A stretch of DNA of 64,000 nucleotides from Rhabditophanes sp. KR3021 (lineage: Eukaryota; Nematoda; Chromadorea; Rhabditida; Alloionematidae): NCBI GenBank assembly GCA_963281155.1, contig CAUJLY010000006.1, positions 744,001-808,000 of the forward strand, read 5' to 3'. Positions 1 through 64,000 of this stretch are shown here, one piece after another. The position numbers were made by a program, and so were the translations under genes. Under the pieces are notes generated by a model, which was not told the DNA's origin, did not search any database, and saw only the letters and a list, made by a program, of their open reading frames with translations. How positions within the stretch are numbered: position 1 is the stretch's first letter; every line of letters starts with the position of its first letter.

Positions 1-382
1 TTAAAAACTAAATTTAAAAAAAATAAGTTAACAAATATTATTTATAATCAGGCATGGCATTTGCATTTTATTTGAAAGAGGGGATTAAAAAAACTCAATA
101 GAAGACATATATGAAACGTTTATATTTAAAAAAAAGATCAAATTGTCGAATCAAAATTGCATTCACTTAATAAAAGATCACAATCCGGAATTTTTTCTTT
201 AGGTGAAGTCGTACTAAATGAGGATCGTGATTGGGTCCTAGATAAATTACATAATAATAAAATAGCACATATTATAATACAACAATTCAAGCAACATATA
301 CATAAATAATATTCAAATTCTAAATATAGAATATACAAATTTTGTATATTCACTTTAATTAAAATAACTTCAATATATTTAG
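1..382. other. No gene recognised
   Basis: AT-rich flank upstream of the Mutator-like fragment. It ends in a plausible splice acceptor (ATATATTTAG, 373-382) just before the transposase reading frame opens, so an upstream transposase exon may once have been here. I did not find one that matches the family. Confidence 0.4.
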
Positions 383-1313
383 GTATTTCCAAATGATACA
401 GTTAGAAGAATAAGTTGTATGTTTCACGTTATACAAAATGTAATGAAAAAGCTTAAAGGTAACTTGAAGGAGAAAAATGTCTTAGAAGATATTACCTTGC
501 TTGGAAAAGCCCCTTCTTCAACAATCTATGAGCATCTTAAGCCAATCCTGGTTGCAAAGTGGCAAAAGAAGGAGAGTTTAAACTGTTTTGTTGAGTATTT
601 CAATAATTGTTTGATATTGTCTGGTGATTCTTGGGCAGTTTCGAATGGATACGAGTACCGAACTAACAACCATATTCAAGGATACAATTCAGCACTAAAA
701 ACAACCATCGGATTTGAAAGAAAAAGATTTGCTAACATATTCAAGTTCTTGAACAAAAAAGTTAAGGCCAAGTCAGCTGATGCGGAAGTTAAAATCAGTA
801 GTAATAGAGTGCCCAAGCAAACTGAAAGAATTAGAAAAAGAACAATGAAAGCCTTTAAACTTAAGAATGCAAAAGGCGTGTTTATTCAGATGAAGAAAGA
901 TTGCGCTGGTTTATTTCTAATTGTTAAGAAAGAAACTTTTATTGTTGAACAGACAAAAATCAAGCAAATTATTAATATCAACTTTACTGATTGGGAAACT
1001 TACAAGTACCTACGCGATAGTTTATTTATTTTGCGTCAGAATGTGAATGAAATTTGTTGTAACTGTTTAGAATATGTTAAAGAAAAAAGTTGCCCCATCA
1101 ATTATTACTTCTGGACCAATTGGAACTTCAACCTCTTAATCCTTTGTATTGTGGTTTTAGTCTGAAGGCTAATAGAAAAATAAGTAAGAAGAAGACAAAA
1201 GGGGCATTAAGACGAGTATCTACATCCAGCCCTATTCTTTCCGTTCCCGCAGCTATTCCTTCAAGAAGTAGAAATGTAGGAAGTAGACTTATATTGATGA
1301 AAATTGCACGTTG
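383..1313 (+). pseudogene. Mutator-like (MULE) transposase, C-terminal part, frameshifted
   Basis: The C-terminal half of a MULE-type transposase. The frame opens before the first ATG (419) with FPNDTVRRISCMFHVIQ, the CxFHxxQ region of these transposases. About 80 residues on comes RTNNHIQGYNSALK, the conserved TNNxxEGxN segment. Near the end a SWIM zinc finger (CxC-x9-CxH) is seen as CNC...SC, but its final His lies in another frame: the frame changes inside the run of four C at 1093-1096. Coding then continues to 1313 with PLNPLYCGFSLK and KKTKGALRR, the usual tail after the finger. The catalytic N-terminal domain is missing. No terminal inverted repeats were recognised. It is a dead fragment. 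Confidence 0.75.
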
Positions 1314-1650
1314 AAAATGATAAACTTTGAAAAATGACTCAACAAATTTGAATGTTTGTGTATACATTAAATTTATTTAAAAAACGGATGCACAAGCTAT
1401 AAAAAAGGCAATTTACACTAATGCTTTATTCCAATAACAAATTACAGCGTGTCTCCGGTCTACACTATTACCATTTTGTATGCTCGCCACTTTTGAACTT
1501 ATTTTTTTAAAAAACATTCTCCCAAAATGACTACTTTTGAGTATTTTTTCACGAAACTTCGTTTTCAGTTTTGTGTGTATGAAGGGGAATAAAAATTGAA
1601 ATAAGTGCCTACTGTTATTAATTACTTTATTCTTTATAAGTTGTTTAAAG

Positions 1651-2222
1651 TTAAATTGAAAAAAAACCAATTAAAGACAATAGAAAAACGACTAATAATT
1701 GAATATTTCCAAGGGATAGTTTGCTTCCTGAATTACAATAATCTGTTGTACATGTACAAACGTGTATATCCATGTTGCCTACCCCGTTAACATATTCTGT
1801 GCTTGAGCTACAGTGATTTTGAAACTTAAATATTTAATGATGGTATTTAACAAATAGATAATTTAACTTACAGGTGCACTGTATCCAGCATTTCCTAATC
1901 TAGTAACACATCCTCCTACCTTAAACCAAGTACTTCCCCTACTTCCTGTGCCAGAAAAGCATGGTAAACCTGGAGGACAATATTGTGTATTCTGTGAAGT
2001 AGATTGATCAAGGAGGTTCGAGCTTCCACTCCAATAATAGTTGCAAGTAATTCCTCCCGAATATTTTTCTGAAGGTTCTGTCATATTGGAAGGATTTTGA
2101 AGAAGTGAACTGAAGATTTTTAGTTTATCAAAAGGTTCACCAAAAATTTGAGATTGGTTAACAGATTTACCATTAGTAAAACAGGTTAAAGCTAGCAATA
2201 AAGAAATTACAAGGAAAGTCAT
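1651..2222 (-). CDS. Ly6-like GPI-anchored secreted protein (two exons)
   Basis: Exon 1 is 1872-2222 and exon 2 is 1651-1824, which gives about 174 residues. Residues 1-19 form a signal peptide (MTFLVISLLLALTCFTNGK). The body has paired cysteines (CNYYWSG, YCPPGLPCFSG, VGGCVTR). Exon 2 supplies FQNHCSSSTEYVNG and CTCTTDYCNS, the C-terminal CxC..DxCN signature of three-finger Ly6/uPAR-type domains. The last 18 residues (VVFLLSLIGFFSI end) are hydrophobic, as in a GPI-attachment signal. The donor is GTAAGT after Pro117. The acceptor is TTTAAG at 1825-1830, because the nearer CTGTAG acceptor puts the exon out of frame. The C-terminal 58 residues are only visible after splicing. Target unknown; the likely place is the outer cell surface. 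Confidence 0.7.
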
Positions 2223-3293
2223 TATGTTTAAATATTTGTATCGTTATTTAAATATTCCTATTGTTACTTAAATACTTAATTCTTATCATTTAATGATTAA
2301 TTATAAAACGTTTTATCGTTATCTTACATGTATGTTAAAGTAAAATTATTCACCACCTAATGGGTGATGCATAACTTTTAACATTTTGACAATTATTCAC
2401 CTGTAAAATAAATAAAAACCTTAATGTTGGTCTATTAAAACTTTATCTGAAGTTGAAAATGAAATTATATTTGAACCAGCTTAATAACTTTTCAATATGA
2501 AATACCTTTGATTTTAAAAAGTTCCAGCTTTTGACAAAATAAGCATTTTTTGATTTCAAAACTATTATTGCCACAAATCAGAATATCTATTATACACCAA
2601 TAGATAAAACACACACTTATTTTAATATAACTTTGTTAACCAAAAACAACACTTCAATTATCAAACACCGTTTATCCAAAAACATGACAAATTACCACAC
2701 ATCCCACTTATCTCGAGCAATCAATTCATTACTCATGACAATTATCGATATTGTAAAAGTAAAATATTTATGTTACTGGTGTCAGGAGTAGTATGTAAGG
2801 CCTTACTTAGCAATACAATAAGAAACTAAAAGATGTATAAATGAATAAATTATAGAAGAGTTAATAACTTAGCCTCCGTCCGTCGAGGTTGTGAATGACG
2901 TGACTGAGGGAAGTTGGCCTTTATATACAGTGTTGGCTATCATGTACTTTTGTTAGGTTAGTTATTGATAGGTTTGTTGGTTGTTATTACTTAATGATCA
3001 ATACTGTTTAATTAAATTATTTAGCTATAAGTACAAAAGTCCAATTCTTCTTATCATCAAATTTCAGTGACTAATTTAAAACATGTAAATTATCATCTAT
3101 TACGCACTTTTCATTATCTATAGTATAATATGATTTTTAATGCAAAAAGTCTTATCAGACATCCTTAAAATGTATAACTCTTCAATGATAAATAACAAAT
3201 CTTTAATATATGAGGGGCAAACTATATTCATTATAGTTGCTTGTTTGATCAGAATTTTTACAATTAGGTTAAACATGATATGAAAATAACTAA
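2223..3293. other. Intergenic region, no gene recognised
   Basis: About 1.1 kb between the Ly6-like gene and its decayed relative. It holds one copy of a dispersed repeat (2572-2740, listed separately). The rest is AT-rich without a recognisable coding stretch. Confidence 0.5.
2572..2740 (+). repeat. Dispersed repeat, copy 1
   Basis: About 170 bases, from CACAAATCAGAATATCTATT to CAATTCATTACTCATGACA, recur at 15713-15881 in the same orientation with scattered substitutions and small indels. Both copies share TACACCAATAGATAAAA, CAATTATCAAACACC and CATACATCCCACTTATCT-like blocks. There are no clear terminal inverted repeats or target duplications and no ORF. It is probably an internal piece or a tail of an unidentified mobile element. 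Confidence 0.75.
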
Positions 3294-3404
3294 TCAGTGA
3301 CAATAAAAAACAGTTAATAATTGAATATTTCCAATTGAAAGCTTGCTTCTCGAATTACCTCTGTTTGAGATACAAAAACAAACAAACATCTCCATGTTGC
3401 ATAC
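3294..3404 (-). pseudogene. Decayed last exon of a Ly6-like paralogue
   Basis: The minus strand matches the last exon of the Ly6-like gene at 1651-1824. The shared segments are VGNMDIHVC versus VCNMEMFVC and KLSLGNIQLL versus KLSIGNIQLL, followed by a hydrophobic tail that stops early (VFYCH, stop). The CTTDYCN core has drifted to CISNRGNS. No first exon with a signal peptide was found upstream on this strand. It is a partial tandem duplicate that has lost function. Confidence 0.6.
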
Positions 3405-3470
3405 ATAAGGAATATCTCTTTTACCTCTTCGACAATCATCTTTGAGCTAAAAAATTGATAATAAACATCT

Positions 3471-5016
3471 CATGGTGCTTTTTTTAGAGTAAAAAAAGAA
3501 ATGCAACTTACCATGTGTTTTTAATGTCTATATATACTAATTTGGACCTGATAAAGCATTTAAAACTATTCCCAGCTCATTTCGAGTTGGAACATTTTCA
3601 GGAAAGGCATATCAAATTTTGGTCGTTTTCGGTCAACTTTCAAATAATTTTTATCAACTTTTTTTCGACTATTTTAAAAATGTTTTTATACCATTAAATA
3701 CCGTTTTTCAAGCTCTTTATGATACATTATTAAAAAAATATATTACATGTATTATATATGTCACAATTACTCTTTGAAAAAACCCTTGCTATGTCCGTGA
3801 AAAAAATTCACTTACAATTTTTAGAGATATGAACACTTCAATAAAAGTACATATTTAACATGATTTTTAAATATATTTTAACCAAAAACACTATTTAACA
3901 CATTTTATTAATTAAAAACTATTCTCGGACCTCTGAATCATTAAATGCAACCCGTTGATTATGCCAAATGATACAATTTACAAGCTTATTAAACGTACTA
4001 ACTCTGAGCATGTCTTTGTTAATTGAAGCATCATAGATTCAATTGGCTGTTCACTAAAATAGTTCATACATGAATATTTACCGATTATTTGTGGCATATG
4101 GCTTATCAAAAGATGGGACTTTGGCATCATATTGAATTGCATCAAAGGATCCATCATAACAGCATAAAATTGATTAATACATTTAATAGCTTGAATTCAC
4201 CCAGTATTTAGTGGCTTTTGCTCCGATTTTTTTTAAATTATGATTAAATAATTCAATAAATGTTGTAAACGTTTCTGGTGAATCAGGAACAGTAGCAAGA
4301 TCATCATGTTCTTGGTAATCAGCAGAATCAACAGAATACATGATATCTTCTATACAAGGATGAGCACTTGCAGCACCAGTATGTCCCACAGCTGAGCAGA
4401 TGGATTTGTAGTCGCCATTTAGGTGAAGCTTAACACCATAACTAGTTCCATTAATTGTTACAAGTTTGAAGGCTTCCAACTCCCTAGCAATTGACTTAAA
4501 GCAAGTAGACAAGTTATCATAGTTGTCACCCCCGTAATACATTGCAATTAAAAGCATATTGTTGACGGAATTCCAGACCTTCTTTTTCTTGATGGTCCGA
4601 TTTTCCATTATTACTTGGAGGTGCCATTTTATTTGAATATAATTAATGTTGCAATTGATGAGTATGATTTATACTGACTGGGTTATAGCTTTTAGGTTTA
4701 ACTATATCGTGTACCTTTTGCCAATCATTTTTTTAATTAAATGTGTTAAAAAGACTTCTATATAAATTTTTATGGCATAAATTATTTAAAAAATGCTATT
4801 TAATGGTATAAAAACATTTTTAAAATAGTCGAAAAAAGTTAATAAAAAATCACTCAAAAATTGACTAAAAACGACAAAATTTGATATGCCTCTCCTGAAA
4901 ATGTTCCAACTCGAAATGGGCTGGGAATAGTTTTAAACGCTTTATCAGGTCCAAATTAGTATGTATAGACATTAAAAACACATGGTAAGTTATATTTCCC
5001 GTTTTTCAGCACCGTG
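3471..5016. mobile_element. Inverted-repeat DNA transposon with CACGGTGCT termini
   Basis: The two ends are long inverted repeats of about 220-240 bases. The left arm (about 3471-3710) and the reverse complement of the right arm (about 4795-5016) share ACTTACCATGTGTTTTTAAT, the CCAACTCGAAATGGGCTGGG block (seen on the right arm) and the stretch ending at ATACCATTAAAT. The outermost bases are CATGGTGCT on the left and CACGGTGCT on the right. A transposon-type ORF lies between the arms on the minus strand. I see no clean target-site duplication. The same terminal CACGGTG occurs in two smaller elements at 23045-23580 and 55918-56012. Confidence 0.7.
3978..4608 (-). pseudogene. Transposon-encoded ORF, frame-broken
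   Basis: The first 141 codons (4183-4608) contain VKLHLNGDYKSICSAVGHTG and AASAHPC. This resembles the GD-x-K ... G-x(2-3)-A-x-S-x-x-PC pattern of transposon-borne proteins in several animals. After a frame change near 4185-4195 a second stretch (to the stop at 3978) reads MPKSHLLISHMPQIIGKYS and YFSEQPIESM. That is the PK-x-H ... EQ-x-x-ES segment found further along in the same proteins. It lies entirely inside the inverted-repeat element at 3471-5016. I cannot name the superfamily with confidence. The cysteines after PC are missing and the frame is interrupted, so it is unlikely to be active. Confidence 0.55.
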
Positions 5017-5112
5017 GGCAGTGTTAATCATAAATGAACATAAAATAATTATAAAGGAAATATTTAATTTTATTGCTAAACTTTATAGATATATAAAAAT
5101 ATATTTAAGCTT

Positions 5113-6176
5113 TTAATTGAGTTTCAAATTTCTGTAATAATAATAGATACATAGGTTAGTTGATATTATAAAAGTCATAATAAATGTAGGCATTGAATTA
5201 ACAGTGAGATCTATCAAAGTTGAAAAATCCTCAGTTGTAAACTCGAACAAAGCTATAAAGAAATATAGAAAAGGTAAAGCAATAATAATGCCAGTTGAAA
5301 AAAATATTAAAACATAATAAATTAATATGAGTTTAAATTTATCAATTGTTTTTTGATTTTTTTGGTTTCTTATTAAACTCTGCATTTCGTACCAAATGCA
5401 TTTACATTTATAAAGATAAACTAAAATTCCTATTATAAATAACATCAATGCAAATAAAATGCATGCTAATATCAGAACAGTTTTTGAACCACCATAACAA
5501 GACATTACCACCGAATTTAATTTGAATTTTTGCAATTCAGGGATATTATATTTGTCAAAATATATAAGGTTAATTTCATTTCTACTTATTTTTCCCATCA
5601 TCCATGTAATACCCATACAAAAAAATATAATAGTAAAAAACAGTCCAAGAATTTTGTCGGCGTAACTATAGCTATAAAATTGAGTTTTTCTTACAAAAAT
5701 ATTTGCTCTTCCGCAAACGTCAATTTCAATTACTACAAGCATCAATGTTACGCTCAGCAACAGTATCCCCTTAGCATACAAAAAATATTAATAAGAATAC
5801 AATCGGTCTATTACTTACATTAAAAATATGACAAGTCAAATTACCTGCTTTACTAATAATTCCTGAACAGACACCTACTTTTAATTAATTATTAATGAAC
5901 TATTTTATCAACAGAATTACCACAATATGACGGCAACAACATTCTTAATCGTATAAAAATGTTAGCCATGAAGATCAAATATATAAAAAACAACCGACTA
6001 TATACAAGAAAATTTATATAATCCAAAGAGTTTTCCGACTGTCTTTTCTTTAAATACCAAATGATTAAAATACATGAAATAAATGACATAACTGCAAACA
6101 AATCTTGAACGACCAAAACCAAATCATCAAAGCAATCAAATAATGGACTGACAATTAAGCAATACTGATAAAACAT
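5113..6176 (-). CDS. 7TM chemoreceptor-like gene, exon joins uncertain
   Basis: Two open stretches on the minus strand. 5892-6176 starts with ATG and encodes a short N-terminus and two membrane helices (one includes SFISCILIIWYLKK). 5113-5781 encodes about five more hydrophobic helices, ending YYYYRNLKLN. Together they make a seven-helix receptor of nematode chemoreceptor size. The join is not clear: a possible mini-exon (5838-5867) sits between them, and the next stretch is hydrophobic in a shifted frame before the main frame opens. Either a small exon was missed or the gene carries a frameshift. It has the layout of a nematode serpentine receptor, but I cannot assign the family. Confidence 0.5.
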
Positions 6177-7648
6177 TTTTAGGAATTAATAAAATTACAG
6201 CACTTCAAACGAATGACTTCCTCTTATAGTAGACAGGATTATAAATTATTGAAAAATTCATATGTCAAACAAACATATGTTTTTTGAATAAGTTATATAT
6301 ATTTTACATATTATATGTAATAAAATAATATATAAAAACACATAACATCATGATAACAACAAAATTTTGCACATTTTTTAGAATGCTATATTATAGTCTG
6401 ATTTTAGGTTACTCGACAATTGAACTTGGGATTTTACTATATGGATGTAAAAAATGTAATTAACAATCTTTTTACACTATCCATGAAAACAGCATTCTGA
6501 CATTATATGTATATTGTCCCAACAAGCTTCATGACACAGAAATGTCAAAGAATGAGGAAATGGCATCAACTTTCTTGAGAACGTCAATTTTAATTCTGCA
6601 TATTCAAAAAGATCATTCTTCCAAATTAGTTTTCAGCACAAAATTCACTAAGAATGACAACGTTTTTTCCATTCACAGCTAGTATTTTGTGTATATAAGA
6701 AAATAATTTCTTTATTTCTTCAGTGTCTTCTACATGAAGACATTCAATGTGTAAACTATTATATAATTATTTAAATTAAATAGTTTTAAACAATAACTAG
6801 AAATATTCTAGAATGCAATTATTTGTATAAAATAATCTGAAGCAAATTACGTAAATGGAAATTGATGAAAGAGTCCAGGAACTAAGTTATTATTTTATCA
6901 ATCAAGATATTTCTGGATACAAAATAAACAACCAACCTATTATAAACGCTATGGATGGCAATAAGGTTACCATGAATGGAATAAAATTTATATCATTATA
7001 ATGGGGACAAGTCTTTAAAAATTTAAATATAAAAGTTGTTTTTAGGTCTGATAAATTATGAATTAATTTGTAAGAGATAATTATCTCTTTCATCAACTCA
7101 ATATAATTGGACATAATATTGTCTTTTTGTTATGTCTTTAATGTTATGTCTTATAATACCATCGGTATTAAGCACAACATAAAACTATTATATAAGAGAT
7201 TCACTCTTATAGTAAACCATCTTATTCTTATATCATTGCTTATTCTTAATAAACGTTACATAGCTCTAAGCATTAGTACATTGGGCATTTTTACAAATTC
7301 AAAGGATCATGGACTATTTGAAATTGTATTTAATATGCATGATTTAAATAAACCAAATATTATAATTTTTTGCTAAGAAGTATATTTTACTAGATGCAAC
7401 CCATAATTAAAGGGTATCAAATGTGAAAATAGAATCTGTGGTTAATTAGATATTTGGCTTGCTATGATGATTAACCTCAGATGTTTTTTGGAAAAGTCTT
7501 TGACACATGGTAACTTAAAGTGACTGTGTAAGACTTCAATTAAATGTAAGAAGTTAGACTTCATTTTTAATACCTAATTAGTTTCTAAGTACATATTTGT
7601 TCTGTTAAATTTGTAGGAAATGTTGTGATTGGTAATTTTAAATGGTAT
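6177..7648. other. Mostly non-coding; two weak coding remnants
   Basis: The minus strand at 6626-6747 reads ECLHVEDTEEIKKLFSYIHK followed by VNGKNVVILSEFCAEN and a stop. It looks like a decayed protein-coding fragment that I do not recognise. At 6902-7114 (minus) a 70-codon ORF has one hydrophobic helix (VTLLPSIAFIIGWLFILYP); it could be a receptor exon or chance. Nothing else was recognised. Confidence 0.3.
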
Positions 7649-7721
7649 GCCATGATAGCTCAGTTGGGAGAGCGTTAGACTGAAGATCTAAATGTCGCTG
7701 GTTCGATCCCTGCTCGTGGCA
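7649..7721 (+). tRNA. tRNA-Phe (GAA)
   Basis: Folds as a full cloverleaf. The acceptor GCCATGA pairs with TCGTGGC (one G-T pair), the D-arm is GCTC...GAGC, and the anticodon stem TTAGA/TCTAA encloses the loop CTGAAGA (anticodon GAA). The T-loop is TTCGATC. The discriminator is A and there is no intron. Confidence 0.93.
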
Positions 7722-7758
7722 TTCATTTTTTAAACTTTAATTACAAAATATCTTTTAT

Positions 7759-8046
7759 TTACTTAGTATCAACCTCAGTAACAACAGTTTCGGTAATAGT
7801 GGCATTTGCTCTGCCATTTCCATGTCCAACTAAACATTTTACTTCTAAACTATGAATTCTTTCTGTTAATTCTTCATATATCTTCTCAGCTATTACTTTC
7901 AACCTGTCAAACAATTCTCCTCCATTGCTTTCACTGTTTTTGTAATCGTTTTGTTAAAATTGAACCATTTTCTTGTATAGGTACATTTTCCATTTGAGCT
8001 CAGATACAATCAAAAGAACAGCACAAGTAACATATAAGAGTTTCAT
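7759..8046 (-). CDS. Small secreted protein (two exons), unknown function
   Basis: Exon 1 is 7985-8046 and exon 2 is 7759-7933, separated by a 51-base GT...CAG intron. Together they give 78 residues. The N-terminus MKLLYVTCAVLLIVSE is a signal peptide. The mature part is acidic and predicted helical (FDRLKVIAEKIYEELTERIH). It has one cysteine, an N-glycosylation site (NAT) and a Thr/Val-rich end (ITETVVTEVDTK). Without the intron the frame breaks twice; with it the two exons join cleanly, which is the main argument for the model. The gene lies just downstream of the tRNA-Phe on the opposite strand. I do not recognise the family. Confidence 0.5.
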
Positions 8047-9072
8047 TTTAGAAAAGAATATTAGTATTTTTTATATCCAGAAATAATTGTGCTTACAATG
8101 AATGTTTGAGGTCAAAAAATACAAATAAATTTATCCCCATCACTTTAAATGTTTTAATTAAAACCAAATGTAGTCAGCAACAAAAGTAAAATTAGCAGTA
8201 TCAAAAAGAGACTCGTAAATAGATAAACAATACTAATTACAAATTGAATCTTTATTTAACTAATAGAACTAATGAAGCACACATAATAATTACTAATAAA
8301 AACTCTCAATGATACGAGTGACCTGAACGAGTATCAAATGTATAACGCCTCATTCATATTAATATTCAAATGTTATGAGAATTTCTCACTCTATGACAAG
8401 AACAAATTGTTTTATAATAACTTTATTAAAACAACTATTAAATCTATTCTTAAAACTAAGAACATGGACACACATAATATGATGATTACAATAAATAAGC
8501 TTACCCTGATTTAGCAATTCCAGTATTTCAATAAGAACAAACACTAACTTGATATAAAAACAAATTTAAACTATCACTAAAAATATTGTAAACATGTTAG
8601 ATTGCCTTTTTGGCTAAATAAAAAGATACCGGAAACATTTATGGTAGAGATGATGTGTTTCCAAAGCACTGACAATTATCCATCTCAAGAGGTAATATGG
8701 CAACTGTGTGTGTCTTTGAAAAAGATGCAAGTTTCACAAATTCTAAAATAATTTATCAATTATATTCACTTCTTCTTTTTGTATGTGAATTTGTGATGTT
8801 TTATGAATAATTTGTGGTTCAAGTAAGTTTTTACGCAATAAAATTCTATAAATATGGTTGATGACTCTTATGGGTTGGCTCTTAGTTTGTTTATTATAGA
8901 TTAATTAAAGTGTCTCTGATTTTTTGGTTTGTTAGATAATGGTCAATGGAATCGTATTTTTTTGGATGGTGCAAATATTTATATGAACATGCAACTTTAT
9001 TAGTTTATTAAGTTTGTTACACAATAGTTGTTTATAAATATTAATATTTTTACTAAAATTTATAATCTATTT
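8047..9072. other. Intergenic region, nothing recognised
   Basis: About 1 kb, AT-rich, between the small secreted gene and the UGT. No coding stretch, RNA or repeat was recognised. Confidence 0.5.
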
Positions 9073-10698
9073 TCATTCATTCTTCTTATCTTTTGAAACA
9101 GCTTTCTTTGAACATTTACTTTTACAACACCATCTGACCACCAAACAAAGCAATAATTTCAATAATTTGTAAATTAAAAACAAAACTCCAAGGATAATTG
9201 AAACCAAAATAATCACAACATCAATTTGATAATATTGAATGAAGTTTAATTTGGTCCCATACGGAACTAGATTGTCTAATGACTTAAATTCAGCCAAATA
9301 ATTAGTATATTTGACTAACTTTTCATCAGGTGTAAAAGGTTGTTTTTCAATCATTTTTTGGAGGAGCTGCATTCGTTTTTCATAGGTGTTGTCGTGGAGG
9401 ATTTTGGAGATTGCATTCATAATGTTTTGTTTGGAGATTTGTGCCTTTTTTAGGTAAATTCCAAGCCCATTTCTTTGAGCTATTACGGCATTTTTTGGTT
9501 GATCACCGAATAAGGCTACCATGATCATTGGTTTGGAGGCTTGGATGGACTCTTGAATACTATTGTACCCCCCATGTGTGATTATCAGCTTGGTCTTAGG
9601 ATGTTGCAACAAATCTGATTGAGGCAACCAATCAGTAACATCCACATTCTTAGGGTGATTCTTCTTCAAGTCATCTCCAACATATCTAAAGAAAAAGTGA
9701 TAATCAGGAAAAGAGGCAAAAGCATCCATAAAAGCACTTTTCCATTCAACTGGAATAAAACTAGCATTGGCAACTGAGCCAAATGACAACAAAATAATTC
9801 CCTTAACTTTGGGATCTTCGGCTACTTTCTTGAAAATTCCTTCTAATGGTTTTGAGTCTTTCTTGGACATTCCTAGGCCTCCGATGTAAACGACTTTGTG
9901 TAAGGTAGGCTTAGGTACATCGTACAGCTCATTTGTATTAGCCATAACAAGGGGACACGCCTTTCCTAAATCTCTCAAATCAGGAAAGTCAGGTGAAATG
10001 TATTTTCTAAATAACTCAGTTTCTTTACTCGTAATCATATATTCATGATAAACATAAGGAGTAATAGTATGTCCGATAAATGACTTTGTTCTTTCGAAAA
10101 GCGTCATCTGATCATCAGATTCCATTACACCAGGTGAAACATAAGATGAAGGTAAGGGAAGACCAATATCATAGGCAATATAATCCATTAAAGCACCTGA
10201 ATTCATCCATATCCATGTCGGGATTTTGGCATGATGGATTAGGCCAATAGGGCAGTACTCATACATATGTGTAATAGCTAAATCGAACTTTTCATTTTCT
10301 AACCATTTAAGGAAAGGTTTATCTTGCAAAAAATTTCCACAAGCAATAATCATCTGATTAACAGTTGAATTCATCATAATTTTCATACGTCCATCAAAAA
10401 AACTCAAATCTTCAAACATGGCTTGGTTATTAATTTCTTGAGCTCCTTCCCAGTCAAAGTCACTGGCACCTTCTACTTCAACAATCTTTACAAGAGGACT
10501 AATTTTTGGTTGTTTGATAGGCAAACCAAAATACTTTAAAGCAATTAATGTAACGTCATTTCCTGCACCGGCTAATTTTGAGGCTACTCTTCCATTCCAA
10601 ATATATTGACTGGGTGAAATGACTGGAGTAAATACGGCTATTTTGTAAGGATAAACTACAGAGATGAAGAATAAAAGTAACAATAATATTTGTTTCAT
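9073..10698 (-). CDS. UDP-glucuronosyl/glucosyltransferase (UGT), single exon
   Basis: Transfers a sugar from a UDP-sugar to small lipophilic acceptors in the ER lumen (family knowledge). 541 residues, typical length. A signal peptide covers residues 1-17. The acceptor-binding N-terminal half is about 18-250. The UGT signature spans about 357-400: DWLPQSDLLQHP, THGGYNSIQE and FGDQ, which bind the UDP-sugar. One membrane helix near residues 495-520 precedes a short Lys/Cys-rich cytosolic tail ending KKNE, a KKXX-type dilysine ER-retrieval motif. The likely catalytic base region is not certain. It is intron-free, unlike the second UGT at 23591-25195, so the two are not recent copies of each other. 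The promoter would be 10700-11100. It appears intact. Confidence 0.95.
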   Translation of the reverse strand: MKQILLLLLFFISVVYPYKIAVFTPVISPSQYIWNGRVASKLAGAGNDVTLIALKYFGLPIKQPKISPLVKIVEVEGASDFDWEGAQEINNQAMFEDLSFFDGRMKIMMNSTVNQMIIACGNFLQDKPFLKWLENEKFDLAITHMYEYCPIGLIHHAKIPTWIWMNSGALMDYIAYDIGLPLPSSYVSPGVMESDDQMTLFERTKSFIGHTITPYVYHEYMITSKETELFRKYISPDFPDLRDLGKACPLVMANTNELYDVPKPTLHKVVYIGGLGMSKKDSKPLEGIFKKVAEDPKVKGIILLSFGSVANASFIPVEWKSAFMDAFASFPDYHFFFRYVGDDLKKNHPKNVDVTDWLPQSDLLQHPKTKLIITHGGYNSIQESIQASKPMIMVALFGDQPKNAVIAQRNGLGIYLKKAQISKQNIMNAISKILHDNTYEKRMQLLQKMIEKQPFTPDEKLVKYTNYLAEFKSLDNLVPYGTKLNFIQYYQIDVVIILVSIILGVLFLIYKLLKLLLCLVVRWCCKSKCSKKAVSKDKKNE

Positions 10699-11103
10699 TA
10701 TTAAAATACTATTAACTACAAAATAAATGACTATTTATCTAGTAAACCATGATCTCTTATCAAAACCATCTTATAAATAAGATGTACTCAACTTTCATAT
10801 GATAAGAATAATCAGTTTAGTTATGATCTTAGTCTGATGCAAATTTAGAAATTGTTATTACATTTTGTTATTTTGTATGTTTAAGTATGTTTTTAGGTTA
10901 AAAAGTGTGTCTGTTATGTTCTGTTTTTGTACCTTAATATGATAATGTAGTTTCATTTTATGAAACAAAGCAAATAAAAATGTTTTGTTTGTGTTTTTAA
11001 TTTCAGCTAACACAATTTCAAAATTAGGCGTATTATAAAAGTTACGTTCAAATAAAATGATGCAATTTGATAATATAAATATTGTTTTAAAAATCTAAAA
11101 ATT
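10699..11103. other. UGT upstream region
   Basis: About 400 AT-rich bases between the UGT start codon and the tRNA-Lys gene. No motif was recognised with confidence. Confidence 0.4.
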
Positions 11104-11176
11104 AGCCCGATGCGGGGCTCGAACCCGCGACAGCCAGATTAAGAGTCTGGTGCTCTACCGACTGAGCTAACCGGGC
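11104..11176 (-). tRNA. tRNA-Lys (CTT)
   Basis: Read on the minus strand. Acceptor GCCCGGT pairs with ATCGGGC. The D-arm is GCTCAGTCGGTAGAGC. The anticodon stem CCAGA/TCTGG has the loop CTCTTAA (anticodon CTT), and the T-arm GCGGG/CCCGC has the loop TTCGAGC. All four arms are intact. The discriminator base is T, which is unusual for a eukaryotic tRNA-Lys. Confidence 0.92.
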
Positions 11177-11312
11177 ATGGCATCATATTTAAATGTGCAA
11201 TCAATGAAGTTTTTTATTGTATTAAAAAAGATAAAATATTTTGGGTTTCTAGTTATTACATAAAAATACAATTCTTGATTTGAATAAAGGTGAAGTGAAT
11301 GGAACAATAAAA

Positions 11313-11376
11313 TGCTCCCTGTGAGGCTCGAACTCACGACCTTCAGATTATGAGACTGACGCGCTGCCAAGGAAGC
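11313..11376 (-). tRNA. tRNA-Met-like (CAT) with truncated D-arm, probable pseudogene
   Basis: The minus strand gives a 64-base tRNA-like sequence. Acceptor GCTTCCT pairs with AGGGAGC. The anticodon stem TCAGT/TCTGA has the loop CTCATAA (anticodon CAT). The T-arm GTGAG/CTCAC has the loop TTCGAGC, and the discriminator is A. The anticodon and T arms match elongator tRNA-Met. Only eight bases (GCAGCGCG) remain where a D-arm of about 17 bases should be, so no D-stem-loop can form. Everything else is undamaged, so either this is a young pseudogene or a D-arm-lacking tRNA is tolerated. Confidence 0.8.
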
Positions 11377-11518
11377 AGACACTGTACTTTTTTTGTTTAG
11401 CTTATTTAATTTATTTGATTAAAGTTAATTTTTTAGATAGAAACAAAAATATTAACTAAATGATTGTAGAAAATAAAACTAAGTCTATTTTAATGAATAA
11501 CTTTAAAGTTTAAAAATA

Positions 11519-11591
11519 TGATCCCGGGCGGTCTCGATCCGCCGGCCTTCTGTGTGTTAGACAGATGTGATAACCACTACACCACGGGAGC
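11519..11591 (-). tRNA. tRNA-Val (AAC)
   Basis: The minus-strand cloverleaf has the anticodon stem TCTGT/ACAGA with loop CTAACAC (anticodon AAC), the D-arm region GTGTAGTGGTTATCAC typical of tRNA-Val, and a T-stem GGCGG/CCGCC. The acceptor GCTCCCG/CGGGATC has one C-T mismatch, and the T-loop is ATCGAGA instead of TTCGAGA. These two changes leave some doubt about activity. Confidence 0.82.
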
Positions 11592-11700
11592 TTATACATT
11601 CATAGCATGTCCAATAACAGAATGTATTTGCATTTAAATGAGATATACATAAATAATCTTTTAATAAATAAATGAAATGATATTTTAATAATTATTTCTA

Positions 11701-12088
11701 CTAAATTTGCTGATTGGAATCCAAGTAACCAGCTGCATTGTAAAAACCATTTACACTTGCTCATAATATTCGCTAAGGAAATGGTCATTGGAACATAAGT
11801 GTCATAACTTAACACACTTCCTTTGAAATTATTGGAATCATCATAAACTGTAAAAAGTATATGGAACGGAAATAATAGACATAATTGCTACGATTCCGTT
11901 TCCCGGAGCATCCGTGCTAACCATATTAATATAGTAATTTCTTCCTGCCGTTTTTATTGATGGAATTAAAAATTGCATATTTTTGAATTTAGAAATTGAA
12001 AATACAAACATCTTCCATCTGTTGAAGTTTCGGCATTTTTAAAAGTACTACATATAGCAAATAATATTAAAGCAGTAATCTGCACCAT
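11701..12088 (-). pseudogene. IgGFc-binding-family relic with large internal deletion
   Basis: The minus strand starts MVQITALILFAICSTFKNAE (signal peptide) followed by TSTDGR. This corresponds to the ADSDGK start of the intact family members at 26257-27744 and 33754-35241. After a frame change, QFLIPSIKTAGRNYY aligns with their DLFLVPSTKNAGKKY block. Near the end, SVNGFYNAAGYLDSNQQI and a stop (11701) match the family C-terminus (NVNGPNNAAGYLTG). The roughly 250-residue middle is gone and at least two frame changes are needed. It is a dead copy, on the same strand as both intact ones. Confidence 0.65.
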
Positions 12089-12470
12089 TTTCAATGTTAT
12101 TCAATGAAAATATATGTATTAATTCTTTTTACAAACTAAATTCGGAGATGCTTAGGATGCTAATTGTTATCAGTAAAAAGTCGTATCTAATAAATCATTA
12201 ATTGCTGATAAGTTAGGAGCAATGTACTGCTCTTATATATTAAAATCAAATTAAAAAAATATTTTTATTTTTCGTGATATTAATTATGACGGTATTTTAA
12301 GAAATTAACTTTTATCTAATTACGTGCTAGCTTTTTTGAGAAAGATTCAAGAGAAAAATAAACGCTTATATATGAATCAAAATAAATATTTTATTACTTA
12401 AACATATTAAAAGTAAAGTTTAAAAATGTCATTTAGGCAACTTGTGTTTGTATCTGTAAAAGAAACGAAA
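12089..12470. other. Intergenic, nothing recognised
   Basis: AT-rich spacer between the IgGFc relic and the 7TM gene. Confidence 0.4.
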
Positions 12471-13492
12471 TTAGACAATATTCGAGACGCTTAAGGTCTG
12501 TACTTTTGTAACGGTTATTTTCTTACTTGAACAAGTCATAAATTGGACAAATTCTCGGCGAACGGGTTTGCTAAAGTAGGTGTAATCAATTTATGTTTTT
12601 TAAACTTACTTAAATAAAAGCAATGAATAGACATCACTGAAACTCAAAAAATAAGTAATCCAAGTCCATATATTTGGACTCAACGGTGTAATAGGTTTGG
12701 TATGAGCAATGGAACTTGTCAACCTCATGATAAATATTACGACAAAGAAGAAAATGCACAAGTTTACAAAGATTACATAATAGAAAAAGACCTTTTCCGA
12801 TCGTTTGTAATTTATTGAAAGATGAGCCGACTTCGTCAATTTCCTGTACTTTTGTATATTCAAAAAGTTTATTGTTGTTGAAAAGGTAAATCCAATGAAA
12901 ACTAAACACGCGGAAATTAATCTTGGATAAAATACTAGTGTCTGGTCTACATAATTTGCATGGTAGTAGTCTGTTTCGTTTTCTCCTAGACCATAGACAG
13001 CTACTAAATTAAATCGGGTGTATATTGAAACAAAGGACGAAAACACCATGATACAAGGGCAGTATATTAGGACTCGTTTGATGGACCAGAACTTAAAAAA
13101 TTATTTTATGCATTGTAAAGGACGCTTACTTTTTCATACTCTAATGGTAGGTGTAAGGCAAAATACCGATTAATTGACAACAAAGCAGCGTTGAAACAAA
13201 GATACAAGATTATTACCGTTTCAATTATTAAATTAGCCCATGGAAACCAAGGTATGGCTCTTATTGAATCAGCATAAAAAATATTAACAGCCCTTGCAGC
13301 AATTGTATCCCAAATAGAAAAAATAGTTGAAAAAATATAATTAATTAACAATATTGTATAAAAGCCAGTTTTAAACGTCTCCTGATTCTTCAGTATTTTA
13401 ATAAAAACAAAAGTAAAGAAGAACGTTTGTAAGATGGTTGAAAAGGCATTAAAAGCCAACAAAACGACATCATCAAGATAATTTTTTAACAT
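12471..13492 (-). CDS. 7TM chemoreceptor-like (srg/srv-type) gene, three exons
   Basis: The exons 13130-13492, 12610-13091 and 12471-12570 total 945 bases, 314 residues. The donors are GTAAGC and GTAAGT; the acceptors are TTTTTTAAG and TACTTTAG. The start is the ATG at 13492 (MLKNYLDD), because the open frame upstream lacks ATG. Seven hydrophobic helices are visible. Helix 3 ends SINRYFALHLPLEY, the N/D-R-Y-type motif, followed by W on the next exon. The last exon gives NKPVRREFVQFM, the classic end of helix 7 plus the start of the cytosolic tail. The NRY...P and NPxRRE features suggest the srg/srv side of nematode chemoreceptors, which is an inference. Ligand unknown; expected at the plasma membrane of sensory neurons. 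Confidence 0.85.
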
Positions 13493-14298
13493 TTCAGTCA
13501 ATTTTAGATAAATAAAATATATACAATTTAATGAGGACAATGACAACGATAATGAATTAAAAGGGTGTTATCAAAGCTTTTTATAATTTATGGTTAAAGC
13601 TAAAACTGACAATTATCCTTCCTCTTCCCGACTTATTATAAATTTCAATATAGTATTTTGGCATTGATGTTTTCATGTACATGTGAATTATTCAACAAAG
13701 TATTTCTATGCATATATCCACAACATCAATTTCAATTGCTAAGGAAGTGCGTGTAGCTTTGTTGGTGAGAATAATAACAGTTTTATGTTAACAAATGCTT
13801 TTGATAAATCAAAGAATATGAGAAGAAACATAATTACTTTTCCATAGTTAGTTGGCACTTACTAATCCCTTTCCGTTTGGTGATTCATTTTAATTAGAAA
13901 GCACCTTTACAATTTGAAAAGTAGAGATAAATAATCTTTCAAATGACTTCTTAATAAACATAATTCCTAAAGAAAAGTCTGTTTTCAGAAGCAGTCTTTC
14001 ACGTTGCTACATTTTACGCTTCAGTTATTAACACCATCATACTTACTCATCCCAATGTCGTGGGGCAAACCCTTGAAGACGAAGTGTAGCGATGTTATGG
14101 GGATACTTTTATTAGAGATAAGCTAAGAGCAAGATTAAAATTGGTAACAATAAAATGGGTATTTATATGTATTATGTCAGAGGTTGTCCTTGAGGTGACT
14201 GCTAAGGAATTGTCACCAATTTTTATTTTATCACCTTATTAAACCGCTGTTCCTATATAATTATTGCCTTTGTTTAGGTATTTGTGTTTAAGATATGA
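13493..14298. other. Intergenic, nothing recognised
   Basis: About 800 bases between the 7TM gene and the H3 pseudogene. No gene or RNA was recognised. Confidence 0.4.
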
Positions 14299-14529
<231 letters not shown>

Positions 14530-14576
14530 TTCTTGTCATACATGTGCCTTACATTAACCCACACTTTTATCCCATC

Positions 14577-14592
14577 AGCTCTCTTTAGGGCT
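14577..14592 (+). promoter_or_regulatory. Histone mRNA 3' stem-loop (candidate)
   Basis: AGCTCT-CTTT-AGGGCT forms a 6-bp stem (one T-G pair) with a 4-base loop, the size of the SLBP-binding hairpin that ends replication-dependent histone mRNAs. It is 47 bases past the H3 pseudogene stop. The canonical form is GGCYCT-TTTC-AGRGCC, so this one is slightly diverged. It shows that the pseudogene came from a replication-type H3 gene copy, not from a spliced H3.3 mRNA. Confidence 0.6.
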
Positions 14593-15712
14593 ATCAATAT
14601 TCTCATTTTAATTAAATTATTCTTTTAAATTATGTTTTGGCTAATAAATTCGCATATCTCTCTACTCATTATGTCCTAATTACATCCAGTTGAGTTCAAA
14701 TCTAAACACATTTAATATGCACAAAAAATTTATTATTGTTTTCATTGTAGAATTATTGTTTATTACTTGGCAATTTACAAAAATTGCATACAAAAGTTTA
14801 GAATAATTGCATACGACAATTTTATAAGATTGCAAAAATCAACAATAAATGGCAACTACGGGCAAAAGAATCTTTGCAAGTTGTGTGTAACAACTTTTGC
14901 TGGTGTATGAGTAGCAATTTCGTATCCTTGCAATCAATTTTTAATTACGGTGGTTTGCAAGGATTTTTTTATTATGCAAATTTACATGCAATTTTCAATA
15001 TTATACAATTTTTGATATCCATACTTTAATCCTATAAAAAAGACATTTTTATACTTAAGATTATATTGTTTTTGGCGGCAGTTTCTTTTCAAATAGACCA
15101 CAGGTCAAAGCTACAAGGAAACGGCATGTGTTGTGGAGAAGAATCGCTCAATTAAATAAACCTTTTTTAATGTATTTATACTTTATAATATGTACATCTA
15201 CGTTTTCAGATTCTTTTAAAATAGTGAAAATCGGGTTAAAAAATGCCGGACAAAGAACAATTTTTTTATTTGAATATCTTTTTCAACTTTAAAACGAAAT
15301 TTGCACAATTAAATTAATTTTGTCAATAATGTACCTTTAAATCATTTGACATACGAAATTCCGTTTTATTTTGTGAATTTGGAAGTTGACTTTTAATTTG
15401 TTTATAATAAAGACTAACTTTTTCAGTTGAGCTTTATGTTTATTTGAATTTTAAGAAATTTGTTTATTGCTTATTTTAATAATGTATAAATACACGTGGA
15501 TGTATATTAATCATTATTATCAAAGTGTTAGTTCTGACTGGTAGTCTTTCATTTAAATTATGATGTAATTGGAGGATTTATCATGACCACTTTATTTTTG
15601 AGATTTTATTTGGTTATCGATTCAACTTACTTTCAATAAACATCAATAGAGCGTCCTTCAGATTATATTGGGAAGTGCAATTATGATTTCTCACTATGGG
15701 AATGAAAACATG
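14593..15712. other. Intergenic, nothing recognised
   Basis: About 1.1 kb. 14700-15010 is rich in TTGCA/TGCAA words in both orientations, perhaps an old palindromic element, but I could not define ends. No coding stretch was recognised. Confidence 0.35.
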
Positions 15713-15881
15713 TCACAAATCAGAATCTATTTATACACCAATAGATAAAAAACACACGCTTATTTCACATAACTTTATTAAAAAAAGACAACACCTCAAT
15801 TATCAAACACCATTTGTCCAGAAACATGACAAACCGCCATACATCCCACTTATCTTGAGTAATCAATTCATTACTCATGAC
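15713..15881 (+). repeat. Dispersed repeat, copy 2
   Basis: The second copy of the roughly 170-base repeat at 2572-2740, same orientation. It contains TATACACCAATAGATAAAA, CAATTATCAAACACC and CAATTCATTACTCATGACA. The similarity stops soon after the last block in both copies. Confidence 0.75.
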
Positions 15882-16111
15882 AAAACATTTTGTGGAAAAT
15901 GTTTGTCACAATTGCTGCTTAATTTAATATATACAATTTTATTATGCTTCCTAAAACTATCTTGTTTAAATAAAAACCTTCTAAAATTCTGTTTTTTTAA
16001 TTTTAAATCATCATTTTATTTCTAATTTATTTTTTTACGATATTCAAACAAACTGTTTACTTATTAGTAACAATTATTCTTTATTTAACATCAACAGTCA
16101 TGTCTTTAATT

Positions 16112-17161
16112 TTATACTCCAGAAGACGCAACAAATCTAAAATTCCTAAACTTTAAACCACGAATATCACTTCTATAATAATGAAACACCGTAAAAAATG
16201 GCATTCCACTAAAATAAAACAAGATAATTGCAAATGAATTTGCATTAACATAATGAAGAAAAGAGTCAATTTTCAAAAAACTACAAATTACAGGAATTAA
16301 AAATAAAAGAAAAGCTAGAGATGGAATGATATTTTGCCATCTTAAATATGCCATACTTGATTTAATTTTCTTGGCTGTATCTTTTCTTGATTCTTTCATT
16401 GCTTTCCATAATGATATTTCCAGGGGAAGATGAAAGTATATGCAACCGAAGACAAATGTTATTGATAGTGACATTATGTTGAAGATAAATGCATATGTGT
16501 AAGAATTCATTGGATATGATTCTGACATTGTGATTAAAAGGGTAAAGTTTGCTTGTAAATATTGATCATATTCTTCTTTTTGCTAAAAAATGTATTTAAC
16601 AATATTAAAACATTTAGCTTACATCAACACTTTCAGTTATAAACGATTCATCGACATATCGCAAATTATACATTGTTGCTAGCAAGATTATTGGAGCTGC
16701 TACAGACAAGTTCAAGAATATTATTTTCTCAAGTATAGTCGTTTTTAACAATTTTGCCTTTCGAATAAAAATATTATACCTAATAAAATAAATTAATAAG
16801 CATCTTTATCTCCCTACCTCATTAATCCAGTCACGGTAAAAAGAACAATAATTAAATCAGTAGTAATAACAATAATCACAATACTGATTTTACTACACCA
16901 AACACTATTAAAAGCTGAGCACAATCCTTTAGTAACAATTGCATCGGATAAATATCTAGATTGCGTCATAATACCAATAAATACCGGAATATTACTTTCA
17001 ATTACTTTTTGAAATTTCATTAAAAATTTAAATGGATCTTGTGTTTTGGAGGGAACAAAGTGCATTAAAAGGAAACTGCCAAAACATAAGATAAATGCTA
17101 GAATAGATCCATATAACATTATGAAATCATGTGTTTGGTATGTTAAATAATTAGTAGTCAT
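16112..17161 (-). CDS. 7TM chemoreceptor-like gene, three exons
   Basis: The exons 16818-17161, 16623-16779 and 16112-16582 total 972 bases, 323 residues. The donors GTAGGG and GTAAGC and the acceptors TTATTAG and TTTTTTAG keep one frame. The start is ATG at 17161 (MTTNYLTY), since the frame upstream has no ATG. About seven hydrophobic helices alternate with basic loops (RYNIFIRKAKLLK after helix 3, ESRKDTAKKIKSS before helix 6). The tail is FHYYRSDIRGLKFRNF. The N-terminal NMT is a glycosylation site. No NRY or NPxRRE motif is seen, so it is a different receptor family from the gene at 12471-13492, in the same orientation. Expected in the plasma membrane of sensory cells. Confidence 0.8.
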
Positions 17162-17466
17162 GTTTTGAATAGTTTTAGAATGATAAGTTAATATATTTGC
17201 CTTCAAAATGGCGTTGCACTTGTTTAGTTAAAACACATGTTATTAATTCGTTTTTATGTATAATTGGATTTAAATAGACTCAAATTAGGTAATGTAAAAA
17301 CGGTATCCGGTTGAAAGGTTTGTTAAAGTTCGTCTTTAGTCGGTTATTAACTTTTTTAATTAATGAATTTTTGTTACCAAGTAATTTTAAACTTTAAAAT
17401 GTATTTTTTAAACAAATGGAACAAAAATATGTTGTGAGTAATTATTAAACTTATTTAAAATGATTT

Positions 17467-17691
17467 TCATAAATTAAGATTAATTTGATTAGTATAAGGT
17501 AATACTTTTGACCTTCTATTGCAATACTTCTTGAATTCATTCTTGTAAAAATGATAAATTGCAAAGAATGATACAAAGATAAAATAAGACATGATAAAAA
17601 GAAAACAATTTAAGGTAATTGGTTTGACAATTCTTGGAACATTCAAAACAATCAACAGCATTGGTGTCATTATTGGTGCAAAACAAAACAT
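17467..17691 (-). pseudogene. 7TM receptor C-terminal fragment
   Basis: 74 codons encode two hydrophobic helices (MTPMLLIVLNVPRIV and LNCFLFIMSYFIFVSFFAIY) and a basic tail (KNEFKKYCNRRSKVL), as in helices 6-7 of a chemoreceptor. The frame is closed by TAA just upstream, and no convincing preceding exon was found within 300 bases. It is probably a leftover of a third receptor in this group. A distant upstream exon cannot be excluded. Confidence 0.5.
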
Positions 17692-18188
17692 AATTAGACA
17701 TAAATTTTAAACAAAGGAATATCGTCGACAACTTCAGATATCCTGGGACTAATGCAGGAACGTCAAAGAAACCACAAACAAGACAAATTCCCTCCTATAT
17801 ATATTTTGTATTTTAATTTTAAACAAAACAATTTATATGGTCTAAAACACTTTTAGGTATCGGCTTGGCTTATATATATTTGTATACAGTATTTTTTAAA
17901 TTGACAATCTCTCCTTTATGTTTGATCTAAACAAATAAATGTTTATCTAAATAATATTCCCGATAAATTTGTGAAAAAACGTATCTTATTCAGCTTTTCA
18001 TTAAAATTGTAACAAAAAAGTTCCTTAACAATTAAATGTGCTCGGGTAACAGAAAACAATCCCAGACAAACAAAAGAAGTGTATTTGCAGAAAAAGAAAA
18101 TTTATTTTCGGTTTTAATTATATTGAATGAGATGTAAATGTGGAAACGAATATTTTGTAATTATTAAAACTTAATGCACTAGAATTTT
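17692..18188. other. Intergenic, nothing recognised
   Basis: Spacer of about 500 bases between the 7TM fragment and the 3' end of sul-1. Confidence 0.4.
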
Positions 18189-20496
18189 TTAGCCATTTGG
18201 TTTATTTGGTGATGATGCCACAAGGGGTTCCATCCATTGATTTGAACTGTAATGTGAGCATTCAATTGAAGTGGAACATGTTTTGAGGAAATGAAGTTGC
18301 ATGGATAATTGCTCGAGCAAGGGAATGTTTAGTGTATAAATTAGGTTTGACAGCTAAAGAAGACTTATTAGATGGAGATTTAATTTTTGGATACTTACTT
18401 GATTGGGGTCGATGGATATGTCGTAGTAGGAAATAAAACCTGTTATGAATTCACAGTATAGGAAATTGGATGTTTCGTTTTTGGTTCTTAGGCACCAGTA
18501 GGTGTTGTTGTTTGTATTTTGGCAGAAACAGAACTGCCCATAATCAACAGGCCATTTGGGTTCAGTTTTCCAGTGAGTTGAGTCGTGGGTGAAACAATTC
18601 ATTTGTGGTACATTACATTCATGGTTGTTTCCCTTTTTTTGAAACGTTTTAAATGATTTCGGAATAGAAGTAATATTAGAAAAATGAAGCGTATGTGAAA
18701 CCAATGGATGTCTATTCTCCTTTAAACACTGACACTTCCTTTGATTCCTCAATCTTCTTCTATCTTCCCTAACCTTATTTAATTTCCTCTTCAGCTTATG
18801 AATCTTCTTTCCATACTCACTTTCACAATAAGAATGATCAACATTCAAACACAACACATCCCTAGCAATCTCAGTAATCATTTCCTTGCCCTTAACATTT
18901 CTCTTCTCTTTCATCATCCCCTGATACCAGTCATTATTCGCACCATCACTCTTATTATCCCAGATAAACTCGTCCTCCCAATTATTTAGAAGATCATCTA
19001 TTTTTGGAGATAATCGTTTTACTCGTCTACCTTTGTTGTCACATTGACAATTACCATCTCCGATTTCAATTTGTTTTCTGCACTTTAAAACTTTCCAACG
19101 CTTACTTTCGGCATCTTTTTGACAATTCCATTTTTGACCATTTTTGCAAGGATAAGAATATTCAGGCTTAACACACTGAACATCCAAAACCAAAGCTTTT
19201 GTAAAAGTATCTTTTTGTTGGAGAAAACGTGTCTTAATTTTATATAATTTTGCCATTTTCCCCCTTTCAATCAACAAAGTTTGACGCCATTTGTTTGTTG
19301 TGGAAACATTCATTTGTTTTAACTTTACCAACTCCATAATAGAACGTCCATCCATATTTTTGGGTATTTTTAATCCAGCCATGTCAATAATAGTAGGAGC
19401 AATATCAATATTACTCACAATCTCATTAATTGAAATGTTCTTTTCTAATCCTGGGCCTCTAATAAAAAAAGGCACTTTAATATCAAATTCAAATGGCATA
19501 TTTTTTCCTTTTAATAAACCAAACTGGCCTAAGTGATAACCATGGTCTGAGGAATAGATTATGTAAGTATTTTGGAGGATATTTAAGTCTCGTAAATTAT
19601 TAATAAGGTTTTGGACGGCATCGTCTACGGATTGAAGAGTTTGGAGACGTCTTTTTGCAAGCATGTTGGTGAAAACTACGTGGACTGGCTCCATTTTGCC
19701 TGTTCTTTGGAGAAGCCATTGTTTGTCGGGATTCGGTGCGTAGTTCCAGGAAGCTGTTCTATGTGAATCGTTGTCTGGGAAAAGAGTTGAATATTGCGGT
19801 GCTGGATCTTCAGGACCATGTGGACTTGGAAATGATAAAACAGATAAAAAAGGCTTTGGCGAATTGGAATGAATATGGTTATTAATAAATTTAATTGTTT
19901 CATTTGCGATATTATCTGTGAAGTAATCCTAAAAATGTTTAAAATTAGTCTCATCAAAAACCACTTACCTTTCCATAATCAAACCCATGTTTAACTTTTT
20001 CTCCATTAAAATTTAATGTATAATTGTAATACCGACTATTTCCAACTAATCCCATCCAGTAATCATACCCAGGTGGCACATAACTACCCTCATACTCGTT
20101 CAAATACTTACCAAAGTATGAAGTTAAGTAGCCACCTTCCTTAAGAACAGTTGCAAAGGTTGTCTTTTCATAAATATTACGCCAATCGACTCCTGAACAA
20201 TTGTTATTGTTTGTGGTGACATGATGATTGTGAACATAAAGACCAGTTAAGATTGAGGTTCGACTAGGGCAACAGATAGGTGTTGATACAAGTCCATACT
20301 TAAATTCAATGCCTTTGTCGCGAAGAGCGCGTAAAGTCTTTGGCATTACTGCCATTGACCCTAATTCAACATCTTGGTCATCTGTTAATATCAAAATGAT
20401 GTTAGGTTTGGTTTGTAATTGTCTGTTTTTGTGAAGAGTAGATGTTGTTTGGACAAGCCAAATAAATAGACAGAGTAGTTTTAGGAAATCTGGCAT
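18189..20496 (-). CDS. sul-1: Extracellular heparan-sulfate 6-O-endosulfatase (SULF family)
   Basis: Removes 6-O-sulfates from heparan sulfate chains outside the cell and so tunes growth-factor signalling (family knowledge). The exons 19969-20496, 18399-19928 and 18189-18353 total 2223 bases, 740 residues. The start is ATG 20496 ([16 protein letters not shown], signal peptide); an open frame upstream has no ATG. The sulfatase core begins [16 protein letters not shown] with the metal-binding Asp pair. Cys75 of CCPSR is the formylglycine precursor. [17 protein letters not shown], APHGPEDxAP-like and [14 protein letters not shown] blocks follow. The Cys-rich, highly basic middle ([15 protein letters not shown]) is the hydrophilic domain, and the last exon completes the SULF C-terminal domain ([20 protein letters not shown]). 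All key residues are present. Confidence 0.95.
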
Positions 20497-20921
20497 AGGA
20501 AAGGGATTAGGAATGGGTGTTAATGTGTAAAAGTTATCGTCAATTAGAAGTAGACACTCGTGTAGTGAGCTAATTAAAAATTCTAGTACCGGGGATATTT
20601 TAAATGCTGTGTTTAGATCGATTGGCACATTGGTATAAGGTCAAGCTTACATATTTAAAATGCTAAGTAGGCACATTTATTCATAATTAAAAAATAGTTG
20701 AGAAAAGTAACACAAGAATAACACGTAGTTTGTGGTTAACAAATTTATAGGAAAAGTGAAATAATAAACATATACGAATGGATAAGTGGTTAGTAAAAAA
20801 ACAAATTATTTACATGTTTCTAACAGAAAAATTAGGTATGTAATCTCTTGCCATAAAACATGCTAATACAGTCATTACAATTTTATATTTAACTTCGTCT
20901 ATATCTTCTAGTAAATTTTAG
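20497..20921. other. Upstream region of sul-1, divergent to the PAK fragment
   Basis: About 425 AT-rich bases. No motif was recognised. The last bases (AATTTTAG before 20922) look like a splice acceptor, so the PAK fragment may have lost upstream exons. Confidence 0.4.
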
Positions 20922-21519
20922 ATGACTGGCGAACGGCAAGTTCAATTAACTGTCAAAACAGTAGATCCAATTCCACCTCCAAGAGCTTCGGTCGAGGAAG
21001 TTGAAGGACCAGTTAGAACTAGACAATTAGTTAGATCTAAGATGACTGATCAAGATGTTATTGATGAGTTGAAAATAATTGCTAATTCAATGGATCCTTA
21101 CAAAGAATATGAACTTTTGGTAAAGATTGGTGTAGGGTAAGTTGTTAATAAAACAATATGCATAATTTATAGCAAATTTTGTTTAGTGCATTTGGAACAG
21201 TATTTACAGCCCGTTCAAAATTCACAGAAAAATAGTAGCCGTCAAAAGAATAGCCTTCAAAAGTCAACCAAAAAAGGAAATGCTATTAGCAGAAATTAAA
21301 GTAATGGAACAATACAGACATCCAAACCTAGTCAATTACATTGAATCTTTCCTAGTAAATGAAGATGACCTGTGGGTGGTTGTGGATTATCTGGAAGGTG
21401 GAAACTTGGCAGATGTTTGTGTTAAGACTGAACTAGATGAAGGTCAAATTGCAACAGTTCTAAAAGAATGTCGACAGGCTCTAGACTTCTTGCACTCACA
21501 TTCTTATTATTTCTTTTAG
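20922..21519 (+). pseudogene. p21-activated kinase (PAK/MAX-2-like) fragment, broken
   Basis: Exon 20922-21136 encodes a linker and the start of a kinase domain (MTDQDVIDELKIIANSMDPY, then KIGVG). It joins across a 50-base intron to 21187 onward (AFGTVFTARSKFTEK). There the frame hits TAG TAG at the run of five A near 21228; one missing A explains it. Coding resumes one frame over with VAVKRI (the ATP-binding Lys), KKEMLLAEIKVMEQYRHPN and GGNLADV and ends LDFLHSHSYYFF, stop. The glycine loop and Lys-Glu pair are kept, but the catalytic HRD and DFG regions and the C-lobe are absent. It is a clear duplicate remnant of a PAK kinase gene, without function. Confidence 0.85.
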
Positions 21520-21652
21520 TTAGATACGTGAAATGTATAATTATTTTAAACGACAATAAAGTATATTACTAACAGAGTTTTTGTTTAACAGAATTTATTT
21601 AACATCAAATATGAAATACTAAATGATATTAAATATGCATGCATTAACATAA

Positions 21653-21954
21653 TTATCTTCTCTTGAAGTGATCAGCGGCATTGTCGGCAGCCATATGGGC
21701 ATGGTTTCTGGGAATACCAAAATCATTGTGTAAATGATCCTCAAATGCTCTTGTATTCTTTTGTCCAATAAAATCCTTTTGAAAATTACGTGCATCATGA
21801 ATACCCTATTGAAAGAATAAGTTATTTTTTGATATTATTAATTTACATGATTTTGAATTCTTTGGGCATTAGCTGGGCCAATTCCAGCAATAGCTGTTAA
21901 GGGCTTATCGGCAACTGGTGCAGCAGCAAAAATTTCACCTTTTTTACTTGGCAT
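21653..21954 (-). CDS. BAF-like small DNA-binding protein (barrier-to-autointegration factor family)
   Basis: The exons 21847-21954 and 21653-21805 give 86 residues; BAF is about 89. The N-half matches BAF well: FAAAPVADKPLTAIAGIGPA carries the helix-hairpin-helix GIG motif used for DNA contact, then QRIQNHGIHDARNF follows. The second half (GQKNTRAFEDHLHNDFGIPR, AADNAADHFKRR) keeps length and helix pattern but lacks the conserved Trp and the Cys-rich C-terminus of BAF. The frame is clean with a GTAAAT donor and TTTCAATAG acceptor. BAF bridges DNA and binds LEM proteins at the nuclear envelope. Whether this divergent copy keeps those roles is unknown. A more BAF-like but broken copy lies 750 bases away on the same strand. 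Confidence 0.7.
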
Positions 21955-22183
21955 GATCTATAAATAATGAATATATTACTGAAATTCCAAGCAGAATGAA
22001 TAAAAATATAAAGTTGTATATTTTATAGTGCTAAAATAAGCTGATTAGAAATTGTCAATTAAGCCATTTTGAAAAGGCACACAAAATAAACATTAGGAGA
22101 TTAATATCCAGTTTGATTGATATCACAATAATTTTCTAGTTCATGGTATAAAACAAAATGTTTGTTCATTTCTTGATGCCAAA

Positions 22184-22290
22184 GTATATTTTTTATCACA
22201 TACTGCAATATTTTTATCACATACTGCAATATTTTTAGCATATACTGCAATATTTTTATCACATATTCCAATATTTTTTATCGCATACCG
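22184..22290. repeat. Short tandem repeat, about 22-base unit
   Basis: Five imperfect copies of a unit close to CAATATTTTTATCACATACTG run in tandem; later copies read AGCATATACTG, CACATATTCC and CGCATACCG. It lies between the two BAF-like loci. There are no coding or RNA features. Confidence 0.85.
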
Positions 22291-22700
22291 TAAGTTTAAT
22301 TTTCATATGACTAAGATCATGAATGATAAGACCCGAAAGTATTAAAAATTGTTCCCCAATTTTATTGAAGAGTTCGTGAAATGCATTAGCAGCCATACAT
22401 TTAAGAAGAAGATAACTGTTTATTAGATAAAATGTACAAATATATATATAAATGATATGTAATTTGCATATAATGTGTAATTAACATATAAAGGATAGTC
22501 ATATTTCACAAAAATATTTCCTTAAATGAAAGTGGTCATTTCAAAATAATACTCCATTTTATTTAAAATGACACAAAGTAAATTTGATAGGTTCCAAAAT
22601 AAACTCATAAAAACATTTTATTCAAAAGGAAACAAAATACATTTGATATATTTCAAAATAAACTCATAAATAATAGAAACAATTACAAATGTTGCCCACA

Positions 22701-22957
22701 TCATTCAGCAAGGCATTCAGCACAACTGGAACCATGTTTTAAGTTTACTGAGTAGTTGTTTGAAAGCCATTCAACAAACATGTCCTTGTCTTGGGACTGA
22801 ATCAAAAATTAACCATAAAAGTGGTATGGTTTGGCAAAGCCCTAAAATACAAACAATTAGATAAGTCTTTTAAACATTATTAACTTACGTCTTCAACAAG
22901 TTTCTTGCCATAAACTGGACCGATTCCTGCAATTTCAGTAACATCTTTAGCTCCCAT
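22701..22957 (-). pseudogene. BAF pseudogene with one premature TAA
   Basis: The exons 22889-22957 and 22701-22841 are joined by a normal intron. [20 protein letters not shown] matches the BAF helix-hairpin-helix, and GFAKPYHFYG follows. TAA (22809-22811) then stands where BAF has Gln (GQFL). After it the same frame runs on: FLIQSQDKDMFVEWLSNNYS, KHGSSCAECLAE and the natural stop. One C-to-T change of CAA would explain the break. It starts at an ATG but lacks the usual N-terminal extension. Apart from the stop it is closer to canonical BAF than its neighbour at 21653-21954. Confidence 0.8.
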
Positions 22958-23044
22958 TGTAAACAAAGTTGGCGTGCTTGACAGAGGTTGACATTATCAA
23001 TTGTTAAGGTTAAGATGTACATTAATCTGAAAAATATTAATAGT

Positions 23045-23580
23045 CACGGTGGTGAAATGTATGCATTGTAGCAAGTCCACGTCAAATCTTCCGTTGTAAT
23101 GGTCTAACCATTTTAAAAATAGCTGAATTAGATAAAAATGACGTTTAAACTGTAGTTTGTTAGTATATCGTGTTCACGGGCCCTAGAAACACCCTATAAC
23201 ACCAGATTTTTTAATAAATGTTTTATTTAAAATTGTTTAACTCGTGCTTTTAGATAATCTTTTTATAGAAAACTGAAGCTTTTGTTCAAAGTAATGATTA
23301 TTTTGGACTTAAAAGATAGATTTTTATTTGAATTAAAGAAAAACACTTTATTTAGACAAAAATTATAACAAAAAAACAAAGATATATACGATTTATTACA
23401 AAATTAGAAAAAAGTCAAACATGTCCTTTCTTTCGACTTTTCCTGCTTGATAGATTTATTTGTTTCATTAGATTCAGTTTTTCCTGGGCTTTCTAATGAC
23501 TATTTTTGTGAACGTCTATTGCGAGTAGATTTTGAGATATTGACTACAATGCCGAAAAAATGACAAATTTCACCACCGTG
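23045..23580. mobile_element. 536-bp MITE with CACGGTGGTGAAAT terminal inverted repeats
   Basis: The left end reads CACGGTGGTGAAATGTATG, and the right end is its inverse (TGACAAATTTCACCACCGTG). 14 terminal bases are perfect. There is no ORF inside, so it is non-autonomous. Flanking bases (AATAGT / TATTAGT) show no clear target duplication. The right end lies 10 bases from the stop codon of the UGT at 23591. It shares terminal CACGGTG with the elements at 3471-5016 and 55918-56012. Confidence 0.8.
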
Positions 23581-23590
23581 TATTAGTAAT

Positions 23591-25195
23591 TTATTCAATT
23601 TTAATTTTAGCAATAAATAACTTCTTAACAATCCTAATAATTGTAATCATAAGTAAATACAAAACTATGGCTGCAATACAAATAAAAGGTGCAATAATAT
23701 CTAACATATAATATTGTACAAAATTCATATCAGAACTAGCCAAATCTAAATGATGAAACTTCCCGAATTCACACGCAAACTCAAAATATTTAATTAATAC
23801 ATCTTTTGGATTGATAGGTTGATTTGCGAGCATTTTAGCTAATTTATCAGCGTTTTGTTGATATTCGTCATTTGTTAACATATCTTTTATAGCATTGAAT
23901 AAAGTAACATTATTTTTTAGATCACGTTTATGTAATGATAGTCCTGTTTTTGCTCTTTCTATTAATTTACCATTTCTCAGTTGATCCCCAAAAATAGGAA
24001 TAACCATTGTCTTTTTGCCTCGATACAGACTTTCCGTGAGACTATTAAGACCTCCATGCGTTATAATCAAATTAACTTTGTCAGAATTAAGCAAATCATT
24101 TTGTGGTAGCCATTTGGTAATCACTAAATTATCAATACCATCTGCAATTCCATCTTCAACCTCATATTTCCACAAAAATGTAACATTTGGCATATTTTTA
24201 ATAACACCAACAATAGTATCCTTCATTTCTTGTGGCATTTTATGACTTAAACAAATACTACCAAATGAAATAATTACATTCTTTTCTCTTTTATTCAAAA
24301 TATCCTCCCATTGAATGCTTAAATTTTTAGGTTTTGGAATTCCTATTCCTGAAATATCCAACATCTTTGCTGATTTAGGAAAATTAATATCAATAAATAT
24401 GTTTGTATTTATAAAAATAAATGAAGATCCAGTTATTTCTCTTTCTACATTAAAGAAACCATTCCCAAACTTTTCATTCATATAATTTTCACATGTCAAT
24501 AATTCTCTTACCCAACTAAAAATAACTTTTGTTGCTAAATGTGAAAATGCATTTTCAATCCTTTCAAAGTAATTCATTTTATCACCTGATGCTCTCATTT
24601 GAGTAGGTGTGTATGACAATGGAAATTCAGCACCAAAATATTCAACGAATGTACTTAATAAAGGAGCTGCTGATCCTGAAGCATAAGCAGGAATTTTCCA
24701 ATGATTGAATAATCCAAAAATATAGGGATGAATAACTTCAGAATAACCAAAATCGAATTTTTCATTAATAACAAATGTTTCTAATTCTTTATTATTAATT
24801 ATATGTTTTCCATGTAAATGAATGGCTTGATAAAATGAATCAAATAACTAAAATAATAAATATTTATATATACGATTAATACAAACCTCAAATTGGCTTT
24901 TAGCTGAATCTGTTTCCATCCACATCAAATCATTCATCTTATTATTGACAATCAAATTTTCTGCTGCAGGATCAGCTTCAATGAAATAAATGTTATACTT
25001 AACATCTCTCTCAAATTTAATTCTAGTATCTAAGTCAGCTATAATAACAGTAACCTCGTGACCGGCATTAGCTAACAAATCAGCAATACGTAAACCAAAT
25101 TTAAAGTGTGAATAAGCAAATGTAGGATTATAGATTAAAATTTTATAACTTAAGATTGGTGCTATCAAGCAGAACAATACATTTAAAAGCAACAT
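23591..25195 (-). CDS. UDP-glycosyltransferase (UGT), two exons
   Basis: The exons 24887-25195 and 23591-24847 give 521 residues. The 39-base intron (GTTTGT...TTTTAG) is in phase 0, and the frame stays open across the join. The signal peptide is MLLLNVLFCLIAPILS. The acceptor domain includes FSHFKFGLR-type residues (AYSHFKFGLRIADLLANAGH). The UDP-sugar signature is WLPQNDLL, THGGLNSLTESL and FGDQLRNGKL. The C-terminal membrane helix (PFICIAAIVLYLLMITII) is followed by KIKIE, a KXKXX dilysine ER motif. It looks functional. It differs in intron content and sequence from the UGT at 9073, so it belongs to another subfamily. A MITE sits directly after its stop codon. Confidence 0.93.
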
Positions 25196-25834
25196 AACTA
25201 ATATTTAACTTGATCAAAAAGTTATTACTTTAAATACTTTCATTTCTTATCTTGTACTCAAAGAAAGATCAAAAAAGTAGTACTTTTATTGTTACGGGTA
25301 AATTAACTGGGAATGATTCGTACTATCTTATGGTGAGCTTGTATCCAAGACACGAAATTTGATCAGGAATTGTTTTTATATAATTTATTTCGAATTTTTT
25401 GATCAAACTACACATATCATCATTGATAAGATAAGAAAGAAGTAATAAAATTTAGTTAAATCAAAAAGTTGGAACAAAGTGCGGTTCCCCATGAATAATG
25501 AGACCCGATAAATCCAATATGCATACTGCCTAGAAGATTAAGTATTTATGACTCTGCCGCTTTAGCACACTCACTTATCCGTCCACTTTTTGATAAAGTT
25601 GGGCAAGATATTTATGATTAAATATTATATCCGTATCTCGACAACTTTCTATTGTATCATATAGATATTATACACATTAAATAGCCTTTTTTTGTTTTAT
25701 GAATTCCAACAAAGTAAAAGTAGCGAAATGGAAGTCATTTGCTTGATAAAAAGTTAATATATAAAGAAATAGAAATCAGATAAATATGAATAACATGCAT
25801 TGGCATATAAGTATTCTGGGAAGAAAATAAAAGC
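25196..25834. other. Intergenic, nothing recognised
   Basis: About 640 AT-rich bases upstream of the two-exon UGT and before the hAT fragment. Confidence 0.4.
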
Positions 25835-26017
25835 TTGTTCCCTACTCTTTACAATTTGTATAATTGTTGCCAAACAATTCAGCTTACTACAATAGCTTCA
25901 GAAGCATCTTTTTCGACAGTTAGAAAAAGCTTGAGGCATTCAAGAATTAGTTTAAATCACGCTAATTTAAATGCTCACTTGTTGCTTAAGTTAAATGCAT
26001 TTTTTGATTCATTTTAG
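25835..26017 (+). pseudogene. hAT transposase C-terminal (dimerisation domain) fragment
   Basis: The 60-codon stretch reads TTIASEASFSTVRKSLRHSR and LNAHLLLKLN. This matches the hAT C-terminal dimerisation domain pattern (sExxFS, R..L....~n...~LL..N). No zinc finger, catalytic part or terminal repeats were found around it. It differs from the hAT at 39294-41686. Confidence 0.7.
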
Positions 26018-26256
26018 TTATTCTTTTTAATGTTTGTTTACTCGTCTCAAAAGTCTTTATTAATAGTCTTTATAATTATCAATGATAAAGTGTTGTCGAT
26101 TTTAATATTTATTATAAAAAGTTTGTCAGAAAATCATTCTATTTTGATAATAATACATGGATAAAAACTGTTCGTGAACAGGCATAATCACCATCCTACA
26201 TTTAACTTATAAATTTACAAAGAAATCACTGATATAAAATTATTTATTTAAGTAAA

Positions 26257-27744
26257 TTAAACTGGTAAAAATGCTTTGTTATTGTAACCGATATTATAAC
26301 CATTAGCATCAAAAGGACCATTTACAGCTTTACAGACAACATAGGCTGTGTATGCATCATTAGATAAATTAACATAGTGATAGCCATAGATTACCAAAGG
26401 AATAATGTATAAGAAATGCTTGCGATCATTGATTTTAAACTGTGTTTTGGTGTATCTGAAAGGTTTCAAGCCGACTCCATCAAGGACGATGAGACCATTC
26501 TTATCTGTGTCTGCTTTCGTGTATAATTCCAAAACACATCCTTTATTCAGTGAATAGAATGGCGTTGCGCCAGTCACATACTCATTATAACTTGGCATAT
26601 ATGCCAGGAAAGTACCGAAGGCGGTTACTCCATCCGTTTGAATAATTCCACCTTGTCTGTAGACTCTTAGACCACCTGTATAATGATAAGTCATTTCCAC
26701 CTGATTTCTAGTAGACAGAGTTAAATTCGTGAACCCTAAGGCACTAATTTCAAGAGAAGTTCCATCTGGAGATCCGATATCATCAACAACCTGTGCTAGA
26801 ACCTTAAAGTTACAATTGTTAAGAGGAGGGGCAACGTAAAGTCTTGTTGTAAAGTTATTAGTAATAACATAATCATCGAATATTTTAGAAGTTCTGAAAC
26901 AATTATTTTCGATTACTGGCAGTGGGATGACTACAGTGTAGTCCCAATGGCAGTTTTGTGCACAATTTGTGTCATAATTGTTATTCTGTGCATTTGGAGA
27001 AACAAGTGAAACCATAATGGGCTTGCTAGAGACTATAACAATGGTCGCATTGACTTTATAGTTAAGATCAGTCATGACAAAAAATTGCCTTGCACCGAAT
27101 GTAGTTCCAATTTGTGCTGATGCTTGTTTTTGAAGGACATCATTTTCATACAAGCTGACATCTACTTTGATTGTCTCATCTTTATCTTTAGATGGAATTG
27201 GTAAGATAACTACATGGTTGCCATCAGATTGACTCGTTGTTGGTAAACCAAGCACGTATTTCTTTCCGGCATTTTTAGTAGAAGGTACGAGGAAGAGGTC
27301 ACCATATCCGTCTTGAACATCACTATATTTGCCAACAACTTTAACATCGTCTTGGCAATTAAGTAAAAGTCGACAATCATCCATCGAATCTAGGCCTGTA
27401 ATGTGACTTATGGAAGTCTTCATGATTTCACGAGCATTGGCTTTGAACTAAAATAAAGTGTTTAATTTAAAATTAAATCCTATAATTACCTCGAAGATGC
27501 TTCCTTGGGAAACACGAAAAGTTGAAGTCACATCTACGTTCATTGTAATGTTATGATACTGCAATTTACAAGTTGTGTCTTTGAGAATAGGCATAACAAT
27601 AACGGAAATGTAAGAGAAACTTTGAACTGCATTCCAGTTGGTAAAACTGAAAACGAAATCCTTTCCATCTGAATCAGCCAATCCATTAATATTGCTAACT
27701 GCAAATAAAGCAAAAAATAAACAGAACAAACTGCTAGAATTCAT
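26257..27744 (-). CDS. Secreted IgGFc-binding-domain protein, two exons
   Basis: The exons 27490-27744 and 26257-27447 give 481 residues, joined across a 42-base intron. A signal peptide (MNSSSLFCLFFALFAVSNIN) is followed by ADSDGKDFVFSF, the start of the IgGFc-binding N-terminal domain family. Conserved blocks are DLFLVPSTKNAGKKY, HVVILPI, NNFTTRLYVAPP, VTAFGTFLAYMPS and KAVNGPFDANGYN at the end. There are about ten cysteines and several N-glycosylation sites. The family is expanded in nematodes, and the name comes from a mammalian mucin-like protein; IgG binding is not implied here. It is probably extracellular matrix or lumen. It matches the gene at 33754 in length and intron position, so the two are paralogues. 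Confidence 0.88.
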
Positions 27745-28048
27745 AGTGAATAATAATATTCAATGATAATGGGAAGCACTTGTTATTTATAGTAATAAAT
27801 TTATTGCTATCAGAAACATTAAGTAGTCAGCTTAGTCAGACAATCGTCATTCTAAGAGTTAAGTAACTGTTTTATTATTATCGGAAATAAAATGTAGTTA
27901 AATTTTTATGATTAAGAGTCATCAAAAGGATTTAAAAATGATAAATAATAAAAATGCCTTATTTAAGGATTGTACGCATTTATTACGGTGTACTTTATTA
28001 TCAATATTTAAAAATGATCTCTTGAACTGTTAATATATGGTGACAAAA
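27745..28048. other. Upstream region of the IgGFc-family gene
   Basis: About 300 bases between divergent starts. Nothing specific was recognised. Confidence 0.35.
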
Positions 28049-28730
28049 ATGAATAATTACTTTTTAAAGTATCTATCTCTGCTTTTATTTCTTATTATCT
28101 CCTCCAAGGTTAACACATACAATTCGGAAAATTTAATAAACAAAAATAATGAAATCAGAAAAAATAAATTTATTAAAATTAGGCGATAACAAATTTGTAA
28201 ATTATTTTAGGCTGCAATTTACGGGGAATCTTCCTGGACATCTGCTAAAATTGCAATCGAATTAATTGGTGATAATATCATAAACTTCCAAATCGTCGAT
28301 TGGGTGACAACAATTTTGACCACAGCCGAGTTGAGTCTTTGCAGCGAGAAAGCCGAAAAAGTCGTCCGTGGTGAAATCGCTGAGTTTGAAAAAATTATTC
28401 CTTCCCCACACTCTGAAGTTATAAGAGAATGGGGATCAAAGAAAAAAACTATCATGCAGCCATCAAAAAGTTTTTTGGAATAGCTACCGTAACCGCAATC
28501 AAACGGTCCATCCGAGATTCCTATGAAAGATATCCCGTTACGTGGTTGCTCGGCATTCCGTCGAAGGAAAAGTTATTCCAGCAGATTACATGGACCAGCT
28601 ATTTGAGAACTTGATTGCTTTCCATCCATTCTTCGACTACCATTTAAATTGGATCGCGGATAATAGCAGAAGAAACCGGTTTGTGGCATACATTTCGAAC
28701 ATCATTTTTCAGGCTCGAAGACAAGTATAA
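28049..28730 (+). pseudogene. Secreted protein gene with two frameshifts, family not recognised
   Basis: ATG 28049 begins MNNYFLKYLSLLLFLIISSK, a signal peptide. A possible intron (GTTAAC...TTTTAG, to 28210) joins it to AAIYGESSWTSAKIAIELIG. The frame runs on as TTAELSLCSEKAEKVVRGEI and IIPSPHSEVIREWGS until a run of seven A (28439-28447). It then continues in a second frame (NYHAAIKKFFGIATV, RDSYERYPVTW) and finally in a third (VARHSVEGKVIPADYMDQLF, AFHPFFDYHLNWIADNSRR). Base composition stays gene-like throughout, unlike its surroundings. One protein spread over three frames is the simplest reading. No homologue comes to mind. Confidence 0.5.
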
Positions 28731-29505
28731 TTTATACATAGCCATTTAACAAAAATAAATGAGCTATTGTATACAATACCCTCGTTTCAAAAAGTGTAAC
28801 TTCTTTTGTATGAAATTTAAATCAAGTTGTAAAAGTTAAAGGTCTAAAATTTGTTGTGACTTATTTTGAGGACATTATATCAATGGGATCACATCTTACA
28901 CATATTTATATCAGCAACCGACACTACTTTGTACCATTATATGATATAAATGTTACAAAAAAGTAAATTTATAGTACTTTATAAATTCTATTATCACAAT
29001 AAAACCCGTTTCGGGAAGTCCAATTCTAATTAAAAAGGGTTTTACAAATAACTACATATTTATTACACATTAAAAAGCACTTTCATTTACGTTTATTGAA
29101 TATTAATGTACTTCTATTAGAAATAGCAAACTACCACTTTTTTATTTTCCCATAGAACTGATCAAATCTCGATGTTAGATACGTTTTGGAAAGGTCTCAG
29201 AATTCTTAAAGACCGTTTTTTTTGTTTTCGATTTGGACGATTTTTCAGAGGTCAAAAAAAATTGTCGTACAACAAAGTTATGATAGTCATTGGAAAGAGC
29301 ATGAAAAATTAAGTATATTTGCAAAGAAGCATTTTGATTTTATCGATGCATGGAGGAGCAAAGAACAGATAGATTAAAGAAAGAACATCGCCGTGAAGCA
29401 GTATATTCGACTAGTTTACTAAATTTCAAATTAACAACAATTGAAATGCATCATATTTATTTTAAAAGGTACAAAAATATACTATATTAAATTGAGGCTA
29501 ATTGC
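28731..29505. other. Intergenic, nothing recognised
   Basis: About 775 bases between the frameshifted gene and the ShKT gene (tail to tail). No feature was recognised. Confidence 0.4.
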
Positions 29506-30849
29506 CTAGATACAAAATCCGCACAAACGGGGGCATAATTGTCTGCAACAAATAAATAAAGATTAATAAGATATAATTAGGACATACCTGTACATGGTTT
29601 GATAAGTTGGATTGGTGCAAAGATTTTTTTTACTTTCAACGCAATCTGTAGTTCCATTAGCCTGAAATAATGTTTTCAAAGTATAAAAGATTGTACCCGA
29701 TTAATTTACTTTGTAGGTATCGGCACAAACTGTTCCAGTGTTAGAGGTCAAACATCTCTGGCATGTACGTGGACAATTTGTCGTCATAACCGAGTACCAA
29801 GCAGCAACATTACAGTTAGCAGCAAGAGCAGTACATGAATTTGGACCACCCGTTACCAAATCAACGCATGTTGTTGTTGAAGTTCCTCCACCAACAGTTG
29901 AGGGTACTCCAATACCGCCACCAGCAGCTCCAGTTCCTAAAGAATTTAAATATATTCCTATACTTTCTAACTTACCAGCTCCAGCAAGTGCACAGAATGA
30001 ACATGTTGCAGCACTGTATAATGAATTTAATTACTTATTAAATTAAATAACTTACCAATTCTAGAAAGAATTATTACTAGTTATTTGTGATATTTTATAA
30101 ACTTACTTCAACCATAAATTGCTTATATGCACCTGAATTACAAAGTGAAGCCATTGCTGTACAAGTGGTGGAAGTTGAAGCTAAAGTGTCAACACATGTC
30201 GTCGATGCAATTGTTGTAGCACCTCCGGCAAGGGCACATGTATTACAAGTTGAAGCGCTAAAAACAATTATTAATTACAAATTGTGCAAGTTTACCAATC
30301 AGATGACATTAAAGCTTGATACTTGGCATCTGTACATAATCCTTGGGCATTGAGAGCTTCGCAATTTGCTAAAATAAAAAATACTTATCAAGTTTTATAT
30401 AGTTAAACATACGAGCAATATCAGTACAAGTTCCAACTGTAGTTGCTACAGTGGTTGAATCTGTTGATCCAATCGTTGTCAGTTCGCATTGAAGAGTTGC
30501 TTCGTTACATGTTCCGGCACATGCTGGGTCACATGTATTAGCAGCTTCACTAGAAAGATCACATGTGAATTGCCCAGGAATGGTAGTACTATCAGTACAT
30601 ACATTTGCTACTGGACAAGTAGTATCTCCTGTTACACAGGCTTTAGAACATATAAGTGTTCCGGAACTTGCTGTTGGTGGTTTTTCATTGCAAGCTAAAA
30701 TATTCATAATAAATTAAAATTTAATTCAATTTACCGAGTCCAGCATCACAAGTATCAGTAGCACTACAAACCTCTCCAACACCAACTCCAAATACTGACT
30801 CAAACCCAACACACAAAACAACAACCAAAACTAATTTGCAAGAAACCAT
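29506..30849 (-). CDS. Secreted protein with four ShKT domains, nine exons
   Basis: The exons are 30735-30849, 30413-30694, 30296-30368, 30107-30257, 30056-30060, 29976-30013, 29710-29936, 29588-29661 and 29506-29542. They sum to 1002 bases, 333 residues. A signal peptide (MVSCKLVLVVVLCVGFESVF) is followed by a Cys-rich stretch and then four ShK-toxin-like (ShKT) six-Cys domains. Each ends in M-x-x-[DNL]-C-x-x-[TL]-C-x-x-C: SSDCASTCNTC, VENCAATCSFC, TTNCPRTCQRC and RQLCPRLCGFC. A Gly-rich linker separates domains 2 and 3. Introns are 38-49 bases. The exon of five bases (30056-30060) is needed to keep the frame and the domain 2 cysteines. ShKT repeats are common in nematode secreted enzymes and surface proteins; this one has no enzyme domain. 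Confidence 0.85.
30056..30060 (-). other. Predicted 5-nt microexon of the ShKT gene
   Basis: The bases AATTG on the minus strand lie between an acceptor (TTTCTAG) and a donor (GTAAGTT). Included, they give GAA-AAT-TG/T, residues E-N-C, and restore the second ShKT domain. Skipped, the total exon length is 997 and the downstream cysteines vanish into another frame. The first ShKT domain has an intron at the same place (GAT TG/C) but no extra intron five bases upstream. Confidence 0.75.
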
Positions 30850-31698
30850 TATAAAACGAATGTATTGAAATACAATATGATACTTTCTTCAAAAATCATT
30901 TCCCTTTATACAATACATCATATTTATTTAGGTGAATGCCAAAATTACAGCTGCAAAGATTAAACTGCTTAAAAAATACATATCAAGCTGACTAAATAGG
31001 AAATACTTTGTTTGGTTTCAATTAATATGTCACCCTGTTTGCAAGCTTAATTACAGCAGACTCAGAAACAGTTTATAAATGTCAATACAATATAATCAAG
31101 ATAAACAAATTACATCACATATTTCAAATATATCCTATTTTTTGATGTTGAAGTTTAAAAAATAGTTTAGGTTAACCATTAAAGTGATCATTTAATGTAG
31201 TTGATTTTTAATGTGTTTAAACAGCTGTAGTCACATTTTTGAACAGTTAATTTGGTACATTTTTTAAATAACTTTAAACCTAAAGTATATTTGAAGATTA
31301 TTGTTCATTCAAAATTTGTTGATATATTTCATTTTTATATCTTGACAAATACAATTCCCAAAATTGTCTAGATTATACATTATTAACATTTTTAGCAAGT
31401 AAACACAATATAAGATACTTAAAAAGTAAAATTTGACACTATTATCCTTAATCAAATAATGTAGACAATAAGCTCATAATCGAAAATAAAGAGATTATTA
31501 TAAATAAATATGTATAATAGTGTTATTAGTTTGATGAACTTTATTGTTTGCTACACTTCATACAAGCATACATTAACATATATTTTTAATAAAATGGTTT
31601 TAATTTTGGAATGATAATCTGAGGAAGTACTATAAAATTATTTTATTATTTCACACTTATTTATTCCAAATACTTTATTTCTAATATATGGAAATAAG
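30850..31698. other. Shared upstream region, nothing recognised
   Basis: About 850 bases between the divergent ShKT and alkaline phosphatase genes. No element was recognised. Confidence 0.4.
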
Positions 31699-33356
<1,658 letters not shown>

Positions 33357-33408
33357 ATCTCATAACAAATAAATTTAATTAACAACAAATATTTTTATTT
33401 ATTCAAAA

Positions 33409-33700
33409 TTAAATATCAACGATTCTAAATTCATATTCTGGAACTTTCAAAACGGCTCCAAAAATAGGTTTAACACTTGGTGCGGCTTTTCCAGGTGGTG
33501 GAACAAATTTATATTTTGGAGTCAATCTTGTTAAAATTAAAAATACTACAGCCATACCTTCGCCAGCACATTGTCTTTTACCTAAATGTAATTACATAAT
33601 TTACCATGTCTATTTAATAAAAACTTACCCATACTGTACGGAATGATAAATAAATCAATGTTTATGTATTTATAAGTTTTATCTAATAAATTTGTATAGA
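33409..33700 (-). pseudogene. Cytochrome P450 C-terminal fragment
   Basis: Exon 33409-33581 encodes KRQCAGEGMA (the heme-ligand Cys region) and the tail with LTPKYKFVPP and VLKVPEYEFRIVDI, stop. A short upstream exon ending at 33629 supplies FIIPYSMG, completing the FxxGxRxCxG motif across the intron. Upstream the frame closes (TAA near 33700), and no I-helix or K-helix (ExxR) exon is found. About 70 of roughly 500 residues remain. It differs from the complete P450 at 57620. It lies between the alkaline phosphatase and an IgGFc gene. Confidence 0.75.
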
Positions 33701-33753
33701 CTATTTACAAGATACATTTAAAAATAATATAATCAGTCATACATATTGCTTGA

Positions 33754-35241
33754 TCATTTTCTTTGATTAAATCCAGTCAAATATCCAGCAGCATTATTAG
33801 GTCCATTTACATTTGAACATATCACATAAGCAACATAATTTCCACTATTTTCGATTGTGTGAATTCCATATTTATACATGTCCACAACATATTGAATATA
33901 ATTCTTTCCAAACAGTTGAATATTTTGTTCTTTAAAAATGTAACCATCTATTTCTATTCCATCAATTTTAATTATAGCATCTTCATTGCTGTCAGTATAT
34001 AATTCAACGTAACAATTTTTAGCTAATGTATAAAATTGACTTTTTCCTGTTATCCATTCAGAAATGCTTGGAACATAGTGCATAAAATTGCCAAATGCTG
34101 TAGTGTGATCTGAAGCACCAAAAAAAGATCCAAATCTATTAGTCGACATTTGACCTGATGTTGTTGTGAAACCAGCTGCTTCAGTATTCATTAATGAAAT
34201 AGCAGTGAATCCAAATTTACTAACCTCTTGTTTAGTACCTTGGACATTATTAATAACATCATACACGGTTATTGTATCACTAGCATCACAATTTGTTTCT
34301 ACACTTGGTGGCGAAACATATAATCTTGTTGTGAAATCGTTTGTGATCATTCTTTGATCTGGTGTCACTAATGGTTTATCACAAACTATTGGCTGAGAAG
34401 CGATTGGCATAAAATTTACAGAATCTTCATTACAAGATTGCCCACATGAACTATCATCATTACTTAATGTTGTTAATGGTGATTCAAATGACAACATAAC
34501 AGGGGAACTTGTTATAATAGACACAGAAACATTATAATCAAAAAGATTGGCGCTTTCAAAAATGTTGCAACTAATATAATGCTGGAAATGACCAGGTATA
34601 ATTTCATATTCAAAGGTTTCACTATGAAATAATTCACCCATTGCATAACCAACAAAAGTCACATTGATTGAACCTTCTTTATTAACAGGCAAAATTGCAA
34701 ATGCGCCTTTAGCATAATAATCGGCAGTTGGAAATGCAAATGTGTATTGTGTACCAGCATTTTTTGATGAAGGTATTAAAAAGTAATCACCCCATGCATT
34801 AACTGGGTCTGCAAGTTTACCAATAAGTTTTACTTCTTCGGTGCATGAGGCAAAAATTCTAAAGTCACTATTCTTTTCAACATACATTTTATCTATTAAG
34901 TAAGTGAAACGCAAAAGCACTTCGTTTACATTGAAAGAAAACTAAGTTGATAAAATATAATTTAATTAAAAATGATTATTTACCTCATTAGTGGCCCCAT
35001 ATACTGCTGTTTTTTGAAATTGAACAATGGCGAAGTTAGAATTTTGACTATATGTAAAAGTGCAAACAGAGTCATTATATGAAGGAATTACTACAACAGA
35101 TGTTGTTGCAGCCGGAGACAACGTTTGATACGTGTCATAATTGAAAGAAAATACAAACTCTTTGCCATCTGAATCTGCAGCATTTACTATGCTAACAAAA
35201 AATCCACAAATAAATACTTTGAAAATAGAAGTCAGCAGCAT
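33754..35241 (-). CDS. Secreted IgGFc-binding-domain protein, two exons (paralogue)
   Basis: The exons 34984-35241 and 33754-34941 give 481 residues, the same length and same intron position as the gene at 26257-27744. The start is ATG 35241 (MLLTSIFKVFICGFFVSIVN, signal peptide). An open frame further upstream has no ATG. Conserved blocks are ADSDGKEFVFSF, DYFLIPSSKNAGTQY, NDFTTRLYVSPP, TAFGNFMHYVPS and NVNGPNNAAGYLTG near the end. It is glycosylation-rich and secreted. Both intact copies and the 11701 relic lie on the minus strand and the 62909 relic on the plus strand, so duplications were followed by rearrangement. Confidence 0.88.
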
Positions 35242-36002
35242 GTTGGTTGTGTCAAAGTGTAAATATTCTGAGAATATATACAATTATTCTTATCATGACT
35301 TGATGAGATGTACCTACTCGAACTTAGGGTGATGATTTTATAAATAATGAGACGTCATCTTTAAAATATGATAAACCATATATTTTCTAGTATCAGTTCA
35401 TCCCGTTACAGATAATATGGTTTTACTTGATAACAACAGTTAAACGCAAGTTTTTAATTTGTGCAATTTATAATATAAATTGTGTTTATAAAATTGTTTT
35501 GTTTATACTTTGATTTTGTAAATTTAAAAAAAATGATGAATTATAAATGATTTTTTAATAATTAAATGTGTTGTACAAATATAACTTCTATCTTTTGTGT
35601 GATAAGGATGTCAAATAAAGTAAAATGTTATGCAGAGGCTCTAAATCAATTTTCGATAAGTCAAAAAACTTATTGTTTGAATAACTGGAAACGTTTAAAA
35701 ACATGAATTGTTAAACATTTTTAGACACATCGCTTATCACCAAGTCAATGTCTGCAGTCATAATTCCTAGAGTTGTCTCTCTCAATGGATAATTTAATTA
35801 TGATACGCAATTGTTAATTATAGCTTTTTTTATTATTTGATTCTTTCTTTTATTATTTTAATAAGAAAAAATATACAAAAGGTTTTTGTTTTAGTATTTT
35901 TTATAAAGTCACTCACTGACTTAAGTGACTTTGATCATGACATTGGGAAAGTCATTCGAGTGAGTGAGCTCAATATTTACGAGTGATATTGTATGATCAC
36001 CA
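35242..36002. other. Intergenic, inverted repeat only
   Basis: About 760 bases. 35908-35967 holds TCACTCAC ... GTGAGTGA, an 8-base inverted repeat around a 45-base spacer with several TGACTT/AAGTCA-like words. No gene was recognised. Confidence 0.4.
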
Positions 36003-36672
36003 GGTTTTGATGGAAATTATCCAAATAATGTTAACTGCGTCATGCAAATTACAGTTCCTCAGACAAAAAGAATTTCAATAACAATGGACTCATTTATTAC
36101 TGAACAAAATAGTGATTATTTGGCAATTTATGATGGTGAAAACACAAATTCATTTCTAATTGGAAAATACACAGGAAATTTATCATCTCAACTTTCATCC
36201 TTATGATTCACATCTTGCAAAAATGCATTCCCAAATAAAGTCAAGTGCAAATGTTATGACATTATGGTTCCACTCAGATAGATCCAACGTTGCCACGGCA
36301 TTTTCAGGCTTTTACAATGAACTCGATAGTTCAAATATTGTTAAATTTGGTGGAATAAATGGAATCCTCACCAGTACTAATTACCCAAATAATTATAATA
36401 CTTATGCTGATGAACATTATTTAATTAGTATTCCAGAAAAGCAGTCAATGAATATAACTTTTACTGAAATTTCGCTCCAATCTGCTTACACAACTTTAAC
36501 ATTGTACGATGGACCATCTGAATCATATCCATTACTTGCAACGTACTCTGGACATGTAGTTCTTAATTCAGCAAATGCAACTTTGTATGCAACTCAGAAT
36601 ATGGTTACAGTTGTTTTTAAGTCTGAATATCCACTATCTGACAGGGGCTTTAGTTTAGGTTGGACTTCTTAA
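36003..36672 (+). pseudogene. Two-CUB-domain fragment, frameshifted
   Basis: 36003-36205 reads GFDGNYPNNVNCVMQITVPQ, DYLAIYDGENTNSFLIGKYT, then LSSL and a stop. Coding continues in another frame at about 36225 with ANVMTLWFHSDRSN, the last strand of the same CUB domain. A second, complete CUB follows (GILTSTNYPNNYNTYADEHY, LTLYDGPSESYPLLATYSG, FSLGWTS, stop). A splice acceptor (TCACCAG) precedes it, so upstream exons are missing. In nematodes CUB domains often follow C-type lectin domains, and a broken lectin lies just downstream in the opposite direction. Probably non-functional. Confidence 0.7.
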
Positions 36673-36793
36673 TATTAGCAATAATTGAATGTCCTTTTAT
36701 TTCAATAAATATGATTACATCTTATTTTATTAAGTCAAACAATATTTGCATGTGTTTTAAATTATGTAATTTGTAAAAGTCAGTTTACAAATT

Positions 36794-37250
36794 TTAAGCA
36801 CAAAAATGAATACCTAAGCAAGCAGGCTTTTTGATCATATAAGCCAAACTATTATCAAGACATGATCCTGCTTGCCATTGATTATTTTTATACATAAAAG
36901 TACAAGAATTAGTTTTTTCTTCAGCTCCCAAAGCAAAGTTAGTATATCCAGTAGAAGATAATATTTCGCCGTTAGACCATGCCCAAACTAATGACTTTTT
37001 AATTTGATTGAGCCCAATATGATATTGGCCAGTTTTGTAACGGTTAATAAAATCTTCTTTGTCTTACTTTTGATTGTAACTAGTTTACTTCCACTATAAC
37101 AATAATGTCCATGTAAAGTCCTCTTATATCTGAAGAACAAAACTTTTCATCTGCACTGGCAATATTAGCTTTGGTAGATTGTGAATGAACAGATGAAATA
37201 AAACACAAAATGACAACGAAGAATAAAATTGAATTAAATGTAATATTCAT
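36794..37250 (-). pseudogene. C-type lectin pseudogene
   Basis: The start MNITFNSILFFVVILCFISS is a signal peptide. It runs to EKFCSSDIRGLY, then the frame changes (HYCYSGSKLVTIKSK) and changes again to DFINRYKTGQYHIGLNQIKK. The C-half of the lectin fold follows: WAWSNGEILSSTGYTNFALG, NSCTFMYKNNQWQAGSCLD and MIKKPAC. The WSNG and W...C pattern is typical. At least two frame changes and a short internal loss break the gene. It lies tail to tail with the CUB fragment. Confidence 0.75.
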
Positions 37251-37417
37251 TTTGAATTGAAAAACTAAGATTTAAAATTTCTTTATATATAAATTATTTT
37301 ACTTACATGTGTGATTTGTTTATAAATTAAATGGATGCAAATAAAGTGTGTGTTGACCTATTTTGATGAATATCTCATTATTTTGAACGGGATTTCGGAA
37401 ATCTTATTTATCTTCAT

Positions 37418-37491
37418 GGCTCAATGGTCTAGTTGGTTATGATTCTCGCTTTGGGTGCGAGAGGCCCCGGTTTCGACTGCCGGTTGAGCCC
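37418..37491 (+). tRNA. tRNA-Pro (TGG)
   Basis: Acceptor GGCTCAA pairs with TTGAGCC. The D-arm is TGGTCTAGTTGGTTATGA. The anticodon stem CTCGC/GCGAG has the loop TTTGGGT (anticodon TGG). The T-arm has a loop TTCGACT with one weak pair. The discriminator is C, as in eukaryotic tRNA-Pro. Confidence 0.92.
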
Positions 37492-38414
37492 AACTTTTTG
37501 ATTTGATTATCTTCAGAAATTTACATTTATCAACAACTGTTAAACATAAACTCGACACAATTTATTTATCGTTGGAAAATAGTTTGAAAAGAGAGGTTAC
37601 TTTAAATAAACATCAGTTTCTTAAGGTAATTTAACAATTCTAACAAAACACGAATAGCTTGCTTTTCTTTACTCTTTATTATTAATATAGTCAACTTCCT
37701 TTATTATCTGTGTATTGCTGATTTTCTAAAATACATTCATCTTTTATATAATATTTTTCACTGAATAAATTCTTTCCTATAAATATAAACTGCTTTTCAT
37801 TAAAAAATGTGTTTATTGTGATTTTATAAAACATCGTACTTAATTGAACTACAATTTTAAAAAAATAAGCTTAAATATAATTTGATAAATCAACAAACAC
37901 ATATTAATTAAAAATAATCATAAGTACATTTGTTACGCATATTGTTCTACTCGTATGAATGAACCGCTGATGGTAATCATAAATATAAGCACAGAGATTA
38001 ATCATCATTTAAAAATTACGTCAACTAGGATACACCCTTTATCACAGACGTACTATTCTTAAATATTTTGCATGCGTTTTATGTATGACGTGCATTTTTA
38101 GTTTCCCATGCACTGAAAAGTCCATGTTTAGAAGAAGTTATTTTTTTTCATTATTATTTAAATTAATAAAAACACCTTAAAAGTTATGTATGTATACTTT
38201 TTATAATAATCTTCGCGAAAAGACCAATTATTATGATCATTAGCCAGAAAAAACCATTTACTTATAATGTTGTTTTTTTAAAAAAGATCGTTTTCGTAGG
38301 GAACAAAAATATAATTACCTTTACGTACAATAAAATCAAAATAGACGTCAAATCATTTTATGACTTAAACCAAAAATTAATCTAAGTGATCTTAGTGAAC
38401 TTGAACTAAATGAC
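37492..38414. other. Intergenic, nothing recognised
   Basis: About 920 very AT-rich bases with no gene. The end forms the promoter region of the small secreted gene. Confidence 0.45.
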
Positions 38415-38421
38415 TATATAA
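38415..38421 (+). promoter_or_regulatory. TATA-like box of the small secreted gene
   Basis: TATATAA lies 55 bases before the ATG of the secreted peptide at 38476, a spacing that fits a short 5' leader. In this AT-rich DNA such a word alone is weak evidence. Confidence 0.35.
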
Positions 38422-38475
38422 GAAAAATATCTTTTACTCATTTCATCAAATCATCTTCAATTACATTTACAAATC

Positions 38476-38658
38476 ATGTTCTCATCTAAATTCATCTTAT
38501 CTTTCCTATTGTTAGCTGTCATCTTGCTGATATCAATTGAAGCTGTTCCATGGGGAAATTACTATGGCAGCAATGCTTACAGTGGTGACATTGGTTATGG
38601 AAATGATGTTGCTAGCTTCTGGTTATTGTGTACTGAAAGAAATTGTGGGCGTGGATAA
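38476..38658 (+). CDS. Small secreted Gly/Tyr-containing peptide
   Basis: 60 residues. MFSSKFILSFLLLAVILLIS is a strong signal peptide, cleaved near EA. The short mature part is NYYGSNAYSGDIGYGNDV, ending WLLCTERNCGRG with two cysteines. The C-terminal GRG could be processed, but no clear dibasic sites are seen. Size and composition recall nematode short secreted or antimicrobial-type peptides (nlp/cnc-like), though the repeats of those families are missing. A real gene is likely because of the clean signal peptide, good upstream TATA word and a polyadenylation-rich 3' flank. Function unknown. Confidence 0.55.
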   Translation: MFSSKFILSFLLLAVILLISIEAVPWGNYYGSNAYSGDIGYGNDVASFWLLCTERNCGRG

Positions 38659-39285
38659 ACTCATTCTCTATTGTTTTAAAAAGAATCCTGTAAATACAGT
38701 TTAGCTCATCACATTCTCAATACACTTTTTCAATTGTACATAACAGCTGTAATAATTCTTTAAATAAACGTTTATTTTTCACAATTATTTTGTTCATTGC
38801 TTTTAATTTTGTTTGGAGTTGATTGAAAAATGGCGAGACATTGTTTGAAATGGTAGTAGAAACTTTGTTTACAAACATCGTAATACTTGATAAGCCTAAT
38901 GGTAATATCAAAGATGCGCCATATGCCATTACCTCCGAATATTGAGTAGGTGTTAATCTTTGTCATAACTTTATCACAGCATAAGTACCTATATGATCCT
39001 CATTTTTTCCATCAATTATCTCTTTGATAAAATAATAAAAAAGTTAGAACAAGTAACTATATTAAATTAGGTAGACAATACTTACTTCAATATATTGTTA
39101 AAAGAAAAAAATGTAAAGCCATAATTAGTAACTCAAGTTAATGCTTTTTGTTTTAATTCAAGACCATTTTGGTAAAATACAACTTGGCTCATAGTTAATA
39201 CAAGCAAAGAAATAAATTTGACATACATATTTATTCACAAATTAAAACTTTTATAATTAAGTGTTATATGTAAAACTATTAATTA
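38659..39285. other. Intergenic with one possible minus-strand exon
   Basis: The minus strand at 38717-38960 is open and reads TPTQYSEVMAYGASLILPLG, VNKVSTTISNNVSPFFNQLQ and a stop after TIEKVY. The codon pattern looks protein-like, but there is no signal, partner exon or family I recognise. It may be a decayed or single remaining exon. Confidence 0.3.
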
Positions 39286-39293
39286 TAAATTTC

Positions 39294-41686
39294 TAGACCT
39301 GGGCAACCGTTTAAACGGTTTTAACCGATTTAACCGATTAATCGGAAAAATTTTGAAAAAAATCGTTTAATCGTTTAACCGATTTTTTTTGTAAAAATAT
39401 CGTTTAATTGATATTTTGCATATAAGCCATTTAATACATCAAAATATGTTTTAAAAAGAAAATATGTACATTTTTCCAACTATTACTTTTAAATTTTAAA
39501 TATAAGATTGTGTTAGTGTTATTTGTCATCTTTTAAAACAGTTTTACATATATCTTGACCATTTGTTATTATTAAAATGGTCATAAGAAAACCTGTTCTT
39601 GAAGGAAAATTAAATTCTGCCTTAAAGTGTGTTAAATGTGGTAAGCAATATGATAAGAATAGTAGCAATGGCACAATTGACTATCATTTCAACATCTGTA
39701 AAGGCACAGGAATACCAACTACATTGAATACTCCAATTACTCCAATCGTTCAAATTTCGTCAACAAACTCAAGAAAAAGAGCCAACACTGAAAGATCAAA
39801 TAATAATTTGTCAAATCAGGATCCGTTTTCCAAATCAACAGAAGATAGTTTGATTATGCAAAGAACCATTTGTAATCATATTGTAAACTTGGTTATTGAT
39901 AGTGGAATGTCCTATAGTGCAGCAACGGGTCCAGCAATGCGTCGATTTGTTCAATCTATTAGCAATTTCAATTCAATCCCTTCTAGAAGAACTATTTGCC
40001 GGTCAATCCAAACTAAATTTGATGCTTATAAGAGTAGTATTAGTGAAACATTCAACAAAATTAACTCTAAGTGTTCCCTTCAATTTGATGAACTAAGTAA
40101 AAATGAATTGCAAGTAAGAATATATAATTAACATTCCTCTATCAATCTATTTAAATTTTAGGTAATGATCGTGTCTGTTAATTATTTTTATCAAGATGAG
40201 TTCGTTCAGAAATATTTAGGAATTTTTGACATAAAAGAAGGTACATCAGCTATTAATCTTTCGGATCAACTATTGGAAGTGCTTAATTTATATTCTATTT
40301 CATTGGATTTATTTGAATGCTTTACTTGTGACGGGGCTAGAAACATTACTGCTGCTATAAATGTTTTGGATAAGAAACATATTCATTGTCTGTCTCACTG
40401 TACAATCTTGCTATGACAAATGCAATTTCAGCATCAGTTAAAATCAAAAATTTATTCAATAAAGTTAGAAGCTTTGTTAGTAAAATGAAATACCCTAAAG
40501 CATATAAATGTAGTGATCTGAAATCTAAATTGAGAAGAGATGTTGTTACTCGTTGGAACAGTCTATATGCAATGATATCAAGTGTTATGTTAAATTCATC
40601 AACAGCAACCGTAAAAGAAGAGTTTTCTAGTTCTGAATTAAAAATGTTAAACCATATTTTAATTTTAATTGAGCCAGTATATTTGCACACTTTTTTAGCT
40701 CAAAAACAATCTATTGTGTCTTACCTATACAATTTAAATGCTTGCATTATCAAGATAGAATCTATTGAGGAAATTAATCTTGATGAACCATTGCCGGAAA
40801 TATCTACAGTTATTACTCCACCAAAAAATGATCAATCAGATGGTGGAAGTTCAGATGAAGATAGTGATTGGGAAGCTGCTGAATTTAAAATTGCCCCAAT
40901 CAACAATTCTGGAGTCAACGATAGTACAGTATTAAATATTTTGAATGAATTCAGACAGAATTTGATCAAATCTCTAAAAGATAGGTTAGAAACAGCAAAA
41001 AAAATGAAACATTAGTTGAAGCTTGTCTATTTAATCCAAATATTGCTTTTGACATACACTTTTTTACCCAACATGAATGGAGTACATATCTAGAAAAAGT
41101 AATTCCTTCGAAGTCTCCTACAAGTACTTCAGCTGTTTCTACTTTAAACAAATTCATTCCTAAATTTACTATAAATACTCCACAAAATGTATATTTTGAA
41201 GCGCTTGCAGATAAAGAAAATTACGACAAGTTCATTGAACGCTTATGTACTATTCCAGGAATTAAAGCCAAGATACAAAATGCAAATGTCGTTTCAGCTA
41301 CAGGCATTCGTGCAGAAAGTGGTTTTAGTGTTGTAGGTTTTATGCGTAATGGCCGTAGAAGTAGTCTTTCTACACAAAGCATTACACACCTTTTGTGCTT
41401 AAGAAGTTAGATTTGTATGTTTGTTCTATTTTATGTTTACATGTTATGTTTTGTTGAATAGAATTAATTTTAGTTAATGTCCTGTGTAATTATTGTTCTT
41501 TTTATACATAATATATCTATTTATAACATTTTATTTAATAATGCAATGTTTTTATGCCGTTAGGAAAATTTTTTTTTAAAACCGTTTAAAATCGGTTAAA
41601 AGCGGTTAAACGGTTTTTTAAAATCGTTCAAGGAATTAACCGATTAAATGATTAAACGATTTTTTTTTAAATGTTGCCCAGGTCTA
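39294..41686. mobile_element. hAT transposon, 2393 bp, with 14-bp TIRs and 8-bp target duplications
   Basis: The ends are TAGACCTGGGCAAC and its exact inverse GTTGCCCAGGTCTA. The element is flanked by TAAATTTC at 39286-39293 and again at 41687-41694, the 8-bp duplication expected of hAT insertion. The subterminal 100 bases on both sides are full of ACCGTTT/AAACGGT and CGATTAA words in both orientations, likely transposase-binding sites. Inside is a hAT transposase gene broken by two single-base frameshifts. The perfect ends and duplication suggest recent insertion. It sits in the 3' coding end of the gene at 41667-42215. Confidence 0.93.
39577..41410 (+). pseudogene. hAT transposase, nearly full length, two frameshifts
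   Basis: Starts MVIRKPVLEGKLNSALK, then a BED-type zinc finger (CVKCGKQYD ... HFNIC). A 49-base intron (GTAAGA...TTTTAG, ending 40161) follows LQ. The catalytic region has FECFTCDGARNI, the D-N/G-A-x-N motif of hAT enzymes. At 40398-40405 (CLSHC to LYNLAMTNA) one base is missing. RDVVTRWNSLYAMI is the conserved R-W-N-S block. In the A-run near 40998-41005 the frame shifts again (ETAKK to NETLVEACLF). The C-terminal dimerisation domain (ATGIRAESGFSVVGFM) ends at the stop 41408-41410. Both breaks lie at short runs or repeats. It is no longer active, though a related intact source may exist elsewhere. Confidence 0.9.
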
Positions 41687-42215
41687 TAAATTTCAATATG
41701 GCATCCTCAGTTTTTCTTTGAATCTTATTGAATAACTTCATTTTTTCATATGTACGTGTATATCTTATTCTTTTATCGTTATCCGTGATAGTGGTTAGAA
41801 TTAAATCAGTCAATGTCACTATTTTTTTTCTCGATGGATCAAGAGTTTTTGTTAATTCTGAACATTGCCCAACTGTTGTTTTACATATTAATATACAAAT
41901 TTCAAGTTCATTTTTGTCATCTTCCGTAGTCCAAGATACGTCACTCTTATTATTGCCAGACAAACTGTCACGATTCCCAAGACTTCCAATTTCTGAAATT
42001 GAGTCTGAGACCTGTTCTTCGGTATTTGTAATCAAATCCTTTTTCTCAATTATTGCAGAATGTACTTCTTCTTTTTGAATAACAACTTCTTTTGTTAATG
42101 TTGGAGAAACTGCATTGACTTTTGAAACAATTTTAGGTGTTTCAATGTTTGTAGTGTCTGCTTCTTCTTTAACAGTAGCCTTTGCTTTGATAGATTTTTT
42201 CATCATATTTCCCAT
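41667..42215 (-). CDS. Unknown protein whose C-terminus is supplied by the hAT insertion
   Basis: 182 residues starting MGNMMKKSIKAKATVKEE. The first 100 residues are charged and disordered (Lys/Glu/Ser/Thr-rich). The second half is more ordered and predicted helical (NELEICILICKTTVGQCSEL, RTYEKMKLFNKIQRKTEDAI). The last six residues (DLGNI and part of the codon before) are read from the terminal repeat of the hAT element, which gives the stop codon at 41667. On the far side of the element the original frame continues from the other copy of the target duplication as INSFTYNT, stop. I do not recognise the family. G2 suggests possible N-myristoylation, but position 6 is Lys, which disfavours it. 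Confidence 0.6.
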   Translation of the reverse strand: MGNMMKKSIKAKATVKEEADTTNIETPKIVSKVNAVSPTLTKEVVIQKEEVHSAIIEKKDLITNTEEQVSDSISEIGSLGNRDSLSGNNKSDVSWTTEDDKNELEICILICKTTVGQCSELTKTLDPSRKKIVTLTDLILTTITDNDKRIRYTRTYEKMKLFNKIQRKTEDAILKFIDLGNI

Positions 42216-43198
42216 TATTAAATTCCGTAAATAAGTAAATTAGTCTGAAATCATATTTTTGTGAAATATTTAAATGATCTCCGTGAACAGCAGAAAAGAG
42301 ATATCAAATTTTTTTTAACGATTTAGGTATAAAAATGCCGGGGCTTTCAAACTGCATTAACAGAATTTTTATAAAATATATATTTCTCCGGGGACATAGG
42401 GATAAGTGGTCACAAACTTTGACTTTTTTCAGACTTGCTTCGGGAATGAGCCTTAAACTGATGTTATAAAAAAACTGAGTCTAGTGTCATATTTATGAAA
42501 TCAAGGGCTTAAGGGGTTCGCTCGCTGGGATGACTAATAAGGGAAGACCACAAGTGGTAAAAAAAAATATTTTTTTTGTAATATGTTTATAAGTGTCAAA
42601 ATAGGTTTATATTAATCAACGCTCTTATGTAGAAAGTTAAAACCTTATTTGGTTAGGGATAGACCGCCTGCAAGACAATCATAAAAAAAGTCTCGAAAAG
42701 GTGCGTTCTTATTCTGGTTTTCTAAAAATTTATATTACTATCTGGCACAGAATTTAATATATACAAAAACGATAAAAATATGAAAAACACATAATTTTAG
42801 AAATCAGAAACATAAATTTATTTGTTTGAGCTAAAAACGTAATTATTTCATTCATAATGTATTGTGAAATGAAGCAAAAAGGATTAAAATATACATTTTC
42901 TAAGGATAAATTAAAACGGCATATCTCTTTACAATTAAGTATTTTTACTATAGCTATATTTACTAATTTATCATTTATAAAAATAGGAGATTTTATAATG
43001 AATAACTATACCCAGTTGAAAATGCTGACAAGCCAACGACTTAAATAATATCTCTTTTATAATATAAATAACAAACAATATACAGAAGTTTATATAAAAT
43101 AATAATATCATTGGAAAATTTCCTTATAAATGGCTTACATTAGAATTTAGTCATCAGTACCGCTTTTATCTTAAGAAATAATTGCTTATCTAAAGTAT
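42216..43198. other. Intergenic, no gene recognised
   Basis: About 1 kb. 42330-42680 has somewhat higher GC (CTCCGGGGACATAGGGATAA, GGGGTTCGCTCGCTGGGATG) than its surroundings but no reading frame. It could be an unrecognised non-coding RNA or a foreign insert. The rest is plain AT-rich DNA. Confidence 0.35.
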
Positions 43199-44390
43199 GT
43201 GTCATGTAGAAACAATATATTCTACTCTTATCAATTTTATTAATCATCAAAGGGCACAAGCTAACCATTTCTTATTGCACACGATTGATATATTTGAAGA
43301 TGCTGAGTAAGTATTTGATTATTATTTAAGCGATTATTGAATTAGATGTTTGTTAAACTAATAAAGCATCAATTCAAATAGGTAAATTTGCCATTTTAAA
43401 AGAAATAAAATTATATTTTTTAAGATTTTCAGCCTTTAATTTATTGTTTGGTATGAATTTGTATGAAAATGGACAATTCTTAAATAACCTTTTGGATTCA
43501 TCATATATTGATACTAAAAACGTTCATCAAATTATTATAAGTAATAAAAAATACTTGACTTGTCTAGAATATTTAATTTGGTGATAAGAGAAAGCATTGA
43601 AATGAGAAAATCAATTACATGTTGGTATACTTGCAACTCTTTTGTACAGTTTCACTTTGAACATCATGTTTGAGTATTTTCCCAATTTATTAAAATCGAA
43701 TCTTTTCAAAGATGCTGAATTAAAATTTATGGGGATAAATTATTGTCTCTGTTAAATATTCAACTTCTGTTCCAATTTCCTCATCTAAAAGTAGGTGTTT
43801 ATTTCAACAATATGGTAAAAATTTTTAGATAAAACTAAATGAATGGTTTAAAAGTAAAGATTTAATAATCTATCAAGGAATTTTGTTTGAACAAACAATC
43901 TGAGAGAATATAACGATTTGTCTAGAAAATTAATATCCCTTAACTTTAAAGCACTTTGTGATATTAAAGCATTTGATTCTTTTACTTGTGACAATTTTTT
44001 AAACCTAATGAATATTTTATTAAAGATAAGAAACAAACAGTTATTCTTGATGGTATATCTCGTTTGGTTGAATATGCTTTACTAAATAGAATCTCTTTTT
44101 GGCTTGAATTAGCTGCACTATTTAATTATGAACAAATAGATGCAAACTTTTTGCAGAAGTTTATTAAAAATAATCTAAACATTTTCACGGTGTCAGAAAG
44201 TATGCAATTTGCTTGTCAAGTAATTATTGAAAAACTTACTCCTACTATAAAAATTGTGGAATCGGAAAAAGAATATTCAAAGCTGATTTTGTGTATGTGT
44301 GAAAACAAAATAATTATATGTTTATTTTAGTTGGAGGAGAAAATTCAGGACAATCAGTTGTTAAAGTTGATATTATAAACGAACAGTTAA
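43199..44390 (+). pseudogene. Decayed gene, possibly BTB-BACK-Kelch
   Basis: Several short frames in order on the plus strand look like one decayed protein: HVETIYSTLINFINHQRAQA, FSAFNLLFGMNLYENGQFL, SRLVEYALLNRISFWLELAA, NIFTVSESMQFACQVIIEKL. The last is VGGENSGQSVVKVDI, which resembles a Kelch repeat (GG..S...V...D). Stops and frame changes are many. The homology to BTB-BACK-Kelch proteins is my inference from the order of helical and Kelch-like parts. The coding similarity ends exactly where a possible LTR starts (44391). Confidence 0.3.
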
Positions 44391-44569
44391 TGTCGTAGAG
44401 TGAACGGCTTAGCATAAATTTACATATTAAGTAAATAATGACGTGTCGGCGACTATTTAAGGAGCTGGTTCGTTCTTTTATTATGATTATTGGTAGATGT
44501 TTTTATTAGTTCGGTTCATTGAATAAAAGGTTATTTATTGCTGTGTTGGAACTACTACTATTTTGTACA
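44391..44569. mobile_element. Possible solo LTR
   Basis: 179 bases beginning TGTCGTAGAGTGAAC and ending CTATTTTGTACA. This gives TG...CA ends, with a TATA-like TATTTAAGG (about 44453) and AATAAAAGG (about 44522) in the expected order. GC is higher than the surroundings. No matching 4-6 base target duplication is seen, no second copy lies in this window and no retroelement coding is nearby, so this is tentative. Confidence 0.35.
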
Positions 44570-45120
44570 TCTAGTTTTCCTAAACTATTTTTGTGAAATT
44601 GATAACACTGATCAAATTAAGACACACAAGTGTTATCTATATTAGCCATTGTAGTATTAAATTTTATCAAATACTTTCCTCGGAAAACTTTATTAGATTT
44701 TAAAATACTTTGTTAAAAACAAATTAAAACAACCTATTACAATTTTATAATATTGTCACTGATGGTTTATTAAATTAGAGGGTGCGCATTTTAATAAATA
44801 TAACGTGTTTATTAACGAAAATTAGCACTGGCAATTATTGATATTTGTACTCGACAATATGACAATTTAACAAAAATGTGTTTTTGTAGACCGTTATAAA
44901 AATAAAAGTGGACATAATCGAGTTGATTTCGAGCACGAGCACTCGAAACACAAAATATAAATTTTAATTAATTATTCTATTTTTTCAGTTGTTGTTATAA
45001 TTACTATTGTTCTAAAATTTATTTTAAAAATATTGTTGGTTCAATCAAAAGTTGTAAACATGGATAAATGTATTAACTGAAAAATTTGCGGAGTTTATAG
45101 AAAATTATGGATTTCCCAAT
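44570..45120. other. Intergenic, nothing recognised
   Basis: About 550 AT-rich bases. The last 30 (LTEKFAEFIENYGFPN in frame) may belong to an exon of the following ORF. Confidence 0.35.
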
Positions 45121-45396
45121 ATGGATGATAGAAAAACTCATATCATAAAAGTAAAGAAGTTTCTTTTCTTTTTTAAAGAATGTCATTATAATTCTGCGGA
45201 CAAAAAATATTCGGTGTATTTACTAAAAGAACATCAAATACTATATTGTGACTTAGAAGATGAAATAAGTTTTGTTGTAATTTCATTAAATGAGTGCAAA
45301 GATGGATTTTATTTTTTGAAGATGGAAATGATGTTTAAAACGATGAAATGTCCTTATTATCAAAAAGGTGATTATGATAAAAAACATTTTTTATAG
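45121..45396 (+). CDS. Hypothetical short protein
   Basis: 91 codons from MDDRKTHIIKVKKF to GDYDKKHFL. The open frame extends about 16 residues upstream in the same frame. It is Lys/Asp/Tyr-rich with alternating hydrophobic strands (SVYLLKEHQILYCDLEDEIS). It has no signal peptide, membrane helix or known motif. It could be a remnant exon; no neighbour suggests a role. Confidence 0.3.
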   Translation: MDDRKTHIIKVKKFLFFFKECHYNSADKKYSVYLLKEHQILYCDLEDEISFVVISLNECKDGFYFLKMEMMFKTMKCPYYQKGDYDKKHFL

Positions 45397-45981
45397 TTGA
45401 ATTCTCAGGCTATAAAACAGAATCAGACAGTGAACGTACATTAATGCTTATATTATTGGTAATGGATTTCATTTATCACGCATTTGGAGACTGTCTTTGC
45501 ATTTAATAATTTCTTTAAATAAAGTGTATAATATAATCTTTTCAAATATTTTGGTGTTCATTTTGTACTTTTAAAAATAAGTTTAGAAATAATTTTAGAT
45601 GAGATAATCTTTAAAAATATATAAAAGCGAAACTGGTAAATAATTTTTTGAAAACTTTATTTTGAACAAATATCACAATATTTTTATCAAACAACAATTA
45701 AGACACAGTTTTCGCATGATTAATTAGATCTAATTTATTTACCTTGGCAGTATTCGTGTATTAAACTGATATTGTTGACGAATTATCTTTAAACTTCCCT
45801 GTAGATAACAAACAAGGCATTCGATTTTAAAAAGAACTTAATTAAGTTAATTTACTAATTAAAATATCAAAAATTATCAAATGATATTTATTTTATGAAT
45901 TACAAGACTCAACAATTTTCATTCTGTGTGCTTAAGACAATGAAACAATACGCTATAATTAAATAGATGCGTTTTTAAAGC
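45397..45981. other. Intergenic, nothing recognised
   Basis: About 585 AT-rich bases between the short ORF and the Ala-rich gene. Confidence 0.4.
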
Positions 45982-46443
45982 TTAATTAGTTTGACCTTGA
46001 GCTGTTACGGCAGCAATAATTTCGTCAGCTTTGGCTTGAATATCAGCTTTAGCGGATGCAGCAGCCCCATTTACAGAGTCAATACCGGCTTGTTCGGCAG
46101 TTTGAATAGCTGTTGTGGCTTCTTGTGTTCCGGCAGGTAAAGCTGCTTTGGCAATTGCCTTTAATTCTGTTACAGCTACTTCAGCTGTGGAATCGGCAGC
46201 AGCAATTGCTGTTCCTGAAGCGGCATTGATTTCGGCTGTTGATCCGGCAACTGTTCCCGGAGTAGCGGCTTGTCCAATTGAAATAATAATATTCTTAGCT
46301 GCTGTAGCAGCATCGGTAATCACTCCTACTGCAGTTTTAGCGGCAATTTGGAGTTCTCCAACGGCTGTTGGAGGAGTTTCTTGGGAAAGAACACTTGAGA
46401 CAAGGATAGCTACTGAAAGAATGTTAATGATGTTGAATTGCAT
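45982..46443 (-). CDS. Secreted alanine-rich helical protein
   Basis: 153 residues without introns. The signal peptide [20 protein letters not shown] is followed by a mature chain dominated by Ala, Thr, Ile, Val and Glu with no Cys, Trp, Tyr or Phe ([57 protein letters not shown]). The pattern predicts amphipathic helices with an approximate 11-residue rhythm. Such proteins include LEA-like, lipid-binding and ice-binding types, but no family signature is present. The GC content is near half, against about a quarter nearby, mostly because of GCN Ala codons. The opposite strand is also open, as expected from this composition. Role unknown; protection or lipid binding outside cells is a guess. 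Confidence 0.6.
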
Positions 46444-48390
46444 GATTGATAGTTGATATTAAAGTAACATTTTATTTTGCTTTTATACAAAAACTTTATA
46501 ATTGTAAACAAGAAAAAACTCATTATTAGTAATAAAAATATGTAAAACCCATAGTAATATTGATTTAAGAACAAATACGTGCTAAAATGATCTATTATCT
46601 GGAAAATATTTTCCCCCAGCTTTGTATTAAATATTGGCTTAGCTTTCCACTTAAAATCCTGAACAGCTTTGTATGTTATAATGGGTTATAATATTAAAAA
46701 AATGTCAAGGTACAAACACTTTTTTCTTTTGACTACACAGTTAAAAAAATGTTGAGGTGATATGTGTTATTAAAAGGATTTAAAAGTGCTTAAATATACA
46801 TCACTTTGACCAAAATATGCTTAACTTGATAAACTTTTTCTACATCAAGTTAAACAACACAATAATCTATTTTGTCTTTCAAAGCTGAAATTCATTGAAT
46901 GTTTATTTTTATAGACGTTCAGAGTACAAATAAAAATTGCAAAATGTCCCTATTTTTTTTACTAACATACAATTGCAGTAAAATATCTTGAAGACTATTA
47001 GAAGTAAATTTATTCAAAAAATAAAATTTAATCTGGAATTGTGAATGTGTGGCAAAATAAATTAATTGTCAAATTATGTCGTCATTAGTAATTTGTGGAA
47101 CTAAAACAAGTGTTCACTTTTATAAAATATCAAAACGCTTACTCGGAACCATGACGTCAGATGAAAAATTGTGCTGAAAAAGTCCCTGATTGTAATCATT
47201 TTTAAGTTTGAATAAATTCATTTTTAAATTATTAAGCAAAACGTTGTTTACTTCTTTAGCTTTCTTAATTTATCAAACAATTAAATTCGCATAATTATAT
47301 ATAATGAAAATGATAGATACGTTTCATCCGATACTATTCTGTTGTTAGGTTGCAATTTGTATTTAAATACAATCTTTGTTATTAGAATGTTTTCTTACTT
47401 TTTACCATAAGTTAAATGACTACTGCAACACGGTCTAATAATTAATATAACACTACAAGAAATTATTACCGCAAATTCGGAATTATATACAAACTAAAAG
47501 TTGGACAATAATTATCAACTGTTAGTTAAAAAATCCAATTTCCATTGTTTTTATAAAAGAACATTTTACGATATGTAATTTGTTTCTTGCAAAATATGTA
47601 TGTATATGAACTGAATTTTTGCATATTATACAAATTATTCATTTATTTATAAAAGGATATAAATAGTGTAATGTTTTTGAAATAAAAATAATAAGTATGC
47701 ATATGTTTGTCAGATCAATTGATTTTGACAACAACACATATTAAAGAGCAACCCTTTGATGGCATAATCATTCTTATTAGTAACCAATAACTTCATGTAA
47801 ACAACGCTTGTTATAAATACTAATAATATACATAATATCAATGACGGGGCTATTACTTATGTGACGGGCAACAAATATCTAGTATGCACTTCAAGATGCC
47901 ATTACAATTGCTAATATCCATAAACCAGAACATTTGATATCGAAAGATGATTTTGACATTCAATAGTTTCGCTTATTTGTTTAATTTGTTGTACTTATTT
48001 TTGTATATTTTATTATTTAGTTTTATAATTTTGTTGCAAATATTCACCCAATTCAATTGACCTTCACTCTCTTTTAAAAAGCATAAAAACTTACCTAAAT
48101 AGACTGCGATATTTTGTTTGTTAAAAGTTCACCCACAATCATAGATCATTTTGTTATAATCTTTTTGGCTGGTGATGCTATGGGCTCAACGTTTCCATAT
48201 TATAATGACATCATTTTAGTTGCTATACAAAATTGATATATTTCATCAAAATGGATCTTGTGACTTGCTATTTTACCAATATACACCTATTTCATCACAT
48301 AACGATTATATAAAGGAAAATATTTAATAAATAATTTATATACACAACATAAGTCGTACAAAGTTTTTTCAGTTAATTAATTGCTAGACA
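46444..48390. other. Long intergenic region, nothing recognised
   Basis: Nearly 2 kb of AT-rich DNA before the CHK cluster. I saw no coding stretch, RNA or repeat in it. Confidence 0.5.
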
Positions 48391-49705
48391 ATGGAGAATC
48401 TATTTACAACAAACGAGTTATTGATTTCTACTTTTGATGGAACTAACACGAAAGTTGCCTGGGCCATTCAATGTTTAGTAGACAATTGTGAAGACTTTAA
48501 TGTCTTTAGGGAAAATCGTAAAATTAGTGAAGTAAGTATGGAGCAATATGTGTATGTTCAATGATTTGTTGATTGTTTAGGTTAGTAATAAGAATATTAG
48601 TAATCTTAAGGGCTTTACATCACGAATTTTGTTGGTTACTATTGTGTTTGAGGGAGGAAATGGAGTTCCATTTAAGTGTGTTATGAAGTTGCCTGGACAA
48701 AGTATCGTTATTGAAGAAGAGAATGGTGAGGATGTGAAAGATGAGGTTGTTGCTGCTGAAAGAAATCTTTATATGCTGGTTCATAATAGAGAAGCTATGT
48801 TTCTTAATAAATATCAAGATATTAAGGGATTGAGAATACCTAAATGTTATGGAGTTAAAGATTGGATTAACAAAAAACAAGAAGGAGCTATCTTGATGAA
48901 CTATCTTGGAGATACTCATGCTCATGTTGGTTATTTTGAAAATTTAAATGTTGAACAAACCCAATCTGTGCTTGATCAAATATTTATCTTGCAAAAGCAT
49001 TTTTTGTTGAAAAGGGATGAGGACTGGAAGCCCCACTTTACTCCAATTGTTAAAGCCAGTGATTATGGAGTGTGGATTAAGGCATTTGAACCTAACTTTA
49101 CCTTGATGAAGTCATTCGTTGATGAAAGTCTTTATAAGGATACCGAAAAGGAAATACTTGCTCTGTCTAGCAACTATGTTGAGATGTTGGACTATTTACT
49201 TACTGTTTTACCTTTTGAAGAAGGAAATCAAAGTGTTTTTACACACTCAGACAGTTGGATTAACAACTTCTTGTTCACTAAAAATGGCGAAGGTAAACCT
49301 AGTAACGATGTCACATTATTAGACTTCCAAATATGTTACAATGGTGGAATCGGAAATGATCTTAGTAATACTCTGATCAATTCAACTACTCCAGAGATAA
49401 GAAAGCAACTTGAAAAGACACTTCCTGACTATTATCAAAAACTTAAGAATGAGACAGGTGATAAGTTGAGAATATGTTATGAAACTTTCAAAAAGAATTA
49501 TGATCTTAGTTCGATTTCACACGCCTGTCTTTTTACTATGTGCGTCGGAGTCAATTTGAAGGTTAATGGAGCTAAAGATGGATGTGCTGACTGGGATATC
49601 AAGAAAAAAGATGCTGCCTTTAAATCAATCACAGCTTTGAATGATGCTGTCTATGCTGCTCGTGTTTTAAAACCAGAATGGCTGATTAAAAGGAGTAGTA
49701 ATTGA
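48391..49705 (+). CDS. CHK kinase-like (DUF1679/ecdysteroid-kinase-like) protein, gene 1 of 4
   Basis: The exons 48391-48531 and 48581-49705 give 421 residues. The family has a choline/ecdysteroid kinase-like fold and phosphorylates small molecules, with substrates mostly unknown in nematodes. Visible motifs are VFTHSDSWINNFLF (Brenner-type HxDxxxxN catalytic loop, residues about 270) and LLDFQICYNGG (metal-binding Asp). The N-lobe has KCVMKLPG (the ATP-site Lys). HNREAMFLNKY and ILMNYLGD-type blocks are shared with the three genes downstream. The C-terminus is RVLKPEWLIKRSS. The first intron after codon 47 is shared by all four, which shows tandem duplication. Cytosolic, no signal peptide. 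Appears intact. Confidence 0.9.
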
Positions 49706-50060
49706 TTTTGTTTAGTTACTAATGCTTTTATAGTACTGTTTTAATTTGTTTAATATATTAATTACTGTTTTTTAGTATTTACGTCAAATTATCCAATTTA
49801 TTAGAACTTATACTACTATTATTTAGTCTAAATATAATCTACCTCATAAATTACTTTTATTGTTTTGATAATGAGTTGAATCTCAATTTATTATTTATAC
49901 ACATATAAAAACAAAGCTCCACCCCAATGTAGTATATAAAAAGTGAATTGTGTGGGTTCCGCAAGGTTGCTCCAGTCCTCACTTAGTATATTCCAGCTTG
50001 CTTGGTAGTTCCGTCGGAAGATTGACCCTTGTAGCTACAATTATTTTTTGTTCTTTTTAG
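49706..50060. other. Spacer between CHK genes 1 and 2
   Basis: About 355 bases containing the promoter of gene 2. No specific motif was recognised. Confidence 0.4.
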
Positions 50061-51428
50061 ATGGATTCTATTTTTGTTGATAAGACTTTTGGAGATCTTT
50101 TATTTAAAGGTTACCAATTTACTAATTATTGGATTGTTGAGTGTTTGGTTGGGAAGAGTATGGAATTTAATCAAATGAGGGGTAATTCTAAAATATTATC
50201 TGTAAGTGAATATTGTATGTGTATATTTTTAATTAGTAAAATTTAGTTGGATGGGTATGACATCTCTGGGGGAAAGGGATTTCTTTCAAAAGTATATAAG
50301 ACAACAATTACTTTTGAAAATAATGATAAAGAATATGTTTTTGTAGTAAAAATACCTGGCATAGAAAGTCTTTCAGATTTTTCTGATAAAAATAAAGAAG
50401 AAGGCATAGATTTGCCAGAAATGGAAGCTCAAATCATGGTTGATATGCATAATAGGGAGGTTGAGTTTTACTCTAAATTAGTTCACAAAATGAAAAGCTT
50501 GAAAGTTCCAAAGTGTTTTGGACTTAGAGAGTGGATTGTTGATCAACAAGATGGGATAGTGTTGATGGAATATTTAGGTGATACCGCCATTGTAGCTAAT
50601 TGGTTTAAACCATTAACTTTGAATCAAATTAAGTCTATATTAGATGAAGTTTTTGTTTTGCAATCAAATTCATTGTTGATCAAAGGTGACTGGAAAGGAA
50701 AGTACAGATCAGTTTCACAAAAAGGTGATACTCATTTTATTGCGACAACTTTCGATGCAAGTTGGCAATTAATCAAATCTTATCTAACGGAAGATATATA
50801 TAAAGATATTGAGGAAGATGTAGTTACTATGGCTAGTCATCATGATGCCATTTATCATCATAACAATTGTACGTTGATTAAGGAACCATACTGTGATAGT
50901 GTTTTAACTCATGGGTAAGTATAACATTTGTATACTCTTAAATTTTGAGTTAGTGACTTATGGTGCAACAATCTTATGTTTAAGAAAGTTAATGGACAAG
51001 CTTGTGATGAATTAGCTACGATCATAGATTGGCAAGCATTGTTTGAATGTAATTGCATGAATGATATTTGCATGCCTCTCTTGCTTACTACAACGGCAGA
51101 AATTAGAAGACATTGTTTTGAAACAATTCTACCTGAATATTTTGAGAAGTTAAAGAAGTTTACTGAGGAAAGAAAAGTTGAGTTTAATATGAGTTGGGAA
51201 ATGTTCAGTGATTTGTATCATTTTCAACTTTGCTCGCAATCTTTGATTTATCTTGTTGGATCAAAATTGCTAATTGATTCTTATGAAGGGCCTGATAAAT
51301 TGGATACAAAAACATGGAATCAAGCGATGGCCGTACACGCTGAAAATATTGTTATGGGCTTAAGAGATGCTGTTGATGCAGCTCGAAGGCTTAAACCAGA
51401 ATGGCTTGTTAAGAAAAAGGTTGATTAA
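50061..51428 (+). CDS. CHK kinase-like protein, gene 2 of 4
   Basis: The exons 50061-50201, 50247-50914 and 50954-51428 give 427 residues. The N-lobe nucleotide site is ISGGKGFLSKVYK (Gly-rich) and FVVKIPG. The second intron splits the catalytic motif: CAT GG/T gives HGDLWCNN (HxDxxxxN complete). The metal Asp is in TIIDWQ. It ends RRLKPEWLVKKKVD, very like gene 1. Exon 1 has exactly the same 141-base length as in gene 1. All key residues are present, so it probably is active. Substrate unknown. It lies 355 bases downstream of gene 1, same strand. Confidence 0.9.
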
Positions 51429-51535
51429 ATATGCGTAATAGTTCAATAAATGCCTTACTTTCCTTTATATTTTTAAGATGTTGATACATTTTAATATTTT
51501 ACGTTTACTATTTTATACCAACAATTTTACAGATT

Positions 51536-52867
51536 ATGACTAATTTGCTAGTTCCTTCTTTAAATGGACAAAATTTCAAGGATACTAATATAAGTCTAGA
51601 ATGGATTGTAAATAGTCTAGATAAGAATAGTATAGAATTTAAGAGATTACGTGGAGATTCAAAAGTATCAAAGGTAGACACACATTATTTTTGAGTTTAA
51701 AATATTAAAATTTAGATAACTTTCAAAGACATGTCAAATGGTAAAGAAACATTTGCGATAATGTATAAATTAACTATTCATTTCGATTCCAATACAAAAT
51801 ATATATGTACTTTGAAAATACCAACGGTCGAAGGTTTTAAATTAAATGAATTTGTTGGAATGTATTTAAAATGGTGTCCTAATGAGTAATATATTCTTTT
51901 TTTGATTTTAATTAAATATTTTAGACCTAACTATGGTAAAATGACTAAAGAAACTTTAACTACCAGACATAATAGAGAAATAGCTTGTTACAAACTTTTT
52001 AAAGAAGATCTTAATTTGATTGAAATGTATGGATGTCAAAAGAAAATTCTACATCAACAAGAAGGTGCAATAATATTAAAATATTTAGATAACAAATATA
52101 CACATGTAAGTTATTTTGGTTCCTTCAATGCAACTCAAATTGAAAATGTTGTTGAAAGGATATTAAAGTTACAAATAGCTTCATTCAAAACAAGGAAACA
52201 ATGGGACGGTAAATGCGATTCTTTATTTACAAAACAACAATTTGCCGCCAAACAATCAATGTTTGGAAGCGTCTGGGAAACGATGTATAGTTATGCAAGT
52301 TATGCATATTGTGGATCAATTAGTCGACAAGTATATGCCCTACATAAGAAGTGGGAGCAAATGTACTTTGAAGATTTGGAAAAAGTATTAAGTGAAAATG
52401 AAGGTGAAACTGTTTTAGGTCATAATAATTTAAGTGTAAATAGTGTTGTCTTTGATGAAAATGAACCGGTGATAAGTGATTGGCAACAAATGACCGAGGT
52501 TAATAATGGATCAGATTTAGCAAGTTTAATGGTCAAATGTGTTGATACTGATACAAGACATGAAATTGAGCAATACATATTTCCTTTATTTTATAGTCGA
52601 TTAAAGGAAGGTCTGAAGAATGACGGTTATGAATTAAAAATGACATTTGAAGATTTTAAATATAATTATGATGTGTCATTTATTAATCAAACTATTTTTT
52701 ATCTCATGGATCATGGATTTGCGTTGAAAGAGTATAAGATTCCTGATAAAAATGGTGATGCTTATTTCGATGAGATAAAAAGAAAGTATGCTTTAAAAAT
52801 TTATCATCTTTTTAAAGATTGTCTTGAAATTAAAAGTAAAATTTATCCAGAATGGCCGAATGAATAG
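51536..52867 (+). CDS. CHK kinase-like protein, gene 3 of 4, catalytic Asp replaced
   Basis: The exons 51536-51673, 51716-51885 and 51925-52867 give 416 residues. It has the family N-terminus and hydrophobic blocks (TRHNREIACYKLF, AIILKYLDNKYTHVSYFG). The Gly-rich loop is eroded (DMSNGKETFAIMYK). The catalytic motif reads GHNNLSVNS where genes 1, 2 and 4 have H[SGN]D(S/L)W, so the Asp is Asn and the Trp is Ser. The second metal Asp (ISDWQ) is kept. The frame is open and splice sites are good, so the gene is intact but may be a pseudokinase. Its second intron is not found in the other three. It starts only 108 bases after gene 2 ends. Confidence 0.88.
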
Positions 52868-52968
52868 CATAATAAATAGTTGTATTAAATTATAATTATT
52901 CAACCATTGTCAATAACAATGCAATATTTTTAAAGTTATTTACTTGTAATTTAATATTTGTTTAGATA

Positions 52969-54317
52969 ATGACTAATTTATTGGTAGCTGAGCTAGAAGG
53001 TAAAAACTTTAAAGAATCAAATACAAGTTTAACATGGTTAGTTGATTGTTTGGAAAAGAATAGTGAAGAATTTAATAAATTACGTGGCAACTCAAAAGTT
53101 TCGGATGTATGTGACAAGTATAAAATATAATAATTACATTTTTAGATTGATGGACATGATATTTCAGAGGGAAAAGGATATTTGTCAAAAGTTTATAAAG
53201 TTACTTTAACTTTTGACGATTCACACATTAAACCTTATATTTGTGTTCTAAAAGTTCCCTCAAGTGAAAGTATGAATGAAGCGATTGAACCTGAAATACT
53301 TGAAAAAATGGATGATGCATTTGATGGTGCATTATTAACCAAAGTTCATAATAATGAAGTAACATTTTACACTCAATTTAAAGATGAAAAAGACGTAAAA
53401 TTAATTGATATTTATGGAAGTAGGGAAAGAGTTGTTGATAAAGATGATGGAGCTTTATTGATGGAATATTTAGGAGATGATGCTACACATGTTCATTTCT
53501 TTGACTCGCTAAATTTAGAACAAACATTAAATTTGTTTGATCAAATTTTGGCCCTCCAAATAATATCATTAAAGGATAGATCTAAATGGAAGGGAAAGTG
53601 TGGATATTCTTCATCTTCAACAACTAAAGATATGAGTTATAGATTTGACATGTTTGAACCAAATTGGAATTTAGCAAAGACTTTCATTGATGAAACTTTG
53701 TGGCAAGGAATTAATGATAAAGTGAACAGATTTAGAGTTAACTATTCTAAAGTCATAAATTCTGAATTTGATAAGTTGATTGAAGGAAACGAAAATGAAA
53801 CTGTTGTTTCACATAATGATTTATGGGTAAGGTCATTGTTTAAATTAGTTTATTAGTATATTTTTAGAATAACAACATAATATTTAAGAAGACTGAAGAT
53901 GGAACCATCCTAAATGAACCAACAATAATTGATTGGCAAGACTCTACAGAAGGACCAATATCTTTTGACTTAGCGTCTATATTGTGCAACTGTGTTGATC
54001 CTGAATTAAGACATCACATCGAAGACAAGCATTTGCCTTTATATTTTAAACGATTGAAGGAAGCATGTGAAAAGAATGACGTAAAGCTAGAAATGACTTA
54101 TGAAAAGTTTTTACAAAACTACGATTCCTCTTTTCTTGATCAAACAATGTTTTTCATGATTTATTTAGGTATTTTATTCAATTCCAATAATATGCCAAGG
54201 GAAGGTGGCGACCAATTTTGGGACAAAAAGAAATATAATTTAGGTTTAAAAGTGTATTCCATGCTCTCTGATGCTATTGCTAGGGCTGAACGAATTAACA
54301 GTGAGTGGCTTCAATAA
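52969..54317 (+). CDS. CHK kinase-like protein, gene 4 of 4
   Basis: The exons 52969-53106, 53146-53826 and 53868-54317 give 422 residues. ISEGKGYLSKVYK (Gly-rich loop), ICVLKVPSS (Lys) and ALLMEYLGDDATHVHFF are seen. The catalytic loop is SHNDLW/NNNIIF split by an intron after TGG, and IIDWQDS carries the metal Asp. The intron is close to but not identical with that of gene 2. It begins 102 bases after gene 3 and shares its first 46 codons closely (MTNLLVxxLxGxNFK), so 3 and 4 are the youngest pair. All catalytic residues are intact. Substrate unknown. Confidence 0.9.
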
Positions 54318-54850
54318 TAAATGAAAAATACTTAATATTGCTATTGTTTTGCATTTATTAAATAAAAACTACATCCAAAAATTCATAAAGCATTATATAA
54401 TTTGATCGTAATTTATATTAGAAGTATGAAAGAACACAATTGCGTGAAGTTACAAACGTGTGCGAAAATTTATTTAATCCTCTAATTGTAAATCTATTGA
54501 ACTATTCACCTAGCTGAAAAAAGATTGGTACATTATGTGCCAATGAGCTATCTCTGACAAAGATTTAACCGCATACTTTTTTGACAAGATAAGTTTCAAG
54601 GACGACTCGTTTAGGCCATTTTATCAAAAACCAGCATCTGGTAAAAGTAATATGTGGTTCAAGATAGTCTGAAATGCTTGCATGCCGACAAGCCATTTAC
54701 AATCTACATGCTTTCATACCATACAATAAATGTCATCCCTTTTACTGACAGTACCGCTCAGAATTTACTTTTTAATTTACCATAAAAGCTGCAGCTTTCA
54801 TAACTAATTCCACATTTGTTTAATAAATACTCTAATTTATAATGCCAATA
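54318..54850. other. Intergenic, nothing recognised
   Basis: About 530 bases downstream of the CHK cluster without recognised features. Confidence 0.4.
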
Positions 54851-55340
54851 ATGTCTGTTTCAACAACCGTTCAATCTACAATCCATGCTTTGGATATTGG
54901 TGAAGACTCTCTTGTTTTCCAATAAAGAGTCAACATTTGTATGGCGGGAAACAATAGGGATAAAACTAAACCCTTTAAAAGATTAATACACAATCAAGCT
55001 GAAATTGAGGAGCAGTAAGTTTAAAATATATGTTATTCATTTATTAATTATTTCTTAGATTGGATCAAATGTTTCTTGTCAAACGTATGGAAATGATAAA
55101 AGTCTTTAATGATGTAGTTGAGGAGGCTTATTAAAGTACAAATCACTTTGGCATTGAAGCCTCTGCTGTATATGTTTCTGATGGAATTAGTCTTTTGTAT
55201 TCCAATGCTGACTTGAAAACTTTGAAGTCAAATATTGCCAGTAACACCCTCAACACCCACAAGAAATAATTGCGTCGTAATGATGCCTCTGTTGGATTGT
55301 TATTTGTCAAAGGACACAAATTTGGACTGCTTTCTTGATG
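54851..55340 (+). pseudogene. Unrecognised gene with in-frame TAA stops
   Basis: A single reading frame runs MSVSTTVQSTIHALDIGEDS, AGNNRDKTKPFKRLIHNQ and AEIEEQ. It crosses a normal intron (GTAAGT...TTCTTAG, joining at about 55061) and goes on LDQMFLVKRMEMIKVFNDVV, FGIEASAVYVSDGISLLYSN, NIASNTLNTHKK and ASVGLLFVKGHKFGLL. It is interrupted three times by TAA (after FQ, EEAY and THKK), each without loss of frame, and ends with TGA. A protein-coding frame that is intact apart from point stops is characteristic of a recent pseudogene. I do not recognise the protein. Confidence 0.55.
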
Positions 55341-55917
55341 AAAAACTGTGGAAACCCAAGATATCATTTCTAATTATTAAACATGATACAACTAAAATTT
55401 TATATTTTAAATATATCGCACACAATTAACATAAATAACCTATTCAAGGAAAAATATTTCAAATAAAATTAGGCAATAGTTTGGCGTAAAACAGGATTGT
55501 ATCAAATGATGTCCAGTTTTCTTTAAGTGTAGAAGACAATCCTTTTTTTGTTTTATTTTTAAAACACAACTTTTACATTTCTAAATTATACTTAGTAAGT
55601 GTAAACCTTTTTTTTGTTAATTTAATCTTCATTATTTGTATGCTTCACACATTCTGAAGTTGATACTCTCTCCAGCCGTACTTATTTAGACTGGTTTAAA
55701 AATATTAACTAAAATTAAAAGTACATATTCAAAATTTACATCACAACACACCACACATACTTAAAATCATGCAAATAACAGTTACTTAAGCTCAATTCAA
55801 GCACAAATAAACCTCAACAATACATTACTTGATTATTTTTATTTTCATCTTTTTTCTCATACCATTAATCTTGCATGTTGTTATTTAGTCATAATAAAGA
55901 TTTTCACCAAATCATAT
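55341..55917. other. Intergenic, nothing recognised
   Basis: About 580 AT-rich bases between the pseudogene and the small MITE. Confidence 0.4.
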
Positions 55918-56012
55918 CACGGTGCTAATTTTTAGACTAAAAATGAACATTTAGTTTTAAATAGTCTAAATATACTAATTATAAAATATATGTCCGATTT
56001 TTTAGCACCGTG
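55918..56012. mobile_element. 95-bp MITE with CACGGTGCTAA terminal inverted repeats
   Basis: Begins CACGGTGCTAATTTTTAGAC and ends GATTTTTTAGCACCGTG; the first 11 bases are perfectly inverted. The interior is AT-rich with no ORF. No clear target duplication (ATCATAT / AGGACAA). The ends match the right end of the 3471-5016 element (CACGGTGCT). Confidence 0.8.
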
Positions 56013-57619
56013 AGGACAAAGATGATGAGAATTTAATGACTTAGATCAAATTATTTTTTAAGCAAAGATAAATGAATAGATATACTTCTAATAAGTTATG
56101 TGAAATTTTCAATTTTAAGTGTTTTTGATGAAGATTGAACTTTATATGGGATTGTAAGGCAATATAATTCAAATAAAGCAACAAAGATTTATAAGAACCT
56201 TTAATTGGCCTTAAGTAAATTGTTTTTTGGATCATTAAAAGTATTTCATATTAGCTACAATAATATCAAATAAATAATAGTTAGTAACATGCAAAACAAT
56301 TACATTTATCTAAACATAAACAAGGCAATTGTAATTACTTTTAAAGTGGTGTACCAAAAAGGGCATCTAAAATTGGTAATTTTTAATGGTCATAATTGGT
56401 AGTAAATGTTTATTGTTTTTTGACTAAAATCATTAATATCACCAAAATTAAATGACAATACTTAGTTTAAAATAATTTAGTAGATTAGTATAAATGATGG
56501 AATAAAATAGTATAAATTGGTAATTGATTCATGGTAAGAGACAAACACGCCAATTGACTAGTTAGTTATTCAACATAATAAATCAAGATATGAGCACACG
56601 TTTGTTACTTGTAACTATTTGTTTTTCGGTACTAGAGAGAGGAAATCAGCAAAGTGTTGACGGTAGAAGATACTGTAAAATCTGTGATTAATGCACACCG
56701 ACGGACGGAGATTCTTGTTCACTATATTCAGATTTTCTCATTAGAGTATAGAAAATGTTATTTTTACGTTTTTATTATTAAATACCATTAAAAAAGCAAT
56801 AAACGTTAACATGTAAAAAATTAAAAATGTAAAATCATATTATTTAGGCTTCCGAAAATTGGAAAGTTTTTTTGAATTAATTCAGAAGAAATCAACTTGG
56901 AAAACTCAGATCAAAAATGGAATTTAACATTCAGACCAGCCAAAAAATTTCCTTGTTTGCTATACTCAGTGTGCACTAATGACAGATTTCAATGTAATTG
57001 TAAAGATAGGCAGAGTTAGCCGAATTTGGTTACTGATTATTATATATAAATTACTTGAAGGGTTAAATGGGAGAGTATTTTGTGAGTAGGTTTAAAAAGG
57101 ATTGATGAATAGAAAAGAGTTTGATAAAAAGATAGATGTAATATAAAAAATATTATATTCTTCTATATGATTTGGATAGCAGCAGAAAAACGATAATGAG
57201 AATGTCTAATCAGATTTTTAAAATAACGAGTTAAAGTTACCTGAAAATTACAGAATATTCAAAAGTACCTCTAATTCCAAAACTAGTTAGTGTGAACTGT
57301 CTAATTTTAAATTATTCATATTGAGTTATTTCGCATGATAAACTTAAAATGTGCACATGCGAAACCATATGAACACATTTTATTAATTAATATTTTTTTG
57401 AGGCGAATAAATTGTGCAAAATCATTCTATTACATTTAAACATGATCTTGCTGAACTTTTTTAATTATGTTTTGGAGTGATAAAGAGTATAATGAATAGA
57501 TATTCATGTATTACTTTGAGATTACCGTGATAAATAGATCGTATATCACATCAAATTGATAAAGAATATAATACATTGTTTTTTAATTTAAAGAATTTAT
57601 TAAAATATTATTATGCACA
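56013..57619. other. Long intergenic region, nothing recognised
   Basis: 1.6 kb of AT-rich DNA downstream of the P450. I saw no coding stretch or RNA. 56620-56720 has a slightly higher GC island (GTACTAGAGAGAGGAAATCAG) without a frame. Confidence 0.45.
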
Positions 57620-59635
<2,016 letters not shown>

Positions 59636-60690
59636 TTAGACAATTTTACTTATTGCTGATGGCGCAGCATGAACAGTTGAAGACTTAAAAAATATCAAAG
59701 TGAATTTACGTTTAGCAACGTTAATTCTTTGAGTAAAGATATTTCTATTTTTTCTAATTAATACCAAAAATAAAATACAGTTTATGGCAGGATTTAAACC
59801 TAAATGTATTAAAGTTACTTAATTATCTATTTTTCACCTACCCATAATCCGAATGACAAAATTTCCAAATTCATTAGTTGTATCAATTTTCATACTTAAT
59901 ATTGAAAATATGTAAAACATTATAGGAAAGCCGATAATTAAAAGTGGTGCCAGCATTTGATAAAGTATCAATTTTCTAAAGTCATTATTAATTTCTCTTG
60001 TTTCAGATGACACGAAATTCTTGTATTCTGCCTGAAATTGCGAGTACTTTCTGTATGTGATAAAAAGAATAGTATAATTTGAGGTGAGATATATTGGAAA
60101 CCAAAACATCATCCAATAAGTCTTAAATAATGTCTAAATTAAGGAAGCTTTATTTAAAGTCTGAATATTGTTTAACTAACTAAATCCATGATCATTTGAC
60201 CTTTATTTGATTGACCACCAGTAGCTTGGTAGTCGAATGCATAATAAGAGTTAAGTGTTAAGAAAAATGGGGCCATAAAGGAAGGAGCCAAGGAAATAAA
60301 AAAATGTTTGAAAGTCAGTTCAACCGCATTCGTCATCATCAAATATCGAGCAATAGTCGCAGTTGTTGTTATTGTATAATTGACGTATGAAAGCCAAATA
60401 AATATTGATAGCACAACATTCACATTTCTAATATCATCTAATACAATGTGGCTATTAGGAGAAAAAATACATATAATAGTTTCTTTAGTAACCAAAACTT
60501 GAAGGCTAAACACTATATTAAATAAACTTAATATAATGTCCAGAACAAAGCTTGTAAACAAAATTAAATTATATCCAGTAATTTTGTTGTTTACTTTATA
60601 TTTTGAAAATACTGATAAAGCTAATAAATTACCTATTAAAGATATATAAAAAAACACTTCAGCTATGATATCCATGATAGAGGCCATCAT
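59636..60690 (-). CDS. 7TM chemoreceptor-like gene (tandem copy A), three exons
   Basis: The exons 60181-60690, 59842-60133 and 59636-59799 total 966 bases, 321 residues. Seven hydrophobic helices are visible. Helix 1 is VFFYISLIGNLLALSVFSKY with the GN pair. Helix 3 ends ATIARYLM (an ARY variant of DRY). Helix 7 in the last exon is GLNPAINCILFLVLIRKNR with the NPxxN-type motif. The tail is basic. The gene is in head-to-tail order with copy B (same exon sizes: 510/292/164 versus 513/292/164). I cannot assign the exact nematode receptor family. Expected in sensory-cell membranes. Intact. Confidence 0.87.
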
Positions 60691-60828
60691 TTAATGATAA
60701 CGAAAGTCAAAATACATTATTACTTTAAAACAGTAAGCTTAAGATATTAAAAATATTTATGAGAATTTCAAATGTCAACGAGAGCATGTTTTTATAAGTA
60801 TAATTAAAGTCCATATTTTTGTAGACAC

Positions 60829-61882
60829 TTAACAAAATTTACTTGTAGTTGGTGGAGGTATATGAACAGTTGTTGGCTTTGAAAAAAGATATTTAAATTT
60901 ATGTTTAATGAAGTTGATTCTTTGAACAAAGATTGCTCTGTTTTTACCAATTAATAAAAGAAATAAAATACAATTGATGGCTGGATTTAAACCTTAATTA
61001 TTCAAATTAATTGAGATGAAAAGAACATTACTTACTCATTAATCGAAGCACAACAGTTCCCATTATACTAATGTTGTCATTGTTGGAACTAAATAAACAT
61101 AAAATGAAAATTGTTACTGGAATTCCTATAACTATCAAAGGAGCAAAGATTTGATAATATATTACTCTTTTAAAATCTTCATTTATTTTTTTAGTTCCTG
61201 TTGATAAAAAGGATGCATATTCTTCTTGAAATTTTGAATATTTTTTATATGTAACTAATAATATGACGTAGTTTAATGTTAAATATACGGGATAGCAACC
61301 CATCATCCAATACATCTTAAAAGATTTCTAAATTAACAAATTTATTTATTCATTAGAAATTTAACTTACCATATCTGTGAGCATTTCATTTTGTATTGAA
61401 AAAGTTTCATTAATAAGAATTGATTTATAATCAAATGTAATATAAGTATTCCATGATAGGAAAACTGGTCCAACAAATGATAATGCCAATGATATTATAA
61501 AATGTTTAAAGGTTAATTGATAAATATTAGTTACCATTAGATATCGAGCACAAGTTGTAGTTGTTGAGTAGGTGTAGTTAGCATAATTTAAAATGGTAAA
61601 AATGCAAACAACTATAAATGAATATTGGACATCTATTGAAATACAATTAGAGGATGAAAGTTTATAACCAACAATTTGATTATTAACAAATACGTCAAAC
61701 TTGAATGCCATACTGAATAAACTTAATATAATGTCCAAAACAAAACTAGTAAACAAAATTAAGTTATAAGGTGTAGTCTTATCGTTGACTTTATATTTTG
61801 AAAAGACTGACAATGCGAGTATATTACCAATTAAAGAAATACCAAAAATTATCTCAATAAAAATTTCCAAAGCGGAAGTCAT
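60829..61882 (-). CDS. 7TM chemoreceptor-like gene (tandem copy B), three exons
   Basis: The exons 61370-61882, 61036-61327 and 60829-60992 total 969 bases, 322 residues. It is a clear duplicate of copy A: ISLIGNILALSVFSKYKVN, PYNLILFTSFVLDIILSLF, TTCARYLMVTN and SLNPAINCILFLLLIGKNR. N-glycosylation sites lie in the second extracellular loop (INETF). The tail ends TVHIPPPTTSKFC. The last exon of a third copy lies just upstream (62067-62230), so the array once held at least three genes, all minus strand. Appears intact. Confidence 0.87.
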
Positions 61883-62066
61883 CGCCGAATGTAATTAAAT
61901 AAATTAAAAAATAAATACTATCTTTTTTAAAACGATAAACTTAAGGTTTTTCAAAAATATTTATTAAAATTTCAAATATCAGGAAGAACATGTTTTTAAT
62001 CATTAGACATTATTAAATACACATTTTGATAAACAATTAATTATATAAATAAAGTAGAATATAAAT

Positions 62067-62230
62067 TTAAGCAATTTTACTGGTAAGCTGAGGTGCCACG
62101 TGTACTGTTGCTGGTTTTTAGACACGAAGCGAAATTTTTGTCTCAAAAAAGTTGATTCTTTGAATGGAGATTGTCCTATTTTTACCAATTAATAAAAGAA
62201 ACAAAATGCTGTTGATGGCTGGATTAAGAC
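62067..62230 (-). pseudogene. Last exon only of a third 7TM tandem copy, with premature stop
   Basis: The 164-base exon has exactly the length of exon 3 of copies A and B. It begins after a TTTTTTAG acceptor with LNPAINSILFLLLIGKNR and TISIQRINFFETKISLRV, then TAA (62118-62120). Beyond the stop the same frame still reads KPATVHVAPQLTSKIA and the natural stop, matching the copy B tail (KPTTVHIPPP). No exon 1 or 2 is found upstream. It is a truncated duplicate. Confidence 0.85.
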
Positions 62231-62908
62231 CTAAAAAAAGTAAGAATAAATTTGATTTAGTTATTTATCAAGAAATTGTTTAGTAATACATATTAATTTT
62301 ATTTCATTTTAGTGTTAATTCACATGATTCCAATAATGGAACTAACGTATTATCACCCTTTAAAGCAGATGAATCTCCATTGGACCTTTGGTTAACTGTC
62401 CAATTAAACTAAGTGAATTATTAACAAAAAGAGGCGTTACAACAGATCATGAAATATTAGATCTTGGCAACAACAAATGCATCAACCTTGCTGAGAAATT
62501 CTCTGATTCAGTATAGGTAAAAGCTGTGAAAAGAAAGGGAGTTCAATGAAGTAACAACATGAAAGACAATGGCGCTGAGCCAAATGCTAAAAGGCATAAA
62601 CTGGAAGAAAGTGGAAAAGAAATTCTACAATTAGTTCAGCCATGTCTCGAACCAACGCCAACTACTGCATCAACCCTAATGATGATGAAAATATAGTCGC
62701 AGACGATTATTGAAATATTATTAAGTAAAAAAATATTATGTAACAGGGCGTGTTGATAGTGGACAAAATAATAGTTCATTGTATTTTAAATATATAACAC
62801 CTTATCGTAATAAACAATCATACTAATTATAAGTATCTATATTTTTTAAAAGTGTAATAAGAATAACTGTATATAAATTTTGGTCATTTACATTTTGTCA
62901 TATCCAAC
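62231..62908. other. Intergenic, with one decayed coding remnant
   Basis: The plus strand around 62385-62515 reads CPIKLSELLTKRGVTTDHEI and LDLGNNKCINLAEKFSDSV before a stop, with another short frame (NAKRHKLEESGKEILQLVQP) near 62590-62650. It looks like a decayed, unidentified gene. The missing exons 1-2 of the third 7TM copy are not here. Confidence 0.35.
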
Positions 62909-63037
62909 ATGCAGCTGTCTTTTATTTTGAAATTATTAATTTGTGGATTTTCTATCATCATAGTCAATTCTGCCGATTCAGATGGAAAGAACTTTGTTTT
63001 TTCTTATAATTATGATGATTGCCATTCTTCATCTTAA
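62909..63037 (+). pseudogene. IgGFc-binding-family N-terminal relic
   Basis: 43 codons: the signal peptide MQLSFILKLLICGFSIIIVN, then SADSDGKNFVFSYNYDD, the same start as the intact genes at 26257-27744 and 33754-35241 (ADSDGKEFVFSF). It ends after CHSSS with TAA. No second exon is recognisable downstream. It is the only family member on the plus strand. Confidence 0.75.
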
Positions 63038-64000
63038 AATTTTTGAACTAAGTTAACTTTCAATTGGCACTTGTACAACAAGAGTACTTCATTTTTGTTT
63101 CTCTTGTTGTATTCTTGTATGACATTTTTGTATTCGCCACATATAATAATAGATGCTTCAGTTTCTAAACATTTTCTTCCAATAACTGATACAGATCTGT
63201 TATTAGAGTGTTCTTTGATCAAAAGCTTATTAATAGAGAACAAAGATTTAAACCTTTATGTACTTGTTATAGTATACTACATAAAGAATACAAATGAATT
63301 TAATAGTACTACTTCTTGCATTAGTCTAAAATAATAAAAATATTATTGATAGTGTGCAATTAATTTAATACTATACAAAGAATATTATATATTTCAAAAC
63401 CTTGGATAAAAGAATCTATTAAGCATATCTTAATGTTAGCCACTTAATTTGGCATTTTTTAAAATCAAATTCTTTTGGTGCATTCAATTAATCTTATACA
63501 AGTCAAACAACAAATTCTGAACACACAATTAAAATTGAATACATGAATCATTTTGAACAACTTTGCATTTGTTGTAACTATTAACGATTCTTATGCATTA
63601 TTATAAAATGTTGAATACTGATATTATGTAACTATTAGATATTTATGTATGTATCTTTATTATATAATGATTCTTAAATAAAAATATGTTATTTCTTCAT
63701 AGCTTTTATGGGGTTTACCAACATTACTGAACTTAGCCAACCAGGAATACGGAAAAAAATTACCACAAACTCATTTCTTTGAGCTAAATAAAATTGAATT
63801 TTTTACTTTTAAAGTCCAAATAAAAATCTTTGACGATTAAAATGTTTCAAAGTACTTCATTAAAGAAATTTCTTAATAAAGTGTGTGATGTCAATCTTAT
63901 AGAATTATTACTTTATTAATTCTTATTAATCAATATTCTATTATAAAATGCGTTGATAACAGTCTAAACTAGGCTACATAATATTTTTTAAATATAACAT
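63038..64000. other. Intergenic to window end, nothing recognised
   Basis: About 960 AT-rich bases. The opposing ORFs at 63034-63334 overlap each other and look like chance. No feature was recognised. Confidence 0.4.

Follow-up and report, generated by a model that had tools for sequence, protein, structure and literature searches.

The window analysed here, the whole 64,000-nt stretch of DNA, comes from the nematode Rhabditophanes diutinus KR3021, whose genome consists of 44,845,725 bases in six contigs; the window is part of contig C6. Rhabditophanes is described as a free-living genus (PMC5979966, PMC10676819), and R. diutinus KR3021 has been cultured on OP50 bacteria on NGM plates (PMC10676810). 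On the minus strand of the window lies a gene of nine exons, in which all eight introns are GT-AG and 38–48 nt long and whose coding sum of 1002 nt gives 333 aa and a stop. It is a gene of four ShKT domains, whose product is probably secreted. An adjoining long open frame on the plus strand (31749–33356) matches alkaline phosphatase (PF00245, 321.5 bits).

Exon 1 (30735–30849, minus strand as for all the following parts; 115 nt) carries the ATG and a hydrophobic N-terminus that resembles a signal peptide by eye. Exon 2 (30413–30694; 282 nt) encodes a Cys-rich N-terminal region and the beginning of ShKT domain 1, the remainder of which runs through exon 3 (30296–30368; 73 nt) to GAT TG in phase 2. 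The end of domain 1, a linker and domain 2 as far as ...MVE (phase 0) occupy exon 4 (30107–30257; 151 nt). Intron 4 (30061–30106; 46 nt; GTAAGT...TTTCTAG) is followed by exon 5, the five bases AATTG (30056–30060), which provide one Asn codon and then the TG of the codon for the fourth Cys of domain 2. Intron 5 (30014–30055; 42 nt; GTAAGT...TATACAG) splits this codon at TG^C, the position also found in domain 1 and at the ShKT-like ends of other loci, and exon 6 (29976–30013; 38 nt) finishes the domain as C-AATCSFC. Domain 3 and the start of domain 4 are encoded by exon 7 (29710–29936; 227 nt), in which a message skipping exon 5 would stop, and domain 4 continues in exon 8 (29588–29661; 74 nt) and ends, with the TAG stop, in exon 9 (29506–29542; 37 nt).

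The case turns on exon 5. In the minus-strand direction (30060–30056) AATTG stands between AATTCTTTCTAG on its 5' side and GTAAGTTATT on its 3' side, and the 19-base string TTTCTAGAATTGGTAAGTT occurs once in the 44.8-Mb genome. With a microexon defined as an internal exon of at most 27–51 nt with spliceosomal introns on both sides, the 5-nt segment TTTCTAG/AATTG/GTAAGT falls within the class by length and splice sites, and its paralogous counterparts are likewise bounded by GT and AG. The initial annotation had placed AATTG between TTTCTAG and GTAAGTT, which are strong splice signals, and this holds in a full model with eight GT-AG introns; its sums of 1002 nt with and 997 nt without the five bases were both reproduced on recomputation. 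Omission shifts the frame and brings the first stop at codon 245, in exon 7, with two junctions beyond. The spliced window protein contains four ShK stretches (PF01549, 85.1 bits in total) and four six-Cys patterns, which makes it a member of the ShKT class. With the microexon, domain 2 scores 33.3 bits against a PF01549 cut-off of 20.9, whereas without it no PF01549 match is obtained at E up to 10, and the earlier claim that skipping exon 5 ruins the cysteine pattern is confirmed.

Other ways of joining exons 4 and 6 were enumerated over the whole of exons 4 to 6 as pairs of a GT or GC donor and an AG acceptor that enclose an intron of 30–300 nt. None of the 209 single-intron splices of the window gene gives both the frame and the ShKT pattern, nine being open in frame, while one of the four microexon solutions of 1–30 nt does so, and this is AATTG. 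The same enumeration was carried out for two paralogous loci, L033 and L035. There, none of 366 and none of 172 single-intron splices, respectively, gives the ShKT pattern (58 and 11 open in frame), and one of two microexon solutions at each locus restores frame and pattern, each time the 5-nt one. Over the three genes the single-intron alternatives thus number 747, with 78 open in frame and none with the ShKT pattern. A 9-nt version of the exon, extended to the next GT (AATTGGTAA or AACTGGTAG), was rejected, as its length is a multiple of three and gives the wrong frame between exons 4 and 6. The role of chance was assessed with 20,000 dinucleotide shuffles of the 93 nt between exons 4 and 6, the outer splice sites being fixed. 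Any Cys-restoring microexon of 1–30 nt arose in 0.91% of the shuffles for the window gene and in 0.47% and 0.32% for the paralogs; a 5-nt NNNTG exon with a GTRRG donor arose in 0 of 20,000 for the window gene and in 1 of 20,000 for each paralog.

The microexon reading gains further backing from the paralogs, two diverged genes with the same 5-nt exon in the same codon, although all three copies come from one genome. At L033 (contig C1, near 9,255,000) the exon reads AACTG in ...GCC/AACTG/TGC, and at L035 (contig C6, near 964,500) it reads AATTG in ...TCA/AATTG/CGC; the T-to-C difference in AACTG is synonymous, AAT and AAC both encoding Asn. The flanking introns measure 46 and 42 nt in the window gene, 41 and 41 nt in L033 and 45 and 41 nt in L035. 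The paralogous proteins share 67% (L033) and 65% (L035) identity with the window protein as well as the start MVSCKLVL, and with the microexon included the three can be aligned over their full lengths, each showing four ShKT patterns, domain 2 reaching 33.0 bits in L033 and 35.7 bits in L035. Blocks upstream of the three genes, such as TTCACCTA, TAAATA and AAAGTATCATAT, are also common to them (window 30850–31050, minus strand; L033 521–721; L035 740–941), which suggests a common promoter and co-expression. In the other copies the domain-1 intron sits at TG^C, whereas that of L033 (1240–1290) lies, by eye, nine bases further downstream and may reflect an intron slide, or a loss and a gain.

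The background against which the exon has been kept is strongly diverged, the synonymous sites of the three genes being near or past saturation (dS 1.2–2.6 in eight comparisons, undefined in one). Between paralogs the intron interiors compare at z of 0.8–2.1 over shuffled pairs, while AGAAYTGGTARGTT is kept; the most alike are those of the window gene and L033 (z 1.8 and 2.1), so the neutral background is not wholly erased. Because the exon and its splice sites have been kept despite this divergence, their conservation is the main evidence for function. Exon 4 shows dN/dS of 0.13 against L033 and 0.12 against L035 (L033 against L035 is undefined, dS being saturated) and is under purifying selection. 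GTAAGT donors occur at five of the six introns around the microexon vs. four of the 17 elsewhere in the three models (Fisher one-sided p = 0.018, from related and hence not independent genes). These other 17 introns are 37–49 nt long in 16 cases and 80 nt in one, and the introns fused by loss of the microexon would measure 93, 87 and 91 nt in the window gene, L033 and L035.

On this evidence we consider it highly probable, at roughly 0.92, that AATTG is a real 5-nt microexon used in the mature mRNA of the window gene. The proposal that the window gene is instead a decaying, frameshifted copy or an assembly error, with the flanks of AATTG arisen by chance, is scarcely credible. Dead copies do appear to arise in this family, as the truncated L045 with its in-frame TGA indicates, but the same arrangement stands at three separate loci, and a Cys-restoring microexon appears in less than 1% of the shuffles per gene. 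The frame of the window gene is otherwise intact, and over three stretches its dN/dS against the paralogs is 0.09–0.31. The paralogs alone bring this reading close to refutation.

The public gene models bear on another alternative. Each of the paralog loci yields, to the letter, one public protein of Rhabditophanes sp. KR3021, P0001 or P0002. P0001 (286 aa, from the L033 gene) equals the exact model without the exon before the microexon and without the microexon itself. In P0002 (232 aa, from the L035 gene) intron 2 is kept, and VSSNDPL is read from the intron before the microexon, followed by a stop. Both models appear to be wrong at the microexon, though that of P0001 may rest on RNA reads. 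The protein database, which possibly lacks the v.2 gene set of R. diutinus (predicted with BRAKER and RNA-seq), yielded no close model of the window gene. Among its proteins of about 183–583 aa, P0001 and P0002 were the best matches to the window protein, at 52% and 54% identity, and among those of about 86–273 aa P0002 was the best match to the N-terminal part, at 49%.

P0001 has the form of a splice that the earlier reading overlooked, in which exon 4 and the microexon are both left out and an intact three-domain protein would result. Together the two exons measure 156 nt in the window gene, 147 nt in L033 and 159 nt in L035, all multiples of three. Since introns 3 and 5 of the window gene split the same cysteine codon, the pair can be dropped in the window gene and L035 with frame and ShKT pattern intact, and the resulting hybrid domain (...SSDC-AATCSFC) scores 42.1 bits in the window gene and 44.1 bits in L035, against 41.7 bits for native domain 1 of the window gene. 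After the same skip in L033, the spacing between the fourth and fifth cysteines grows from three residues to six and the six-Cys pattern no longer holds, though the Pfam score is 32.0 bits. As the double skip also gives an intact domain, the domain argument alone is insufficient to establish use of the microexon, and what favours inclusion is the selective constraint acting on exon 4, together with the fact that the microexon is conserved.

It is very unlikely that most transcripts lack both exon 4 and the microexon, with exon 3 joined to exon 6, three domains in the product and AATTG rarely or never used. The pair length in all three genes, the hybrid-domain scores similar to that of native domain 1 and the exact double skip in P0001 would fit such an arrangement; however, exon 4 retains its ShKT cysteines at dN/dS of 0.12–0.13, and the microexon and its splice sites are conserved in three genes, neither of which is expected of unused sequence, and in L033 the product would lose its six-Cys pattern. 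Also rather unlikely is a reading in which exon 4 and the microexon form a coupled cassette: both included would give four ShKT domains, both excluded three, one of them a hybrid without a seam, and a skip of the microexon only a stop. If this were true, five bases would control both the number of domains and the dose in a three-way switch, and at least two of the three sister genes would have retained it.

Returning to a microexon that is used in the mature mRNA, we think that its inclusion is mainly constitutive. Five bases would be too few for exon definition, and for this reason intron definition is likely: the splice sites would be paired across each short intron (46 and 42 nt). In the simplest mechanism, introns 4 and 5 would be removed one after the other, and after the first cut the five bases would already lie within an exon of normal size. 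Intron definition has been proposed for C. elegans microexons, and at that of unc-13 the requirement for PRP-40 is eased when a flanking intron is short (PMC8378409).

It is also conceivable, though unlikely, that use of the microexon is regulated and serves as a frame switch, a sub-case that overlaps the favoured reading: inclusion would give the four-domain protein and skipping of the microexon only a premature stop and mRNA decay, so that splicing would set the protein level. Skipping of the microexon only would put stops at codons 245, 246 and 216 of the window gene, L033 and L035, with two, three and three exon junctions downstream, and alternative splicing affects 283 of 411 Drosophila microexons (68.9%; PMC8042270). 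A stop is, however, expected from the skip of any frame-shifting exon; with strong donors and introns as short as these, inclusion should be efficient, and in C. elegans the need for PRP-40 at small exons rises with the length of the flanking introns (PMC8378409).

The two introns around the microexon probably differ in age. The TG^Y position, which splits the fourth-Cys codon, occurs in domain 1 of the window gene, the L035 gene and L045, and also, by motif without a profile test, at ShKT-like ends in L013, L050, L055 and L056. The underlying listing had 11 rows, the script having excluded rows with a stop just upstream, and four rows were dropped as wrong parses: L001 (99-nt intron), L033 forward, L033 reverse (stop) and L114. 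The upstream intron, five bases earlier, was found in the three paralogs only, in a limited scan. That strict regex scan, which can miss cases, found no single intron at the upstream position; for other positions it returned one row (L086), a result of little weight, as its motif misses domain 4 of these genes. Because the TG^Y position is widespread and the upstream one restricted, the downstream intron is probably the older, and the phase-0 upstream intron would have been gained later, before the three paralogs diverged. The initial proposal, gain of a second intron five bases ahead of an ancestral one, is thus favoured by the recurrence of TG^Y, as a matter of parsimony within one genome.

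An initial look at PF01549 gave 172 candidates, 150 of which were scored. Microexons were surveyed by a regex scan of 123 loci and the window (overlapping stretches), covering all 116 listed PF01549 matches. A domain interrupted by a microexon may score under the profile threshold, and domain 2 of the window gene is indeed absent from the list of matches; a gene whose domains are all interrupted in this way would escape the survey. Five distinct 5-nt candidates were returned, namely the three paralogs, L061 and L056. The last two were taken as chance, L061 for its in-frame stops and L056 for its position on the strand opposite the ShKT-like exon and its poor donor, GTTGGA. Ten loci with truncated ShK matches, viewed by eye, contained no microexon.

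Other features of ShKT genes emerged from the survey. At L045 (1200–1660; contig C6, near 862,000) lies a fourth, truncated member of the family whose domain 1 is interrupted by an in-frame TGA and in which domain 2 was not recognised; it looks like a dead copy. Several ShKT matches form distant pairs of identical score (C1:8868996 and C3:7457877; C1:4062729 and C1:5163322; C1:2500841 and C6:2082), which suggests recent duplications or assembly duplicates. L063, L065 and L069 form a further ShKT group with an intron between the fourth and fifth cysteines (NCKK/TC in L063), so introns near these cysteines recur at different positions.

The three related genes, in a free-living nematode grown on plates, offer a natural test case of the spliceosome facing an exon too short for exon definition. 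Wrong ShKT models would distort domain counts as well as comparisons with related parasitic Strongyloides species. The AATTG exon was not found in print within the open-access PMC library, and PMC5979966, the one paper there found to name both Rhabditophanes and microexons, mentions the latter only as an aligner option.

The initial annotation held five-base exons to be very rare in any genome, which is roughly right but overstated. In ten plant species 2,398 exons of 15 nt or less have been counted, a 5-nt exon in rice has been confirmed by sequencing of RT-PCR products, and GTRAGT donors are conserved at the 1-nt exons of VPS55 (PMC8831610). Plant microexons of 1–15 nt have RNA-seq proof, whereas the nematode exon is predicted from sequence, and ShKT is not among the motifs named for them in the available part of that source (PMC8831610). 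In Drosophila, all six tested exons of 3–7 nt were verified by RT-PCR and sequencing (PMC8042270). They are, like AATTG, animal exons of such size, AATTG being one of 5 nt in an ShKT-domain gene. The microexons of Drosophila Ubx are 51 nt long. Ubx, to which one study assigns two 5-nt exons (PMC8042270), is therefore not used here as a 5-nt precedent.

The C. elegans microexons that depend on PRP-40, such as the 9-nt unc-13 exon, resemble AATTG in being nematode exons for which intron definition has been proposed (PMC8378409, PMC12287369). They differ in being alternative and neuronal, and the unc-13 exon is a multiple of three, whereas AATTG shifts the frame and is flanked on either side by a very short intron. 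The schistosome MEG genes also combine very short exons in worm genes with secreted proteins, as the window protein probably is (PMC10526429). Their exons, however, are of 3–81 bp and their introns of up to 5 kbp (PMC10526429), whereas the window gene has one 5-nt exon among others of 37–282 nt and introns of 38–48 nt, and so lacks the short exons and long introns throughout that mark the MEG type. Exons this small are rare but known; what is distinctive here is the frame-changing length, the split conserved Cys codon, the two very short introns and the occurrence in three genes.
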